Source: Thauera carbonicopians (lineage in GTDB: Bacteria; Pseudomonadota; Gammaproteobacteria; Burkholderiales; Rhodocyclaceae). Taken from it: a DNA stretch of 64,000 bases. The number at the start of each line of letters is the position of its first letter. Positions within the stretch are counted from its first letter, which is position 1. The translations under genes were made by a program, and so were the position numbers. The notes below the pieces were generated by a model, which saw nothing but the letters and a program-made list of their open reading frames with translations, had not been told where the DNA came from and did not search any database. Location: NCBI RefSeq assembly GCF_025699485.1, contig NZ_JANUXN010000006.1, positions 1-64,000 on the forward strand, in the 5' to 3' direction. This document shows, in pieces, positions 1-64,000 of the stretch.

Positions 1-183
1 GAGCTTCTTGTCGACAATCAGATGGAGCAGATAGGCCTGCAACTCGGCCATGCTCAGTTGATCGGGCCGGCGGCGGTAGTACTTGGCCAGCGAGCGCACG
101 CAGAGCAGGTAGGCTTCACGGGTGCGCTCGGCGAATCCGCGCAGCACCATCGCGTCATCCATTCGTTGGCGAAGTGGCGACAT
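1..183 (-). CDS. Tyrosine recombinase/integrase, N-terminal fragment (runs off window)
   Basis: Sixty-one codons are visible from an ATG at 183, reading out of the window at position 1. The N-terminus (MSPLRQRMDDAMVLRGFAER) and the following TREAYL and AKYYRRRPDQLS stretches match the SAM-like core-binding domain of phage-type integrases. I know this form from recombinases that travel with IS91-family transposases. No catalytic residues are in view because that domain lies outside. A perfect palindrome, CGGGAA-CA-TTCCCG at 201-214, sits just upstream and could be an operator. The family call rests on the N-terminal domain only; a transposase partner would lie further left. Confidence 0.6.
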   Translation of the reverse strand, partial: MSPLRQRMDDAMVLRGFAERTREAYLLCVRSLAKYYRRRPDQLSMAELQAYLLHLIVDKKL

Positions 184-345
184 GACGTTCTCCTCGTGAC
201 CGGGAACATTCCCGATAGCGAGGATGGCACTGCATGCCGGCGACTTCCCGGCGCCACGCCCGATCAGCGCCGCTGCCCAACCCAAATGGGCAACGCGGTG
301 GAAGCTTGTGCCACCACCGCGTCAGCGGTTTAGTTCAACAGTGTA

Positions 346-677
346 GTAGACGGAACGGGCTGGTGGAGGAGTAGACGGAATCCACATATTGCCCGCCCCA
401 AATTATTTGTTTAGCATTTACGCCTACAACTTCCAACTGCATCGGCGATGACGTTAGTCCAGGCCCATGACCTTGTCAAACCACTCCGACACGGTAGCCC
501 GCTTCTGGCATAAGTACCGGTTTTCACTCGCCGAATCCGGTGTGAAACCGGCGGCGCTGCAGTGGTACGCCCGCCACGCCGCGGCCTACGTCAAGGCCGC
601 TGACGGCCAGCGGTTTGCCACTCACTCGGCAGCCACAGTGGAGCCCTGTCTGGGAGAGTTGGACTGAGTAGACAGAA
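346..677. repeat. Three copies of a GTAGACRGAA motif
   Basis: The ten-base motif occurs at 346-355 (GTAGACGGAA), 371-380 (GTAGACGGAA, 25 bp later) and 668-677 (GTAGACAGAA). The third copy sits exactly where the integrase fossil is broken by its in-frame stop. The motifs may be remnants of a mobile-element end or recombination site; their function is unknown. Apart from these motifs and the palindrome at 201-214, I see nothing else organised in 300-466. Confidence 0.4.
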
Positions 678-715
678 TGCTGGCGTGGCAGTTTGGACAG
701 GCGGTGGATGCGGTG
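467..715 (+). pseudogene. Degenerate integron-integrase-like tyrosine recombinase
   Basis: From an ATG at 467 the frame reads an integron-integrase-type N-terminus: a VARFWHKYRFSLAESGVKP segment followed by QWYARHAAAYVKA. It stops at a TGA at 665. The same frame continues past the stop with MLAWQFGQAVDAV (677-715), which matches the next expected conserved block of these integrases (WQFRQAVDA). After that the similarity ends. The gene is therefore broken by an in-frame stop and then truncated, with no catalytic domain left. A second unrelated-looking scrap (LVDKASDGKLLFPYQDVKVQ) lies in another frame at about 718-809; I cannot place it. Confidence 0.5.
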
Positions 716-847
716 CGGCCTGGTGGACAAGGCCAGCGACGGCAAGCTGCTGTTTCCATACCAGGATGTGAAAGTGCAGTTCGAGTTGCATGCGAAGGCA
801 GCGTGATGCTGCGCAATTCGCCGACCTGTCGTGACGTCAAAAGTGCT

Positions 848-870
848 GGACTCCCACTTTTGCGGGAGTG
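848..870. repeat. dRS3-like small inverted repeat
   Basis: GGACTCCC (848-855) and GGGAGTG (864-870) form a hairpin with ACTCCC/GGGAGT arms around an eight-base loop, in the context CTGGACTCCCnnnnnnGCGGGAGTGACG. This resembles the dispersed ATTCCC-N8-GGGAAT elements of betaproteobacteria (dRS3 in Neisseria), with one symmetric base change. It lies just past the end of the SMC gene and might also help end that transcript. Confidence 0.4.
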
Positions 871-917
871 ACGAACGAAAACCGACTTGTTCAGAGCTTC
901 TCTGGATGGCGGCGCAT

Positions 918-3707
918 CTACACCGCCCGTTGCAACACTCCGATCGCCGGCGCCCAATCATCCCCCGGCTGCTTCTTGCGCGTCACCAGCGTCAGTTGCG
1001 CTGGCGCAAACACATTGGCGTTGTGCGTCACCGGCGTGGTGATCAGATATTGCGCCCGTGTGGCCCGCAGGAAGGTACCGACGCGGTCGATGTTGGCGAT
1101 GTCGAGGTGGGCGAAAGGTTCGTCGATGAAAACGAAGCCGCCGGGGCGGGCTTCGTCCATCAGCAGGCCGATCAGCAGGATCAGCGATTTCATCACCTGC
1201 TGGCCGCCGGAGGCTTCGCCGTCGTTGAGGCCGACGGCTCCCTTGCGGTCGAAGTCGAAGCGCACTTCCAGGCCGGCCTGGGCCAGCGACAGGTCGTCGT
1301 TGTCAAGGTGTGGGGTGGGGCAGTCGACGCTGACGTTGGCGAGTTCGCCGAGTGCTTTCAGGTTCTTGGCGTACTGGCGCACGGTGGCGCGCAGCTTGGC
1401 GATGTAGGCGGCGCGGGCGTTGTCGGTGTGGCGGCGGGCGGTGGCGCAGTAGCCCTGGCGGTCGAGGTAGTCGCGTTCGCGCAGGGCGACGTCGGCGGCG
1501 AGGCGGTCGCGGACGACGAGCACGGCGGAGTCGGTGATCCAGTCGCCTTCGTCGAGGCGGCGGCGCAGGCGCTCGAGCTCGGCGCGGGCGCCGCGGGCGT
1601 CGCCGTAGCGCTCGGCGAGCAGGGCGAGTTCGCCGCTGTCGAGCCAGTGCGGCGGCATGCCGCGCCGGCGGCGGCGCAGGCTGAGGATGCGTTCGGCCTG
1701 GGCGTGGCGGCGCGGGCCGTGGTCGCGGGCGATGTCGGCCAGGCGCTGGTCGATGGCCTTGAGCGCACTTTGACGGTGGGAAAGCTCGATCTGAATGCCG
1801 TTGAGCTTTTCGTTCAGGGCGTCGAGCGTGCCGCGCATGTCGGCGCGTTCGGTGATCGCGGCGGTCAGTGTCTTGCGCGCCTGCGGCAGTTCGGTTTCGG
1901 CGGCGGCGTAGATTTCGGCCTTGGCGGCGAGCAGTTGCGCCGATTGCAGGCCGAGCATGCACTGGCGCAGCGCGGTGACGCGCTCGGTGGTTTCGTCCAG
2001 CTTGGGGCGCAGGGCGTGCAGTTGCTTGTCGAGCGCGGTGATTTCGTCCTGCAGCGCGGCAAGGCGCGACTGGCGGGCGAGTTCGCCGAAGTGGAATTCC
2101 TGCGGCCGGCCGAGGTGGCGGGCGCCGCGGCGTTCGCGGTGGTAGCCGTCGCGGGTGATCCATTCCTGTTCGCGCGGCAGGTCGCGGGCGGCGTCGGCGT
2201 CTTCGACGCGGCGGATGCGGTTGAGCAGGTCGCTGAGCCAGCGCGGCACCGGGGCGTCGAATTCGACCACTTCGGCCAGGCTCATCGACCGCGGCGGCGG
2301 TGCGGTTTCGCGCTCGGGGACGATGAAGTGGCGGAAGCGTTCGCGCTCGCCCAGCGCCCAGGCGGCGTGGCGGTCGGCTTCGCGTTCGAGCAGGATCAGG
2401 TGGCGGTAGGGCCGCAGGATGGCTTCGAGCGCGGCTTGCCAGGCCGGGTCGGTGACTTCGACCACTTCGGCCAGGCTGCGGTGGGCGATGCCTTCGGCGC
2501 TGAGGCGGACGCGGAAGCGGGAGACTTCGGCGTCGCCCGGCGGGCCGCCGCGGTTGCGCTCGTGGCGCAGGGTTTCGGTCTTTTCCTCGAAGGCGGCGAC
2601 GAGTTCGCGTTCCCTGGTGCGCAGGCGGGTGCGGGCAGCGTCGGCTTCTTCGTGTTCCTTTTCCAGTGCGACTGCGTCGGCACCGTGTTCGCTGGCAAGC
2701 TGGGCGCGCAGGGTGTCGCGCTCGGCGAGCAGCTTTTCCAGGTCGCGCACGCGGTCGTGGGCGGCGAGGTAGGCTTGTTCGGTGCTCGTGTCGCTGTCCT
2801 TCAGTCGGGCGCGTTCGGCCTTGCCGGTCTCCTGTTCGGCCAGCACGGTTTCGAGCCGCAGGCGGGCGTCGCGCTGTTCGGCGAGCTTGTCGCTGCGTTC
2901 GAGATTGACGCGGCGCAGGGCTTCGTGCTCGGTGGCGATGTCGCGTGCGAGTTCGGCCACTTCCAGGCGCGGCACGATCTCGGCCTGCAGGGCCTGGGCT
3001 TCGTCGGCGAGCTGCTTCCATTCGAGGAAGCGGTTGGCTTCGGCCTTCTTTTCCTCGGCCTGGGTCTTCAGGCGGTCGAGGTCGATGCCGAGTTCGTCGA
3101 GCTCGCGTTCGGCGGATTTCTGCTCCTCGCGCGCGGCCTGGTAGTTGTCCAGCACTTCCTTGTCACCGAAGACGTCGAAGACGAGTTCCAGCAGCGCCTT
3201 GGGCGAGTATTCGCACAGCTTGTCGGTGTCGCCCTGTTCCAGCGCTAGCACCTTGGTGATCGCCGGCGTCAGGCCGCCCCAGGCGAGGCGGTGCTGGTAG
3301 TCGCGCAGGCCGATCCAGTCGTTGCTGGCTTCCAGCGCCTCGATGTCCTGGTTGCCGTCGATGATGGTGTAGTCGCGGATCCAGTCGCCGCCGGCCTTGC
3401 GGATGCGGCAGGCGAGGGTGACTTCGTCCGACAGGCAGGGGAAGAAGGGGCGCTTGCCGCTGCTGCCCGGCAGGTTGGCGACGATGGCGCGGATCCAGGC
3501 AAAGCTGCGATCGGCGCGGCGCACGTAGCGGCGGAAGTCGCGCTTGCCCGAGCAGCGCAGCGCGAACAGCGTGCGCAGGGCGTCGAGCAGCGTGGTCTTG
3601 CCCGAGCCGTTGGGGCCGACGATGGTGATGATCTGGGCGTCCAGCGGCAGCGAGAAGCGGCGCCAGAAGTCCCAGTGGACGAGTTCCAGGGTCTTGATGT
3701 GAAACAT
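918..3707 (-). CDS. SMC-family ATPase (condensin MksB/SMC-like)
   Basis: A 929-residue protein with a split ABC ATPase head and a long middle. Walker A (GPNGSGKT) is at residues 31-38, the signature (ASGGQQ) near 832-837 and Walker B (FVFIDEPF) near 858-865. Long charged coiled-coil arms flank a hinge-like globular section around residues 375-580. The stretch after Walker A (VLALEQGDTDKLCEYSPKAL) resembles the SMC block that reads QGqvdeil-skP. The size fits MksB-type condensins. ATG 3707 is chosen because the family N-terminus MFHIKTLELVHW starts there; the 56 codons upstream look non-coding. The likely partners (5312-6013, 6025-7323) lie on the same strand but are separated by two plus-strand genes. 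A Rad50-like repair role is possible, though no zinc hook was seen. Confidence 0.7.
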   Translation of the reverse strand: MFHIKTLELVHWDFWRRFSLPLDAQIITIVGPNGSGKTTLLDALRTLFALRCSGKRDFRRYVRRADRSFAWIRAIVANLPGSSGKRPFFPCLSDEVTLACRIRKAGGDWIRDYTIIDGNQDIEALEASNDWIGLRDYQHRLAWGGLTPAITKVLALEQGDTDKLCEYSPKALLELVFDVFGDKEVLDNYQAAREEQKSAERELDELGIDLDRLKTQAEEKKAEANRFLEWKQLADEAQALQAEIVPRLEVAELARDIATEHEALRRVNLERSDKLAEQRDARLRLETVLAEQETGKAERARLKDSDTSTEQAYLAAHDRVRDLEKLLAERDTLRAQLASEHGADAVALEKEHEEADAARTRLRTRERELVAAFEEKTETLRHERNRGGPPGDAEVSRFRVRLSAEGIAHRSLAEVVEVTDPAWQAALEAILRPYRHLILLEREADRHAAWALGERERFRHFIVPERETAPPPRSMSLAEVVEFDAPVPRWLSDLLNRIRRVEDADAARDLPREQEWITRDGYHRERRGARHLGRPQEFHFGELARQSRLAALQDEITALDKQLHALRPKLDETTERVTALRQCMLGLQSAQLLAAKAEIYAAAETELPQARKTLTAAITERADMRGTLDALNEKLNGIQIELSHRQSALKAIDQRLADIARDHGPRRHAQAERILSLRRRRRGMPPHWLDSGELALLAERYGDARGARAELERLRRRLDEGDWITDSAVLVVRDRLAADVALRERDYLDRQGYCATARRHTDNARAAYIAKLRATVRQYAKNLKALGELANVSVDCPTPHLDNDDLSLAQAGLEVRFDFDRKGAVGLNDGEASGGQQVMKSLILLIGLLMDEARPGGFVFIDEPFAHLDIANIDRVGTFLRATRAQYLITTPVTHNANVFAPAQLTLVTRKKQPGDDWAPAIGVLQRAV

Positions 3708-3928
3708 GTTGGATGTTCGGCCGAAAGGGTTTGCGGCCCGGCAGGGGATGGCGCGGGCAGGATGCGAGGCGGGGAGTGTAGCGGTGGCCTTGGGTGGCGG
3801 CAAATGCAGCGGCCATGCCGGAAGCTGCACTGAGATGGTGCGGGGCGCGAAATGAGCTGCATCAATGCCGTGCATGGCCGGCTCCGCAACACTGGGTGCC
3901 CGTGTATCGCTCCACAGAGGCAGATCCG

Positions 3929-4549
3929 ATGAGCTTTCCCGAATTCTTCCAGCGCGTGCCGCGCATCCGTGTACATGACCCCCTGGCCGATTTCCTCGGT
4001 GCCGCCGAAGGTGGCGTGCTCGATTACGGCTACGAGGATGCCGTGAAACTGGCCGGGCATTCCTGCCCGACGGTGGCGTCGGCCTATGTGTTGGCCTGCC
4101 GTTCGATGAGCCTGCTTTACCCGGATGGCTTGTCCGAACGCGGCGGCGTCCGTGTCGATTTCGCCGAGCCGCTGGAGCAGGGCGTGACCGGCGTCATCGC
4201 CAGTGTGCTGACCTTGATCACCGGTGCCACGCAGCAGGGCGGTTTCAAGGGCATCGCCGGCCGTTTCGTACGCCGCGGGCTGCAGCGTTTCGAGGCCGAC
4301 GCGCCGCTCGGTTTGCGGCTGACGCGCATCGATAGCGGTGCCTTCGTCGATGCCGCGTCGGATCTTTCGCAGGTGCCGGCCGAGGCCGAGACGTCGGCGC
4401 TGATGGGGAAGTGCCTGCATGGCGAGGCGACTGACGACGAGCGCCGCCGCTTCGGCCGGTTGTGGCAGCAACGGGTGGAACGCATTTTGCTGGACTGCTG
4501 GGATGACGACGCGGTGTTCCAGTTCCGCGTTTCCCCGACACCCGGATAA
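3929..4549 (+). CDS. FmdE-domain protein
   Basis: A 206-residue protein related to the FmdE (formylmethanofuran dehydrogenase subunit E) domain. The conserved AGHSCPTVASAYVLA stretch near residues 47-61 carries the His and Cys expected to bind metal. No C-terminal zinc finger is present, as in many short bacterial versions. The substrate is unknown; the name does not imply methanogenesis. It begins at ATG 3929 and is followed after 20 bases by a glutamine amidotransferase, so the two probably share a transcript. Both lie in opposite orientation to the flanking SMC-type genes. Confidence 0.6.
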   Translation: MSFPEFFQRVPRIRVHDPLADFLGAAEGGVLDYGYEDAVKLAGHSCPTVASAYVLACRSMSLLYPDGLSERGGVRVDFAEPLEQGVTGVIASVLTLITGATQQGGFKGIAGRFVRRGLQRFEADAPLGLRLTRIDSGAFVDAASDLSQVPAEAETSALMGKCLHGEATDDERRRFGRLWQQRVERILLDCWDDDAVFQFRVSPTPG

Positions 4550-4569
4550 GAAGAGCGGACTTCCGACCC

Positions 4570-5271
4570 ATGTACGCACACATCCTGCAGCACGTCGCTT
4601 TCGAGGGGCCGGGCAGCATCGGCCCCTGGTTGGAAAACGCCGGCTACGACATCGGCACTACCCATTTCTTCGAGCAGAGTGTGCTGCTGCCCGAACCCGA
4701 GTCGGTCGATCTGCTGATGGTGATGGGTGGGCCGATGAGCGTCAACGACGAGGCCGAGCTGCCGTGGCTGGTGGCGGAAAAGCGTTTCATTGCCGAAGTC
4801 ATCCGTCTCGGCAGGCCGGTGCTGGGTGTGTGCCTGGGGGCTCAACTGATCGCTTGCGCGCTGGGTGGACAGGTGTTTGCCAACCGCGAGCGTGAGATCG
4901 GCTGGTTTCCGGTCGAGGCGGTGGTGCAGGACGACTTGATGCCGTTCCGCTTCCCGTCGGCAGTCGAGGTCTTCCACTGGCACGGCGAGACCTTCAGCCT
5001 GCCGGCCGGGGCTGCCCATCTCGCACGCAGCACGGCTTGCGACAATCAGGCTTTCCAGTTCGGCAAGGCAGTGATCGGGCTGCAGTTCCACCTGGAGACC
5101 ACGCCCGAGTCGGCGCGGCAGATCGTCGAGCATTGCCGGGATGAGCTGCAGCCTGCAGCCTGGGTGCAATCCGAAGCCGGGATCCTGGCTGCGGATGAAA
5201 GCAAATACGCCGCGATCAACGGCCTGATGGCCGAGCTGCTTGCCTACCTGCATGCGGCCGGTGGCCGCTGA
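4570..5271 (+). CDS. Class I glutamine amidotransferase (GMP synthase GATase-like)
   Basis: A 233-residue single-domain glutaminase of the GuaA N-terminal type. The nucleophile elbow GVCLGAQ puts the catalytic Cys at residue 88, and the GLQFHLETTPE stretch supplies the catalytic His and Glu. The oxyanion-type motif MVMGGPMS is near residues 50-57. No synthetase domain follows, so it is a stand-alone enzyme that would transfer glutamine ammonia to an unknown acceptor, or act as a gamma-glutamyl hydrolase. It is probably co-transcribed with the FmdE-domain gene upstream. Confidence 0.8.
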   Translation: MYAHILQHVAFEGPGSIGPWLENAGYDIGTTHFFEQSVLLPEPESVDLLMVMGGPMSVNDEAELPWLVAEKRFIAEVIRLGRPVLGVCLGAQLIACALGGQVFANREREIGWFPVEAVVQDDLMPFRFPSAVEVFHWHGETFSLPAGAAHLARSTACDNQAFQFGKAVIGLQFHLETTPESARQIVEHCRDELQPAAWVQSEAGILAADESKYAAINGLMAELLAYLHAAGGR

Positions 5272-5311
5272 AGCGGAACAGGGAGAATAGGTTTGATCAG
5301 CCGTCCAGGTT

Positions 5312-6013
5312 TCAGCCGGCAGTGACGGCTTCGTCGTCGGCGGCTGTCTCGTCATCGTCGGCCGCCTCCGCGCCCGGCAGGTGGTGGCCGGTCGCGGCCA
5401 GCACTTCGCCCAGCGTGCCGTGGATGATGCGGTCGGCCATCACGCGGTAGTCGAGCGCGACGTCGAGCAGCGGCCCTTCGCCGATGATGCCGGCGCGGCG
5501 CTCGATGAAGCCCAGGCGGTTCAGCTTGCCGAGCGCGATCGCCATGCGCGTCTTGCCGCCGAGGCGGGGGCCGAAGTCGGCCAGCAGCGAGCTTTCGGCC
5601 AGGCTGCCGGAAACGGCCTCGCCGTGGGCGACCGGTTTGTCGCCGCCGAACATGTCGGCCTGGCCGTCGTCGACGAGTTCGCGCCGCGTGACCTGGCGCT
5701 CGCGCTTGGGCAGCACGATCAGCGACCAGATCACCACCAGCAGTGCGATCTCGTCGCGCGTCAGGCCCAGGTTGCTGGCGGCGTATTCGCGGCCGGCGCC
5801 GAACACCGGTTCGGCCATGTCGGCCTGCAGCGCGACGCCGACATGGGCGGCGTAGGGGTTGTCGAGCAGTTGCAGGCCGACGTCGGCCAGGCGGCGGTCG
5901 AGTTCGAGACGAAAGCTCTCATCGACCAGTGCTCGCCGCACCATGCGGTCACTGCGCGGCAGCCAGCGCTGGGCGAGCAGGCGGGCGGTGAGCGTCTTCA
6001 GTTCGTGTTCCAT
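5312..6013 (-). CDS. Putative MksE/KITE-like condensin subunit
   Basis: A 233-residue, mostly helical protein with an acidic tail (AEAADDDETAADDEAV). I do not recognise a diagnostic motif. The call rests on size (MksE proteins are about this long), on its position 11 bases after a 432-residue partner on the same strand, and on an SMC ATPase next on that strand. Central sequence around TRDEIALLVVIWSLIVLPKR and a later MAIALGKLNRLGFIERR look like winged-helix segments, which KITE subunits contain. The function is inferred: a bridge between kleisin and SMC head. It could be an unrelated conserved hypothetical. Confidence 0.45.
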   Translation of the reverse strand: MEHELKTLTARLLAQRWLPRSDRMVRRALVDESFRLELDRRLADVGLQLLDNPYAAHVGVALQADMAEPVFGAGREYAASNLGLTRDEIALLVVIWSLIVLPKRERQVTRRELVDDGQADMFGGDKPVAHGEAVSGSLAESSLLADFGPRLGGKTRMAIALGKLNRLGFIERRAGIIGEGPLLDVALDYRVMADRIIHGTLGEVLAATGHHLPGAEAADDDETAADDEAVTAG

Positions 6014-6024
6014 GGGCGCACCGT

Positions 6025-7323
6025 TCAGGAGTGGGCGAGTGGGGCTGCCGGGGCAGGGGCGTGCGGCAGGCGCGGGCTGACTTCGCCGCTGTTGATGGCG
6101 GCGATCTCGTCTTCGCCGACTGCGACCAGTTCGTCGCCGAAATGGACGTCCAGCGGCAGACGCATGAAGGCACCGACCGGCCCGTCGACCGGGCTGGCGT
6201 GTTCACCGTCGGCCAGCAGCGCGAGCAGCGACAGGCGGTAGCTGGCCGGCGCGAAGCCGCCGCCGGCGACGACCTGGTGCAGCGGCTGCGCGCCGGGCAG
6301 GGCGTCGAGGCGATGGGTGAAGTGCTCCAGCATCGCCAGGTCTTCGGTCTCGGGCGCGGCGTCGACCGGCGCGGCATCGGGCGGTGGCAGCGTGGCGTCT
6401 GCCGTGTTCTGCGCAGCCTCGCCGCCGAGCGCGCTTTCGGCGCGGTCCAGCAGTTCGTGTCCGCCAGCCAGCAGCGGCAGTTCGGGCACTGCAGCAATGC
6501 AGCCGCTGGCGAGCCCGGCCAGCGTGCTGCTGTCCAGCCGGCGCAGCCAGGCGGCGACGTCGGACGAGGAGATGCCGGAGCCGCCCAGCGTCACGCGCTG
6601 GGCTTCGATCTTGTTCAGCGCGCGCTGGAAGGATGCGTCCACGCGGGCGAGCCGCGACTGCGCCAGGCCGATGCGCTGGGCGACGCGGGCGAGTTCGAAA
6701 TCGGCATCCGGCTCGGCTAGCAGCTTGTTGAGGATGTCGGTGCCGCGCTCCAGCCAGCGGCCGTTGGCCGACAGCCGGCGGCGGGCGTCGAGGATGCGGA
6801 ACTCGGAGCCGGAGGCGATCGCTTCCTCGAAGTGCCAGGTGAGATCGGTGAGCTTGGACAGCAGGTGGCCGAGCGATTCGGCGGTGACGCCGCCGACAGC
6901 CTGCAGGCCGGCCAGTTGCGCGGTGAGAAAGCCCAGCTCGGCGTCTTCCTCGTCGCCGAAGCGCAGCAGCATGGCCAGTGCCGCCACCGCGTTGCGGCCG
7001 ATGTCCGACAGCGCGTACTGGCCGTCCTCGCCGATGCTCAGCAGGGCGTTGTCGCGCAGGCGCTTCAGCACCGTCTCGAGCTTCACTGGGTCGAGATAGG
7101 CGAAGCGCGCGCGCAGCGCCTCGGGCGACCAGCGCGGCACTTCGGCTTCCTGGCCGATCTCGCGCAGCACCAGCAGGCGCATCAGCACTTCGGCTTCGGT
7201 GCCGCGGAACAGCGTGATGAAGGCGTCGAGCAGTGGCCGCGCCGAGGCCAGCGCCGCCAGTTCGGGCACTTCGCCGGCGTCGACGCCGGGAGCGAGGAAG
7301 TCGGATAGGAAGGGATCGGTCAT
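6025..7323 (-). CDS. Putative MksF/kleisin-like condensin subunit
   Basis: A 432-residue protein starting at ATG 7323. The N-terminal half contains a winged-helix-like stretch (around LKRLRDNALLSIGEDGQYAL) and long helices; the C-terminus is proline/alanine-rich and ends in a domain with MRLPLDVHFGDELVA. Length and gene order (long, then short, then SMC) fit the MksF-MksE-MksB order, but I cannot point to a defining kleisin motif. The stop is 11 bases from the next gene's start, so the two are one transcript. Upstream coding potential to 7515 is not supported because it runs through a repeat. Confidence 0.45.
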   Translation of the reverse strand: MTDPFLSDFLAPGVDAGEVPELAALASARPLLDAFITLFRGTEAEVLMRLLVLREIGQEAEVPRWSPEALRARFAYLDPVKLETVLKRLRDNALLSIGEDGQYALSDIGRNAVAALAMLLRFGDEEDAELGFLTAQLAGLQAVGGVTAESLGHLLSKLTDLTWHFEEAIASGSEFRILDARRRLSANGRWLERGTDILNKLLAEPDADFELARVAQRIGLAQSRLARVDASFQRALNKIEAQRVTLGGSGISSSDVAAWLRRLDSSTLAGLASGCIAAVPELPLLAGGHELLDRAESALGGEAAQNTADATLPPPDAAPVDAAPETEDLAMLEHFTHRLDALPGAQPLHQVVAGGGFAPASYRLSLLALLADGEHASPVDGPVGAFMRLPLDVHFGDELVAVGEDEIAAINSGEVSPRLPHAPAPAAPLAHS

Positions 7324-7445
7324 TGTGGAGGTGTCAGACCGGGGCAGTGAGGGCAGACGAGAGGAGGGCGGCTGTTCGTGGAGCTGGCGAAGATTGTCCG
7401 GGCCCGCAGGATCGTGGGATGGGTCGGGTCGCGCAGGTAGAGCAC

Positions 7446-7500
7446 GGCGAAACCCATCGATCGGAGTCGTGGGGCCGTCGCCGAAGTGATGGGTTTCGCC
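7446..7500. repeat. Dispersed inverted repeat (GGCGAAACCCATC type)
   Basis: GGCGAAACCCATC (7446-7458) pairs perfectly with GATGGGTTTCGCC (7488-7500), a 13-bp stem around a 29-base loop. It is followed by TTCGGCGCTACTCATCC. This resembles an intergenic family common in betaproteobacterial genomes (GATGGGTTTCGC...CAACCCATCC). It lies between prfB and the MksF-like gene and could act as a processing or termination signal for prfB. Confidence 0.5.
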
Positions 7501-7550
7501 TTCGGCGCTACTCATCCTTCAGCCTGTCCGAGCCCGCGGCCGGTGAATGA

Positions 7551-8655
7551 TCAGACGCCCTGCTTCAGGCTCGCCGCGATGAAGTCCGCGAGGTCGCCGT
7601 CCAGCACCGCCTGGGTGTTGCCCACTTCGTAGTTGGTGCGCAGATCCTTGATGCGCGACTGGTCGAGCACGTAGCTGCGGATCTGGTGGCCCCAGCCGAT
7701 GTCGCTCTTGCTGTCTTCCAGCTTCTGCTGCTCGGACTGGCGCTTGCGCAGTTCGAGCTCGTACAGGCGCGCCTTCAGCATCGACATCGCCTCGGCCTTG
7801 TTCTTGTGCTGCGAGCGGTCGTTCTGGCACTGCACGACGATGCCGCTCGGCTCGTGCGTGATGCGCACTGCGGAGTCGGTCTTGTTGATGTGCTGGCCGC
7901 CGGCACCGGAGGCGCGGTAGGTGTCGATGCGCAGGTCGGCCGGGTTGATCTCGATCTCGATCGAATCGTCGACCTCCGGATACACGAACACCGAGGTGAA
8001 GCTGGTGTGGCGGCGCGCGTTGGAGTCGAACGGCGACTTGCGCACCAGGCGGTGGATGCCGGTCTCGGTGCGCAGGTAGCCGTAAGCGTATTCGCCGCTG
8101 ACCTTGATCGTGCAGTTCTTGATGCCGGCGACTTCGCCTTCGGTCTCTTCCATCAGCTCGACGCTGAAGCCGTTCTTCTCGGCATAGCGCAGGTACATGC
8201 GCTCGAGCATGCCCGCCCAGTCCTGCGCCTCGGTGCCGCCGGCGCCGGCCTGGATTTCGATGAAGCAGTTGTTCGGGTCCATCGGGTTGCTGAACATGCG
8301 GCGGAATTCGAGCTTCTCGATTTCCGCTGCCAGCCCGCCGAGATCGGCTTCGACCGCCTCGAAGGTGTCGTCGTCGTCCTCGGCTTCGGCGAGCTCGTAC
8401 AGATCCTTCAGGTCGCGCGACTGGGCGTCGATGTGCTGCAGCGTCAGCACCACGTCTTCGAGCGTGCGCTTTTCCTTGCCGAGTTCCTGCGCCCGTTCGG
8501 CGTTGTTCCAGACGGCCGGGTCTTCCAGCGCGCGATTGACTTCTTCGAGCTTCGATGCTTTCACATCGTAGTCAAAGATACCTCCGTAGTTCGCGACCCC
8601 GGGCGGCGAGGTCGGCGAGTTTCTCGGCGATGGCGTTCTGGCGTTCGGCTTCCAT
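7551..8655 (-). CDS. prfB: Peptide chain release factor 2, with programmed +1 frameshift
   Basis: RF2 ends translation at UGA and UAA. The gene starts at ATG 8655 with [12 protein letters not shown]; codon 28 is a TGA at 8572-8574. The site reads GGAGGTAT-CTT-TGA-C, the classic autoregulatory shift with an internal Shine-Dalgarno-like GGAGG just before CTT TGA. After a +1 shift the protein continues [13 protein letters not shown] to a stop at 7551. The SPF stop-recognition tripeptide ([11 protein letters not shown]) and the catalytic GGQ ([15 protein letters not shown]) are both present. The length (1105 nt, about 367 residues) is normal. Low RF2 lets ribosomes pause and shift, restoring RF2. 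Confidence 0.96.
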
Positions 8656-8732
8656 GCAAGGCTCCGGCGGAATCTGGAAAACCGCGCATTATACCGGCAG
8701 CCGGCGCGGCCGCGGCCTGCTAGCATCCGGGC

Positions 8733-10148
8733 ATGACGCTTTATCAGGACATCGCGGACAGGACGGCGGCGCTGATCGCCGATGGCGTGCTGCGCGCTGG
8801 CGAGCGGCTGCCCTCGGTCCGGCAGGCCTGCCGGCGCCATGAGGTCAGTCCGGTCACGGTGATGCAGGCCTACCATCTGCTCGAAAGCAGGGGGCTGATC
8901 GAGGCGCGGCCGAAGTCCGGCTACTTCGTGCGTGCCCGGCTCGGCCGCAGCCTGCCCGAACCCGGCATGACGCAGCCGGCCGGCGGGGCGACGGCGCTGC
9001 AGGTCAGCGACTTCATCTTCCAGATCCTGGACAGCGTGCGCGACCCCGCGATCGTGCCGCTGGGATCCAGCTTTCCAGGCGCGGACCTGTATCCGCTGGA
9101 CAAGCTGGGCCGCTTCCTTGCCGGCGCGGGGCGCAAGCTGGCGCCGCTGTCGACGGTGACCGACCTGCCGCCGGGCAACGAGGAACTGCGGCGGCAGATC
9201 GCCTTGCGCTATCTGGCCCAGGGGGCTGTGGTGTCGCCGCAGGAAATCATCGCCACTTCCGGCGCGCTGGAAGGCATCAACCTGTGCCTGCAGGCGCTGA
9301 CCCGGCCGGGGGATCTGATCGCGGTGGAGTCGCCCACCTTCTATGCCGGGCTGCAGGCCAGCGAGCGGCTGGGGCTCAAGGTGGTGGAAATCCCGAGCCA
9401 TCCGCGCGAAGGTGTGAGCCTGGACGCGCTGGCCGATGCGCTGCGCCGCCATCCGGTCAAGGCCTGCCTGTTCATGCTCAATTTCTCCAATCCCACCGGC
9501 AGCCGGGTATCGGACGGGAACAAGCGCGCGCTGGTCGAGCTGCTGCGCCGGCACCAGGTGCCGCTGATCGAGGACGACGTCTACGCCGAGCTGCATTTCG
9601 GCCGTGATGCGCCGGCTGCGACCAAGGCGATGGATGCGGACGGCCTGGTGCTGCACGTGTCCTCGTTCTCGAAGTGCCTCGCGCCCGGCTACCGGGTGGG
9701 CTGGGTGGCGGCCGGGCGCTACGCCAGGGAAGTGCAGCGGCAGAAGTTCTCCACCAGCCTGGCGACGGCGGTGCCGCTGCAGATCGCCTTGGCGGGCTAC
9801 ATGAAGCGCGGCGGTTTCGATGCGCACCTGCGCAACTTGCGCCGCCATCTGGCGGAGCAGGAGGCGGTGCTGGTGGCGGGCATCGAGCGGCACTTTCCGC
9901 CCGGGATCCGGCTGGCGCGCCCCGACGGCGGCTATTTCCTGTGGCTGGAATTGCCGCCGCAGGTCGACACCCTGCGTCTGCACCAGCAGGCGCTGGCCTG
10001 CGGCATCAGCATCGCCCCCGGGCCGATCTTTTCGGCGACGCGCGCGTTCCGCAACTACCTGCGGCTGAACTTCGGCCATCCGGCGGGCGCCCGGCAGGAT
10101 CAGGCCTTGCGTACGCTCGGTACGCTGATCGGGCAACAGCTCGCCTGA
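8733..10148 (+). CDS. MocR-type regulator (GntR HTH fused to class I aminotransferase)
   Basis: A 471-residue fusion. Residues 1-75 form a GntR winged helix ([39 protein letters not shown]). From about residue 100 onward it is a class I/II aminotransferase fold, with the PLP lysine in the SSFSK motif (about residue 314) and conserved FSNPTG and [10 protein letters not shown] stretches. MocR proteins use PLP or its adducts as effectors, often controlling PLP, GABA or taurine genes. The nearest downstream gene is ccoG, 92 bases away. The target is unknown. Confidence 0.85.
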
Positions 10149-10239
10149 TCTGTTCCTATCGGAAATCGTATCGTCTGAATCTGTTCCGGTTGCCGGCCGG
10201 ATGATGTACTGCGCTCATCGCAAGAACCGGAGTCCACCG

Positions 10240-11646
10240 ATGAGCAAGGCCGTCAGCAAGGTGCGCGAAGCCAGACTTGAGCTTTACCGCAGCAAGGGCA
10301 CGATCCATGCCAAGGCCGTCGAAGGGCGCTTCAACACCGCGCGCTGGGTCGTGGTGTGGCTGACCCAGATCATCTTCTATGGCGGCTGTTGGCTGCGCTG
10401 GGATACGGGCGAAGGGGTCAGGCAGGCGATCCTGTTCGACATCGTGCATGAAAAGCTCTATCTCTTCGGCCTGGTGCTGTGGCCGCAGGACGCGCTGCTG
10501 CTGGCCTTCATGCTGATCCTGGCGGCGACCGCGCTGTTTTTCGTCACCGCCCTGGCCGGGCGGCTGTTCTGCGGCTTCGCCTGTCCGCAGACGGTGTATA
10601 CCTCGATCTTCGTCTGGATCGAGGCCAGGATCGAAGGCGACCACCTGGCGCGCCTGAAGCTGGACCGGAGCCCGATGTCGGCGCGCAAGCTGGCAATCAA
10701 GGCGCTCAAGCACGGCATCTGGGCGCTGGTGGCAAGCTGGACCGCGATCACCTTCGTCGGCTATTTCACGCCGATCCGCGAACTGCTGCCGTCGGTTGCG
10801 GCGCTGCAGACCGGTCCATGGGAAAGCTTCTGGCTGATCTTCTACGCGTCCTTCACCTATGTGCAGGCCGGGCTGGCGCGCGAGGCGGTGTGCCAGCACA
10901 TGTGCCCGTATTCCCGCTTCCAGGGCGTGATGATCGATGGCGCGACGGCCAGTGTCGGCTACGATCATCGCCGCGGCGAGCCGCGCGGGGCGCTGCGGCA
11001 CGCGGGCAGTACAGGCGACTGCATCGACTGCGGCATCTGCGTGCAGGTCTGCCCGACCGGCATCGACATCCGCGACGGCCTGCAATACCAGTGCATCAAC
11101 TGCGGCCTGTGCGTCGATGGCTGCAACCAGGTGATGGACAAGCTCGGCGCGCCGCGCGGGCTGATCCGCTTCGCGTCGGAGCGCGAACTCGCCGGCGCGC
11201 CGACGCGGGGCGGCGAGGGGAGGGGGCGATGGGTGCCGGGGCCGCGGGTGCTCGTCTACGCCGGCTTGCTGCTGCTGTTCTCGGTGCTCAGCGTATCGAC
11301 GCTGAGCCAGCGTTCGACGTTGCGGGTCGACGTGATCCGCGACCGCGGCCTGCTGTCGCGGGAAACCGCCGAAGGCCGTATCGAAAACGACTACACGCTG
11401 AAGCTGATCAACATGGAAGAGGCCGTGCGCACCTTCAGGGTCGAGGTCGTCGGCCTGCCGGGCCTGAAGATCGAAGGCGACAGCGAATTCACCATCGGGC
11501 CGGGCAGCATCCACACCGTGCCGCTCGTCGTGTCGTCTCCCGCCGAAGCGGCGCCCGCGGGGGCGAGGCCGATCGAATTCCATACCGCAGCGGTGCATGA
11601 TGCCGGCACGGCGAGCCGGGAGAAGAGCCGCTTCATCCTGCCTTGA
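10240..11646 (+). CDS. ccoG: Cytochrome c oxidase accessory protein CcoG (FixG/RdxA)
   Basis: A 468-residue membrane ferredoxin needed to assemble the Cu centre of cbb3 oxidase. It has about five transmembrane segments (near residues 40-60, 85-110, 160-180, 195-215 and 340-360). A polyferredoxin-type GRLFCGFACPQTVY motif is followed by two 4Fe-4S clusters, CIDCGICVQVCP and CINCGLCVDGCN. A C-terminal immunoglobulin-like domain closes the protein. ATG 10240 is preferred over 10201 because family members begin near this point. The ccoNOPQ genes are not in the window. Confidence 0.93.
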   Translation: MSKAVSKVREARLELYRSKGTIHAKAVEGRFNTARWVVVWLTQIIFYGGCWLRWDTGEGVRQAILFDIVHEKLYLFGLVLWPQDALLLAFMLILAATALFFVTALAGRLFCGFACPQTVYTSIFVWIEARIEGDHLARLKLDRSPMSARKLAIKALKHGIWALVASWTAITFVGYFTPIRELLPSVAALQTGPWESFWLIFYASFTYVQAGLAREAVCQHMCPYSRFQGVMIDGATASVGYDHRRGEPRGALRHAGSTGDCIDCGICVQVCPTGIDIRDGLQYQCINCGLCVDGCNQVMDKLGAPRGLIRFASERELAGAPTRGGEGRGRWVPGPRVLVYAGLLLLFSVLSVSTLSQRSTLRVDVIRDRGLLSRETAEGRIENDYTLKLINMEEAVRTFRVEVVGLPGLKIEGDSEFTIGPGSIHTVPLVVSSPAEAAPAGARPIEFHTAAVHDAGTASREKSRFILP

Positions 11647-11739
11647 GTGCCGCCTTCGGTGCATCGGGGCGATGCGTGTCACACTGCCGGGCCGCTGCGC
11701 AGGGGCGGCCCAATAAAAAAACATGGAAATGAGGTTCAA

Positions 11740-12666
11740 TTGAGCGGCAATCACCACATGGGGCTTTCCGATACGGCCAAGGGCTTGCTGGCCGCGCTGG
11801 TCGTGGTCATCTGCTGGTCCGGCTTCAACATCGTGTCGCGCTTCGGCAGCACCGCGACCTTCACCCCCTTCGATCTTGCGGCACTGCGCTACGGCGTGTC
11901 CGGGGTGCTGGCGCTGCCGTTCTTCGTCCGTCTGGTGCCGCCGCGCGAGTGGCCGCGCTACATGGCACTGGCGCTGTTCGGCGGCCTGGGCTACGGGATT
12001 CTGGTCTATTCGGGTTTCGCCTTCGCGCCGAGCGCGCACGCCGGCGTGTTCGTCAATGGCGGCATTCCGTTCTGGACCGTGGCCATCGTTGCCGTCGCGG
12101 CAGGCTTCCACATTGCGCGCCAGACCGTGCTGGCGCTGGTCCTGTCGACCGCCGGGCTGGTGCTGATCGGCTTCCAGAGCCTGTTCTCGCCGGCGGCTGC
12201 CGACGAGTGGGTCGGCGACCTGCTCTTTCTTGCTGCCGCGCTGTGCTGGGCCATTTTCGGGCTGCTGATGCGCCGCTGGCAGATCCGGCCGCAGCTCGGC
12301 ATTCTCGGCATCGCGACTTTCTCGATGCTGTCCTATATGCCGGTGTATTTCCTCTGGCTGCCGGGCAACATCGCCCAGGCGGGCTGGGGCGAGATCGGCC
12401 TGCAGGCGGTCTATCAGGGCCTCATCGCCGCGATGCTGGCGGCCGGCATGTACAGTTACGCCAACCAGAAGATCGGCGCCTGCCAGGCTTCGATGATGCT
12501 GGCGCTGGTTCCGGCCTTCTCGGCGATCGGCGGCTTCCTGATCCTCGGCGAGGCGCTGGGCGTCACGACGATGGTCGGGATTCTCGTGGTGTCGCTGGGT
12601 GCGCTGATGGGGGCCTTGCCGCCCGGCGCCCTGAACAGGCTGCGTTTCTTCCGGTCGGGGGGCTGA
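11740..12666 (+). CDS. EamA/DMT-family transporter
   Basis: About 308 residues with ten predicted transmembrane helices in two EamA repeats (the first begins LLAALVVVICWSGFNIVSRF, the second begins near DLLFLAAALCWAIFGLLMRR). It is probably an exporter of amino acids or metabolites; the substrate is unknown. The start is a choice between TTG 11740, with GAGG five bases upstream, and ATG 11758, with no clear ribosome site. I use TTG. It lies between ccoG and a convergent LysR gene. Confidence 0.85.
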   Translation: MSGNHHMGLSDTAKGLLAALVVVICWSGFNIVSRFGSTATFTPFDLAALRYGVSGVLALPFFVRLVPPREWPRYMALALFGGLGYGILVYSGFAFAPSAHAGVFVNGGIPFWTVAIVAVAAGFHIARQTVLALVLSTAGLVLIGFQSLFSPAAADEWVGDLLFLAAALCWAIFGLLMRRWQIRPQLGILGIATFSMLSYMPVYFLWLPGNIAQAGWGEIGLQAVYQGLIAAMLAAGMYSYANQKIGACQASMMLALVPAFSAIGGFLILGEALGVTTMVGILVVSLGALMGALPPGALNRLRFFRSGG

Positions 12667-12717
12667 TTCGGGCGGAGCCTGCGCTGTGGCGCGATTGCGC
12701 CATGCGCGGCCTTGGCT

Positions 12718-13629
12718 TCACGAGCCGTCTTTATCCAGGTGCGGCGCCAGCAGGCTTTCCAACCAGTCGATGAACAGGCGCAGCCTGGGCGAGCGCTGGT
12801 GCCTGTGCGGATACAGCACGGCCACCTCCATCGGCGGCGCGGGCCAGTGCGGCAGTACTTCGACCAAGGCCCGCTTTTCCAGCAGTTCCTCCACGTCGAA
12901 GCGCGGCACCTGTATCAGTCCCAATCCTGCACGGCAGCACGCGATGTAGGTCTCGACGTTGTTTACCAGCACCGGGTGGTGCATGGCGACGGCATGCAGG
13001 CGACCGTTCTCGTCCAGGTAGTCCCACGTGGCCGCCTGTCCGGGGTTCGATGCATAACCGATGGCCTGGTGACGGTCCAGACTGTCCGGATGCTCGGGAT
13101 GACCGTGCTGTCGCAGGTAATCGGGGCTGGCGCAGTTGACCATGCGCACACGTCCGAGAGGCCGTGCCGCCAGGCTGCTGCCCTGCACGCTGCCGACGCG
13201 CACGACGCAGTCCACGCCGTCCTGCGCCAGGTTGATGTTGCGGTCGCTGGCGCCCAGCGTAAGCACGAATCGAGGGTGCTGTGCCAGCAGCGCTGGCAAT
13301 GCGGGTGCCAATAGCCGGCGCGCAATGCGGCTGGGCACGTCGACATGCAAGCCGCCAACGACCTGCCGTCGCCCGGAACTGAACAGTTGCTCGATCTCTT
13401 CCGCGTCGGCCAGCAAGGGCGTCAGGCGCTCCAGCAGGCGCTGGCCGTCGAGCGTCAGGCTGACCCGCCGCGTGGTTCGGTGCAGCAGGCATGTTTCCAG
13501 CGTACGTTCGAGACGCTGCACGGCCGCCGATACGCTGGAGCGTGGAATGCCCAGCGCATTGGCGGCCCGGATGAAGCTGCGCGCCTCGACCACCTGGATG
13601 AAGATTCGGTACTGCTCCAGACGATCCAT
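12718..13629 (-). CDS. LysR-family transcriptional regulator
   Basis: A 303-residue LysR protein. The N-terminal winged helix covers residues 1-60 (MDRLEQYRIFIQVVEARSF, then AANALGIPRSSVSAAVQRLE), followed by a periplasmic-binding-like effector domain. The start is ATG 13629; a GTG six bases upstream is possible. The small membrane protein and SDR genes upstream are on the same strand, so it does not show the classic divergent arrangement. Candidate targets are the SDR gene or its own operon; the effector is unknown. Confidence 0.88.
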   Translation of the reverse strand: MDRLEQYRIFIQVVEARSFIRAANALGIPRSSVSAAVQRLERTLETCLLHRTTRRVSLTLDGQRLLERLTPLLADAEEIEQLFSSGRRQVVGGLHVDVPSRIARRLLAPALPALLAQHPRFVLTLGASDRNINLAQDGVDCVVRVGSVQGSSLAARPLGRVRMVNCASPDYLRQHGHPEHPDSLDRHQAIGYASNPGQAATWDYLDENGRLHAVAMHHPVLVNNVETYIACCRAGLGLIQVPRFDVEELLEKRALVEVLPHWPAPPMEVAVLYPHRHQRSPRLRLFIDWLESLLAPHLDKDGS

Positions 13630-13702
13630 GATCACACCGCCCGGCCTCGTCGGGCGGTGAGGGCGTTTTGCATGGCTGCCATCCCGGACGCGGCGGCCAT
13701 GC

Positions 13703-13951
13703 TCATCCCTTCTTCAGCAGCACGAGAACCCAGAACGTGATCACGGGTACGCCGAAAAGCACGAGATGGATCGGCAATTCCTCCGCCAGGGTATAACCAT
13801 GTGACAGGCCGGTGCGCAGGTTCAGCAAGGTGACCACCAGCCAGGCGATGGTGAACAGCAGGGCAGCAATCTTGCGTTGTGCCGATGGTGCGAGCCACAG
13901 CGTGATGGCGGTGGCTGCAAGGCCGAGCAGGATGATGATGACTGTGCGCAT
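13703..13951 (-). CDS. Small hydrophobic membrane protein
   Basis: Eighty-two residues, nearly all in three hydrophobic helices (about 1-21, 29-51 and 58-80), ending in LLKKG. ATG 13951 follows a purine-rich stretch on the minus strand. I do not recognise the family. It sits between the SDR gene (110 bases upstream) and the LysR gene (73 bases downstream), all on one strand, so it may be in their transcript. It could be an integral inner-membrane protein of unknown function. Confidence 0.6.
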   Translation of the reverse strand: MRTVIIILLGLAATAITLWLAPSAQRKIAALLFTIAWLVVTLLNLRTGLSHGYTLAEELPIHLVLFGVPVITFWVLVLLKKG

Positions 13952-14061
13952 GGCTTTTCCCTTGCTTGAGGAGCGTGCAGCGATGTGCTGATTGCCGGTG
14001 ACATGATACGCACCGCCGCACCCGGCCGCCGCCGATGAAGACGAAACGGCCATTGCCTCCG

Positions 14062-14835
14062 TTACTTGGTGGTGTAGCCGCCGTTTATCAGAATGGTCTG
14101 GCCGGTGATCCACCAGCCATCGGTCACCAGGTGGCGGATGAAGGGCACGACGTCCTCGATATGGGTCAGCCCGGTTGGACTGAAGGGTGACAGCGCCGCA
14201 GCAGTCTTGTGGTAGGCAACCGCGTCCGGGCCTTCGGCGGGATAGAAGAAGGGCGTGTCCATCGGGCCGGGGCCGACGGCGGTGACGGAAATGCCTCGTG
14301 CGCCGAACTCCTTGGCCGCCGCGCGGGTGTAATGCTCCACCGGCGCCTTGCCGCCCGCATAGGCGGCATAGAAGGGGGTGAATGCGCCCAGCAGTGAAGT
14401 CACCAGCGTCACCAGCTTACCGTTGTCGGCCAGCTGTCGGCCCGCTTCGCGGATGAACAGGAAGGCGCTTTTGTTGTTGACGGCGTTCAGATCGTCGAAC
14501 TCCTCTTCGCTGATCTCGACGATGGGCTTCTTCAGCACCTTGCCCACGGTATTGACGGCCACGTCGATCTGGCCGAACTGCGCGCGGACATCGGCAAACA
14601 GTTTCTCGACGTTCGCCCCCTGGGTCAGGTCGCCCTGAAAAGCCGCGGCTTGCGCACCCAGTGCCTTGACGGCGGCCACGGTGGCGTCGGCTTCCGCCTT
14701 GCTGGATCCGCTGTTGTAATGCACGGCCACGGCCTTTGCGCCTTTCTCGGCGCAATCGCGCGCGATCAAACCCCCCAGGTTCTTGCCGCCGCCCGCGATC
14801 AGAACGACCTTGCCTTTCAGTGAATGGTCTGCCAT
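14062..14835 (-). CDS. Short-chain dehydrogenase/reductase
   Basis: A 257-residue classical SDR. The nucleotide-binding motif is GGGKNLGG near residues 15-22, the active-site YAGGK (YxxxK) lies in an AAYAGGKAP stretch, and the catalytic Ser is in LVTSLLG. The NTVGK stretch takes the place of the usual NNAG, a minor variant. The C-terminus (WITGQTILINGGYTTK) is typical. Cofactor and substrate are not predictable. The start is ATG 14835 with AGGAGG-like sequence upstream. Confidence 0.9.
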   Translation of the reverse strand: MADHSLKGKVVLIAGGGKNLGGLIARDCAEKGAKAVAVHYNSGSSKAEADATVAAVKALGAQAAAFQGDLTQGANVEKLFADVRAQFGQIDVAVNTVGKVLKKPIVEISEEEFDDLNAVNNKSAFLFIREAGRQLADNGKLVTLVTSLLGAFTPFYAAYAGGKAPVEHYTRAAAKEFGARGISVTAVGPGPMDTPFFYPAEGPDAVAYHKTAAALSPFSPTGLTHIEDVVPFIRHLVTDGWWITGQTILINGGYTTK

Positions 14836-15091
14836 TGGAAAGCCTCCTGTTTCGACACGCTTGTGAGGGATTGGAGTCTAGGCAGGCAGCGTCGCTGGAT
14901 AAAGTGCTTGAATCTGGATGGACTGGTCAGTTTTGGCGACCAAACGCGGGTTCCGCTGCCCATCGGCCGCCACGTTCATCGTTCGCTGCAAGGCTTCGAG
15001 TAGCGCGATCGCCCTGATGCGCGCGCGCCATCGCCCCGCTTTTTTGGTGTAGCCTTCGGCCTTTTTCGCCCATCGGGCATCGGGTCGGGGG

Positions 15092-15901
15092 ATGGCGCAG
15101 GGGCTGCCGAACACGCGTTTCAACAGTGCCGCGCTGGTGCGGGCCTTGGCAGAGCTGGCCGTGGCGGATGCCGTGGAGCCCCGGCAGTCCTTTGCCGAGC
15201 GCCTGGGTGCATGGCTGGGCTTCAAGGATGCGCTGGCGCTGTATCCGGCACTGAATTCGAGCACGGCGGCCGCCACGGCAGCACTTGCCGCGGCATCTCC
15301 GGCAGCGAACGCGGCAGCCTTGCGTGCGGAGCTGGCGCGCATGCGGAGCGGCCTGGCGGAGGGCATCGCCGCCGCCGATGCGGCGGAGCGGGGAGGCGGC
15401 GATCCGGCTGCGGCCTGGCCGGAAGCGCTGGCCGAAGCTGCCGCCCAGGCGTTTGCCGACCCTGCCAAACCGGATTTCTCGCCGCTCCACCGTCACTACC
15501 TGGCCCGGCAGCGCAGTCTGGCGGGCGGCATCGCGCCCTTGCGTGCGCGGGCGCGTGCGGAACTGGCCCGGCAGTCCGCCGCGCTGAAGCAGCTAGCCAC
15601 GCTGGATGCGGTGATGGAACAGGCGCTGGCCGTGCGCGAAGCCAGCCTGCTTGCCCAGGTGCCGGTGCTGCTGGGCAAGCGCTTCGCCCGCCTGTTCGAG
15701 GCACATGGCGCGCAGCCGGCCGTGGAGCTGGCCGGAGCAGGGCAGGACGACGGCCCTGGCCGATGGATGTCGCCGGACGGCTGGCCGGTGCGCTTTTGCG
15801 CGGAGATGCAGCACGTGCTGTTGGCCGAACTGGACCTGCGGCTGATGCCGGTGGCGGGGCTGGTGGCGGCGCTGGATACGGAATCGACGGAACGGGAATG
15901 A
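15092..15901 (+). CDS. DUF3348 protein, probable Zorya type III ZorF
   Basis: A 269-residue soluble protein rich in alanine and helix, starting MAQGLPNTRFNSAALV. It contains a SFAERLGAWLGFKDALALY stretch and a C-terminal WPVRFCAEMQHVLLAELDLRL block that I associate with DUF3348. No enzymatic motif or membrane segment is visible. Its stop overlaps the next start (ATGA at 15898-15901), so translation is coupled to the motor gene. From memory, type III Zorya systems pair ZorA and ZorB with a DUF3348 protein; the role would be sensing or effector. The family assignment is from recall, not a search. Confidence 0.7.
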   Translation: MAQGLPNTRFNSAALVRALAELAVADAVEPRQSFAERLGAWLGFKDALALYPALNSSTAAATAALAAASPAANAAALRAELARMRSGLAEGIAAADAAERGGGDPAAAWPEALAEAAAQAFADPAKPDFSPLHRHYLARQRSLAGGIAPLRARARAELARQSAALKQLATLDAVMEQALAVREASLLAQVPVLLGKRFARLFEAHGAQPAVELAGAGQDDGPGRWMSPDGWPVRFCAEMQHVLLAELDLRLMPVAGLVAALDTESTERE

Positions 15902-18144
15902 ACAGAAGCATGAGCGTGGCGGCCTTCCTGCTGGGCTTGGCCGTGGTGGTGTGGGTGGGCGCGGGTTATGTCGGACGCAGTCCGCTGGCCCTGGGAATGA
16001 CGGTGCTGATCGGCCTGGTGTACCTGGCCGGTACGCTGGAACTGCTGCGCTTCGAGCGCGCAACGGCGGCGCTGCGGCAGGCGCTGGGCGCGATTCCGGC
16101 CACGCTTGCAATGGGAGGAGAAGGCGTCGGAGCGACGGAGAGCGGCGCAGCAGCGGCCGGATTCGAGCGCTGGCTGGGCGGCCTGCCGGTTTCGCTGCGC
16201 AACGCGGTGCGCCTGCGCGTCGAAGGCGAACGCATCGGCCTGCCCGGCCCGGCGTTGACGCCCTATCTGGTGGGCATGCTGGTGCTGCTGGGCATGCTCG
16301 GTACTTTCCTCGGCATGGTGATGACGTTGGACGGCGCGGTGATCGCGCTCGAGACCACCACCGACCTGCAGACCATCCGCTCGTCGCTGGCGGCGCCGGT
16401 GAAGGGGCTGGGCGTCGCCTTCGGCACTTCGGTGGCGGGGGTGGCGGCGTCGGCCATGCTGGGCCTGATGTCGGCGCTGTGCCGGCGCGAACGCCTGCGG
16501 GCCTCGCAACTGCTGGATGGCCGCATCGCCGGTGAACTGCGCGGTGCTTCGCTGGCGCAGCTGCGGCAGGAGGCCTTCGTCGCCATGAAGGAGCAGGCGC
16601 GGCTGCTGCCGACGCTGGTCGATACCCTGCGGACGATGATGGCGCAGATGGAGCGTCAGGGCGCCGAACTTCACGAGCGTCTCGCCACCGGGCAGCAGCG
16701 TTTCCACGACGAGGCGCGCGGCGCCTATGCGGCGCTGGCGGCATCGGTGGATGCCTCGTTGAAGGACAGCCTGACCGAAAGCGCCCGCCTGGCCGGACAG
16801 ACCATCCAGCCGGTGGTGGCCGAGACCATGGCCGGCATCGCGCGCGAGACGGCTGCGCTGCAGCAGCAGGTCGCCGATGGCGTGCAGGCGCAGCTCGACG
16901 GCGTGTCGCAGCGGCTGGAGGCGGCCACGACCAGCGTGGCCGATACCTGGACTACCGCGCTTGCCCGCCATGAGGCCGGCAGCGAGGCGCTGGGGCGCAA
17001 GCTGGACGCATCGCTCGCCGGCTGGAACGAGGATTTCGAGCGTCGCGCGGCAAGCCTGCTGGCTTCGGTCGGCGACGCGCAGGCCGGCCTGCGCGGCGAT
17101 TTCGCCGCGACCGCGGAAGGCATCGCGCGCCAGACCACCGAACTGCACACGCAGGTGGCCGGCGCGCTGGAAGCCCGTTTCGAAGGCCTGGCAGCACGTT
17201 TCGAAGCCAGTGCCGGCCAGGTGGCCGAAGCCTGGACCGATGCGCTGGCGAGCCATGCGCAGGGCAGCAGGACCGCGACGGATGAGCTTCAGCTTGCCCT
17301 GCGTGCCTTCGCCGACACTTTCGCGCAGCGTTCCGCCGCCCTGGTCGAGCAGGTGGAGACTCGGCTGTCCGCGCTGCAGGCCGACCTGGCCGCGCAGGAC
17401 GCCGCCCGGCAGGCGGCGCAGGCACAGGCGCTGGAGGCAATGGCAAGCTCGCTGCGCGAGGCCTGGGGGCAGGCGGGCGAACAGGCCGGCCGCCGGCAGG
17501 AGGAAGTCCTCGCCCGCCTGGACGAAACCGCACGCAGCCTGGCCAGCGCCACCCACGAACAGGCCGCCCGCACCATCGAGCAGGTCGGCGGCCTGCTGCA
17601 GACCGCAGCCGAAGCGCCCCGCGCCGCGGCCGAAGTGATCGGCGAGCTGCGCCACGAGCTGTCGGCCAGCATCGCGCGCGACAACGCTTCGCTGGCCGAG
17701 CGCAGCCGCATCATGGAAACGCTGGGCGGTTTGCTGGATGCGATCAACCATGCATCGACCGAACAGCGGCAGGCGATCGATGCGCTGGTCGCCTCGTCGG
17801 CGTCGGCGCTGGAGCGTGCCAGCCTTGGCTTCACCGAGCGCATCGAAGCCGAATCCACGCGGCTCACCGACACCGCCGGCCAGCTTGCCGGCGGCGCGGT
17901 CGAGGTGGCGAGCCTGGCCGAGGCCTTCGGGCTGGCGGTGCAGCTGTTCAGCGAATCGAACGACAAGCTGATGGCGAGCCTGCAGCGCATCGAAGGCGCG
18001 CTGGAAAAATCGATGGCACGCAGCGATGAGCAACTCGCCTACTACGTGGCGCAGGCGCGCGAGATCATCGACCTCAGCCTGATGTCGCAGCAGCGCATGG
18101 TCGAGGGCCTGCAGCCTGGCCGCACCGCCGCCGGCGAGGTGTGA
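15898..18144 (+). CDS. ZorA-like proton-channel motor subunit (DUF802, MotA/TolQ/ExbB family)
   Basis: A 748-residue protein. Four membrane helices are visible (about residues 6-24, 28-50, 121-144 and 169-194). The last two carry the MotA/ExbB signature: a glycine-rich LGMLGTFLGMV and a VAFGTSVAGVAASAMLGL segment. Everything after residue 200 is a soluble, alanine/glutamine-rich coiled coil of about 550 residues. ZorA proteins have such a long cytoplasmic tail, thought to carry the phage-entry signal to effectors; TolQ and ExbB do not. The start overlaps the DUF3348 stop, and the ZorB-like gene starts three bases after this stop. Five MotA-like subunits with two ZorB per motor would be expected. 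Confidence 0.8.
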   Translation: MNRSMSVAAFLLGLAVVVWVGAGYVGRSPLALGMTVLIGLVYLAGTLELLRFERATAALRQALGAIPATLAMGGEGVGATESGAAAAGFERWLGGLPVSLRNAVRLRVEGERIGLPGPALTPYLVGMLVLLGMLGTFLGMVMTLDGAVIALETTTDLQTIRSSLAAPVKGLGVAFGTSVAGVAASAMLGLMSALCRRERLRASQLLDGRIAGELRGASLAQLRQEAFVAMKEQARLLPTLVDTLRTMMAQMERQGAELHERLATGQQRFHDEARGAYAALAASVDASLKDSLTESARLAGQTIQPVVAETMAGIARETAALQQQVADGVQAQLDGVSQRLEAATTSVADTWTTALARHEAGSEALGRKLDASLAGWNEDFERRAASLLASVGDAQAGLRGDFAATAEGIARQTTELHTQVAGALEARFEGLAARFEASAGQVAEAWTDALASHAQGSRTATDELQLALRAFADTFAQRSAALVEQVETRLSALQADLAAQDAARQAAQAQALEAMASSLREAWGQAGEQAGRRQEEVLARLDETARSLASATHEQAARTIEQVGGLLQTAAEAPRAAAEVIGELRHELSASIARDNASLAERSRIMETLGGLLDAINHASTEQRQAIDALVASSASALERASLGFTERIEAESTRLTDTAGQLAGGAVEVASLAEAFGLAVQLFSESNDKLMASLQRIEGALEKSMARSDEQLAYYVAQAREIIDLSLMSQQRMVEGLQPGRTAAGEV

Positions 18145-18146
18145 GC

Positions 18147-18800
18147 ATGGAAGAGATCCACGGCGGCATCGAGGACTCCGCACCGGCCTGGGGCGTGTTC
18201 GGCGACCTGATGTCGGGGCTGCTGGGCGCTTTCGTGCTGATCCTGGTCGGCGTACTGGGTGTGCAGCTCGAGCTCGCCTCCACGCTGGAAGCCGAAGTGG
18301 AAAAGCGCCAGATCGAGGAACAGCGGCGTGAGGCGCTGGAACAGGCGCTGGCGGTACCGCTGGCCGCAGGGCGGGTGACGCTGGAAGGCGGGCGCATCGG
18401 CATCAGCGGCAGCGTGCTGTTCGCCCACAACTCGGCCGAACTGCAACCGGAAGGCCACCAACTGCTGCAAAGCCTGGCGGCGCCCTTGACGGCTTATCTC
18501 GGCACGCACGACGAAATGCTGATGGTCAGCGGCTTCACCGACGATCGGCCGGTGCTCGACAGCAACCGCCGCTTCGCCGACAACTGGGATCTGTCGGCGC
18601 AGCGCGCGCTGACGGTGACGCGGGTACTGATCGAGGCAGGCGTGCCGTCCGCATCGGTGTTCGCCGCGGCATTCGGCTCGGAGCAGCCGGTGGCGCCGAA
18701 CGACGATGCCGAAGGCCGTTCGCGCAACCGGCGGGTGGAGATCGCGCCGGTGCCGAGATCGTCGCAGAAGCTGGCCGAAAAGGCGGCCGCGAATGGCTGA
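18147..18800 (+). CDS. ZorB-like stator partner (MotB/OmpA family)
   Basis: A 217-residue protein. One membrane helix (residues 17-38) starts with WGVFGDLMSGLLGAF, placing an aspartate at residue 20 where MotB and ZorB have their proton-binding Asp. A linker coil leads to a C-terminal OmpA peptidoglycan-binding domain: GFTDDRPVL, then NWDLSAQRALTVTRVL, then GRSRNRRVEI. It would clamp the motor to the cell wall. It sits between the ZorA-like and DUF2894 genes; its stop overlaps the next start by eight bases. Confidence 0.85.
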   Translation: MEEIHGGIEDSAPAWGVFGDLMSGLLGAFVLILVGVLGVQLELASTLEAEVEKRQIEEQRREALEQALAVPLAAGRVTLEGGRIGISGSVLFAHNSAELQPEGHQLLQSLAAPLTAYLGTHDEMLMVSGFTDDRPVLDSNRRFADNWDLSAQRALTVTRVLIEAGVPSASVFAAAFGSEQPVAPNDDAEGRSRNRRVEIAPVPRSSQKLAEKAAANG

Positions 18801-19599
18801 GCCTCCGTCCTCAGGAACTGCCTTGCCGGGCGCTGGTGGCGACGGATGGGCTGCCGAAGGGGAACCGTTTTCGCTATTTCGGGCTGAATCGCGGCTCGAT
18901 GCCGCACCGGAAGACGACGACACGGCCGCGCTCATCGATGCCTTGCGCAGCCGTGGTGCGGCGAGTTTCGACCCGGTGGGTTTCCGTGTCATCGAGGCGA
19001 TGTGGCGGCGGGGCGAAAACCTGCAAGGCGCGGCGCGTGCGGCGGTGGCACGCAAGCTGGCGCGCCGCTTGGCCGCGCTCCGCGAGCGCTTCGAGCATGC
19101 AGGTGCCGAGGTCGGGGCAAGCACCGAGAACAAGGCGGTGGCGCCGGGCCGCTCTGAGCCGCAGCAGTCCGCGCCGCGCCGGTATGCACCCCGCCCCAGC
19201 CCACTCGCCGAACTGCTTGCCCATGCCGCCCGCCAGAACACCGCCGCACCGCTTGCAGCGGCCACGCCCGGCGCATCCGGCGGCGAGCTGAAGTCGCTGC
19301 ACTACTTCGGCAGCATCTGGTCGCGGCTCAGCCTGGAGCAGCAGTTGTCACAGGCGCTGGCGCAGGCGCCGGAAAATGCCGGGCCGCTCAATTCGCATTT
19401 CCTCGTGCTGCAGGCACTGATCCGCATGCGCGACATTGCGCCTCAATACCTGGAAAACTTCATGTCCTACGCGGATGCGCTGCTGTGGCTGGATCTGCTC
19501 GACACGGGGAAAGGGGCAGGGCAGAAGGCCGGTTCGCAGAAGGCAGCCACGCGAAAGCCGGCAACACGGAAAGCGGGGCAGAAGAAGACGCGTAGCTGA
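18793..19599 (+). CDS. DUF2894 protein, probable Zorya type III ZorG
   Basis: A 268-residue soluble protein matching DUF2894 as I know it: an N-terminal LIDALRSRGAASFDPVGFRV-like helix block, a low-complexity middle, and a C-terminal SLHYFGSIWSRLSLEQQLSQ and FMSYADALLWLDLL region. The final 25-30 residues are lysine-rich (KAATRKPATRKAGQKKTRS), similar to histone-H1-like tails, which suggests nucleic-acid contact. It is the last gene of the four-gene unit; the start overlaps the ZorB-like stop. In the type III model it is the candidate effector. The biochemical activity is unknown. Confidence 0.68.
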   Translation: MAEPPSSGTALPGAGGDGWAAEGEPFSLFRAESRLDAAPEDDDTAALIDALRSRGAASFDPVGFRVIEAMWRRGENLQGAARAAVARKLARRLAALRERFEHAGAEVGASTENKAVAPGRSEPQQSAPRRYAPRPSPLAELLAHAARQNTAAPLAAATPGASGGELKSLHYFGSIWSRLSLEQQLSQALAQAPENAGPLNSHFLVLQALIRMRDIAPQYLENFMSYADALLWLDLLDTGKGAGQKAGSQKAATRKPATRKAGQKKTRS

Positions 19600-19609
19600 C
19601 GGCGCGGGA

Positions 19610-19647
19610 TGCGGGAGGCCGGCTGGCCCCGCGTGGTGCCGTTTTTG
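19610..19647 (+). terminator. Possible terminator of the Zorya-like operon
   Basis: GCGGGAGGCC-GGCT-GGCCCCGC forms an imperfect hairpin (one bulged A) just after the DUF2894 stop, followed some bases later by CCGTTTTTG. The position is right for ending the four-gene transcript, but the T-run is separated from the stem, so this is weak. Confidence 0.3.
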
Positions 19648-19778
19648 CATATGGTATATTCCTGCGGGTCTGACGCAGGGGGCGATTGCAATGAAAGATC
19701 AGCCCTGTCGTTGGACCATGGTGCATGTGCCATACGGCATGCCGGGCCATTCAAGCAATCCCGATATGAGGTTTTCAG

Positions 19779-20156
19779 GTGTCGTACCGGCTATGGGCAG
19801 CTCCAATATTTTTCGCACTCCTGGTGACAGCTTGTGCTTCGAGCCCGGATTTCACCGACAGTACGCGAGGCTATGTGTCCTTGCCCGATGGAACGAAGCT
19901 GAAAATCGTCAAGCTGGTTGGGGCTGAATACCCGGCCGCGCTTCGGCGCGCAGGTATCCAGGGCGAGGTCAGGGTGCGGTTTTTCATCAATCCGGACGGA
20001 ACGACGTCGAACATAACGGTCCAGCAGTCGCCTCATCCATGGTTGGATGAGTTTGCGATCAAGGCAGTATCCCAATGGCAGTTCGAACCTTATGACGTAA
20101 TGACCCGGCCTGTGGGTTTCCTGACGGCGCCGATCACGTTTTCAGTGAACAAATGA
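19779..20156 (+). CDS. TonB C-terminal-domain lipoprotein
   Basis: A 125-residue protein from GTG 19779. A signal peptide of about 18 residues ends in a lipobox, LVTAC, with Cys at 19. The rest is a TonB_C fold: AEYPAALRRAGIQGEVRVRF, then VQQSPHPWLDEFAIKAVSQW and WQFEPYDV. True TonB has an inner-membrane anchor and a proline-rich spacer; both are missing, so this lipid-anchored domain is not a standard energy transducer. The next gene follows after 13 bases. Confidence 0.72.
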   Translation: MSYRLWAAPIFFALLVTACASSPDFTDSTRGYVSLPDGTKLKIVKLVGAEYPAALRRAGIQGEVRVRFFINPDGTTSNITVQQSPHPWLDEFAIKAVSQWQFEPYDVMTRPVGFLTAPITFSVNK

Positions 20157-20169
20157 ACAGGGGGCTTCG

Positions 20170-20481
20170 ATGCGTTTCGTTTTGGGCCTGGCCTTTCTGA
20201 GCTTTGCGCCGCAGCTTGCGGCGCAGTCCTATCCGCGGGAAGAGATCGAGTTTCACCTGGGCAGCGAACTGCTGTCGTGGTGCCGCTCGGAAGCAGAAGC
20301 CCATTTCGCCGGCAAGGGCGTTGCGACCTGGCAGTGGAGCGGTCGTCACTACGAAAAGGGAAATGTCCTGGTCGTAGAAGGAAGCATCCGTGCCGGTGAC
20401 AAGGATGTTGCCGTGAACTGCCGCGTGGCAAAAGGTGCGCGGGAGCGCCATGCGACTGTCGAGGTTTACGACAAACGATAA
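20170..20481 (+). CDS. Small secreted hypothetical protein
   Basis: 103 residues with a clear signal peptide (MRFVLGLAFLSFAPQLAAQ) and a short mature part, YPREEIEFHLGSELLSWC onward, containing two cysteines that could form a disulfide. I do not recognise the family. It starts 13 bases after the TonB-C lipoprotein gene, so the two are probably co-expressed and act in the envelope. Confidence 0.6.
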   Translation: MRFVLGLAFLSFAPQLAAQSYPREEIEFHLGSELLSWCRSEAEAHFAGKGVATWQWSGRHYEKGNVLVVEGSIRAGDKDVAVNCRVAKGARERHATVEVYDKR

Positions 20482-20502
20482 GCCAGTGGACTAAGCGCGT
20501 GC

Positions 20503-20528
20503 ATGAACTAGACTAAGCCTTAGTTCAT
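20503..20528. promoter_or_regulatory. Palindromic operator of the Phd/PIN toxin-antitoxin module
   Basis: ATGAACTA (20503-20510) and TAGTTCAT (20521-20528) are perfect inverted arms around ten bases. Overlapping them is a second, tighter palindrome, ACTAAG-C-CTTAGT (20512-20524). The site ends 19 bases before the antitoxin start. Phd-type antitoxins bind such repeats to repress their own operon, so this is the likely operator. Confidence 0.55.
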
Positions 20529-20546
20529 TCAGTCGGCAAGATCGTC

Positions 20547-20813
20547 ATGCAAGTTGTGAACGTCCATGAGGCAAAGACCCACTTGTCGCGTCTGCTCGAA
20601 CTTGTCGAGGGAGGCGAAGAGGTGATCATTGCGCGCGCCGGCCAGCCGGTGGCGACACTCGCTGCATATCGGCCCCCGAAGCGCCGGATTGCTCCGCCGG
20701 GGAGCCTGAGCGGCCGGGACTGGAAGATGGGGGATGATTTCGATGCACCCGTCGATGAGCTTTTTGCCGCATTCCAGAACGAAAGTGCAGGCCCTGGCGG
20801 AGAAGCTCGGTGA
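20547..20813 (+). CDS. Phd/YefM-family antitoxin
   Basis: An 88-residue antitoxin of the prevent-host-death family. The N-terminal DNA-binding part reads MQVVNVHEAKTHLSRLLELV then GEEVIIARAGQPVATL, which is canonical. The C-terminal tail, expected to wrap the toxin, is FDAPVDELFAAF. Its TGA overlaps the toxin's GTG (20810-20813), giving translational coupling. It would neutralise the PIN ribonuclease and autorepress via the palindrome just upstream. Confidence 0.9.
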   Translation: MQVVNVHEAKTHLSRLLELVEGGEEVIIARAGQPVATLAAYRPPKRRIAPPGSLSGRDWKMGDDFDAPVDELFAAFQNESAGPGGEAR

Positions 20814-21208
20814 GGCTGCTGCTCGACACGCACTTCGCCTTCTGGTGGCAGACCGGTGACGATCGCGTCACGGACGAGGTCCAGCAATTCGTCGACGCTG
20901 CGGACGAAGTCAGGGTGAGTCAGGTGTCGTTGTGGGAGCTGACCGTCAAGGCAGGGCTGGGCAAGGTTCATGTCGACCTGTCCGTGTTTGCCGCTCAGGT
21001 CGAAAAGATGGGCTTTTCCTGGCTGCCGATCGGGAACGCCCACCTCCTCAAGCTGGCTGAATTGCCGGCCTTCGATGATCATCGCGAGCCTTTCGACCGC
21101 CTGCTCGTTGCTCAGTCGATCGTCGAGCCGCTGACCCTGCTCACCACGGACGGAAAACTGGCCCGGTATGGAAGTACCGTCCGGCACATCGAGCGGCCCC
21201 GGCCTTGA
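20810..21208 (+). CDS. PIN-domain (VapC-type) toxin
   Basis: A 132-residue PIN ribonuclease starting at GTG 20810. The acidic residues are visible: LLLDTH near the N-terminus, WELT in the middle, and the PFDRLLVAQ and LLTTDG motifs near the end. VapC toxins cleave RNA (often initiator tRNA or rRNA) when free of antitoxin. It forms a coupled pair with the upstream Phd-family antitoxin. Confidence 0.9.
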   Translation: MRLLLDTHFAFWWQTGDDRVTDEVQQFVDAADEVRVSQVSLWELTVKAGLGKVHVDLSVFAAQVEKMGFSWLPIGNAHLLKLAELPAFDDHREPFDRLLVAQSIVEPLTLLTTDGKLARYGSTVRHIERPRP

Positions 21209-21231
21209 TCATGCGAACGGTGTCCTGACCC

Positions 21232-21666
21232 ATGTCCATTGCCTCGAACTGGTTCTTCTGGGCGGTGCTGTCGGCCTGCTTCGCCGCGCTCACGGCGATA
21301 TTCGCCAAGGTGGGCGTTGCCGGCGTGGATTCCGATCTGGCGACGCTGGTGCGGACGGTGTTGATCCTCTTCGTGCTGGCCCCCTTCGTCTGGCTCGCCG
21401 GCAAGTGGAGCAACCCGCTGGAGCTGCCACTGAAAACCCTGCTGTTCCTGGCCTTGTCCGCACTCGCCACTGGCGCGTCCTGGGTCTGCTACTTTCGTGC
21501 GCTGCAACTGGGCGAGGCATCCAAGGTGGCGCCGGTCGACAAGTTCAGCCTTGTGCTGGTGGCGATCTTTGCCTTCCTGTTTCTCGGCGAGCGTCTCTCG
21601 TCCCGCGAGTGGTTCGGTATCGGCCTAGTGGCTTCGGGGGTGCTGGTGCTTGCCTTCAGGCGTTGA
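21232..21666 (+). CDS. Single-domain EamA (DMT) membrane protein
   Basis: 144 residues with about five hydrophobic helices and one EamA repeat: ASNWFFWAVLSACFAALTAI at the start, YFRALQLGEASKVAPVDKFS in the loop-helix, FLFLGERLS near the end. Most DMT exporters have two repeats; half-size members work as dimers. The gene begins 23 bases after the PIN toxin stop on the same strand, but probably has no functional link. The substrate is unknown. Confidence 0.8.
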   Translation: MSIASNWFFWAVLSACFAALTAIFAKVGVAGVDSDLATLVRTVLILFVLAPFVWLAGKWSNPLELPLKTLLFLALSALATGASWVCYFRALQLGEASKVAPVDKFSLVLVAIFAFLFLGERLSSREWFGIGLVASGVLVLAFRR

Positions 21667-21687
21667 AACCATCGGGCGGGTATGCCC

Positions 21688-22113
21688 TCAATGCCGTTTC
21701 AACCAGTCGGCGAATTCGGCCACAGTAACGATGGGGATGTGAAACTGCGCTTTCACGGCGTGGATGTCCGCATCGCCGCTGACCAATGCGTCGGCTTTGG
21801 CCGTGACGGCCAGTATCAGGAAGATGATGTCGTCGGGATCCCGGATGTCCGGCAGACCTTCAGGTGTGTGTTCGATTTTGACCGTTTCGACATACGGAAG
21901 AAATTCAGCCAGCAGTATTTCCCGTGCATCGCGGTCCAGCTTGAATTTGGGGTAGTGCAATACTCTCAGGAGTTCACTGATGGTGTCGTGGCTGGCAAGC
22001 GCAATGAAACGCCTGGCCTGCCAGGCTTCACGCAGCCAGGCAAAGTTGCCGCGAGAGAAGATCAGGGCCGAGATCAGGCAGTTGGTGTCGAGAACGACGC
22101 GCGGGAGATTCAC
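21688..22113 (-). CDS. PIN-domain toxin of a second TA module
   Basis: A 141-residue PIN protein of the PIN_3 'putative toxin-antitoxin system toxin component' type. Acidic motifs are VVLDTNCLISAL, SELLRVL, PDDIIFLILA and LVSGDADI. Its start overlaps the antitoxin stop (ATGA at 22110-22113), so the order is antitoxin first, then toxin. It is convergent with the EamA gene. Confidence 0.85.
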   Translation of the reverse strand: MNLPRVVLDTNCLISALIFSRGNFAWLREAWQARRFIALASHDTISELLRVLHYPKFKLDRDAREILLAEFLPYVETVKIEHTPEGLPDIRDPDDIIFLILAVTAKADALVSGDADIHAVKAQFHIPIVTVAEFADWLKRH

Positions 22114-22334
22114 GCGTGCTTTCTCGCCCAGGCGACAGCGTCGTCCACGTCATCCTGCGTGATGCCCAATTCTTCCAACTTTGCCCGCACCGCGTCAGCC
22201 TGCTGAAGGCGAACCGGTGCCAGGACGATTTTTCCATCCTGAACGGTGACGTCGTAGTAATCGGCTTCGCCTACCGTCTGGACAATGGCCTTGGGCAGAG
22301 TGATCTGGTTCTTGCTCGTTCGTTTGGCCAGCAT
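22110..22334 (-). CDS. AbrB/MazE-like antitoxin
   Basis: 74 residues. The swapped-hairpin AbrB N-terminus is clear: MLAKRTSKNQITLPKAIVQ, then YYDVTVQDGKIVLAPV. The C-terminal helix (KLEELGITQDDVDDAVAWAR) would bind the PIN toxin encoded by the overlapping downstream gene. The start is ATG 22334, with a purine-rich AGGC stretch just upstream on the minus strand. Confidence 0.85.
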   Translation of the reverse strand: MLAKRTSKNQITLPKAIVQTVGEADYYDVTVQDGKIVLAPVRLQQADAVRAKLEELGITQDDVDDAVAWARKHA

Positions 22335-22396
22335 GCTAGCCTCCGAAAGTAATGAAGTAAGGAAACCTATTCTAACTCCGATCCTGCTCCCCGTTG

Positions 22397-24097
22397 TCAG
22401 GCCGCCTCGAAGTGCTCCAGCATCAACTGCACGCTCGACACGCCGTTGTATTCGTTGATGCCCAGCCGGTAGGCGGCATGGATCTGGCCAGCGGCACCGT
22501 CGGCGTGGTTGAAGCGGATGGCCTCGAAGCGGGTGGCGCCGCGCGACAGTTCGAGCTTGAGGTGCTTGTCTTTCAGCACGCGCTGGCGTTCGACGCGGAA
22601 GACGTCGTCGAAGAGCGGCGGCGGAAAGCCCTGGCCCCAGATTTCGTTTTCGAGCATGCGCACCGCGTCGAGGGCGAAATAGCCCGGTTCCAGGCTGCCG
22701 TCGGTATCGATGCGGTGTTCGAGCTGGGCGGGGTCCAGCAGTTCGCCGACGACTTCCTCGAAGGCTTCGTCGAAGCGGCGCAGGTCGGCTTCGCGGATGG
22801 TGAGGCCGGCGGCCATGGCGTGGCCGCCGAAGCGCGCGATCAGGTCGGGGTGGCGCTTGGTGACGAGGTCGAGCGCGTCGCGCAGGTGCAGGCCGGGGAT
22901 CGAGCGGCCTGAGCCTTTCAGTTCGCCGTCGCTGCTGCGGGCGAAGGCGATGGTCGGGCGGTGCAGTCTTTCCTTGATGCGGCTGGCGACGAGGCCGATC
23001 ACGCCCTGGTGCCAGTCGGGCTCGAACAGCGCGATGGTGGCGCGGCTGCCGGCGCTGATCTCGCCGTTGCCGGCGAGGCGGGCGAGCGCTTCTTCCTGCA
23101 TGCCGGCTTCGATGCTGCGGCGCTCGCGGTTGAGCCGGTCGAGCTCCTGGGCGATGTGCATGGCGCGGCCGGCGTCGTCGGTGATCAGGCATTCGATGCC
23201 CAGGCTCATGTCCGACAGCCGGCCGGCAGCGTTCAGGCGCGGGCCGATCATGAAGCCGAGGTCGGTGGTGCTGGCGCGCGCCGGGTCGCGGCCGGCGAGC
23301 GAGAACAGCGCGCGGATGCCGGGCTGCAGGCGGCCGGCACGCATGCGGGCGAGGCCCTGGGCGACCAGGATGCGGTTGTTGCGGTCGAGCTTGACGACGT
23401 CGGCGACGGTGCCGAGGGCGACGAGGTCGAGCAGGTCGGCGAGGTTGGGTTCCTTGCTGCCGGCGAAGGCGCCGCGTTCGCGCAGTTCGGCGCGCAGCGC
23501 GAGCATGGTGTAGAACATGACGCCGACGCCGGCCAGCGCCTTGCTTGGGAAGTCGCAGCCGGGCTGGTTGGGATTGACGATGACGTCGGCGTCGGGCAGT
23601 TCGTCGCCCGGCAGGTGGTGGTCGGTGACGAGCGTCGCCATGCCGTGCGCACGCGCGGCGGCGATGCCTTCGACGCTGGCGATGCCGTTGTCGACGGTGA
23701 TCAGCACGTCCGGTTCGAGCCGGGCGGCGATCTCGACCATTGCCGGGGTCAGGCCGTAGCCGAGGGTGACGCGGTCCGGCACCAGGTAATGTACGTCGGC
23801 GCCGAAGGCGCGCAGCGCGCGCATGCCGATGGCACAGGCGGTGGCGCCGTCGCAGTCGTAGTCGGCGACGATGACCATGCGCGCGCCGGCCTCGATGGCG
23901 TCGGCCAGCAGTTGCGCGGCTTCGCCGGTGCCGGTGAGGGCTTCGGGCGGCAGCAGGTGCTTGAGGCTGGTGTCGAGCTCGTCGGCGCGGCTGATGCCGC
24001 GGGCGGCGTAGAGGCGGGCGAGCAGCGGGTGCAGGCCGGCGTCGGCGAGGCGGTCGAGGGCTTGCGGCGAAACGGGGCGGGACTGGATGCGGGTCAT
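22397..24097 (-). CDS. recJ: Single-stranded-DNA exonuclease RecJ
   Basis: A 566-residue 5'-3' ssDNA exonuclease of recombination and mismatch repair. The DHH motifs are ADYDCDGATA (about residues 78-87), the VTDHHLPGDE motif and, in the C-terminal half, IGPRLNAAGRLSD. DHHA1 is at GGHAMAAGL. The length is normal. Its ATG overlaps the stop of the upstream RpfE-like gene (24094-24097), a pairing seen in many Beta- and Gammaproteobacteria. Confidence 0.95.
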   Translation of the reverse strand: MTRIQSRPVSPQALDRLADAGLHPLLARLYAARGISRADELDTSLKHLLPPEALTGTGEAAQLLADAIEAGARMVIVADYDCDGATACAIGMRALRAFGADVHYLVPDRVTLGYGLTPAMVEIAARLEPDVLITVDNGIASVEGIAAARAHGMATLVTDHHLPGDELPDADVIVNPNQPGCDFPSKALAGVGVMFYTMLALRAELRERGAFAGSKEPNLADLLDLVALGTVADVVKLDRNNRILVAQGLARMRAGRLQPGIRALFSLAGRDPARASTTDLGFMIGPRLNAAGRLSDMSLGIECLITDDAGRAMHIAQELDRLNRERRSIEAGMQEEALARLAGNGEISAGSRATIALFEPDWHQGVIGLVASRIKERLHRPTIAFARSSDGELKGSGRSIPGLHLRDALDLVTKRHPDLIARFGGHAMAAGLTIREADLRRFDEAFEEVVGELLDPAQLEHRIDTDGSLEPGYFALDAVRMLENEIWGQGFPPPLFDDVFRVERQRVLKDKHLKLELSRGATRFEAIRFNHADGAAGQIHAAYRLGINEYNGVSSVQLMLEHFEAA

Positions 24098-25170
24098 CGG
24101 TCGGTGTCGGGATGCGTGGGCGGCGGCGCCGTGGGCAACTCGGCGGGCGCCGGTGCGATGGACTTCAGCAGGGCGTCGAAGGCATGGGGTTTGCGCCAGA
24201 ACTTCCAGCGGTCGGTGCTGCGCACTTCGACTTCCAGCGTGCCGCGGTCGCTCGGCGCGCTGATGCGCAAGGTTTTCAGCTGCCCATTCTGCACGGCAGC
24301 GGCCAGCGGCGCGAACCAGCCGCGCTCGATGGCCTGCAAGCCGTTGCGCCAGGCGTCGAGATCGAGCTGCTGGGCAGGCTTGCGCAGCGCATCGAGCACG
24401 ACCAGGGTGCCCTGGCGCAGGGCACCGGCGGGGTCGGGCGCGCTTGCCGGCACGCCGGCGGCGCGGGCGAAACCGAGGCTGAGCGGATCGGTGGCCTGTA
24501 CGGCCTTGGCGGGGGCAACCAGGGCGGTTTCGATTTCACCCGCGCCCCACAGCCACAGGCTGTTGACCGCACGCAAGCCCGCGTTTTCGCGCGCGCGGCT
24601 GGCGGCATGGTTGTGCAGCACGATCTGGGCTTCGTTCATCGTGCGTTGCCACAGCCGGGCGTCTTCGCCTTCGGGCAGGAAATGCTTGACCGGCCGGCCG
24701 ATGACGTCGTCCAGCGGATAGAGTGTGGCGCGGGTGGGCTTTGCCAGCCGCAGATACCAGCGTGTCGGCGTGCAGGCTTCGAAGCGGCCCAGATCCGCGA
24801 ATACATCGTTGAGCGCGGCGACCAGCTCGCGCGCTTCGTCCATCGCGAGCTCGCCGTCGGCGAAGGCGTACAGCAGCAGGTGCTCGCGGGCGAAGGAGAG
24901 ATTGACCGGATCGGCGCACAGCCAGTGGCTGCCGGGTGGCGGTGCTGCGGCATCCGTCTCGCCCAGGCGGCGCAGCATGCCGAGTGGCAGTCCCTCACCT
25001 TCGAGGCCGAACAGGCGGGCGAGCTGGCGGTCGTAGGGTTCGAATTCGCGGACGTGTCGCCGCCCGCGGCCGAGCAGCGTGGCCAGGCCGTCCAGTGCAA
25101 GCCCGGCAGCCGGGCCGAGCAGCGTGGCAGCGGGCCACAGCAGGCCGGGAATCAGGAGATGGATCTGCAT
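24094..25170 (-). CDS. RpfE-like regulatory protein (COG4255)
   Basis: A 358-residue protein immediately upstream of recJ with overlapping ends. It begins MQIHLLIPGLLWPAAT and contains the HWLCADPVNLSFAREHLLLY stretch typical of this family, sometimes misnamed phosphoglycerate mutase. In Xanthomonas the rpf cluster also holds rpfE beside recJ, but RpfE has no defined biochemical activity. The N-terminal hydrophobic stretch (about residues 1-30) could be a membrane or secretion signal. Regulation of exoproducts should not be assumed here. Confidence 0.7.
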   Translation of the reverse strand: MQIHLLIPGLLWPAATLLGPAAGLALDGLATLLGRGRRHVREFEPYDRQLARLFGLEGEGLPLGMLRRLGETDAAAPPPGSHWLCADPVNLSFAREHLLLYAFADGELAMDEARELVAALNDVFADLGRFEACTPTRWYLRLAKPTRATLYPLDDVIGRPVKHFLPEGEDARLWQRTMNEAQIVLHNHAASRARENAGLRAVNSLWLWGAGEIETALVAPAKAVQATDPLSLGFARAAGVPASAPDPAGALRQGTLVVLDALRKPAQQLDLDAWRNGLQAIERGWFAPLAAAVQNGQLKTLRISAPSDRGTLEVEVRSTDRWKFWRKPHAFDALLKSIAPAPAELPTAPPPTHPDTDR

Positions 25171-25346
25171 CGGGAGCGAGCGGATGAAAGCGGCGCGAGT
25201 CTAGCATGCGGCTGCCGGCATACGTCGGCCCGGGCCCTGGAAGGCGGGGGGCGATGGCCGGCCGGCAGCGGGTATCGCTTGACAATCCAGGCTTGTCGGT
25301 GTTCACTTGATTCACGATAGGCAATCAAATGATTCAAGAGGACATC

Positions 25347-25829
25347 ATGAGCAAATTGAAGGCAGTCCACGCCGCACGCGAGCCCGGTGCAGCCTATGCG
25401 TTTGCTCGCGGACATTCGGCTGCGGGCGCCAGCATCGAGCACTATCTGCATGCCAAGTCCGCGCTCGAGCGCGACCACATGGTGCGCGAAGGCTTCGAGG
25501 TCGGTTCGCTGGACAGCTTCGCCAACCGCTTCGGCCGCAGCGGGCGCAGTCTTGCGCAACTGCTCGGCGTGGCGCCTGCGACCTACGACCGCCGCGTACG
25601 CGAGGGCAAGCCGCTGTCGCAGGATGATTCCGACCGGGTTGCGCGGCTGATAGACGTCGAGCGCGCGGCCGCGCGGGTGTTCGGCGATGAAGAGGCCGCC
25701 CGGGAATGGCTTGCGGCGCCGGTGCCGGTTCTCGGCGGCGCGGTGCCGATCGAACTGCTCGCCACCACGCCCGGCCACCAGGCGGTCATCAACGCCCTGC
25801 GCCGCATCATGGCCGGGACCGCGGCCTGA
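25347..25829 (+). CDS. Xre/MbcA/ParS-type antitoxin (DUF2384)
   Basis: About 160 residues. The N-terminal helix-turn-helix part carries RSLAQLLGVAPATYDRRVRE, and the DUF2384 C-terminus carries RAAARVFGDEEAAREWLAAP and LATTPGHQAVINALRRI. ATG 25347 is preferred over 25329 because GAGGACATC lies directly before it. The toxin gene starts inside its stop codon (TGATG at 25827-25831). It is likely autoregulated. Confidence 0.88.
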   Translation: MSKLKAVHAAREPGAAYAFARGHSAAGASIEHYLHAKSALERDHMVREGFEVGSLDSFANRFGRSGRSLAQLLGVAPATYDRRVREGKPLSQDDSDRVARLIDVERAAARVFGDEEAAREWLAAPVPVLGGAVPIELLATTPGHQAVINALRRIMAGTAA

Positions 25830-26329
25830 TGGCCATCCTGTGGCGGCTGGCACAGGACTGGATCGATTTCGACACCGGCATGGTGCTGTGCGCGGCGGAG
25901 GATTTCGGCTGCGCCGGCAATGGAGTGGCGACGGTGGGCGGACGCTGGAACAGCGTCGGCACGCCGGTGATCTATCTGGCCGACAGCCTGGCGCTGGCGC
26001 AACTCGAAAAGCGCGTCCATACGCCATATCAGCCGCCGCGCGGCATGATCGCAGTGGAGGTGAGCCTGCCTGCCGCCTCGCTGGCGGCGGCGCACGCCGT
26101 CGAGCCGCCGGAAGGCTGGGACGAGGCCAATGTGGATTGGTCGGTCGGCAGTACCGAAAGCCAGGCCTTGGGTGATGAGTGGGTAAAAGGGGGCGCGACG
26201 CTGCTGATGCGGGTACCGTCGGTAGTGGTGCCGGTGGGCTGGAACTACCTGCTGAATCCGGCTCACCCCAGCATGCGCAAGGTCCGTACCCGGCGCATCG
26301 CTCACAGGCCCGACCCCCGACTCTGGTAA
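25829..26329 (+). CDS. RES-domain toxin
   Basis: 166 residues with the RES fold: [20 protein letters not shown] near residues 37-56, then the ALAQLEK region and MAVEVSL-like strands. The conserved Arg, Tyr and Glu expected of these ADP-ribosyltransferase-like NAD+-degrading toxins can be placed there. It overlaps the DUF2384 antitoxin start-to-stop, making a textbook type II module. Confidence 0.88.
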
Positions 26330-26362
26330 CACAAGCGGACAAGCAGGCTCGGGCAGGCGCCG

Positions 26363-26368
26363 ATACAA
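26363..26368 (+). promoter_or_regulatory. Possible -10 element upstream of ygiQ-like gene
   Basis: TACAAT lies 12 bases before the ATG at 26380. No convincing -35 is seen at the correct distance, so this may be chance. If real, the 5' leader would be only a few bases long. Confidence 0.25.
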
Positions 26369-26379
26369 TGGCGCCCATC

Positions 26380-28611
26380 ATGAATCAAAAGCCAGTTTAC
26401 GAAGCCGGATCAACGGTTTCCTGTCCCCCGCCCAGTCCGGTTTCCTGTCTCTTCGACGGCGCCGTCCCCGGTTATCGTGCCGCCCCTTTCCTGCCGATGT
26501 CGCGCAAGGAGATGGACGCGCTCGGCTGGGATGCCTGCGACGTCATCCTCGTCACCGGCGACGCCTACATCGACCATCCCAGCTTCGGCATGGCGCTGGT
26601 CGGCCGCCTGCTCGAAGCGCACGGCTTTCGTGTCGGTATCATCAGCCAGCCGGACTGGCAGTCGGCCGAGCCTTTCCGCGCGCTGGGCAAGCCGAAGCTG
26701 TACTTCGGCATCACCGCCGGCAACATGGATTCGCTGGTCAACCGCTACACCTCCGACCGCAAGATCCGCTCCGAAGACGCCTACACGCCCAACGCCGAAG
26801 CCGGCAGGCGGCCCGATCGCGCAGTGACGGTGTATGCCCAGCGCGCCCGCGAGGCCTTCCCTGACGCCAACATCGTCATCGGCAGCATCGAGGCCAGCCT
26901 GCGCCGTATCGCGCATTACGACTACTGGTCGGACAAGGTGCGGCGTTCGGTGCTGCCCGACTCCAAGGCCGACATCCTGCTGTTCGGCAACGCCGAGCGT
27001 GCGCTGGTGGCGCTGACCCGGCGCTTGGCCGCAGGCGAGCCGATCGAGGCGATCCGCGATCTGCGCGGCACCGCCTTCATGGTCAAGCCGGGCTGGCGGC
27101 CGTCGGCGGCCTGGCACGAGACGGATTCGCTGGCGCTCGACCGGCCGGGCCGCATCGACGCCCACCCCGATCCATACGCAATGGAGCCAACTGCAGCCGC
27201 ACCCAAGCCCGCTGCCGATGGCGCCCAGCCGGTGCGTATCGTGCCGGCGGCCGAGCGTGTCGCCGCCCGCCGCGCCGACCGCGCGCATACCGTGATCCGC
27301 CTGCCGTCCTTCGAGCAGGTCAAGGACGACGCGGTGATGTACGCCCACGCTTCGCGCGTGTTCCACCTCGAATCGAACCCCGGCAACGCCCGGGCGATGG
27401 TGCAGTGCCACGGCGAAGGCCCGGGTGCGCGCGACGTCTGGATCAACCCGCCGCCGCAGCCGCTGAGCACGCCCGAGATGGACTTCGTCTATGACCGGCC
27501 CTATGCCCGCGCCCCGCACCCGGCCTACGGCGGTGCGCGCATCCCGGCCTGGGACATGATCAAGTTCTCGATCAACATCATGCGCGGCTGTTTCGGCGGC
27601 TGTACCTTCTGCTCGATCACCGAGCACGAAGGCCGCATCATCCAGAGCCGCTCGCACGAATCGATCCTGCGCGAGATCGAGGACATCCGCGACCATTCGC
27701 CCGACTTCAAGGGCCACATCACCGACCTCGGCGGCCCCACCGCCAACATGTACCGCATGGCCTGCAAGAGCAAGGCGATCGAGGAAAACTGCCGCCGCCT
27801 GTCCTGTGTCTATCCGGGCATCTGCGAGAACCTGAACACCGATCACTCCTCGCTGGTCGAGCTGTACCGCAAGGCGAGGGCGCTGCCCGGCGTCAAGCGC
27901 ATCACCATCGGCTCCGGGCTGCGCTACGACCTCGCCGTGCGCTCGCCCGAATACGTCAAGGAACTGGTCACCCACCACGTCAGCGGCCTGCTCAAGATCG
28001 CCCCCGAGCACACCGAGGAGAACACCCTCTCCAAGATGATGAAGCCGGGCATCGGCGCCTACGAGGAGTTCCGCCGCATGTTCGAGAAGTTCTCGGCGCA
28101 GGCGGGCAAGAAGCAGCATCTGGTGCCCTACTTCATTGCCGCCCACCCCGGCACCACCGACGAGGACATGCTGAACCTGGCGCTGTGGCTGAAGAAGCAC
28201 AACTTCCGCCTCGACCAGGTACAGACCTTCATGCCCACGCCGATGGCGCTGGCGACGACGATGTACCACTCGCGCAAGAACCCGCTGAAGAAGGTGTCGG
28301 CCGACTCCGAAACGGTTGAAACCGCGCGCGCGGGCAAGATCCGCAAGCTGCACAAGGCCTTCCTGCGCTGGCACGACCCCGAGAACTGGCCGATCCTGCG
28401 CGAGGGCCTGATGCGGATGGGGCGCGCCGACCTGATCGGCAACGGGCCGAACTGCCTGGTACCGCGCCAGCAGCCCGTACAGCCGGTGGCGAAAGGTGGG
28501 CGGCCGCCTGTCGCAGGGCGTCCGCCGGGCGATGGCCGGATGCCCGGCGCGCTCATCGGGCGCAGGAACGGCAAGCCGGCGGCAAAGCGCGCGCCGCGGT
28601 CCGGCCGCTGA
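26380..28611 (+). CDS. ygiQ: YgiQ-family radical SAM protein
   Basis: A protein of about 743 residues. An N-terminal [11 protein letters not shown] and [20 protein letters not shown] block is characteristic of YgiQ. The radical SAM cluster is the CxxxCxxC in [19 protein letters not shown]. The reaction is not established. The C-terminus is proline/arginine-rich ([16 protein letters not shown]). ATG 26368 is an alternative start; the conserved N-terminus lies within either. The gene begins about 50 bases after the RES toxin, on the same strand, and ends seven bases from the convergent esterase. Confidence 0.9.
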
Positions 28612-28617
28612 TCCCGG

Positions 28618-29592
28618 CTAGGGACGGCGGCGCAGCAGCAGCGCGCCGGCAAGCGCCGCCAGCAGCAGCGTGCCCGTCGACGGCTCGGGGACGGCGAGGG
28701 CGGCGAGGAAACGGTCTGCGAGCAGGCGGTGGCCGGCGGTGGTGGGGTGGACGGCGTCGAAGAACAGAGCACCGTCGCAGCCCGCGGGTGACGTTGCGCA
28801 AGGCGTGACGACATCGGTGAAGCCGAAGCGGGCGGCGTCGGAGATCACTTCGTCGAGGAAAGCGGCGGTATCGAAGAACATCAAGCGCAGTCCGTCGGGA
28901 ATGCCGGGGACGAGGCCGCTGCGGGCGAGATCGAGGGTGCCGGCGAGGGCGTCATTGAAGCCACGCGAGAGAGCATCGAGCGCAGCCTGCTGCTGCGGAT
29001 CCAGGCTGAGTCCGAACGGGGTCCGTGACAGATTGGGCATGTTCGGCACGAGGATGTCCGTCGCTCCGGCGCCGGCGAGCAGCCCGACCGAGGTGATCAG
29101 ATTCGAGACGGCGGTGCCGGCCGCGGCAAGAAGGTCGGTGCCCTGGCTGAGGGCGAGAAAGAAGTCGTTGGGCGCGGCCCACAGCATGAACAGCGAGCTT
29201 GCCGGATCGAAGGCCGGTGCGCTGCCGACGAAACCTGCAACCTGAGCCAGGGCTCCGCTCTGACCGAGTGCCGGTGGCAGCGCTGCGGGAGACGAAATCT
29301 CGTAGTTGTAGTTCTGCGTTCCGGTGGTGGCACCGCCGACGGCGAAGTTGGTGCCGCCGGCCACCGAGGGCCGTAGATCGATGCCGAGGCGGCCGGCGAG
29401 GTATTCGGCGGCGGTTGGGCCGTTGGAGAACTGTTCCGCGTAGGGCGGAGAGGCGGGCCAGATGCCGCCGCTGAGGGCGTAGGCGTTGCCGTTGTCGGAC
29501 AGGCTGTCGCCGAACACGTACATCGAGGTGTAGACGGCGTGGGTCAGAGGTGCGAACAGCAGCGTTGCGGCGAGCAGCAGGATGCGGATCAT
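28618..29592 (-). CDS. PEP-CTERM SGNH/GDSL-type esterase
   Basis: A 324-residue secreted lipase/esterase-type hydrolase. A signal peptide ending around THA precedes the GDSL block FGDSLSDNG near residues 27-35; the catalytic Asp/His pair is in FDAVHPTTAGHRL. The C-terminus is a complete PEP-CTERM sorting signal: VPEPS, a hydrophobic helix, then LLRRRP. Such proteins are processed by exosortase and linked to exopolysaccharide or biofilm. The start is ATG 29592; no exosortase is in this window. Confidence 0.88.
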   Translation of the reverse strand: MIRILLLAATLLFAPLTHAVYTSMYVFGDSLSDNGNAYALSGGIWPASPPYAEQFSNGPTAAEYLAGRLGIDLRPSVAGGTNFAVGGATTGTQNYNYEISSPAALPPALGQSGALAQVAGFVGSAPAFDPASSLFMLWAAPNDFFLALSQGTDLLAAAGTAVSNLITSVGLLAGAGATDILVPNMPNLSRTPFGLSLDPQQQAALDALSRGFNDALAGTLDLARSGLVPGIPDGLRLMFFDTAAFLDEVISDAARFGFTDVVTPCATSPAGCDGALFFDAVHPTTAGHRLLADRFLAALAVPEPSTGTLLLAALAGALLLRRRP

Positions 29593-29860
29593 GGTCGTTT
29601 TCCTCGGCATGGTGATCGGGATGCGATGGTCGGCGCTGTGCATCGTCCGGCCGGGTCTGAGGCAGGGGTACGGGCAGGACAGCTTCAGCGTAGAAGCATG
29701 TGGTGCGCCACGCCATCGTGATTTTCCCGTGTCCAGGGCGGAATGGCGTCGAGGCATGTGCCCGGCCTGCTTACAGTCGGACATCGATCGGGCTGGTCAC
29801 GATCGCCCCTGCGCGGGCACAATGCCGGGCTTGCCGGACAGACCTGCCGAACCTTTTCCA

Positions 29861-31117
29861 ATGCTCTACGAATTTCTCGTCGGATTGCGCTACACGCGCT
29901 CGCGCAAGCGGGCGCAGGGCCGCAACCGCTTCATTTCCTTCATTTCGCTGGTGTCGATGTTTGGCATTGCGCTCGGCGTCGCGGCGCTGATCGTGGTGCT
30001 GTCGGTGATGAACGGCTTCCAGGAGGAATTGCGCTCGCGCATCCTCGGCGTGGCTTCGCACGTCCAGGTGCAGAGCTTCGACGGCGGCCTGTACGACTGG
30101 CAGCGGGTGGCCGACGAGGCCATGCGCCACCCCGCGGTGAAGGCCGCCGCGCCCTACGTGCAGGAGCAGGGCATGCTGTCCTTCGACGAAGGCGTGCGCG
30201 GCACCGTCGTGCGCGGCGTCGTCCCGAGCGAAGAGGACAAGGTGGCGGACTTCGGCCAGTACATGAAGGCGGGCAGCTTCGATGCGCTGCAGCCCGGGCG
30301 CTTCGGCATCGTGCTCGGCCGCGACCTGGCCCAGGCGCTGCGCGTGCAGCTCGGCGACAAGATCACCCTGATCGCACCGCAAGGCTTGGTGACGCCGGCC
30401 GCGGTGCTGCCGCGGGTGAAGCAGTTCGAACTGGTCGGTGTGTTCGAGGCCGGCATGTACGAATACGACTCCGGCCTGGCGCTGGTGCATGTGGCCGACG
30501 CGCAGGCGCTGTACCGGCTGGGCGATGCGGTGAGCGGCGTGCGGCTGAAGCTCGACGATCTGTTCGCCGCGCCTCGCGTGGCCCGCGAGCTGGCGATGCA
30601 GATTTCCGTGCCCGGCCTGATGATCCATGACTGGACGCGCAGCCACGCGAACTTCTTCCGCGCCGTGGCGCTGGAGAAGACCATGATGACGCTGATCCTG
30701 TTCCTGATCGTCGCGGTGGCGGCCTTCAACATCGTGTCGACGCTGGTGATGGCGGTACAGGAAAAATACGCCGACATCGCCATCCTGCGCACGCTGGGCG
30801 CCAGCCCGGCCTCGATCATGGGTATCTTCGTGCTGCAGGGCTCGATCATCGGCCTGGTCGGGCTGCTGGCCGGTGTGGCGGGCGGGCTGGCGATCGCCGG
30901 CAACCTCGATGTCGTCATTCCGGCGCTGGAGACGCTGACTGGGGCGACGCTGTGGAACAAGGAAATCTACTACATCAAGGAACTGCCCTCGAAAGTGCTG
31001 CCGGCAGACGTGATCAGCATCGTCTCGGTGTCCTTCGTGCTGACCCTGCTGGCAGCGCTGTATCCGAGCTGGCGGGCGTCGCGGGTGAATCCGGCGGAGG
31101 CGCTGCGCTATGAATGA
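29861..31117 (+). CDS. lolC: Lipoprotein-releasing ABC permease (LolC/LolE family)
   Basis: A 418-residue permease that extracts outer-membrane lipoproteins from the inner membrane to LolA. Family starts are visible: [18 protein letters not shown], then [20 protein letters not shown] with the first membrane helix. The periplasmic domain follows, then three more helices ([20 protein letters not shown], the [19 protein letters not shown] region, the last near [17 protein letters not shown]). Only one permease gene is present beside lolD, so it may serve as a LolF-like homodimer. It overlaps lolD by eight bases. Confidence 0.92.
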
Positions 31118-31805
31118 GACGGTGATGAAACCGGACGAGCCGGTATTGGCCTGCGACGGCCTGGCCAAGCATTTCCGCGAGGGCGTGGATGCGGTGGCGG
31201 TGCTCGACGGTGTGAGCCTGTCGGTGGGGCGCGGCGAGCGCGTGGCGATCGTCGGTGCCTCCGGCTCGGGCAAGAGCACGCTGCTGCATCTGCTGGGCGG
31301 CCTGGACGTGCCGAGCGCCGGTTCGGTGCGGCTGATGGGGCGCGACTTCTCCACCCTGTCCGAGCGCGAGCGCGGACGGCTGCGCAATGCGGCGCTGGGC
31401 TTCGTCTATCAGTTCCATCACCTGCTGCCGGAATTCTCCGCGCTGGAGAACGTCGCCATGCCGCTCTACATCCGCCGTGTCGGCAAGGCCGAGGCGGACG
31501 AACAGGCGGCCGCGATGCTGCGCGAAGTCGGACTCGGGCACCGGCTCGACCATGCGCCGGGCGAACTCTCCGGCGGAGAGCGCCAGCGCGCCGCGATCGC
31601 GCGCGCGCTGGTGTCGCAGCCCGCCTGCGTGCTGGCCGACGAGCCCACCGGCAACCTCGACCGGCGCACCGCCGAAGCGGTGTTCGAACTGATGCTGTCG
31701 CTCAACGAGCGTCTGGCGACCAGCTTCGTCATCGTGACCCATGACGAGACGCTGGCCGCCCGCGCACAACGCAGCCTGCGGCTCGACGACGGCCGGCTGA
31801 ACTGA
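31110..31805 (+). CDS. lolD: Lipoprotein-releasing ABC ATPase LolD
   Basis: A 231-residue ABC ATPase: Walker [10 protein letters not shown], the signature LSGGERQR, Walker [12 protein letters not shown] and switch His in IVTHD. The Q-loop [17 protein letters not shown] is typical of LolD. It starts inside the lolC reading frame (ATG 31110), so the two are coupled. It powers lipoprotein release with LolC. Confidence 0.95.
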
Positions 31806-31866
31806 GACTTGCGTCACACTCATGGGCTGATTGGTGGAGGGTAGCGCAGCGGATTGACCGGGGTCA

Positions 31867-31893
31867 TAAAGTTGCCCAGATTGGGGCCGATAG
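31867..31893 (+). promoter_or_regulatory. Sigma-28 (FliA) flagellar promoter
   Basis: TAAAGTTG (31867-31874), an 11-base spacer, then GCCGATAG (31886-31893). This differs from the FliA consensus TAAAGTTT-N11-GCCGATAA at only two positions and has the exact spacing. It lies about 50 bases before the chemoreceptor start, so the receptor should be expressed with late flagellar genes. Confidence 0.85.
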
Positions 31894-31941
31894 TATGGGG
31901 ACTCGATCAATGGAGCCTGCGTCATCGCGGGTCGAACAAAA

Positions 31942-33966
31942 ATGAAAACCCTCTTCGTCCCGGCCATCCGCCTGCTCGACCGCATGAACTATCCCTTCAA
32001 GTTCATGCTGATCATGTTCGTCTGCTTCGCCACCGCGCTGGCCCTGCTGGCCCAGGTCTACATCAGCCTGCGTCAGAACATGGACGTGGCCGAACGCGAG
32101 ATTGCCGGCCTCACCCTGTTCGACGCCGGCTTCGACGTGGTTCTGCTGACCCAGCAGCATCGGGGGCTGAGCGCGGGTGTGCTGGGCGGCAGCACCGAAA
32201 TGGTGCCCCAGCGGGAGGCGAAGGCGGGTGAACTGCAGGCCGCGCTGAGCAAGCTCGATGCCGCGATCGGGGCCGACCCGCTGTGGCGGCCGCTGCAGGC
32301 ACCCTGGGCGCCGATCCGCAGCGAACTGGACCGCCTGGCACGGTCGGCGACCCAGCTCGGCGGGCCGGAAAGCTTCCGTGCCCATACCGAGGTGATCGCC
32401 CGGCTGCTGCACTGGCTCGGCGACGTCGGCGATGCGTCGGGCCTGGCGCTCGACCCCGATGCCGCGAGCGCGAACCTGATCACGCCGCTGCTGACCTCGC
32501 TGCCCGAACTGAGCGAACGCCTGGGCCAGCTTCGTGCTCGCGGTACCAACATCGTTGCCCGCCACGAGCTGACGCGCAGCGACGAGCATGGGGTGATCGC
32601 GCTGCTGGCGGAAATCGGCCGCAGCGAGGCCGATCTGCTCGAACGTCTGGGGCGAGCAGGCAAGGCGAATGCCGGGCTCGCGGGCGGGCTCGAACGCATG
32701 CGCAGCGAGATCACGACTGCAGTGAGTGGCGTGCGTACGGCGGTGATGCGCGACATCGTCGATCAGCAATTCACGCTTTCTGCCCCTGCCTATTTCGCCC
32801 TCGTCACCGAAGCGATCAACGTCGCGGTGCGCAATTTCAACGAAGTGCTGCGCCCTCAGACCGGCAAGCTGCTGCACGAACGGCTCGACCGCCTGGCGGG
32901 GCAATTGCAGCTGCAGATCGTGCTGTCGGTGGTGGCGATGCTGGTCGCGGGTTATCTCTTCATCGGCGTCTATCTCGCCATCCTGCGCTCGGTGCGCGAA
33001 TTGTCGACCGGTGCCCAGCGCTTTGCCGCCGGCGACTACCGCGAACGCGTCGAGTTCTCGGCGCGGGATGAGCTGGCTGAAGTCGCTCAGCAGTTCAACA
33101 AGATGGCGGACGAAGTCGCCGTGCTGATCCGCGAGATCCAGCAGGGCGCTTCCCAGCTCGGCTCCTCGGCCAGCGAGCTCTCCGGATCGGCCCGGCGCGT
33201 CTCCGATGGATCGGAAGCCCAGAGCGAATCGGCGTCCGGTGTGGCTGTGGCGGTCGAGGAAATGACCGTCAGCGTGCAGGAGATTTCCCGCCACGCGGCG
33301 ACTGCACAGGAAATGGCCGAAACCTCGGGGCGTCTGTCCGAAGAGGGCGGTGCGGTGATGCGCCGTTCGGTCGAGGAAATGGAGCGCATTGCCGACGCGG
33401 TCGACCGCTCGGGCGAGGCGATCAGCGAGCTGGGCGAGAAGTCCCGCCAGATCACCACGATCGTCGATTCGATCCGCGACATCGCCGACCAGACCAACCT
33501 GCTGGCGCTCAACGCGGCGATCGAAGCGGCGCGGGCCGGCGAAACCGGGCGCGGCTTCGCCGTGGTGGCCGACGAAGTACGCAAGCTCGCCGAACGCACT
33601 TCGCTCGCGACGCAGGAAATCGCCGGCATGGTGCAGGCCATCCAGCAGGGCACCGAGCGTGCGGTCGAGACCATGCAGCAGGGCGTGCAGCGCGTGCGCG
33701 ACGGCGTGGCGCTGAGCAACCAGGCGGGCGAATCGATCGCGCAGATCCACGGCGGTGCGCAACAGGTGCTGGGGGCCGTACGCGAGATCACGGTGGCGCT
33801 CAACGAACAGAGCCTGGCGAGCAACGAGATCGCGCAGAACGTCGAGCGCATCGCGGCGATGGCGGGCGACAACAGCGTCGCCGCGCACCAGACCACGTCG
33901 ACTGCCGAGGTGCTGGAGAACCTGGCCGTGACCCTGCGCCAGCAGGTGGGACGCTTCCAGGTCTGA
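31942..33966 (+). CDS. Methyl-accepting chemotaxis protein with NIT-like sensor
   Basis: A 674-residue chemoreceptor. A first membrane helix near residues 18-42 leads into a large periplasmic domain of about 280 residues with [10 protein letters not shown], the hallmark of nitrate/nitrite-sensing (NIT-like) domains. A second helix near 325-350 is followed by a HAMP domain and a signalling hairpin whose tip carries [19 protein letters not shown]. Methylation helices flank it. The ligand is inferred, not shown. A FliA promoter stands directly upstream. Confidence 0.9.
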
Positions 33967-33975
33967 GTGCAGGCC

Positions 33976-34009
33976 GAAGGGCACGCTGGCGGCTCCCGCC
34001 GTGCCCTTC
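33976..34009. terminator. Hairpin between convergent chemoreceptor and DUF2062 genes
   Basis: GAAGGGCACG (33976-33985) pairs perfectly with CGTGCCCTTC (34000-34009) around a 14-base loop that has its own small GCGG/CCGC stem. It sits at the convergent 3' ends and overlaps the DUF2062 stop. No strong T-run is present, so a factor-independent role is not certain. Confidence 0.45.
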
Positions 34010-34553
34010 AGCGCTTCCGGTTCCTTTCCTTGCGCCTGTGCCACTGGCGGATCAGCCAGATCCGCCAGCCCCAGCGGACTGCCAGATAGCCGCTGATCGA
34101 CAGCGTGGCGGCGAGCAGCACCAGGCCGAGCGCCAGCGGCTTGCCGAGCCCGGCCATCCAGTCGATCAGGGCGGGAATCCAGGCCGAGAAGTGCATGCCC
34201 TCGAGTTCGGGCGGGGGAACGAAGTCCGTGCCGTTCAAGCCCATCACTAGGCTGCCGAAACCGTAGGCGAGCACGTACAGCGGCACGATCGTCAGAGGAT
34301 TGGTGTAGAGCGTGGTCAGCAGCGCCAGCGGCAGATTGACCCGAAAGGCCACGCACATGATGGCCGCGCCGAGCATCTGCAGCGGGCCGGGAATCAAGCC
34401 GCAGAAAAGACCCACTGCCACGGCGCCGGCCGCGGAGTGGCGGTTGAGGTGCCACAGCCGCGGATGCAGCAGCGTGGACGAGAACGGCCTCAGCCAGCGG
34501 TTCTGGCGAATGCTTTCGTGGTCCGGCAGGAGGCTCTTGAGTCGTTTGCGCAT
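34008..34553 (-). CDS. DUF2062 membrane protein
   Basis: A 181-residue membrane protein of the DUF2062 family: AAGAVAVGLFCGLIPGPLQM and TLYTNPLTIVPLYVLAYGFG are conserved. About three helices are visible, with a lysine/arginine-rich tail. The function is unknown. It is transcribed divergently from comEC, with about 100 bases between the two starts. Confidence 0.75.
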   Translation of the reverse strand: MRKRLKSLLPDHESIRQNRWLRPFSSTLLHPRLWHLNRHSAAGAVAVGLFCGLIPGPLQMLGAAIMCVAFRVNLPLALLTTLYTNPLTIVPLYVLAYGFGSLVMGLNGTDFVPPPELEGMHFSAWIPALIDWMAGLGKPLALGLVLLAATLSISGYLAVRWGWRIWLIRQWHRRKERNRKR

Positions 34554-34661
34554 GGTCGGTTCGAGGCGCGAAAGTTTAGCAGCGGAGCGCGGATGCCGCG
34601 CGGCACGCCGGGCGTCATTCGGTAAGCAGATGCGAGGTGCCGGGCCGTATTTGCCATTGTC

Positions 34662-37061
34662 ATGAAAGCGATGGCAATATCGGGCGCCATGAGAGTGCTT
34701 GCCCTGTCCTTCGCTGCGGGTGTCGTGCTGCTGCAAGGGCAGGCGCAACTGCCCGATGCCACGATGGTCGGCCTGGCCGGGGCGGGCTTCATGCTGCTGT
34801 GGGCACTCGGCAATCATCGCACCGGCGGCCCGGCGGGCGAAGCGGGCAGAGTGCATGCGCTGCGGCGTCGCGGGCGCGGGCTGGTGGCGATCGGGCTCGC
34901 CTTCGTGCTGGGGTTCGGCTGGGCGGCGCTGCGTGCCGAGTGGCGGCTGGCGGACGAATTGCGCGGCGATCTCGAAGGCGTCGATATCGAACTGACGGGA
35001 TACGTCGCCGATCTGCCGCAAGCACTGGATGAAGGCGTGCGCTTCCGCTTCGAGCCGGATGCGGCGGTCGAAGGCGTGCCCGGCAAGCTGCTGCTGTCGT
35101 GGTACAGGCCGCGCGGCAGCATCGAGGCGCCACCGGCGGTGAAGCCGGGAGAACGCTGGCGCTTCACCGTGCGGCTCAAGCGTCCCCACGGCTTTCACAA
35201 TCCTGGTGACTACGAAGCCTGGCTGCTGGAGCGCGAACTGCGCGCGACCGGTTACGTGCGCAGTGGTGCCCGGCGCCTGGAGGCAGCAGACATCAGGCCG
35301 ATGGATGCGGTGCACCGGCTGCGCGATGCCGTGCGCGAGCGATTCACCGCCGTGCTCGGCGATGCGCCCTATGGCGGCATCCTGGTGGCGCTGGTGATCG
35401 GCGACCAGCGCAGCATTCCCTCGGTGCAATGGGACAGCTTCCGCCGTACCGGCGTGGCACACCTGGTCGCCATCTCCGGCATGCACATAACATTGATCGC
35501 GACGGTCGCCGGCATGGTGTTTGGCGGCGTGTGGCGCAGGCTGCCGTGGCTGGTGCTGCGCTGCCCGGTGCGCAGGGTGCAGGCGCTGGCGGCGGTGCTG
35601 GCCGGCACCGCTTATGCCTTGCTGGCGGGAATGGGCATTCCGGTGCAGCGTGCGCTGATCATGCTGTTCGTGGTCGCCATTGCAGTGTACCGCGGCCGTT
35701 CCATCCTGCCTTCGCGGGTGCTGGCGCTGGCCTTGTTCGCGGTGCTGATCGCCGATCCCTGGGCCTGCCTGTCGGCGGGCTTCTGGCTGTCCTTCGGCGC
35801 GGTGGCGGCGATCGGCTTCGTGCTGGGCGGGCGGCCGCACGGCGCGATCGGCTGGCGTGCCGCGGTGCGTGTCCAGCTCGGCATCAGCCTCGCGCTGCTG
35901 CCCCTGCTGGTGCTGCTGTTCCAGTCGCTGCCGCTGCTGTCGCCGGTGGCGAATGCGCTGGCGATTCCGCTGGTGAACTTCATCGTCACGCCGCTCGCGC
36001 TGCTGGCGGCGCTGTTGCCGCTGGATTTCCTGCTGCACTGGGGCCACATGGCGACGGCGCTGTTGATGGTCTGGGTCGAATGGCTGGCGGCGTTCGAGCC
36101 CGGCTACTGGCGCCAGCCCGCGCCGCCGATGTGGCTCGGGATGCTGGCGATGCTTGCGGTGGCCGGGGCGATGCTGCCGCGCGGCACGCCGGGCAGGCTG
36201 GCGGCGCTGGCGGTCCTCGCCGCCTTGCTCGCCTGGCCGCCGCCACGTCCCGAGGCCGGCGGCTTCGTCGTGCGGGTGCTGGACGTGGGGCAGGGGCTGG
36301 CGGTGCATGTGCAGACCGCGAGCCATGATCTGCTGTTCGATACCGGTCCGCCTTATGGCGCGCATGCCGATGCCGGCAGCCGGGTCGTGCTGCCTTATCT
36401 GCAGGCCCTCGGCGTGAGAAGTCTCGACGGCGTGGTGCTGTCGCACGACGACAGCGACCACGTCGGCGGCGCGCGCAGGATCGCCGGGGCGCTGCATGTG
36501 GAGCGCTGGTGGTCGTCCGGGGAGGCAGCGGCGATTGCCGGTGATGCGGCAATGGTCACCCCATGTGTGTCGGGGATGCGCTGGAACTGGGACGGTGTGG
36601 AGTTCGCTTTCCTGCACCCGGACGGCGAGGCACCGCGGCCTGCCGGCAGGCGGCACGACAACGACCGTTCCTGCGTGCTGCGCGTGGCCAATCCGGCGGG
36701 CGTGCTGCTGTTGCTGGGCGATGTCGAATCTGCGGGCGAGCAGGCGATGCTGGCGCGCCACGGCGAGGCTGCGCTGGCGGCCGACGTGGTGGTCAGCGGG
36801 CATCACGGCAGCCGCTCGTCCTCGTCCGCCGCGCTGGTGGATGCCACGCTGCCGCAGGCGGTGATCCATTCGGTGGGGCATCGCAACACGTTCGGCCATC
36901 CGCACCCACAGGTATGGGCGCGCTGGGCGGCGGTCGGCGCGCGCAACTGGCGCACCGACAGCCAGGGGGCGGTGGAGGCGGTGTTCGCGGCCGACGCCGA
37001 TGCGGGAGTGAGCCTGACGGCACAGCGTCTGCGCGAGCCGCGCTACTGGCACGGCCGGTGA
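34662..37061 (+). CDS. comEC: DNA internalization protein ComEC/Rec2
   Basis: A 799-residue channel for single-stranded DNA uptake in competence. An N-terminal DUF4131 part precedes the Competence domain (GILVALVIGDQRSIP, then RRTGVAHLVAISGMHITLIA) and about ten helices. A C-terminal metallo-beta-lactamase domain carries LDVGQGLAVHVQT, SHDDSDHVGG and VSGHHGSRSSSSA. ATG 34662 is used; 34689 is an alternative. No other competence genes are nearby. Confidence 0.93.
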   Translation: MKAMAISGAMRVLALSFAAGVVLLQGQAQLPDATMVGLAGAGFMLLWALGNHRTGGPAGEAGRVHALRRRGRGLVAIGLAFVLGFGWAALRAEWRLADELRGDLEGVDIELTGYVADLPQALDEGVRFRFEPDAAVEGVPGKLLLSWYRPRGSIEAPPAVKPGERWRFTVRLKRPHGFHNPGDYEAWLLERELRATGYVRSGARRLEAADIRPMDAVHRLRDAVRERFTAVLGDAPYGGILVALVIGDQRSIPSVQWDSFRRTGVAHLVAISGMHITLIATVAGMVFGGVWRRLPWLVLRCPVRRVQALAAVLAGTAYALLAGMGIPVQRALIMLFVVAIAVYRGRSILPSRVLALALFAVLIADPWACLSAGFWLSFGAVAAIGFVLGGRPHGAIGWRAAVRVQLGISLALLPLLVLLFQSLPLLSPVANALAIPLVNFIVTPLALLAALLPLDFLLHWGHMATALLMVWVEWLAAFEPGYWRQPAPPMWLGMLAMLAVAGAMLPRGTPGRLAALAVLAALLAWPPPRPEAGGFVVRVLDVGQGLAVHVQTASHDLLFDTGPPYGAHADAGSRVVLPYLQALGVRSLDGVVLSHDDSDHVGGARRIAGALHVERWWSSGEAAAIAGDAAMVTPCVSGMRWNWDGVEFAFLHPDGEAPRPAGRRHDNDRSCVLRVANPAGVLLLLGDVESAGEQAMLARHGEAALAADVVVSGHHGSRSSSSAALVDATLPQAVIHSVGHRNTFGHPHPQVWARWAAVGARNWRTDSQGAVEAVFAADADAGVSLTAQRLREPRYWHGR

Positions 37062-37070
37062 GGTGTGGTC

Positions 37071-37166
37071 GGCGAGGGCGACCGGCGGGGGCGACCGGCC
37101 AGGGCAGCGGGCGAGGGCGGCCGGCCAGGATGGTGGATGAGTCCCTCTCCCGCAAGGGGTGAGAGG
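37071..37166. repeat. GC-rich direct repeat and CCTCTC/GAGAGG hairpin
   Basis: GGCGAGGGCGACCGGC (37071-37086) recurs with one change at 37110-37125 (GGCGAGGGCGGCCGGC), with related CGACCGGCCAGGGC sequence between them. Then CCTCTC (37144-37149) and GAGAGG (37161-37166) form a hairpin like the common 'CCTCTCCCnnnnGGGAGAGG' dispersed elements. It fills the space between comEC and the hydrolase gene. Confidence 0.4.
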
Positions 37167-37291
37167 AGCATGCTGCAAGCGGAGGCAGCGACTCGTTCAT
37201 GCGACTGCTCCATGCCGTCGTGCCGGAGAAAACGCATGACCGGGGCACGATGCTAGACTGCCCCCCGAAGCGACTATCCGAGGAGCCCATC

Positions 37292-38215
37292 ATGTCCCTG
37301 TTCTCCGAACTCAGCCGCGCATTCGAACCGCCGACCCCGCCGCGCCGCCCGAAACATGGCGTGCGCGAGCGCCGCGTGCAGTGCATCGGCCCGCACGGGC
37401 TGCATCGCATGGCGTATACCGAATGGGGCGACACCGACAATCCGCGCGTGCTGGTCTGCGTCCATGGGCTGACGCGCAACGGGCGCGACTTCGACGATCT
37501 GGCGCAGGCGCTGGCGGACGATTTCCGCGTCGTCTGCCCCGACGTGGTCGGCCGCGGGCGCAGCGACTGGCTGGGGGTCAAGGAGGACTACGGCTTCCCG
37601 CTCTACGTGTCGGACATGATCGCGCTGATCGCACGCCTGAACGTCGAACAGGTCGATTGGGTCGGCACTTCGATGGGCGGCATCATCGGCATGCTGATCG
37701 CCAGCATGCCGCACTCGCCGATCCGGCGGCTGGTGCTGAACGACGTCGGCCCGGTGATCACCGCGGTGTCGCTGCAGCGCATCGGCCCTTATGTCGGCAC
37801 GGCACCGCGCTTCGCGACGATGGAAGAGGCGGATGCCTACCTCCGGAAGGTCAACGCACCTTTCGGGCCGCTGACCGACGAGCAGTGGCGCCATCTGACC
37901 AATTACTCGGTGCGTCCGGTCGGCGGACCGGACGGCGGCTTCGTCATGATCTACGATCCGGCGATCGGCGAAGTCTTCCGCGCCACGCCGGCGACCGAGG
38001 ACATCGACATGTGGCCGGTGTACGAGCGCATCGGCTGCCCGACGCTGGCCCTGCGTGGCGCCGAGTCCGACCTGCTGGAACGATCGACGCTGGAAGCGAT
38101 GACGCAGCGTGGACCAAGCGCGAAAATCGTCGAGTTCGAAGGCGTGGGCCATGCGCCGATGCTGATGGACCCGGAACAGATCCGCGTCGTCGGCGGCTTC
38201 CTGAAATCGAGCTGA
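37292..38215 (+). CDS. Alpha/beta hydrolase
   Basis: A 307-residue hydrolase. The oxyanion stretch VCVHGLTRNGRDFDD precedes the nucleophile elbow GTSMGG; the acid (around AESDLLERS) and the His in GVGHAPMLMD complete the triad. The substrate is unknown. ATG 37292 has an AGGAG ribosome site at 37281-37285. It converges with rsgA across a strong hairpin. Confidence 0.88.
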   Translation: MSLFSELSRAFEPPTPPRRPKHGVRERRVQCIGPHGLHRMAYTEWGDTDNPRVLVCVHGLTRNGRDFDDLAQALADDFRVVCPDVVGRGRSDWLGVKEDYGFPLYVSDMIALIARLNVEQVDWVGTSMGGIIGMLIASMPHSPIRRLVLNDVGPVITAVSLQRIGPYVGTAPRFATMEEADAYLRKVNAPFGPLTDEQWRHLTNYSVRPVGGPDGGFVMIYDPAIGEVFRATPATEDIDMWPVYERIGCPTLALRGAESDLLERSTLEAMTQRGPSAKIVEFEGVGHAPMLMDPEQIRVVGGFLKSS

Positions 38216-38218
38216 CGG

Positions 38219-38254
38219 CGGCTTTGGGGCGCGCTCCGCCGCGCCCCAAAGCCG
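38219..38254. terminator. Bidirectional hairpin between hydrolase and rsgA
   Basis: CGGCTTTGGGGCGCG (38219-38233) pairs perfectly with CGCGCCCCAAAGCCG (38240-38254): a 15-bp stem with a six-base loop. It lies between two converging gene ends, with four bases on each side. No T-run follows, so it may depend on Rho or act as an end-protecting stem. Confidence 0.6.
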
Positions 38255-38258
38255 TGTC

Positions 38259-39221
38259 TCACCAGCCGGGGTTCAGGCGCTTCGCTTCGGCGATCTCGGC
38301 GCGGATCGTGCGATAGTGCTCGAAGCGGCGCGGCGCGATGCGGCCGTCGGCCAGCGCTGCGAGCAGGGTGCAACCCGGTTCGGCTTCGTGCCGGCAGTCG
38401 CGGAAGCGGCATTGGCCCAGCAGCGGCCGGAACTCGATGAAGCTCTCGGCCAGTTCGTCGGCACTCACGTGAGCGAGGCCGAACACCTGCAGGCCGGGGC
38501 TGTCGATGAGCCAGCCTGCGCCTTCTGCCGATTTTGCTTCGTCGATGGGCGGCTCGCTCAGGGGGTACAGACGGGCGAAAGTGGTGGTGTGCTTGCCCGA
38601 ATCCAGCGCCTCGGATATTTCGCGGGTGGCAGCCTGGGCGTCCGGGATCAGTGCATTGGTCAGCGTCGATTTGCCCATGCCGGACTGGCCGACGAGGATG
38701 GACCGCAGGCCCGCCAGGCGCTCGCGCAAGCCGGCCGCGCCCTGCAGGGCGGAAATTTCGATCACTTCGTAGCCGAGGGCGCGGAAGGGCGCGAGCTGGG
38801 TGCGCGCCGCATCCAGCCTGTCGCCCAGGTCGGCCTTGTTGAGGACGATGATCGGCGTGATGTCCTGGCTTTCCGCGGCGACGATGCAGCGCGACACCAG
38901 CAGATCGGAAAAACCCGGCTCGGTGGCGACGACGATCAGGATGTGGCTGAGGTTGGCGGCGATCAGCTTCTCGCGGAAGGCGTCGGAACGCCACAGCAGG
39001 TTGCGGCGCGGAACCAGCGAATCGATGACGCCCTGGCCGTCGCCGCCCGGCGCAACGCGGACGCGGTCGCCGCAGGCGAAGCTGCTCTTCTTGCCGCGGG
39101 TGTAGCACTGCAGCCGGCCCTCGGCGGTGGCGACTTCGTAGTGCCGGCCGAAGGCGGCGACGATGAGGCCGTCGACCGTGCTGTCGCCGCCTTTCTTGCG
39201 CTGCTGTTTTCCGTGGCTCAC
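38259..39221 (-). CDS. rsgA: Ribosome small subunit GTPase RsgA
   Basis: A 320-residue circularly permuted GTPase that checks late 30S maturation. G-motifs appear in the permuted order: NKADLGD (G4) first, then LVGQSGMGKST (G1), then a DSPGLQVFGL (G3). A zinc knuckle C-x-x-x-x-x-C-x-H-x-x-x-x-x-C occurs in GQCRFRDCRHEAEPGC. The start is GTG 39221, overlapping the cytochrome stop as GTGA. Confidence 0.93.
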   Translation of the reverse strand: MSHGKQQRKKGGDSTVDGLIVAAFGRHYEVATAEGRLQCYTRGKKSSFACGDRVRVAPGGDGQGVIDSLVPRRNLLWRSDAFREKLIAANLSHILIVVATEPGFSDLLVSRCIVAAESQDITPIIVLNKADLGDRLDAARTQLAPFRALGYEVIEISALQGAAGLRERLAGLRSILVGQSGMGKSTLTNALIPDAQAATREISEALDSGKHTTTFARLYPLSEPPIDEAKSAEGAGWLIDSPGLQVFGLAHVSADELAESFIEFRPLLGQCRFRDCRHEAEPGCTLLAALADGRIAPRRFEHYRTIRAEIAEAKRLNPGW

Positions 39222-39559
39222 TGAAACTTGTAGTAGTGCTGGTTGAGGTAGGCGGCGAGGTGCTGCTCGTCCTCGGGGAAGAGGTCGAGATTGAGCATCG
39301 TCGTACAGGTGGTGATCTGCTGGGCCAGCGCGCTGGCGGTGGTGACGCGGCGCTCGAAGCGGGTGTAGATTTCGGTGCCGTCCTCGCCGCCGAATTGCCT
39401 GGCGTGGCATTCGACGCAGTGTTTCGCGTGCATTGCCTTGCCTTCGGCGGGGTCGCCGTCGGGGAAGGGGTCTGCGTTTGCGGACAGCGCCGCGGCAGCC
39501 AGCAGGCCTGCCGCGGCAGCTCTCAGCGGGGCGGTGCGAAGCAGTGGTCGGGTATTCAT
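39218..39559 (-). CDS. Small periplasmic c-type cytochrome
   Basis: 113 residues with a signal peptide (cleavage after SANA) and one haem motif, CVECH, near residue 47. A Met ligand could be in TTMLNLDLF. A short monohaem protein of this kind usually carries electrons in the periplasm; the partner is unknown. It is translationally coupled to rsgA by four bases, an unusual neighbour. Confidence 0.85.
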   Translation of the reverse strand: MNTRPLLRTAPLRAAAAGLLAAAALSANADPFPDGDPAEGKAMHAKHCVECHARQFGGEDGTEIYTRFERRVTTASALAQQITTCTTMLNLDLFPEDEQHLAAYLNQHYYKFQ

Positions 39560-39587
39560 TTTTTCGTCTCCTCCGGTCGGGGCTGGG

Positions 39588-40856
39588 CTACAGGGACTGC
39601 AGGCGGGCGATGCGCATCGCTGCGGGCGGATGCGAGTCGAAGAAGCGCGAATACAGCGGATCGGGCGTCAGCGTTGAGGCGTTGTCGCGATAGAGCTTCA
39701 CCAGCGCGCTGACGAGGTCCGCAGCCTGCGTCTGCTGTGCGGCGTAGGCGTCGGCCTCGAACTCGTGCACCCGCGACCAGTGGCTCATCAGCGGCCCGAG
39801 CGGAAAGGTGAACACCGGCAGCGCCAGGAAGAACAGGGCCAGTGCGGTGGCACTGTCGGTCGATTGGGCGCCGAGGCCGGTGAAGAACCAGGGCTGCCCG
39901 GCCAGCCAGCCGAGCAGGGCGAGCAGGGCGAGGCTGGCGGGGGCGATGAGGGCGAAGCGCTTGACGATGTGGCGGTGGCGGAAATGCCCCAGTTCGTGTG
40001 CCAGCACCGCCTCGACTTCATCGGCGTTCAGCTTGTCGAGCAGGGTGTCGAAGAACACGATCCGCTTCGAGGCGCCGAAGCCGGTGAAATAGGCATTGCC
40101 GTGGGCCGAGCGGCGCGAGCCGTCCATGACGAACAAGCCCTGCGACTTGAAGCCGCAGCGCGCCAGCAGGCCCTCGACCCGTGCCTTCAGGGCCTCGTCG
40201 GCCAGCGGCGTGAAGCGGTTGAACAGCGGTGCGATGAAGGTCGGCCACACCAGCATCACGAGCAGGTTGAAGCCCATCCAGAAAACCCACACCCACAGCC
40301 ACCACAGGCTGCCCATCGCCGACGCCAGCCACAGCAGCACCGCCAGCAGCGGCAGGCCGATGACTGCGGCCAGCACCGCCTCGCGCGCGGAATCAGCGGC
40401 GAACAGCGCCGGCGTCATGCGGTTGAAGCCGAAGCGCTTCTCGATGACGAAGGTGCGCAGCAGCACGAAGGGCAGGTCCACCAGCCAGCCCAGCACGCCC
40501 AGCGTGGCGAGCAGGGCGACGCCGTGGGCGATGCCGCCGGGTACGAACATGGCCGACCAGGCATCGTGGATCGCCTGCAGGCCGCCGCCCAGCGTCAGCA
40601 GCAGCACGAAGGCCGCGCCGACGGCGATCTCGGCCATCTTCAAGCGCGTGCGTGCGGCGGTGTAGTCGGCCGCGCGCTGGTGCGAGCTCAGCGGAATGGA
40701 TTCGGCGAAGGCCGGCGGCACGCTGTCGCGGTGGGCCTGCACGTGGTGGATCTGGCGCCGCATCAGGCCCGTCCGGACGGCCAGGCTCAGCAGCAGCAAG
40801 GCGACGAAGAGGACGGCAAGGCCGTTGGCGAAGGAGGAAAGGGAATCGGCTTGCAT
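39588..40856 (-). CDS. M48-family membrane metalloprotease (Ste24-like)
   Basis: 422 residues with about six helices and a zinc site HELGH in VLAHELGHFRHRHIVKR; the third ligand is in a HEFEADAYA motif. It resembles the Ste24/CAAX type rather than HtpX in length. Its role may be membrane protein quality control. The start is ATG 40856; the gene lies divergent from orn. Confidence 0.9.
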   Translation of the reverse strand: MQADSLSSFANGLAVLFVALLLLSLAVRTGLMRRQIHHVQAHRDSVPPAFAESIPLSSHQRAADYTAARTRLKMAEIAVGAAFVLLLTLGGGLQAIHDAWSAMFVPGGIAHGVALLATLGVLGWLVDLPFVLLRTFVIEKRFGFNRMTPALFAADSAREAVLAAVIGLPLLAVLLWLASAMGSLWWLWVWVFWMGFNLLVMLVWPTFIAPLFNRFTPLADEALKARVEGLLARCGFKSQGLFVMDGSRRSAHGNAYFTGFGASKRIVFFDTLLDKLNADEVEAVLAHELGHFRHRHIVKRFALIAPASLALLALLGWLAGQPWFFTGLGAQSTDSATALALFFLALPVFTFPLGPLMSHWSRVHEFEADAYAAQQTQAADLVSALVKLYRDNASTLTPDPLYSRFFDSHPPAAMRIARLQSL

Positions 40857-40968
40857 GGGGCGGTCGTCGGTGTGTACGGAGGGCGAGGCGGCGGGGCGCA
40901 GGCCCGTTCTATGACACAATCGCGCCCTCTAATGTTTCGCATGAACACGACAGGAAGGCGCACGGATT

Positions 40969-41517
40969 ATGGCACAGGACCCGAATACGCTGATATGGCT
41001 GGACATGGAGATGACCGGCCTCGAACCGGACCGCGATCGCATCATCGAGATCGCCATCGTCCTGACCAACGAAAAGCTCGAAACCATCGCCGAAGCGCCG
41101 GTGATCGCCGTGCATCAGCCCGATTCGGTGCTCGACGCGATGGACGACTGGAACAAGAACACCCACGGCAAGTCCGGCCTGATCGAGCGCGTGCGCGCCT
41201 CGACGGTGTCGGAAGCCGAGGCCGAAGCCCGGATGCTGGCTTTCCTGAAGGAGTGGGTGCCGGCGCGGACTTCGCCGATGTGCGGCAACTCGGTATGCCA
41301 GGACCGCCGCTTCCTCGCGCGCTGGATGCCGCAGTTCGAAGCCTGGTTCCATTACCGCAACCTCGACGTGTCGACGCTGAAGGAACTGGCCAAGCGCTGG
41401 CGGCCGGAAGTGTACGCCGGCGTCAAGAAGGCGGGCGCGCATACCGCGCTGGCCGACATCCAGGAATCGATCGCCGAGCTGCGTCACTACCGCGACACCT
41501 TCCTGCGCTTGGAATGA
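40969..41517 (+). CDS. orn: Oligoribonuclease
   Basis: A 182-residue 3'-5' exonuclease for two- to five-base RNA. The DEDDh residues are visible in [27 protein letters not shown] and [11 protein letters not shown]. It clears pGpG in c-di-GMP turnover. It is normal in length, divergent from the M48 protease. Confidence 0.96.
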
Positions 41518-41719
41518 GGGTGCGGGGCGGCTGCCGCATGTGGAGCTCGTTCGGCCGGCAAAGGATCGAGCCGCGCAGCATGAAACAGCCCGCCTCCAGC
41601 GAATTTCTTGATTTTCCCGCCGCCGTCTTGACCCTGCCGTTCACCGCCGATCACCATGCCTGCGCTCGGCACGCGCCGCAGCGAACAACAAATAACAGCC
41701 CCGCTCAAGGAGACAAGGC

Positions 41720-42241
41720 ATGAAACTGATTCACGGGCTCGCCCCCGTCATTCTGGGCGTATCGGCCGCCTCGGTTGCCGCCGATGCGCCGACCCTGCAG
41801 GTCGAGGAAGAGGTCGTCATCGCCGCACCGGCGGACAAGGTCTGGGACAAGGTCAGGAACTTCAACGACCTGGGCGCCTGGCATCCGGCAGCGCAAAGCA
41901 CGGAAATCGTCGAAGGCAGCAACAACGTTGCCGGCGCGGTGAGGCTGATCACCTTGCCGGACGGCGGCACGATCAAGGAGAAGCTGCTTTCCTACGACGA
42001 CGCCGGCAAGACCTTCAAGTACGTGATCCTGGAAGGCGTGCTGCCGGTCAGCAGCTACGAGTCCGTCGTTTCGGTGAAGGCGGACGGCGCGAACCAGACC
42101 AGGGTGGTCTGGCGCGGCGACTTCAAGCGCAAGGACACCAGCGCCAGGCCTGCTGCGGGGGCGACGGACGAAGATGCGACGACGACGATGACGGCTGTTT
42201 ATCGTGGCGGCCTCGACAATCTGAAGAAGATCTCCGAGTAA
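41720..42241 (+). CDS. SRPBCC-fold periplasmic protein (MxaD-like)
   Basis: A 173-residue protein with a signal peptide of about 20 residues. The START-like domain has EEEVVIAAPADKVWDKVRNF and DLGAWHPAA, with a ligand-binding cavity expected. A low-complexity TDEDATTTMTAVYRGGLDN stretch ends it. The MxaD relation is by fold. It has an AGGAGA ribosome site before ATG 41720. The 200 bases before it hold no clear gene. Confidence 0.75.
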   Translation: MKLIHGLAPVILGVSAASVAADAPTLQVEEEVVIAAPADKVWDKVRNFNDLGAWHPAAQSTEIVEGSNNVAGAVRLITLPDGGTIKEKLLSYDDAGKTFKYVILEGVLPVSSYESVVSVKADGANQTRVVWRGDFKRKDTSARPAAGATDEDATTTMTAVYRGGLDNLKKISE

Positions 42242-42325
42242 GTTTTCCGGCAGACCGGCCAGTCGCGGGTCCGGCCGGTCTGCTGACGTCGGCAGCCTGC
42301 CGTATCTCTGGCCGCGCACTGTGGG

Positions 42326-44467
42326 ATGATCGCGGTCTCGTTCTTCGACGGCTTCTTCATTTTGGTCACATCCACTGCCTCGCCGGCTTTGCCCGAATCT
42401 CCCTGGCCGGACCTTCCGCCGCCGCTTGCGCCGCGCGAGCAGCGGGAAATCCTGCAACTGGGGCGCAGTCGCATCGACGCCTATGCGTGGATGAAATTCA
42501 TTCCGCAGTCGGGATCGCGCAGCCTGGACCTGCTGCCCTCACCATTGCGCGAGCACCTGAAAGCGGAAATGGACTACGCGCAGGGCATTCTGCGTCCGCT
42601 GGAGCCCGAGGCCGAGCGCTTCCATCGGCGCATGGTGGAGCGGGCGCCCGAGATCAACGAGCCCTTGCCCGCTTCGTCCACAGGCTGGCGCTACGACTTC
42701 AAGCTGCCGGCCGGCTGCTCGCACCGCATCTTCTGCCGCATGGGGCCGGACGGGGAAGAGCAGCTTCTGTTCGACGAGGCCGACCGCGCCAGCGGCCACG
42801 CCTACTATCGTGCCACCGGCCACCAGCACAGCCCGGACGACCGCTGGTTCGTCTGGGCGGAAGACGTGGTCGGCGCGGATCGCCACCGCATCTGCGTGCT
42901 CGACATGGTGTCGGGCATCATCCGCACCGTGGTGGAGGCCGATGCCTTCGGCTACGGCGGTTTCACCTTCTCGCCGTCGTCCCGCCACCTGTTCTGGATC
43001 TGGCGCGATGCGCACAGCCGGCCGACGCGCCTGTATCGCTCGCCGGTCGAGGGCGGCGAGGCGGTGCTGGTGCATGAAGAGCACGACCCGGCGATCTTCA
43101 TGCAGGTGGCCCGCACCGCGGCGGATAGCTTCGTCGCCCTGACGCTCGGTGGTCCGGACGTCAGCGAGGTCCGTCTGATCGCTGCCGGTGCCGAAACCGA
43201 ACCGCCGCGAATCCTGCGGCCTCGCCAGCGCGGCATCCGCTACGAGGTGAATGAGTGGGGCGATGCGCTGCTGATGCTGACGGATGCCGACGGCGCCATC
43301 GACCGCAAGCTGCTGTGCCTCGACCCGGTGAGCTTTGCCGTGCGGCGCGAGCTGGTGCCGCACCGGCCCGGCGTCCCGATCATTGCCGTGCTGCCCTTTG
43401 CCGATGCGCTCGTGCGGCTCGAGCGTGTCGAGGGTCTGCAGCGGCTGGTGCTGACCTACCCCGACGGCAAGGAGACGACGGTCGGCTTCGACGAGCCGGC
43501 CTATTGCCTCGAACTCACGCCCGCCCAGAGCTATGCAGCGCGGCAGGTGCGCATCGTCCATCAGACGCCGGCCAGTCCGCCGCGCTGGATCGACGTCGAT
43601 TTCGCCAGCGGGGCGCGTTGCGTCGTCGGACAGGAGCGCCTGAAGGGTTTCGATCCTGCTGCGTACCGGGTCGAACGCCTGCACGCGCGGGCAGCGGATG
43701 GAGAATGCATCCACATCACCGTGCTGTCCCGCCGCGATGCGGCCGCCGAGACGCCGCTGCCCTTGCTGCTGACGGGTTATGGCGCCTACGGCATTGCCAG
43801 CGAAGCCCGCTTTTCCCTGCCTGCGACCGTGCTGGTGGACGCCGGCTTCCGCTATGCCATCGCCCATGTCCGCGGCGGATCGGAAAAAGGCGCGCGCTGG
43901 TATCGCGACGGCTGCCGCATGAACAAGCGCAACTCGATGACGGATTTCATCGCCTGCGCGCAGCACCTGCAGGGCATCGGCCATGCCGCGCCGGGCAAAA
44001 TCGTGGCCCATGGCGTATCGGCGGGCGGGCTGCTGGTGTGCGGCGCGATGAACATCGATCCGCAATCGTGGGCCGGCGTGATTGCGCAGGTGCCTTTCGT
44101 CGACATGCTCAACACCATGAGCGACGCCGATCACCCGCTGGTGCCGCTGCTGCGCCCGGATTGGGGCGATCCGCTCGCCGACCCCGAGGCCTACGACTAC
44201 ATCGCTTCGATATCGCCCTACGAGAACGTGAAGCGGGCGGCCTATCCACCGCTTTTATGCACCGCCGGTCTGAAGGACGACCGCGTTCCTTATTGGGAGC
44301 CGGCAAAGCTGGTGGCGAACATCCGCCATCTGTCCACTGGCGGCAATCCGGCCGTGCTGCAGCTGGACCCCGACAGCGGCCACCAGCAGAGCGATGACCT
44401 CGACCGCGAATTTGCCCAGGCAGCGCTGTTCTGGGCCTTCGCGCAGCACTGCGTGGCCGTGGCCTGA
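42326..44467 (+). CDS. S9A prolyl-oligopeptidase-family peptidase
   Basis: 713 residues: an N-terminal seven-bladed propeller and a C-terminal alpha/beta hydrolase domain. The nucleophile is in HGVSAGGLLV, the Asp in LKDDRVPYWEP and the His in DSGHQQS. The YGAYGIASEARFS and HVRGGSEKG blocks are family hallmarks of oligopeptidase B. No signal peptide is evident. The start may be a little downstream (a TTG at 42365). Confidence 0.88.
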   Translation: MIAVSFFDGFFILVTSTASPALPESPWPDLPPPLAPREQREILQLGRSRIDAYAWMKFIPQSGSRSLDLLPSPLREHLKAEMDYAQGILRPLEPEAERFHRRMVERAPEINEPLPASSTGWRYDFKLPAGCSHRIFCRMGPDGEEQLLFDEADRASGHAYYRATGHQHSPDDRWFVWAEDVVGADRHRICVLDMVSGIIRTVVEADAFGYGGFTFSPSSRHLFWIWRDAHSRPTRLYRSPVEGGEAVLVHEEHDPAIFMQVARTAADSFVALTLGGPDVSEVRLIAAGAETEPPRILRPRQRGIRYEVNEWGDALLMLTDADGAIDRKLLCLDPVSFAVRRELVPHRPGVPIIAVLPFADALVRLERVEGLQRLVLTYPDGKETTVGFDEPAYCLELTPAQSYAARQVRIVHQTPASPPRWIDVDFASGARCVVGQERLKGFDPAAYRVERLHARAADGECIHITVLSRRDAAAETPLPLLLTGYGAYGIASEARFSLPATVLVDAGFRYAIAHVRGGSEKGARWYRDGCRMNKRNSMTDFIACAQHLQGIGHAAPGKIVAHGVSAGGLLVCGAMNIDPQSWAGVIAQVPFVDMLNTMSDADHPLVPLLRPDWGDPLADPEAYDYIASISPYENVKRAAYPPLLCTAGLKDDRVPYWEPAKLVANIRHLSTGGNPAVLQLDPDSGHQQSDDLDREFAQAALFWAFAQHCVAVA

Positions 44468-44473
44468 TTCGGT

Positions 44474-45784
44474 TCAGGCCGGCTGGCCGGCCGCTGCCAT
44501 TGCCTGTTCACTGCGCGCCTGCATGAAGGAACGCATGGCGCAGAATGCCGACACCGCAAGTGCCGGAATTGCCGTGGCGCTGATCGCGTCCAGCATGTGG
44601 CCGTCGAACACTTGGTCTGACAGCGTGCCGGCCAGCAGCGGGCCGGCGGCGCTGAACACCGACACCACGAAGCTCCAGATTGCGAAGCTGCGCGCCCGAA
44701 GCGGGGCAGGGATCAGGTCCTGCAGCATGGTCGGCACCAGCGCATTGGCCGTGCAGGTGAGGAACAGGAAGATCCCGACAATGAAGAAGGCATGGTCGAG
44801 CGTCCGCGCCGAGGCCAGCAGCAGGATCGCCGGCACCGCCAGCATCACCGACACGCCCATGATCAGCGGGCGCACCGCGCGGCCAAAACGCCGCGCCATC
44901 ATGCGGTCGAGCAAACCGGCGACGGGCAGGCAGCCGATGGTCGTCATCAGCACGATGACGCCCATCGCGTTGCCGATATCGGCGGGCGCCGCCTCGAACC
45001 GGCGTTCGAGCGCCAGCGCGATCAACTGGTTGAGCGCCTGCACGGCAACCAGCAGGCAGCCCGCGACGCCGGCGAACAGCGCAACCGCCCGCCAGCGCTG
45101 CCGCAGGAAAAGCCGCAGCGATGCGGCCGCGGCGAGATCGGCGGGCGCGGTGCGGCGTGGCGGATCGGCGGTCAGCAGCCCGAGCAGCAGCAAGGGAGCG
45201 CCGGCAAAGGACAGCAGCAGGAAACCCTTGCGCCAGGCTTCGATGCCCAGCGGAATCAGTGCATCGGCGGTGGCCAGAATGGCGCCGCCGAAATAGAAGC
45301 CGCCGCTGGCGCCGAGCGCCATCAAGGCCGCGAAGCTGAGGTTGGCCAGCACGCGGTGCCGCTCCGGTGCCAGGTCCGGAATCATCGAATAGACCAGGGG
45401 CACCATCGCGAACTCGGTGATGCCCGCCGCCGAGCGGCCGATGAAGAACAGCGGGAAACTGGGCGCGAGTGCGCTCAATACCATCATCGCGGTCGAAGCC
45501 AGGATCAGGCACAGCAGCACGCGCTTGCGCGAAAAACGATCGGCGAAGCGCGCCAGCGGAATCGCCAGCGCACTGCCGACCAGCACGCCTGCGAGCCCCT
45601 GCAAGGCGCCCAGCATGGCGTCGCTGATGCCGAAGCTCTTCTGAATGGCAGAGAGCGATATGGCCTGAAGGCCCATATCGCTCATCTGCACGCCGGCGGT
45701 GATGCCCAGGAAGGCGACTGTGAACAAGGCCTGGGGCGTCCACGCCGAAGGGGCGTGGACGCCGTGCTCATACGTTTTGTTCAT
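44474..45784 (-). CDS. MFS transporter
   Basis: A 436-residue major facilitator with about twelve helices. The typical A-motif is RFADRFSRKRVL. It lies just past the TonB-dependent receptor gene on the same strand, and such pairs often take up or export siderophores; that is an inference. It also shows the cytoplasmic loop RMMARRFGRAVRPLIMG. Confidence 0.8.
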   Translation of the reverse strand: MNKTYEHGVHAPSAWTPQALFTVAFLGITAGVQMSDMGLQAISLSAIQKSFGISDAMLGALQGLAGVLVGSALAIPLARFADRFSRKRVLLCLILASTAMMVLSALAPSFPLFFIGRSAAGITEFAMVPLVYSMIPDLAPERHRVLANLSFAALMALGASGGFYFGGAILATADALIPLGIEAWRKGFLLLSFAGAPLLLLGLLTADPPRRTAPADLAAAASLRLFLRQRWRAVALFAGVAGCLLVAVQALNQLIALALERRFEAAPADIGNAMGVIVLMTTIGCLPVAGLLDRMMARRFGRAVRPLIMGVSVMLAVPAILLLASARTLDHAFFIVGIFLFLTCTANALVPTMLQDLIPAPLRARSFAIWSFVVSVFSAAGPLLAGTLSDQVFDGHMLDAISATAIPALAVSAFCAMRSFMQARSEQAMAAAGQPA

Positions 45785-45812
45785 CGGGTCGCCATTCGGC
45801 GCTGCGGAAGGA

Positions 45813-47897
45813 TCAGTTCCACTGGTACTGCAACTGCACATCCACCGTCCGTTCGTTGCCGTAGTAGCAGTAGAAGTCGCAGCCGCTGACGTACTTCTTG
45901 TCGGTCAGGTTGCGGGCGTTGAGCTGCACCGCCCAGGCACGGTCGATCTGGTAGCGCGCCATGAAGTCGAGCAGGGTATAGCTGTCGATGCGCTCGCCCG
46001 GGTAGTAGCGCTCATCCTCGGTCGAGCCGTTGTAACGCGCGCCCGCCGCCAGCGTCAGACCCTGGCTGTTGGGCAGTTCGAGGCGATGGCTGAGCCATAG
46101 GCTGGCCTGGTGCTTGGGCAGCAGCGGCGTGCGGATGGTCTGGGTGTCGGTGACGTCCTGGCGCGAATGGTTGTGGGTGTAGGACAGCTTGAGCGCGGTA
46201 TTGGGCGTCAGGTTGAAATCGCCTTCCAGTTCCACGCCCTTGTTGGTGCGCTTGCCGGTCTGCGTCTGGATGTTGGACGCATCCGAGACCAGCGCATTCT
46301 TTTCCTCGACGTCGAAGTAGGCCAGCGTGATGGTGCCGTCCAGCCAGCTCGGCTGCAGCTTGATACCCACTTCCGTCTGCTGGCCCTCATAAGGCCGGTA
46401 GGCCTTGCCGTAGCCGTCCACGCCGGCAACCGGCTTGAACGACTCGGAGTAGCTGATGTAAGGCGAGATGCCGTTGTCACCGATGTACATGGCACCGACG
46501 TTCACGCTGTTCTTGCTCTCGTCGTAACTGGAGTCGGCGCCGTTGACGAGGCCGTCGTTCTTGACGCGGTCGTGGCGGAGGCCGGCATTGAAGTTCCAGT
46601 TCGCCCCCAGCCGGAGCTGGGCGGAGGCATAGACGCCGACTTGCTTCGAATCGATGTCGTATGGCGTACCGGTCACCGCGAAGGGCTGGCCGTAAACCGG
46701 TGCGAACATGTCCAGGTTCGGCACGTAGCCGAAGCCGTTGTTCCGGCCGGAAGTGTCGGACTTCAGATAGTCGATGCCGACGGTGGGCAGGATCTCCACG
46801 CTGTCGCTCAGGCGCAGGCGGCCGCTGACGCGGTTGTCGATGTAGTGCGACTTGGTCCTGCCGTCGGTGAAGGAGTAGCCGCGCCACAGTTGGCGGTCTC
46901 CGTCCGAGTTCCAGGCGAAGACGTTGAGCTGATCGAGATCCAGGTGGGAGAACTTGTAGTTCTGCGTGAAGGTCCAGTCGTTGGCGAACTTGTGGCTGAA
47001 CAGCCAGCCGGCGCTGATCTGGGTGCGCTCGAGCTTGTCGGCATCGGGCTCGCCGACGTGGGTACGCCGGTCGATGCGGCCGTAAGGCGTCTTGATGATG
47101 GTGCCGTAGGCCGGCAGGAAGCCGTTGGTCGGGTTGCCATCCTCGCGCTGGATGCTGCCCAGCAGCGTCAGCGTGGTACGGTCGCTGAAGTCGATGCTCA
47201 GGCTCGGGGCGAGGTAATGGCTCTTCATGTCGGTGCCGCGCTGCATGCCGTCTTCGTTGCGGGTCTGCGCGACGATGCGGTAATAGACCGAGCCGTCTTC
47301 GTTGGCCAGGCCGTTGTAATCGGCGCTGATGCCGCGGCGATCGCGCGTGCCGACTTCCGCGTTCAGTTGCAGCGATTCCTTCTTGTGCGGACGCTTGGTG
47401 ATGAGGTTGACCACGCCACCCGCCTCGGAGGCGCCGAACACCAGGGAATTGGGCCCCTTCAGCACTTCGACCGACTCGACGCCGAAGATCTCCGGTTTCC
47501 AGACGAAGAAGCCGTTCGGCGTCGTCGGTGTGCCGTCCAGCATCGTGGAGGCGTCGAAGCCGCGGATCTTGAACCATTCCACCTTGTTGTCGCCGCCGAA
47601 AGGCTCGCTGAGGATGCCGGCCTGGTACTGCAGTGCCTGGTCGAGCTTGCGCGCGCCTTGCGCTTCGATGGCCTGCCGGTCGATCACCGCGCTGGAGTTC
47701 GGTGCGTAGAAATCCAGGCTTTGCAGCTCGTCGACCGAGCCGACCACGGTCACGGCCTGCAGCGTCTGCGCCGAATCACCGGCCGTTGCCTGGGCTGCCG
47801 CATCGAGCCCTTGCGCATGGATCGGCCCTGCCAGCCCCATGCCCCCCGTCGTTGCCAGAACCGCCCACATGATGGGTGTGTACGTCAGTTTCCTCAT
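45813..47897 (-). CDS. TonB-dependent siderophore receptor
   Basis: A 694-residue outer-membrane receptor. A signal peptide ends near GPIHAQ. A TonB box QAVTVVG (about residues 47-53) is followed by the plug (KLDQALQYQAGI, VEVLKGPNSLVFGASEAGGV) and a 22-strand barrel ending in the typical terminal aromatic-containing YQWN. It is closest in feel to ferrichrome/ferrioxamine receptors. A candidate Fur box lies about 110 bases upstream. Confidence 0.92.
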   Translation of the reverse strand: MRKLTYTPIMWAVLATTGGMGLAGPIHAQGLDAAAQATAGDSAQTLQAVTVVGSVDELQSLDFYAPNSSAVIDRQAIEAQGARKLDQALQYQAGILSEPFGGDNKVEWFKIRGFDASTMLDGTPTTPNGFFVWKPEIFGVESVEVLKGPNSLVFGASEAGGVVNLITKRPHKKESLQLNAEVGTRDRRGISADYNGLANEDGSVYYRIVAQTRNEDGMQRGTDMKSHYLAPSLSIDFSDRTTLTLLGSIQREDGNPTNGFLPAYGTIIKTPYGRIDRRTHVGEPDADKLERTQISAGWLFSHKFANDWTFTQNYKFSHLDLDQLNVFAWNSDGDRQLWRGYSFTDGRTKSHYIDNRVSGRLRLSDSVEILPTVGIDYLKSDTSGRNNGFGYVPNLDMFAPVYGQPFAVTGTPYDIDSKQVGVYASAQLRLGANWNFNAGLRHDRVKNDGLVNGADSSYDESKNSVNVGAMYIGDNGISPYISYSESFKPVAGVDGYGKAYRPYEGQQTEVGIKLQPSWLDGTITLAYFDVEEKNALVSDASNIQTQTGKRTNKGVELEGDFNLTPNTALKLSYTHNHSRQDVTDTQTIRTPLLPKHQASLWLSHRLELPNSQGLTLAAGARYNGSTEDERYYPGERIDSYTLLDFMARYQIDRAWAVQLNARNLTDKKYVSGCDFYCYYGNERTVDVQLQYQWN

Positions 47898-48006
47898 GAT
47901 TTGTCTGCCTACAGTCGATCGAGAAGAGGGTAGGGGAAAGGCTGGCGCGTCCAGTCCTTGGGTTTGTTGCGACGCTGTTCCGCCCAGCCTGCGGATTTTA
48001 TATGTA

Positions 48007-48025
48007 ATCGAGAATTATTTACAAA
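48007..48025 (-). promoter_or_regulatory. Candidate Fur box for the siderophore receptor
   Basis: ATCGAGAATTATTTACAAA matches the Fur 19-mer core (AATGAGAATnATTATCATT) at about 12 of 18 fixed positions. It lies in an AT-rich island (47996-48045) in an otherwise GC-rich window, upstream of the receptor. The rest of 47898-48306 contains no gene I can support. Confidence 0.5.
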
Positions 48026-48306
48026 ATCATCAAAAAAATTGCAATGTGGACAAGAGGCAGCATCAGCCGGCGCAGCTTGAAGCCGATGAAGCACGGCTTC
48101 GGGTGCGCAGGCTGATTTGCTTTACAGAGAGAGCTGGTCGAGATCTGGAAGCCGAAAGGACACGCCGGCTTCGAGGAGGCTGATGCCGATCGAAGCCGAA
48201 GCGCGTCATTCACTCCAGCGGACAAGGCCGGCAGCAGCGGTTTTGGAATCCGGCATCCGGTGGCGCAAGCCTCGAGGCGGCAGAGGGTAGGTTCACGCTT
48301 TCCCGC

Positions 48307-49962
48307 TCAGGGCAGCTCCCGCCTCAACAGCACGAAATGCTCCGCCCGCCGCCCCGCGCCGCGCTGGAACTCCCACACGGCCTGCCACTCCGGTGCGAGC
48401 GGCGTCTGCTGCGGAGCATCGTCCATCACCAGCAGCAGCGGGCAGGGCGTGCTGTCGTCGATGATGCGTTCGGGGCGCAGGCCGGCGAAATAGTCGAGCG
48501 AGGTTTTCACGTGCGCCGGCAGACCGGTGGTGGCGATGCAGGCGTCGGGGCTGGTCTCGCGTTCGCCGGTGACGGCGATGTCGAGCGAGCGCACCATTTC
48601 GCGGTAGCTGCGGCTGTTGTCGAACCAGGGCATCAGCAGCACGACCGCCAGGCACCACAGCATGGTCAGGCCGATGGCCCAGTTGGCGGGGGCGCGCGAG
48701 CTGGAGCGTGGCAGCTTCCACAGCAGGGCGATCCAGATCAGGCTGATCACCGCGCCGAGCACGGCCTGGAAGACCGGGTCGGGCAGCACGAAGTCGGGGG
48801 CGTTGCGGGCGACGTGGCGGGCGAGGCCGGGCGGCCAGCCGGCGGACTGGGCGGACCAGGCGAGCCACACCAGGATGCCGAACACCGCCAGGCTCATCAG
48901 CGAGAACCAGTCGAAGGCATTGGCGGCGCCGCGCCGCAGGCTGGGCACGCCGCCGGCGGCGAGCAGGGCCATGGCGGGCAGGATGGGCAGTGCCGCGGCC
49001 TGGGAGAGGTCGCCGGCAGCGGCGAAGACCGCGATCGTCAGCAGGGCGCTGAGGCCCGGCAGCAGCCAGCGCAGGTCGCCCAGCGTGCGCCGGCCGCGCC
49101 ACAGGCTCCACAGCGCGATGGGCCACAATGGCCAGGTGAACCAGCCGAACAGTTCGAGCCCGCGCATGATCTCGCCCGATGCCAGCGGATCACTGCCGAG
49201 GCGCGCCCATTCCGTGTGCAGCCACAGGTTCAGCAGTTCGGGCTGGTGGAGATGGACGGCCAGCGGCCACAGCGCCGATAGCGTGAGGGCGAGGCACAGC
49301 CCCAGCAGCAGGGCGCCGCTGGCGCGCGGGTTGCGGCAGTCGCTGCTGAACAGCATGATCAGCGGGAACAGCGGCGCGGTCAGCAGCAGCCCGCTGAGGC
49401 CGGTGGAGAGGAAGGCCAGGGCGCTGCCGAGGCCGGCGAGCAGGGCGCCGTCGAGGGGGGAGTGCGGCACGCGCGACAGGCCGCGCAGCGTCAGCGCGAC
49501 CGTCGCCACGAGGGCGAGCAGGGGCTGGGTTTCGTGAGCGTGGAGGACGAGGCCGAGCGCGCCCAGCATCAGCAGCGCGCCGGGGGTGCGCGCCGGCCGG
49601 CCGTACAGCGCTTCCGCGCTGCGGGCGGAGAAATACACGCCCAGCGCGACGAAGAGTGCGCTCGCCAGGCGGGCGCCTTCGTGCAGCGCCAGAAAACCGC
49701 TGCTGGCCCAGGCCAGCAGGGCGCCGGTCCAGTAATACAGCGGCGGATAGTCGGGCAGGGCTTCGCCGGCCAGCATCGGGAACAGCCAACCCTCGCCCTG
49801 CAGCATGCTCAGGATCGGCCCGAAATGACGGGCGTCGTCGCCGCGCCAGGGATCGTGCCCGGCCAGGCCGACGAGCAGGTAGAGGCCGACCAGCAGCGTG
49901 ATGCCGAGCGTGCCGTAGATACGGCGCTGCAACAGGGAGGGCGTTTCGGGTTCTCGAATCAT
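48307..49962 (-). CDS. ArnT-like glycosyltransferase family 39 protein
   Basis: A 551-residue membrane enzyme with about twelve helices. The N-terminal loop carries the DDARHFG and PDYPPLYYWTGALLA motifs of lipid-linked-sugar transferases (ArnT/PMT family). A soluble tail follows the last helix (after LLMPWF). It should transfer a sugar from polyprenyl phosphate to an envelope target; donor and acceptor are unknown. It lies past rpmE on the same strand. Confidence 0.82.
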   Translation of the reverse strand: MIREPETPSLLQRRIYGTLGITLLVGLYLLVGLAGHDPWRGDDARHFGPILSMLQGEGWLFPMLAGEALPDYPPLYYWTGALLAWASSGFLALHEGARLASALFVALGVYFSARSAEALYGRPARTPGALLMLGALGLVLHAHETQPLLALVATVALTLRGLSRVPHSPLDGALLAGLGSALAFLSTGLSGLLLTAPLFPLIMLFSSDCRNPRASGALLLGLCLALTLSALWPLAVHLHQPELLNLWLHTEWARLGSDPLASGEIMRGLELFGWFTWPLWPIALWSLWRGRRTLGDLRWLLPGLSALLTIAVFAAAGDLSQAAALPILPAMALLAAGGVPSLRRGAANAFDWFSLMSLAVFGILVWLAWSAQSAGWPPGLARHVARNAPDFVLPDPVFQAVLGAVISLIWIALLWKLPRSSSRAPANWAIGLTMLWCLAVVLLMPWFDNSRSYREMVRSLDIAVTGERETSPDACIATTGLPAHVKTSLDYFAGLRPERIIDDSTPCPLLLVMDDAPQQTPLAPEWQAVWEFQRGAGRRAEHFVLLRRELP

Positions 49963-50051
49963 GCGCGCATTGTGGGGCGGAGCGCTCCGGCAGGCAAAGG
50001 CGGCGGCTCGAAGCCGGGTTGGGCTTCGAGCTGAACAATGGTTTCGACGAT

Positions 50052-50079
50052 AAAAAAGGCAGCCGCGGCTGCCTTTTTT
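50052..50079. terminator. Strong Rho-independent terminator
   Basis: The 28 bases form a perfect palindrome: six A, GGCAGCC, GC, GGCTGCC, six T. It works on either strand. It ends rpmE transcription (minus strand), about 60 bases after that stop, and insulates the glycosyltransferase gene. Confidence 0.9.
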
Positions 50080-50136
50080 GCGAAGTGCCGCGAGTCCGAC
50101 TGAGCGGGGGGCACGAATCCGGCTGTGCAGCCGCGA

Positions 50137-50355
50137 TCAGCTGGCGCGCTGGACGCTGCCGTACTTCTGGCGGAAGCGCTCGACGCGGCCGGCAGTGTCG
50201 ACGATCTTCTGTTTGCCGGTGTAGAACGGGTGGCAGGCGGAGCAGACTTCGACGTGGTACTGGGGCTTGCCGACGGTGGAGCGGGTGGTGAAGGTGTTGC
50301 CGCAGGAGCAGGTCACGTTCACGTCGTCGTATTTCGGATGGATGTCCGCTTTCAT
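50137..50355 (-). CDS. rpmE: 50S ribosomal protein L31 (zinc-type)
   Basis: 72 residues. Two CxxC pairs (CSCG near residue 16, CSACHP near 38) make this the zinc-bearing form rather than the zinc-free YkgM type. It starts [12 protein letters not shown] and ends KYGSVQRAS. It is followed by a strong terminator. Confidence 0.97.
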
Positions 50356-50537
50356 GGTGTCTTCCTGATGCGCGCGGGCGGCGGTTGTGACCGCCCTGAG
50401 TGGTAAAGAGGCGGAATTATCCGCGACTGGGCAATGGCTGGCAAGTGGAAATCGGCTTGCGGCCGCGTCTGGATTAGAATTCCGCTCCCCGCGCGGCTTG
50501 CCGCGCCGCCGATGAACTTGTTTCGGGAAGTACCGGT

Positions 50538-51530
50538 TTGCGCCTGCTGCTTGCTCCGATGGAAGGCCTGCTCGATGACGTGCTGCGTGCCGCGCTGACC
50601 GCGTCGGGCGGCTACGACCACGTGGTGACCGAGTTCGCGCGCGTTTCCGGCACGCTGCTGCCCGAGCGCTTCTTCCGCCGCATTGCGCCGGAGCTGCGGC
50701 AGGGCAGCCATACCGCGGGCGGAACGCCGGTGCATGTGCAGTTGCTCGGCTCCGACCCGGCCTGCATGCACGACAACGCCGCGCGGCTGGCCGGCCTGGC
50801 ACCGGCGGGCGTGGATCTCAACTTCGGCTGCCCGGCGCCGACGGTGAATCGCCATCGCGGCGGTGCGGCGCTGCTGAACGAGCCCGAGCTGCTGAACCGT
50901 ATCGCCGTCGCCGTGCGCGCCGCCGTGCCGGCATCGATTCCGCTCAGCGCCAAGATGCGGCTGGGCATCGACGACGCGGGGCGGGCGATCGAATGCGCGC
51001 AGGCACTGAGCGAAGGCGGCGCCGGCACGCTGGTCGTGCATGCGCGCACCAAGGCCGACGGCTATCGCCCGCCGGCGCACTGGGAGTGGGTCGCCCGCAT
51101 CGACGATGCCGTGGCGGTGCCGGTGGTGGCCAATGGCGAAGTCTGGAGCGCGGCCGACTGGCGGCGCTGCCGGGCGGTGTCCGGCGTCGACGACGTGATG
51201 CTGGGCCGCGGCGCGGTGGCGGATCCTTTCCTGGCCGCGCGCATCCGTGCCGGCAGGCTGGAACAGCCCGATGCCGAGGAGCGGGCGCAGGAATGGGCGG
51301 CGCTGCTGCCGCTGCTCGGCGCCTTCCGCGAGCGCGTCAGGCACAAGGTCGAGGCGAAGCACGCACCCGGGCGCATCAAGCAGTGGCTTCACCTGCTGGC
51401 GCGCAACTATCCGCAGGCGCAGCAGCTGTTCGCCGCCATCCGCAGCCTGCGCACGCTGGCCGAAGTCGACGGCGTGCTGCTGCGCCACGGCGTGCCGGCG
51501 CCGGCCATCAATCCATCCAGCATCGCATGA
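50538..51530 (+). CDS. tRNA-dihydrouridine synthase (DusC-like)
   Basis: A 330-residue FMN enzyme from TTG 50538. [13 protein letters not shown] begins the barrel; the active-site Cys is in [21 protein letters not shown]. An FMN site carries VVANGEVWS and [14 protein letters not shown]. The C-terminal helical domain fits DusC, which modifies U16 of tRNA. The next gene starts in its stop codon (ATGA). Confidence 0.92.
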
Positions 51531-52207
51531 GCTACGCCAACTCCCGCATCCCGCAAAGCGCCCAGCACGGCATCCACGAGCGCCTCGACGCGCTGGTGCG
51601 CAAGCATCTCGCCGAGCCTTTCCGCAAGCCGATCACGCCTTACAACCGCGAGGCCTTCGAGCTCAGCCTCGGCGGCTGGGACGGCAAGGCGCCGCTGATC
51701 CTGGATGCGGGCTGCGGCGTCGGCCACAGCAGCATCCAGATTGCGCGCGCCCATCCCGGACACTGGGTGATCGGCGTCGACCAGTCGCAGGACCGGCTTG
51801 AGCGCAGGAAGCCTTATCCGGATGCGCTGATGCCGCGCAACCTGGTGTTCGTCCGCGCCGACCTGGTCGATTACTGGCGCTTGCTCGACGAGGCGGGTCT
51901 GCGGCTGGCGCGGCATTACATCCTGTATCCGAATCCCTGGCCCAAGATCGGGCATCTGGCCCGGCGCTGGCATGCGCACCCGGTGTTTCCCTTCATCCCG
52001 CGTCTCGGCGGCGTGCTGGAATGCCGCAGCAACTGGGATGTCTATATTCAGGAGATGGCGGCGGCGCTGTCGATCGCGCTCGGGCGGGAAATACGGTGGG
52101 AAAGCTTCCCCGCCGAAGTGCCGATCAGCCCTTTCGAGCGCAAGTACCGCGATTCCGGCCAGACGCTGTACCGGCTCGAAGTCGATCTGCGCGGCGAGCC
52201 CTGCTGA
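51527..52207 (+). CDS. TrmB-like SAM-dependent methyltransferase
   Basis: A 226-residue Rossmann methyltransferase. The SAM motif LDAGCGVGHSS is followed by WVIGVDQSQDRL and a YPNPWPKIGHLARRW stretch resembling TrmB's (FPDPWPKKRH). It is shorter than TrmB and its C-terminal tRNA-binding part differs, so the tRNA m7G46 activity is not certain. It overlaps the dus gene by four bases. Confidence 0.78.
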   Translation: MSYANSRIPQSAQHGIHERLDALVRKHLAEPFRKPITPYNREAFELSLGGWDGKAPLILDAGCGVGHSSIQIARAHPGHWVIGVDQSQDRLERRKPYPDALMPRNLVFVRADLVDYWRLLDEAGLRLARHYILYPNPWPKIGHLARRWHAHPVFPFIPRLGGVLECRSNWDVYIQEMAAALSIALGREIRWESFPAEVPISPFERKYRDSGQTLYRLEVDLRGEPC

Positions 52208-52265
52208 TTCGCTTGCCGTCCGGCGCGGCTTCGGCCACCCTTGCAGCCATTTCCGGAGAATTGCC

Positions 52266-52997
52266 ATGACCGAGCCCCACAACCCCTATCTGATGAGCGA
52301 CGAGGATTTCGAGGCACTCGAAGAAGTGCTGACCTCCGACATCGTCCCCGAGGACTGCATGGACCTCGAGATGCTCGACGGCTTCCTCGCCGGCGTGCTG
52401 ATCTCGCCGCGGCCGATTCCGGTGGAGCGCTGGCTGCCGGATGTCTGGTCCGCACATGGCGAGGAGGCGAGCTTCAGCGGCGGCCGCGGGCTGCAGCGGG
52501 CGATCCGCCTGGTGAAGGCCTATTACAACGAGATGGTGAGCACGCTCGGCCTCGACGACGATGACGAGATCTGCTGGGAGCCTTTCTGCTTCGCCATCGC
52601 CGAAGGCGACACGCTGAAAGTCGGCGAGGAATGGCTGGAAGGCTTCGCCCAAGGCCTGGATCTGTGGCCGCAGGGCTGGGAAGAAGGCCTGGACGAAGAG
52701 ACCGTCACCGCCGTGCGGGACACGCTGGACGAAGTGCTGGCGCCGTGGGCGGAGGATTCCGCTGCCGAAGCCGGCGAGGAAACGCGCCTGGAATGGCTGG
52801 GGGCGATGGGCGAGGCGGTCAACGACATCTATGCGCATTGGCGGGATGCCGGCATTCCGGCGCCGGCACTGCTCGAAGCGGATGCGCCGCGCGAGCCTGC
52901 CGCCACCGGCCCCGGCCGCAACGACCCTTGCCCCTGCGGCAGCGGCAAGAAGTTCAAGAAGTGCTGCGGCGCGCTCGACGATGGCGGGGCAGCCTGA
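52266..52997 (+). CDS. UPF0149 (YgfB/YecA) protein with SEC-C zinc motif
   Basis: A 243-residue protein. The UPF0149 fold covers most of it (MSDEDFEALEEVL, DLEMLDGFLAGVL). At the C-terminus NDPCPCGSGKKFKKCCG is a full SEC-C zinc motif, as in SecA tails. It could be a chaperone-linked or ribosome-linked adaptor. It is overlapped by the next gene by 17 bases. Confidence 0.85.
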   Translation: MTEPHNPYLMSDEDFEALEEVLTSDIVPEDCMDLEMLDGFLAGVLISPRPIPVERWLPDVWSAHGEEASFSGGRGLQRAIRLVKAYYNEMVSTLGLDDDDEICWEPFCFAIAEGDTLKVGEEWLEGFAQGLDLWPQGWEEGLDEETVTAVRDTLDEVLAPWAEDSAAEAGEETRLEWLGAMGEAVNDIYAHWRDAGIPAPALLEADAPREPAATGPGRNDPCPCGSGKKFKKCCGALDDGGAA

Positions 52998-53322
52998 CGA
53001 CCACTGCACGCGTTGCGGCGCGTGCTGTGCCGCCTTCCGCGTCGATTTCCATCATTCCGAACTCGAAAGCGCCACGCCGGGTGGCGTTCCCGACGGCCTG
53101 ACGGTGCCGGTCACGACCACGCTGGTGCGCATGCGCGGCACCGATGCCGCGCCGCCGCGCTGCGTGGCGCTGGCCGGCGAGATCGGCACGGCGGTGCGCT
53201 GTACGCTGTATGCCAGCCGGCCTTCACCGTGCCGGGACTTCGCGCCCTATGCGGCGCTGGGCATCGGCGAGGATGCCTGCGATCGTGCCCGTGCGCGCCA
53301 TGGGCTGCTGCCGCTGGGCTGA
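52981..53322 (+). CDS. YkgJ-type cysteine-cluster protein
   Basis: 113 residues with the CTRCGACCAAFR cluster near the start, further cysteines in the middle and an SRPSPCRDFAPY near the end. This is the YkgJ/UPF0153 zinc/iron-sulfur-binding family (a CxxCxxCC-like motif). ATG 52981 lies inside the UPF0149 gene. The function is unknown; a similar second copy lies downstream. Confidence 0.82.
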   Translation: MAGQPDDHCTRCGACCAAFRVDFHHSELESATPGGVPDGLTVPVTTTLVRMRGTDAAPPRCVALAGEIGTAVRCTLYASRPSPCRDFAPYAALGIGEDACDRARARHGLLPLG

Positions 53323-53467
53323 TTAAATTTCTGCAAATATTTTCGGCAAATAACTGATAAAAAAGAAGTTTCGGGTGATTTCCGGGCGCTTTCCGCAGCG
53401 TTAGAATGCGCGCCTGCCGGGAAACCGGCAGCCCCATGACCGCATCTCCACCGCCGAAAGCCCGAAC

Positions 53468-53857
53468 ATGGAAGAGCCGAACCCCTGCATCACCTGTGGC
53501 ATCTGCTGTACCCATTTCCGCATTTCGTTCTATTGGGCGGAAGCCGATGATGCGCCGGGCGGCTTCGTGCCGGCGGGGATGACCGAAAGGCTGAACCACA
53601 GCATGCGCTGCATGAAGGGCAGCAACCAGGTGCCGCGGCGCTGCTCGGCCCTGTCGGGCACGGTGGGCGAGCAGGTCGCCTGTACGATCTACGAGAACCG
53701 GCCCACGCCTTGCCGCGAATTCCCGGTGTATTTCGACGACGGCCGGCCGAACCCGAAGTGCGACGAGCTGCGCGCAACGATCGGTTTGCCACCGCTGCCG
53801 CATGCACCGATGCCCAACGCGCCTTCGCCCCACACGCCCTTGCCGAACGCGGCCTGA
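53468..53857 (+). CDS. Second YkgJ-type cysteine-cluster protein
   Basis: 129 residues; the cluster is PCITCGICCTHFRISFY, with a second part, RPTPCREFPVYFDDG. It is a clear paralog of the protein 146 bases upstream. The C-terminus is a proline/alanine tail (PHAPMPNAPSPHTPLPNAA) with loose repeats. Its ATG follows an AT-rich spacer that may hold its own promoter (TTAGAAT at 53401). Confidence 0.82.
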   Translation: MEEPNPCITCGICCTHFRISFYWAEADDAPGGFVPAGMTERLNHSMRCMKGSNQVPRRCSALSGTVGEQVACTIYENRPTPCREFPVYFDDGRPNPKCDELRATIGLPPLPHAPMPNAPSPHTPLPNAA

Positions 53858-54766
53858 TCAGCGCGGAAAGCCCACCGCGGCCAGCACCGCGAGCGGACCT
53901 TCGGCGCGCAAGCGCTCGATCTGCGCGGGCGAGCGGACGAACAGCGAGCCGGCATAGCCGAGCGAGTTGATGGAGATGTCCTGCCACTTCTCCAGCCGGC
54001 GCGGCACCACCAGCAGCCAGTCGCGGCTCACGAGCAGGTTGTAGGGCGGCATCGGGTCGGCCACCGGCGGCAGGGAGACGGCCTGGCAGGCGGTGGCGAA
54101 GGCGTCCTGCAAGGTCCGGCCGGCCGCCGCCGGATCGCACCAGTCGATGCCGGCTAGACAAACGAAGGCGTGCTGCCAGGGCAGGGCGGCGTTGCGCTGG
54201 GCGATGCCGGGTGCGTCGATGCGCAGCGGTCGGCTGAAGGCGGCAAAGCCGTCGTCGGCGCGCAGGGCTGAGTCCGGCACCCATTGCAGATGCTTGTGCG
54301 CCTGGCTGGCGCCGGCGATGCGGCCGCCGTTGTAGAAGCCGAGCCCGCCCTGCGGGCCGAGAATCGTCGCCAGGGCGCGGAAATCGGCTGTGCTCAGCGG
54401 CGCCGTCTGGGCCTCGAAGGCACGGGTCACGATCAGCAGGTGATGGTCGATGACCGGAAACTTGTTCAGCACGACGATGTGTCCGTCACCGAGATGGGTG
54501 ACGGTCAGCGCCGGCTCGGGCGGCAGGAAGGGGTTGAAGTCGGCGCGGCGCGCGCTGATGCTGGCGACGCGGGCCTGGTCCTTGAGCGCGAGCGAGGACA
54601 CCCAGCGGACCGAGAAGCTCAATTCGCCTTCGCTGATCAGCGTGCTTTCGGTCCTGATCGGCTGCAGCGCGCCGGTCGCGAGCGCGTTGCGGATGGTCTG
54701 CCCGGACAGGTCGAGCAAGGCGTCGCTGCGGCAGTCGAGCGGTGCGGTGGCGTGAAAACTGGTCAT
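53858..54766 (-). CDS. Ap4A phosphorylase / ATP adenylyltransferase-like HIT protein
   Basis: A 302-residue protein of the GafD/Apa1-2 type. The HIT active site is in QAHKHLQWVP, where the His attacks the alpha-phosphate. The PVIDHHLLIVTR stretch is the second family block. It would split diadenosine tetraphosphate by phosphorolysis. It is convergent with the second YkgJ gene, with one base between the stops. Confidence 0.85.
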   Translation of the reverse strand: MTSFHATAPLDCRSDALLDLSGQTIRNALATGALQPIRTESTLISEGELSFSVRWVSSLALKDQARVASISARRADFNPFLPPEPALTVTHLGDGHIVVLNKFPVIDHHLLIVTRAFEAQTAPLSTADFRALATILGPQGGLGFYNGGRIAGASQAHKHLQWVPDSALRADDGFAAFSRPLRIDAPGIAQRNAALPWQHAFVCLAGIDWCDPAAAGRTLQDAFATACQAVSLPPVADPMPPYNLLVSRDWLLVVPRRLEKWQDISINSLGYAGSLFVRSPAQIERLRAEGPLAVLAAVGFPR

Positions 54767-54858
54767 GGGACGGCGGTACAGGCGACAATGCCGCATTCTG
54801 ACATGAGCGGACGCAGGCCCGGGCGGGCCGGCGCTGTTCGGCCTTAGTGGAATTTTTC

Positions 54859-55086
54859 ATGAGCATTTCCTTTGCCGTGCGCGGCGAGCACATCCAGCTC
54901 GATCAATTGCTGAAAGCCACCGCGCTGGTGGGCTCGGGCGGCGTTGCCCATGCGGTGGTCGAGGCCGGTGAAGTGAAGGTCGACGGCAAGGTGGAGAGCC
55001 GCAAGCGGGCCAAGCTGCGTCCCGGCCAGCGGGTGCAGTTCGGCGGCGAGGAAATCGTCCTGGTCGCCGGCGAGGACGTCAGCTGA
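54859..55086 (+). CDS. S4-domain RNA-binding protein (YbcJ-like)
   Basis: 75 residues. The S4 motif is IQLDQLLKATALVGSGGVA then HAVVEAGEVKVDGKVESRKR. ATG 54859 is preferred over GTG 54847 by context. Such small S4 proteins bind RNA near ribosomes; the target is unknown. It is divergent from the HIT gene. Confidence 0.88.
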   Translation: MSISFAVRGEHIQLDQLLKATALVGSGGVAHAVVEAGEVKVDGKVESRKRAKLRPGQRVQFGGEEIVLVAGEDVS

Positions 55087-55115
55087 ACGGCGTCTGAATG
55101 GCGCCGGTGCAGGCT

Positions 55116-56861
55116 TCAGGGGAGCTGCGGTTTGGTCCGCTTCGCGCCCCGCCGTGACAGCTTGCGCCAGATCCAGCCGCCCGGCAGGTCTTCGCCGCTC
55201 AGCAGCCAGGCGAGCGTGTGCTCGTAGGCGATGTTGAGCGCAAAGGCATCGCGGGCGCGGCGCCTGCCGGCCAGCAGCAGCTCGTCTCCAGGCCTGAGCG
55301 CGGTGTCGGGTGGCGGCATCAGCAGATGGTCGTCGTCGTCGCGTTCGAGATAGAGCACTTCGCAGTCCAGCCGGGCGCCGGGTTCGGTCGCAGAGCGCAG
55401 CACCTGATCGAGTGTGATGGTTTCGCCGCGCATCAGGCGCTGCTGCAGGGCAGGGGCACGGCTCAGGTTGACGCGTTCGCTCCAGACTTCCGGCACTTTC
55501 CAGCCGAAGCGCCCGGTCAGGCGTTCTAGCTGTTCGGCACACCAGCCGTCGCCGTGGCCCTGGATGTCGCGCAGGAAAGGTTCGAGCAGCGGCGTGGCGA
55601 GAATGGCGAGGCATTCGTGGGCGATGATCTCGCTCGGCACCACGGTGATGTCCGATTCGAAGGTGTCGAACAGCACCTGGTTCTCCTGGAGGTTCTGGCG
55701 CAGGATCACGAACAGTTCGGGGTTCAGTTGCCGCGCGTTGACCGCGATCGCCAGGTTGTCGATATCCGAACTGGTGGCGACGACGATGCCGGTGGCCTGC
55801 TGCACGCCGGCTTCGAGCAGGGTTTCGGCGCCGGTGCCGTCGCCCTGTATCCAGCGATGCGCGCCATCCGGCGGTTCGCTGCGGTCGATGACCGTGACCG
55901 GCAGCGATTCGGCGTCCATCGCATCGACCATCCAGTGGCCGAAGCGGCCGTGCCCGCAGACGATCCAGGCGCCGCGCGGTGGGCTGCGATGGCGGTCGAC
56001 GGTGGTGCCGGGCAGGCCGGTCAGCCAGGCCAGCAGTTGCGAGGTGGCCGGCGCGTGCAGTGCGGTGGACAGTGTTTCGGAAAAGCGCTCGAAGGGGTTG
56101 ATGATGTGCCGCGTGCCGAAGGAGGCCATGTTGGCCGAGGTCGAGCGGTGTTCTGCGCGGCACAGCGCGGGCAGTTTCGGCGCCATCAGCCGGCTCGCGA
56201 TGGCGATGGCGAGGTTGGAGGCGTCGTCGTTGGTCAGCGCGATGACGCCGGCGCAGTGCGGATGGGTGAGACCCGCGTCGCGCAGCACTTCGGGGTTGGA
56301 GGCGTCGGCGCAGAGCGCAGGCACGTCGGCCGAAAAGCTGCGCAGGCCGATTTCGCCGACCCGGGTCTCGTCGATTTCGACCACGACCGCGCGCAGCCTC
56401 ATGCGGTCGAGCGCCTTGCAGATCAGGCGGCCGGTCTCGCCGTAGCCGCAGACGATGTAGAAGGGCTCGCGCAGGCGGCGCACTGCGCGCACGAAGCGCT
56501 GGGCGGCGATCGCCTGCTGCAGGCTGCGGTCCGACAGCACCGCGAACAGCGTGCCGAGCGTGTAGGCCCAGCCGATCACCGACATGTAGATGCAGGCCAT
56601 CACCCACAGCCGCTGCTGCTCGGAGAAGCTGTGCGGGACTTCGCCGAAACCGATGGTGGTCGCGGTGTAGCTCATGAAGTACAGCGCGTGGAAGAAGCTC
56701 AGGTAGGTGGCCTGGCCGTCTTCGCCGACGCCAGGCATCAGCGTGAGGCCGAGCACCGACACCGCCATGATGACGATCAGCAGGATCAGCGGCGCACGCA
56801 GCCGCCGCAGGATCAGGAAGAAGATGCCGTGGTGCCGCGCCAGCGGCTGCACGTCTTTCAT
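55116..56861 (-). CDS. Potassium channel with two RCK/TrkA-N domains
   Basis: 581 residues. Two helices flank a pore with the selectivity filter TTIGFGEV (near residue 70). Two cytoplasmic Rossmann domains follow: VCGYGETGRLI and VCGHGRFGHWM, plus a C-terminal RCK_C part. NAD(H) or nucleotide gating is expected. It forms one minus-strand group with DUF6394 and YchJ. Confidence 0.85.
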   Translation of the reverse strand: MKDVQPLARHHGIFFLILRRLRAPLILLIVIMAVSVLGLTLMPGVGEDGQATYLSFFHALYFMSYTATTIGFGEVPHSFSEQQRLWVMACIYMSVIGWAYTLGTLFAVLSDRSLQQAIAAQRFVRAVRRLREPFYIVCGYGETGRLICKALDRMRLRAVVVEIDETRVGEIGLRSFSADVPALCADASNPEVLRDAGLTHPHCAGVIALTNDDASNLAIAIASRLMAPKLPALCRAEHRSTSANMASFGTRHIINPFERFSETLSTALHAPATSQLLAWLTGLPGTTVDRHRSPPRGAWIVCGHGRFGHWMVDAMDAESLPVTVIDRSEPPDGAHRWIQGDGTGAETLLEAGVQQATGIVVATSSDIDNLAIAVNARQLNPELFVILRQNLQENQVLFDTFESDITVVPSEIIAHECLAILATPLLEPFLRDIQGHGDGWCAEQLERLTGRFGWKVPEVWSERVNLSRAPALQQRLMRGETITLDQVLRSATEPGARLDCEVLYLERDDDDHLLMPPPDTALRPGDELLLAGRRRARDAFALNIAYEHTLAWLLSGEDLPGGWIWRKLSRRGAKRTKPQLP

Positions 56862-56870
56862 CGCACCGGA

Positions 56871-57254
56871 TCAGCGCCGCTGCATGATCGTTTCGGCGAT
56901 CAGGATCACCACCGAAACGAGGTTGGCGAGCAGCGCGCCGCCCGACAGCGACACCACGTTGGCGGTGGCTGCCGCGGTGAGGCCGGCGCCGGACACATGC
57001 ACGGCATAGCCCCACACCATCGCCGCGGCGATCAACTGCAGGTCGGCCACCAGGCTGGTGGCGAGATGCACGGCGCCGATCTGGGTGCGGTCGCCGAACT
57101 TGAGCACCGTCGCGATCAGGCTCACCACCAGCGCGGCGAAGAGTTCATAGACGTCGTGATGCGCGGGGTTGTCGACTTCGCCGACGAAGAAGCCGAAGTT
57201 GAGCGTCGCGGCGAGCAGGATGAAGAAGCCGAAGATGACTTTCTCGAGGTTCAT
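56871..57254 (-). CDS. DUF6394 membrane protein
   Basis: 127 residues with four helices (LEKVIFGFFILLAATLNFGF, the AALVVSLIATVLKFG region, LIAAAMVWGYAVHV, LANLVSVVILIAETI). I recognise it as the family that follows K+ channel genes of this type. It sits nine bases upstream of the channel gene and overlaps YchJ's stop by four bases. Confidence 0.75.
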   Translation of the reverse strand: MNLEKVIFGFFILLAATLNFGFFVGEVDNPAHHDVYELFAALVVSLIATVLKFGDRTQIGAVHLATSLVADLQLIAAAMVWGYAVHVSGAGLTAAATANVVSLSGGALLANLVSVVILIAETIMQRR

Positions 57255-57664
57255 TGCCGTGCTTCTCCTTCGGCAGTGCCGCCGTCGATGTCGCCATCGA
57301 CGTAGTACCAGAGGCCGTCTTCGCGGACGAAGCGGCTGTTTTCGTGCAGGCGCCGGGCGCGGCCACCGACGCGGTAGCGGGCGAGGAACTCGACCTGCGC
57401 GTTGTTGCCGTCGGGCTGGCTGCGGGACAGGATCTTCAGGCCGATCCATTTGGGGGGCGGATCTTCATCGAGGTCGAGCGTGACCGGGCGGGTGCTGCCG
57501 TGCCAGGTGCGCAGCAGATAGGCGGCATCGCGCCGGGTGAAGGCGGTGTAGCGCGAACGCATCAGGGCTTCGGCGCTGGTGGCGGCGCTTTCGCCGGCGA
57601 GCAGCGGGCCGCAGCAGCGTGCGAAAGGCTGGCCCGATTCACAGGGGCAGGGCGTCGTTTTCAT
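57251..57664 (-). CDS. YchJ-family SEC-C protein
   Basis: 137 residues. An N-terminal SEC-C motif, TPCPCESGQPFARCCGP, precedes the YchJ domain (ALMRSRYTAFTRRDAAYL, then TWHGSTRP). YchJ may help SecA or stress-damaged proteins, but this is not shown. It starts a three-gene group with DUF6394 and the channel. Confidence 0.87.
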   Translation of the reverse strand: MKTTPCPCESGQPFARCCGPLLAGESAATSAEALMRSRYTAFTRRDAAYLLRTWHGSTRPVTLDLDEDPPPKWIGLKILSRSQPDGNNAQVEFLARYRVGGRARRLHENSRFVREDGLWYYVDGDIDGGTAEGEARQ

Positions 57665-57797
57665 CGGCTCGGGATGCTATACCTCATTCAAGGCCGCCAT
57701 TCTGCTCCAAGGTGCCGGCAGGGAGTAGAATTGCGGCGCCTTTCATGCGGATACGATGTCTTTCTGTTGCGGTGCACCGCCAGTCTTATAAAAGACA

Positions 57798-57849
57798 TAT
57801 AATCCGTCCCGATCCGCGCGGGTGATCCTCGCGCGGGGCCCCGATCACC
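57798..57849 (+). promoter_or_regulatory. acnB -10 element and structured 5' leader
   Basis: TATAAT at 57798-57803 is a perfect -10; no convincing -35 lies at 16-18 bases. In the leader, GGTGATC (57821-57827) pairs with GATCACC (57843-57849). A CGCGCG/CGCGCG option competes with it. The leader could respond to iron or RNA-binding proteins, but no known element fits. Confidence 0.4.
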
Positions 57850-57873
57850 GCCACGAAAAGTGAGGAACTCACC

Positions 57874-60471
57874 GTGCTTGAAGCCTACCGTGCCCATGTC
57901 GCCGAACGCGCCGCTCTCGGTATCCCCCCGCTGCCGCTGAACAAGCAGCAGGTCACCGAACTGGTCGCCCTGCTCAAGAATCCCCCCGCCGGCGAGGAAG
58001 ACTTCCTCGTCGAGCTGCTGACCTATCGTGTGCCGGCCGGCGTGGATGACGCCGCCAAGGTCAAGGCCGAGTTCCTGGCCAAGGTCGCCAAGGGCGAAGA
58101 GGCCTGTGGCCTGGTGTCGCGCGCCAAGGCCACGGAACTGCTCGGCACCATGCTGGGCGGCTTCAACATCAAGCCGATGATTGACCTGCTGGGCGACGCC
58201 GAAGTCGGCGCGGTCGCGGCCGAGGGCCTGAAGAAGACCCTGCTGATGTTCGACTACTTCCACGACGTCAAGGAACTGGCCGAGCAGGGCAACGCCAACG
58301 CCAAGGCCGTGATGCAGTCCTGGGCCGACGCCGAGTGGTTCACCAGCCGCCCGGAAGTCCCCGCCTCGCAGAAGCTGACGGTGTTCAAGGTCACCGGCGA
58401 AACCAACACCGACGACCTGTCGCCGGCACCGGACGCCTGGTCGCGCCCCGACATCCCGCTGCACGCGCTGGCGATGCTGAAGAACCCGCGCCCGGGCATC
58501 GAGCCGGAAGAAGCCGGCGTGCGCGGCCCGGTCAAGTTCCTCGAAGAGCTGAAGGCCAAGGGCAACCTGGTCGCCTACGTCGGCGACGTGGTCGGCACCG
58601 GCTCCTCGCGCAAATCCGCCACCAACTCGGTGCTGTGGTTCACCGGCGAGGACATCCCCTTTGTGCCGAACAAGCGCTTCGGCGGCGTCTGCCTCGGCTC
58701 CAAGATCGCGCCGATCTTCTTCAACACCATGGAAGACGCCGGTGCGCTGCCGATCGAGATCGACGCCGGCCAGATGGACATGGGCGACGAGATCGAGCTG
58801 AAGGTCGACCAGGCCAGCGGCAAGGTCACCGCGCTGAAGAACGGTGCCGTGATCGCCGAATCGCAGCTCAAGACCCTGGTGATCCTCGACGAAGTGCGCG
58901 CCGGCGGCCGCATTCCGCTGATCATCGGCCGCGGCCTGACCACCAAGGCGCGTGAAGCGCTGGGCCTGCCGCCGTCGACGCTGTTCCGCCTGCCGCAGGC
59001 GCCCGCCGACAGCGGCAAGGGCTTCTCGCTGGCGCAGAAGATGGTCGGCCGCGCCTGCGGCCTGCCGGAAGGCCAGGGCATCCGCCCGGGCACCTACTGC
59101 GAACCCAAGATGACCACCGTCGGCTCGCAGGACACCACCGGCCCGATGACCCGCGACGAACTGAAGGATCTCGCCTGCCTCGGCTTCTCCGCCGACCTGG
59201 TGATGCAGTCCTTCTGCCACACCGCCGCCTATCCGAAGCTGGTCGACGTCAAGATGCACCGCGAACTGCCGAGCTTCATCAGCACCCGCGGCGGCGTCAG
59301 CCTGCGTCCGGGCGACGGCGTGATCCACTCCTGGCTCAACCGCCTGCTGCTGCCCGACACCGTCGGTACCGGCGGCGACTCGCACACCCGCTTCCCGATC
59401 GGCATCTCCTTCCCGGCCGGCTCCGGCCTGGTGGCTTTCGCGGCCGCCACCGGCGTGATGCCGCTGGACATGCCCGAATCGGTGCTGGTGCGCTTCAAGG
59501 GCACGCTGCAGCCGGGCGTCACGCTGCGCGACTTGGTCAATGCGATTCCGCTGTACGCGATCCGCCAGGGCCTGCTGACGGTCGAGAAGAAGGGCAAGAA
59601 GAACATCTTCTCCGGCCGCATCCTCGAAATCGAAGGTCTGCCCGACCTGAAGGTGGAACAGGCTTTTGAGCTCACCGACGCCTCGGCCGAGCGTTCGGCC
59701 GCCGGCTGCACGGTGCATCTGAACAAGGCGCCGATCGTCGAGTACATGAACTCGAACATCACGCTGATGAAGTGGATGATCGCCAACGGCTACGAAGATG
59801 CCCGCACCCTGAAGCGCCGCATCAAGGCGATGGAAGACTGGATCGCCAACGGCGAACTGCTGGCGGGCGATGCCGATGCCGAGTACGCCGCGGTCATCGA
59901 TATCGACCTGGCCGACATCAAGGAGCCGATCGTCGCCTGCCCGAACGACCCGGACGACGTCAAGTTCCTGTCCGAAGTCGCCGGCGACAAGATCGACGAA
60001 GTCTTCATCGGTTCGTGCATGACCAACATCGGCCACTTCCGCGCCGCCGGCAAGGTGCTGGACGGCAAGACCGACATCCCGACCCGCCTGTGGATCGCGC
60101 CGCCGACCAAGATGGACGCGATGATCCTCAACGAGGAAGGCTATTACGGCGTGCTCGGCAAGTCCGGCGCCCGCATGGAGATGCCGGGCTGCTCGCTGTG
60201 CATGGGCAACCAGGCGCAGATCCGCAAGGGCAGCACCGCGATGTCGACCTCGACGCGCAACTTCCCCAACCGCCTCGGTATCGACACCCGCGTCTATCTG
60301 GGGTCGGCCGAACTGGCTGCGGTGTGCGCGCTGATGGGCAAGATCCCGACCGTGCAGGAGTACACGGCGCAGGTCGAGATCGTCAATCAGAAGGCCGGCG
60401 ACATCTACCGCTACATGAACTTCGACCAGATCGAAGAATTCCGCGCGGTGGCGGATACCGTCGAGGTGTAA
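57874..60471 (+). CDS. acnB: Aconitate hydratase B
   Basis: An 865-residue [4Fe-4S] enzyme that interconverts citrate and isocitrate. The cluster ligands are in [13 protein letters not shown] and [13 protein letters not shown]. The HEAT-like N-terminal domain of AcnB (residues 1-160) is present, unlike AcnA. It starts at GTG 57874 with GAGGAAC seven bases before. A 14-bp hairpin with a T-rich tail ends it. Confidence 0.97.
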
Positions 60472-60522
60472 GCAAGATGGGAAGGGCGGATCGTTGAATC
60501 ATCGGTCTGCTCGCTCATATAG

Positions 60523-60559
60523 AAACGGCCCTGCCAGCGATGGCAGGGCCGTTTGTTTT
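60523..60559 (+). terminator. acnB terminator
   Basis: AAACGGCCCTGCCA (60523-60536), loop GCGA, then TGGCAGGGCCGTTT (60541-60554): a perfect 14-bp stem followed by GTTTT. It works for acnB (plus) and, by symmetry, could also help end the minus-strand hydrolase. Confidence 0.9.
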
Positions 60560-60604
60560 CAGGGAGGCGAGTTGGCTGCTGCGTCTGCCCAGTTCCTTGC
60601 TCGT

Positions 60605-61588
60605 TTATTGGGGTGTGGCGTTGAACTCCAGCGGCACCCACTCATAAGCCTCCCCCTCGGCGCGCACATGGCCGATGCCGGGGAAGGGCAGGTGCATGCC
60701 GCCGACCAGCAGCTTTTCCTTCGCCGAGCGGGCGAAGATCTGCTTGCGTGTCGCCACTGCCGCTTCGCTGTCCACGTCGAATTCGATCGAGACTTCGGGC
60801 TGGGCGAACTGCACCGCGTGGTTATGCACGATGTCGCCCCAGATCAGCAGCTTGCGTTCGCCGCTGCCGACCAGGTAGCCGCTATGGCCCGGCGTATGGC
60901 CGGAGGCGGCGACGCTGGCGATGTCGGGCACGATGTCCCGGTCGGTGCTGAAAGTCTTCCACTGGCCGGCGGCGCGGTAGGGTGAGGAGGCATCGCGGGC
61001 CATCTTGAAGAAGGGCTGGACCTCCTGCGCTGCCTTGGCAGCGACTTCGTCGTTGAGCCAGAAGTCGTTGTCGGCCTGGGCCGACCAGATCTCGGCGTTG
61101 GCGAACACCGCCTTGCCGTCGGCGTCGATGAGGCCGTTCATGTGGTCGCCGTGCAGATGGGTCAGCAGCACGACATCGACCTGGGCGGGATCGTAGCCGG
61201 CGGCGCGCAGATTGCTGGCGACGTGGCCGAGCGAGGGGCCGAACAGGTGGGCGGCACCGGCATCGACCAGCACCAGCTTGTCGCCGGTGTTGATCAGGTA
61301 GGCGTTGACGGCGGTCTGCACTTTCGGCACCTGCAGGAAGTGGCGGGCGAGCAGGCGGTCACGGTCTTCGTCGCGCAGGTTCTTCAGCAGCCCGGTGTCG
61401 ATCTCGATGGCACCGTCGTACAGCGCGGTGACTTCGATGTCGCCGAGCATCATCCGGTAGTAGCCGGGCACCTGGGTCTGGAGCTGCGGCGCGGCTGCGG
61501 TGGCGAAGCCGGCGCCGGCGGCGATCAGCACTGCGGCGGCGCAGTGCAGCAGCGGGCGCATCAGGCGGGATGGGGCGTTCTTCTGCAT
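60605..61588 (-). CDS. MBL-fold metallohydrolase, periplasmic
   Basis: 327 residues with a signal peptide (AAGAGFATAA). Zinc ligands are in LLTHLHGDHMNG, the SGHTPGHSGY motif and IWGDIVHNHAV. It resembles quorum-quenching lactonases and other MBL-fold esterases. The substrate is unknown. The start is ATG 61588. Confidence 0.85.
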   Translation of the reverse strand: MQKNAPSRLMRPLLHCAAAVLIAAGAGFATAAAPQLQTQVPGYYRMMLGDIEVTALYDGAIEIDTGLLKNLRDEDRDRLLARHFLQVPKVQTAVNAYLINTGDKLVLVDAGAAHLFGPSLGHVASNLRAAGYDPAQVDVVLLTHLHGDHMNGLIDADGKAVFANAEIWSAQADNDFWLNDEVAAKAAQEVQPFFKMARDASSPYRAAGQWKTFSTDRDIVPDIASVAASGHTPGHSGYLVGSGERKLLIWGDIVHNHAVQFAQPEVSIEFDVDSEAAVATRKQIFARSAKEKLLVGGMHLPFPGIGHVRAEGEAYEWVPLEFNATPQ

Positions 61589-61652
61589 GGGATTCCTCGG
61601 TCGGGGTTCGAGCGCCGAGTATCCCATGAGCGTGCAAGCGCGCGGCGCCCGT

Positions 61653-62660
61653 TCAGGCGCTGGCCGGTTCCCAGGCCTCGGCGAGGATCTCGAAGGAGCG
61701 GCAGCGGGCGGCGTGATCGAAGATCTGCGCGGTGACGATCAACTCGTCGGCGCCGGTTTCGGCAATCAGTCGTTCCAGGCCGCGGCGCACGGTGTCGGCA
61801 TTGCCGACGGCCGAGCAGGTGGTGGCCTCGTCGACGTATTGCCGTTCTGCCGGCGTCCAGCCCTGTTCCTCATCCAGCGCCGGTGGCTGCAGCAGGCCGC
61901 GATCGCCGCGGGCGATGCCGGCGAAGCGGTTGCGCAGCGAACTGAACAGCAGCCGGGCTTCGTCGTCGCTGTCGGCGGCGATGGCGTTGGCGCCGACCAT
62001 GACATAGGGGCGTTCGAGTGCCGCCGAGGGCCGGAAGCGGCTGCGGTACAGGTCCACCGCGCGCAGCAGGAAGCGCGGCGCGAAGTGCGAGGCGAAGGCG
62101 AAGGGCAGGCCGAGGTGGGCGGCCAGTTCGGCGCTGAAGAGGCTGGAGCCGAGCAGCCAGATCGGTACCTCCAGGCCGGCGCCGGGTACGGCCTGCACTT
62201 TCTGGCCGGGCTGGGCCGGCTTGAAGTAGCCCTGCAGTTCCAGCACGTCCTGCGGGAAAGTCTCGTCGCTGTTGCCCAGGTTGCGGCGCAGTGCGCGTGC
62301 CGTCGTCTGGTCGGTGCCGGGCGCACGGCCGAGGCCGAGGTCGATCCGGCCCGGGAACAGGGATTCCAGGGTGCCGAACTGTTCGGCGATCACCAGCGGG
62401 GCGTGGTTCGGCAGCATGATGCCGCCGGCACCGACCCGGATGCGCCGGGTGTGCGCGGCGACGTGGCCGATGACCACCGCGGTGGCGGCGCTGGCGATGC
62501 CTGCCATGTTGTGGTGCTCGGCGAGCCAGTAGCGGTTGTAGCCGCTGCGGTCGGCGAGCTGGGCGAGTTCGCGCGTGTTGCGCAGTGCGTCGGCGGTGGT
62601 GCTGCCGGACGTCACGGGGGCGAGGTCGAGGACCGAGAGCGGGATGGGGGAGCGGGACAT
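61653..62660 (-). CDS. LLM-class flavin-dependent oxidoreductase
   Basis: 335 residues of the luciferase-like family: [45 protein letters not shown] and a [20 protein letters not shown] loop typical of the YhbW/MsnO8 type. It should use F420 or reduced FMN; the substrate is unknown. It is divergent from the ATP-grasp gene, 46 bases away. Confidence 0.88.
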
Positions 62661-62706
62661 GGGGCTGCTGCTAGAATCGCGGCCTTTCATTACGCCACAG
62701 CCGCCG

Positions 62707-63609
62707 ATGACTGCCAAGCCGATCGACGTCGTGATCCTGACCGAGGATCGTTACGTGCACCCCGACCCCGACGATTGGTACCAGGCACAGATTGCGCGCG
62801 AGGACGGCCTGGTGGCTGAAGCGCTGCAAGCGCAGGGCCTCAGCGTGGCGCGGCGTTCCTGGACCGATCCGGCGATGGACTGGCGCGTATGCGGCAGCCT
62901 GCTGTTCCGCACGACCTGGGATTATTTCGACCGCTTCGCCGAGTTCTCGCGCTGGCTGGACGCGGTGTCGGCGCAGACGCGCCTGTTCAACGACGCCGGC
63001 CTGATCCGCTGGAACGTCGACAAGCACTATCTGGCCGACCTGGCGGCGCGCGGCGTGGCGATCGCGCCGACGTGCTTCGTCGAGCGCGGCGAGGCGACCA
63101 CGCTGGCGTCGATCATGGCGGCGCAGGGCTGGGACGAGATCGTCTTCAAGCCGGCGGTGTCGGGCGCGGCGCGGCTGACCTACCGTGTGGATCGGGCTTC
63201 GCTGGCCGGGCACGAACCGGTCTTCACCCGCTGTGTGGCGCAGGAGGCGATGCTGGTGCAGCGCTTCGAGCCGGCCATCCTCGCCGACGGCGAGCTGTCG
63301 CTGATCGTGATCGGTGGCCGCTGCACCCATGCCATCCGCAAGACCGCACGGGCGGGGGATTTCCGCGTGCAGGACGATCATGGCGGCACCGTGCATGCGC
63401 ACCTGCCTTCCGCAGCCGAGCGCGCCTTTGCTGAAACCGCGGTCGCCGCCTGCCCGTCCCTGCCGCTGTATGCGCGGGTGGATTTCGTGCGCGATGGCGG
63501 CGGCTTCCGGCTGATGGAGCTCGAGATGATCGAACCCGAGCTGTTCTTCCGCTTCGATCCGCCGGCGGCAGAGGTACTGGCCGCGGCGCTGGCCGAAAAG
63601 CTGCGTTGA
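62707..63609 (+). CDS. ATP-grasp protein (RimK/glutathione-synthetase-like)
   Basis: A 300-residue ATP-grasp enzyme. Lysines and acidic residues for Mg-ATP occur in [22 protein letters not shown], the [10 protein letters not shown] strand and [14 protein letters not shown]. It would couple ATP to ligate an amino acid or peptide; the substrate is not predictable. Start ATG 62707. Confidence 0.8.
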
Positions 63610-63717
63610 ATCAAGGCGCTTTTTGCATCGCAGCATCATGATGCCCGGCGAAATCCGCATGCGACGGACAGCGCTGCGGTTAGAATTGCAACATTTATCA
63701 GATTCCGGGGACTCGTG

Positions 63718-64000
63718 ATGATCCGACGCACGCTGCTGTTCGCTGCTCTGGCCTTGTCCATGCAGGGCGCAATGGCCAAGGACTGGGACAGCATCCGTTT
63801 TGCGACCGAGGGTGCTTATCCTCCGTTCAACACCGTGGACACCAGCGGTGCGGTGCAGGGTCTGGATGTGGATATCTCCAATGCGCTGTGCGAGGAGATG
63901 AAGGCGAGGTGTACCTGGGTGAAGCAGGAGTGGGACGGCATGATCCCGGCCCTGCTGAGCCGCAAGTTCGACGCCATCTCGGCCTCGATGTCGATCACCG
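63718..64000 (+). CDS. Basic amino-acid-binding ABC protein (partial, runs off window)
   Basis: 94 codons from ATG 63718. A signal peptide (RRTLLFAALALSMQGAMA) is followed by DWDSIRFATEGAYPPFN, the HisJ/ArgT signature, and LDVDISNALCEEMKARC. It would bind arginine, lysine or histidine for an ABC importer whose permease lies to the right. A TAGAAT -10 is seen at 63682-63687. Confidence 0.85.
   Translation, partial: MIRRTLLFAALALSMQGAMAKDWDSIRFATEGAYPPFNTVDTSGAVQGLDVDISNALCEEMKARCTWVKQEWDGMIPALLSRKFDAISASMSIT

What the first reader, a model, noticed from the sequence alone, without database searches (positions are those of the whole stretch)
918..7323. Possible divided MksBEF-like condensin locus
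An SMC-type ATPase of 929 residues, a 233-residue and a 432-residue helical protein lie in one strand with sizes and order like MksF-MksE-MksB, but a plus-strand FmdE/amidotransferase pair splits the ATPase off. No JetD/MksG nuclease is present, so this would be a chromosome-organising form rather than the anti-plasmid Wadjet. The small partners have no diagnostic motif, so this could also be an unnamed SMC complex.
Basis: inference. Interest (0 to 1): 0.6.

Follow-up and report, generated by a model that had tools for sequence, protein, structure and literature searches.

The report
Divergent Wadjet-like SMC motor, nuclease broken
Three neighbouring genes encode what looks like a divergent DNA-looping machine related to the MksBEF and Wadjet complexes; some close relatives still carry the DNA-cutting nuclease that goes with it, but in this bacterium the nuclease gene is broken and lies on a different contig while the motor genes stay intact.

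Summary
An SMC ATPase (918-3707), a 233-aa (5312-6013) and a 432-aa protein (6025-7323) lie on the minus strand, split by a plus-strand FmdE-like/amidotransferase pair. All 61 loci fetched for an SMC hit in more distant genomes keep the order 432-233-SMC on one strand. The inserted pair was seen only in loci of this genus.

Profiles, predicted folds and a head-domain tree point to a sister lineage of JetC/MksB with a JetA/MukF-like kleisin and a JetB-like KITE; the SMC evidence is strong, that for the two small subunits moderate. Pfam, NCBIfam and PADLOC recognise neither.

The step from "no nuclease here" to "chromosome-organising form" fails for the family: 20 of 106 distinct loci have a JetD-like gene right after the SMC gene, including near relatives. 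This genome has only a broken copy, lacking about 180 residues in frame, at the end of another contig beside a transposase gene. Presence changes at least 10 times on the SMC tree, yet trios without the nuclease stay conserved. I read it as a Wadjet-like variant that repeatedly loses its nuclease while the motor survives. No function was tested.

The parts
6025..7323 (-). 432-aa kleisin-like subunit (JetA/MksF/MukF-like): N-terminal winged helix about 29-120, helical middle about 128-242, C-terminal helix and strand part about 320-417
   Evidence: hhalign versus JetA E 0.0066, 0 of 30 decoys reach it; AlphaFold pLDDT 75.5, pTM 0.47; Foldseek first hit MukF 9gm7_C, E 5e-3 but TM-score 0.19; VIA MukF 1t98_A Z 11.2, 192 aligned, rmsd 10.0, tied with a designed repeat protein at Z 11.4
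5312..6013 (-). 233-aa KITE-like subunit (JetB-like, tandem winged helices)
   Evidence: hhalign versus JetB E 5e-4 over residues 3-175, 0 of 30 decoys; AlphaFold pLDDT 70.1, pTM 0.54; Foldseek first hit JetB 8as8_C, E 0.10; VIA first row JetB Z 9.7, 102 aligned, rmsd 4.1, tied with SarX at Z 9.2
918..3707 (-). 929-aa SMC ATPase (JetC/MksB-like)
   Evidence: hhalign versus JetC E 2.1e-39 over residues 2-914; versus Smc best E 1.6e-22 over 398-588 only; head tree groups it with JetC, 99
3594..3617 (-). Walker A GPNGSGKT (residues 31-38)
1944..2516 (-). hinge region (about residues 398-588)
   Evidence: PF06470 just under cut-off; Smc hinge fragment 4rsj_A in a profile search; hhalign to JetC E 1.8e-15 and Smc E 1.5e-9
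1197..1214 (-). ABC signature ASGGQQ (residues 832-837)
1119..1139 (-). Walker B GFVFIDE (residues 857-863), D-loop PFAHLD next to it
3794..4549 (+). inserted FmdE-like gene (assignment weak); separates the SMC gene; lineage-specific, not part of the system
   Evidence: PF02663 E 0.29
4570..5271 (+). inserted class I glutamine amidotransferase gene; not part of the system
   Evidence: PF00117 E 3.4e-18
1..183 (-). N-terminal fragment of a phage-type integrase, cut by the contig end, in the stretch where near relatives have the JetD-like gene
   Evidence: PF13495 E 3.8e-13

Best explanation
The trio encodes one SMC complex of the MksBEF/Wadjet group, in a lineage whose two small subunits public family models do not recognise. 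Two 929-aa SMC chains would join at the hinge, the 432-aa kleisin would bridge their heads, and the 233-aa KITE would sit on the kleisin; ATP use by the heads would drive DNA loop extrusion (all inferred from JetABC and MukBEF, not tested). In part of the family a fourth gene, a JetD-like TOPRIM protein, follows the SMC gene; there it would cut small circular DNA that the motor has extruded (inferred). In this genome the nuclease gene is broken: an integrase fragment follows the SMC gene, and a JetD-like copy lacking about 180 residues sits at the end of another contig beside a transposase gene (shown). The loss is probably recent, since near relatives have the intact gene (inferred). The motor genes are intact, as in many relatives without the nuclease, so the complex most likely does useful work without cutting, such as folding DNA or restraining plasmids (inferred).
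For: Order and strand kept in 61 of 61 SMC-led loci. SMC versus JetC E 2.1e-39 over nearly the full length; heads group with JetC, 99. KITE-JetB E 5e-4 and kleisin-JetA E 0.0066, 0 of 30 shuffled or reversed decoys each. Fold searches return MukF and JetB first. JetD-like family versus JetD E 4.4e-11 over 291 columns; a PADLOC JetD1 model matches 19 of 19 members; a glutamate and an aspartate of the TOPRIM kind are invariant in 19 of 19. JetD-like gene after the SMC gene in 20 of 106 distinct SMC sequences (22 of 124 loci, some of them one genome held twice), every one same strand, -31 to 848 nt away. In 349 genomes of the order it is found in 12 of 57 with the trio (one broken) and 1 of 292 without (Fisher p 1.4e-9, not corrected for kinship). 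Broken copy at G000:C6:1991-2677. Median dN/dS 0.215 (SMC), 0.272 (KITE), 0.252 (kleisin) among pairs without the nuclease, against 0.225, 0.313, 0.260 among the few pairs with it (6, 3 and 3 pairs).
Against: Small subunits: hhalign probabilities are low (31.7 for KITE-JetB, 5.8 for kleisin-JetA); the kleisin scores as well against a JetB winged helix (0.0059) as against JetA; KITE versus MukE (0.16) and kleisin versus MukF (0.24), each a single E. coli sequence, give nothing. No Foldseek hit reaches 0.001, TM-scores are about 0.2-0.3, and the VIA rows are tied with unrelated folds. No relevant PDB sequence matches either. No complex was modelled. The assembly is a draft of 48 contigs, and both remnants lie at contig ends, so the broken gene may be close to the trio in the real chromosome. 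Pairwise dN/dS includes branches from before nuclease loss. One JetD-like gene stands without a trio (G1034), and JetD-like distances follow SMC distances less well (0.78) than kleisin (0.98) or KITE (0.97) do, so gains by transfer are possible. No function was measured.
Confidence: 0.7

Rival explanations
1. An ordinary chromosome-organising MksBEF-like complex: the nuclease-free state is old, and the JetD-like gene was added several times by transfer in some lineages.
For: 84 of 106 distinct loci show no JetD-like gene with at least 1,500 nt of downstream DNA, and no match was found in 45 of 57 trio genomes of the order. The SMC gene is in only 2 of 72,556 plasmid records, both cut, and the KITE in 0 of 50,697 phage records. 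JetD-like distances follow SMC distances less well than the partners' do (0.78 against 0.98 and 0.97).
Against: The JetD-like gene sits in the same place and strand in separate branches of the SMC tree, and its distances still correlate with SMC (0 of 2000 permutations). The broken copy of this genome and the scrambled remnant in L030 show that loss happens.
Confidence: 0.25
2. The motor still works in plasmid defence here with a nuclease in trans: JetD of the type I Wadjet locus of the same genome, or the truncated JetD-like protein, which keeps its catalytic-type residues.
For: The genome holds a complete-looking JetABCD locus at C24. The 228-aa truncated frame is open and keeps VENRSAF, CDPDPDG and KGEQE.
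Against: No JetD-like gene of this family was found in 45 of 57 trio genomes; whether those have another JetD was not checked. A passage of PMC10123090 points to the kleisin as the contact of MksG, and this kleisin is far from JetA. The truncated protein lacks about 180 residues.
Confidence: 0.15
3. A paralogue of Smc-ScpAB, or another SMC-like ATPase (RecN, Rad50 or Lamassu kind) with unrelated partners.
For: SMC_prok_B is the best NCBIfam row (E 1.8e-34, 118.8 bits against a cut-off of 567) and the hinge region matches Smc. In PADLOC, LmuB (3.9e-18) comes close behind the best JetC models (6.1e-26).
Against: The near full-length match is to JetC (E 2.1e-39); heads group with JetC, 99. The genome has Smc and ScpA elsewhere. 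Kleisin versus one ScpA sequence E 0.49. ScpB was not tested.
Confidence: 0.07

Closest known systems
Wadjet type I (JetABCD), for example the JetABCD locus of this same genome (L208)
   Same: gene order kleisin-KITE-SMC-nuclease in the loci that have the nuclease; SMC matches JetC over nearly its whole length; KITE matches JetB; the fourth gene matches JetD
   Different: kleisin and KITE are not recognised by JetA, DUF4194 or MksE models; SMC shorter (929 aa against 1,122-1,231 in 17 JetC); nuclease often absent
MukBEF (E. coli)
   Same: kleisin-KITE-SMC gene order; first fold match of the kleisin model is MukF; no intact nuclease of this family here
   Different: hinge region hardly matches MukB (E 0.0075 over 33 columns); SMC far shorter than MukB (1,486 aa); no sequence signal to MukE or MukF; coexists with Smc and ScpA
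MksBEF(G), for example Corynebacterium glutamicum and Pseudomonas (operon order from PMC10123090 passages)
   Same: operon order mksF-E-B-G; nuclease with TOPRIM glutamate and aspartate
   Different: Pfam MksE does not match the KITE at E up to 1; no MksB or MksF protein of these species was compared directly

Membership tests
MksBEF/Wadjet (JetABC) group | SMC ATPase with hinge, Walker A/B and signature, related to JetC/MksB | tested here: met
   hhalign versus JetC E 2.1e-39; head tree 99; motifs
MksBEF/Wadjet (JetABC) group | kleisin subunit of JetA/MksF/MukF kind | tested here: inconclusive
   JetA E 0.0066, 0 of 30 decoys; MukF first in Foldseek but with low TM-score; no Pfam JetA match; equal score to a JetB winged helix
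MksBEF/Wadjet (JetABC) group | KITE subunit of JetB/MksE/MukE kind | tested here: inconclusive
   points to JetB: E 5e-4 over both domains, 0 of 30 decoys, best unrelated control 0.028, JetB first in both fold listings; but hhalign probability 31.7, VIA tied with MarR-type folds, no DUF4194 or MksE match
MksBEF/Wadjet (JetABC) group | three co-directional genes in the order kleisin-KITE-SMC | tested here: met
   61 of 61 loci; in the window an inserted pair interrupts it
Wadjet defence system (JetABCD) | intact JetD/MksG TOPRIM nuclease next to JetC | tested here: not met
   for this genome: only a truncated copy of the family, on another contig; for the family: present in 20 of 106 distinct loci
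Wadjet defence system (JetABCD) | lowers plasmid uptake or maintenance | not testable with these tools
   needs an experiment
Wadjet types I, II, III as named | small subunits recognised by the type-specific JetA and JetB models of PADLOC | tested here: not met
   no PADLOC family for either small protein at E up to 1; the SMC matches JetC1 models weakly (best 6.1e-26); 87 families matched it and only the best 25 were shown, so JetC2 or JetC3 matches are not excluded
Smc-ScpAB | Smc with ScpA and ScpB partners | tested here: inconclusive
   separate Smc and ScpA in the genome; kleisin versus ScpA E 0.49; ScpB not searched
MukBEF | MukB-type SMC | tested here: inconclusive
   PF04310 15.1 bits against a cut-off of 23; hhalign matches mainly head parts

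The most novel reading that the evidence does not exclude
This is a fourth Wadjet type with its own kleisin and KITE families, in which the nuclease is shed again and again while selection keeps the motor, so that an anti-plasmid machine turns into a nuclease-free DNA-folding complex. Thauera shows both states within one genus, and this genome shows the loss itself.
Probability: 0.38. Interest if true: 0.75.

Novelty: new variant of a known kind. Interest (0 to 1): 0.58.

Why it matters
[quoted passage not shown] Here one SMC lineage exists with and without its nuclease in the same genus, with the motor conserved in both. That makes the question testable: compare plasmid restriction and chromosome folding by closely related motors that differ in the nuclease. 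It also adds subunit families that annotation misses: in two Variovorax records the SMC halves are called 'AAA family ATPase' and 'ATP-binding protein' and a JetD-like protein 'hypothetical protein'.

Tried and rejected
Pfam, NCBIfam and PADLOC on both small proteins at E up to 1: one NCBIfam row at 0.27, otherwise nothing. Profile search of PDB sequences: KITE one chance row at E 0.17, kleisin none; JetD-like profile six rows at E 0.029-0.34, a kinesin-like protein first and topoisomerase VI A last, taken as chance. A second common downstream gene of about 390 aa (17 loci) was at first a nuclease candidate; its sequence reads as an RlmL-like RNA methyltransferase (recalled, not searched), so rejected. 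The weak hit G071/L105 of the 233-aa profile holds none of the three genes and was dropped. MukB in 140 class genomes: none at E 1e-30; E. coli MukB fell out of the head tree because my signature pattern did not find its motif. A first clustering of flanking frames was swamped by shadow frames. Whether these operons are already in the Wadjet survey of PMC7617805 (Data S1) could not be checked: supplements are not open here.

Searches for prior reports: MksBEF, condensin; Wadjet, SMC, kleisin, phylogen; Wadjet, type IV, JetD; Thauera, condensin; JetABCD, JetD, types; MksB, Azoarcus; no paper; Wadjet, nuclease, lost, MukBEF, evolution. I saw titles and abstract beginnings; none names this family or a fourth Wadjet type. 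The library is open-access only. Passages were seen of PMC10512200, PMC10586767, PMC7617805, PMC10123090, PMC12647877 and PMC12153180; no paper was read whole.

Rows set aside: one search kept 124 of 133 loci (9 without a full-length SMC frame); 22 had the JetD-like gene, 2 part of it (L175 is cut by a contig end; L030 is a scrambled remnant), 94 none within at least 1,500 nt, 6 could not be judged. Some of the 124 are one genome held in two collections; the tree used 106 distinct sequences (20 with, 84 without, 2 part). One of the 20, L027, has a stop inside the N-terminal part of the frame; 24 of 131 family rows, 17 JetC, 17 of 31 Smc; 19 of 20 JetD-like loci; 21 loci for SMC, 19 for KITE, 17 for kleisin. 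JetA from 16, JetC from 17, JetD from 12 of 20 loci, chosen by place and length. Genome searches score few candidates per genome (2 for), so absences may be misses; the 349 genomes were taken as one set because settings and listed handles agree, not checked one by one. On re-checking I lowered the main confidence from 0.72 to 0.70 and marked the KITE test inconclusive, because contig ends leave the place of the broken gene open and the fold rows are tied.
Full report
What is there. The three minus-strand genes are real, at the coordinates given. The SMC protein has the ATPase motifs and a hinge region. The plus-strand pair between the KITE-like and SMC genes is a local insertion: several loci of the genus carry it (for example L002-L005; L006 only the first gene), three others that I read have trmA in the same gap (name recalled from the translated frame), and in Azoarcus and Aromatoleum loci such as L014, L016, L021 and L022 the two genes are adjacent. 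Neither inserted gene was found in the 61 distant loci.

A unit of three genes. The SMC profile finds 7 of 397 genomes of the phylum and 57 of 349 of the order, in 29 of 149 genera; in the genus 25 of 28 other genomes have a match. Every locus fetched because of an SMC hit in distant genomes, 61 of 61, has the 432-aa and 233-aa genes upstream in the same order and strand (a 62nd, L105, came from a weak KITE-profile hit and has none). prfB, the neighbour in most Rhodocyclales loci, was seen in only 4 of these 61, so the trio keeps together in different settings. The KITE query finds nothing in 50,697 phage records; the SMC query finds 2 of 72,556 plasmid records, both Variovorax, each with half the gene beside IS1071.

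What the subunits are. SMC: profile match to 17 JetC proteins over residues 2-914, E 2.1e-39; to Smc the best local match is the hinge region, E 1.6e-22; to MukB mainly head parts. A head tree puts the family beside JetC, apart from Smc, support 99 (family monophyletic at 74, JetC at 100). Eight of the 17 JetC proteins were typed, all JetC1 first. KITE: E 5e-4 to JetB along both winged helices, the same as the known pair JetB-MukE. Kleisin: E 0.0066 to JetA, better than the known pair JetA-MukF (0.21), but 0.0059 to a JetB winged helix, so sequence alone is not decisive; neither protein shows a signal to the single MukE and MukF sequences (0.16, 0.24). Reversed or shuffled decoys do not reach the KITE-JetB or kleisin-JetA scores, 0 of 30 each; the best of six unrelated real controls is 0.028 (KITE against JetD). 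Predicted structures (pLDDT 75.5 and 70.1) searched against the PDB give MukF first for the kleisin (E 5e-3, TM-score 0.19) and JetB first for the KITE (E 0.10). In the second look MukF (Z 11.2) is tied with a designed repeat protein (Z 11.4), and the tool warns that helical models reach such values by chance; JetB (Z 9.7) is tied with a MarR-type protein (Z 9.2). The point is not the size of these scores but that each search put an SMC-complex subunit of the matching role first.

The nuclease. Behind the SMC gene of some loci lies a same-strand gene of about 400-430 aa. Its family matches JetD with E 4.4e-11 over 291 columns. One PADLOC JetD1 model matches 19 of 19 members; Pfam at E up to 1 gives DUF2399 in 12 and JetD_C in 7 of 19. 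A glutamate (EN) and an aspartate (CD) of the TOPRIM kind are invariant; mutation of E236 or D279 strongly impairs C. glutamicum MksG (PMC10123090, passages). On distinct SMC sequences it is present in 20 of 106, absent in 84, partial in 2; in 22 of 22 loci it is on the same strand, -31 to 848 nt away. A Variovorax plasmid carries one overlapping the end of the SMC frame, annotated 'hypothetical protein'. In the genus 4 of 20 fetched relatives have it; one of the other 16 has only 260 nt downstream.

This genome. Near relatives G018 and G022 (T. butanivorans and T. linaloolentis by equal contig lengths) have the gene 734 and 329 nt after the SMC gene. Here alignment to relatives, in the 60 rows printed, ends about the SMC stop codon, apart from a 337-734 stretch that matches Pseudothauera lacus elsewhere; 10 JetD-like queries find nothing in window 1-1000 (best E 0.097), and an integrase fragment reaches the contig end. 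On contig C6 at 1991-2677 sits a 228-aa JetD-like frame missing profile positions of about 87-266 in frame, next to a transposase-acetyltransferase frame. Both places are near contig ends, so whether they are apart in the chromosome is open. The genome also has Smc, ScpA and a complete-looking type I JetABCD locus.

Loss or gain. On the SMC tree the nuclease label needs 12 changes, at least 10 forced by well-supported branches (quick tree, with warnings about long branches). JetD-like distances correlate with SMC distances (0.78, 0 of 2000 permutations), less than kleisin (0.98) or KITE (0.97). I prefer an old association with repeated loss; some transfer is not excluded. In the order sample 12 of 57 trio genomes hold the gene (one broken) against 1 of 292 others; that one, G1034, stands next to a gene that reads as obgE (recalled). 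Trios without the nuclease have median dN/dS of 0.215-0.272, like the few pairs with it: the motor is still selected, with the caveat that pairwise values mix old and new branches.

How it works (inferred). By analogy with JetABC and MukBEF (PMC10512200, PMC12647877, PMC7617805; passages), two SMC chains, kleisin and KITE form a loop-extruding motor. With the nuclease it should cut fully extruded circles; without it, folding or restraining DNA is the simplest remaining task. PMC12647877 (November 2025) still counts three Wadjet types; the small subunits here match no PADLOC JetA or JetB model. PMC7617805 surveyed Wadjet operons with SMC proteins above 890 aa, some without MksG, so this family may already be listed there.

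Noticed in passing
G000:C24:16000-24472 (L208): The same genome carries a complete-looking type I Wadjet locus: JetA 506, JetB 223, JetC 1145 and a JetD-position gene of 391 aa.
   Followed up: partly
L291 5998-7485 and L292 5998-7392 (Variovorax plasmids): In two Variovorax plasmids the SMC gene is cut beside an IS1071 transposase gene, one record holding the N-terminal half and the other the C-terminal half; in L292 a JetD-like gene and then xseA and xseB follow.
   Followed up: partly
L289 7090-8280 (G1034): A JetD-like gene stands without any of the three SMC-complex genes in the fetched stretch, next to a gene that reads as obgE.
   Followed up: partly
L288 1361-1957: A frame joining a transposase HTH domain (PF01527) to a GNAT acetyltransferase domain, right before the broken JetD-like gene.
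   Followed up: partly
window 3794-5271; L278 3860-5002: The gap between the KITE-like and SMC genes is an insertion spot in the genus: an FmdE-like/amidotransferase pair in some genomes, trmA in others.
   Followed up: partly
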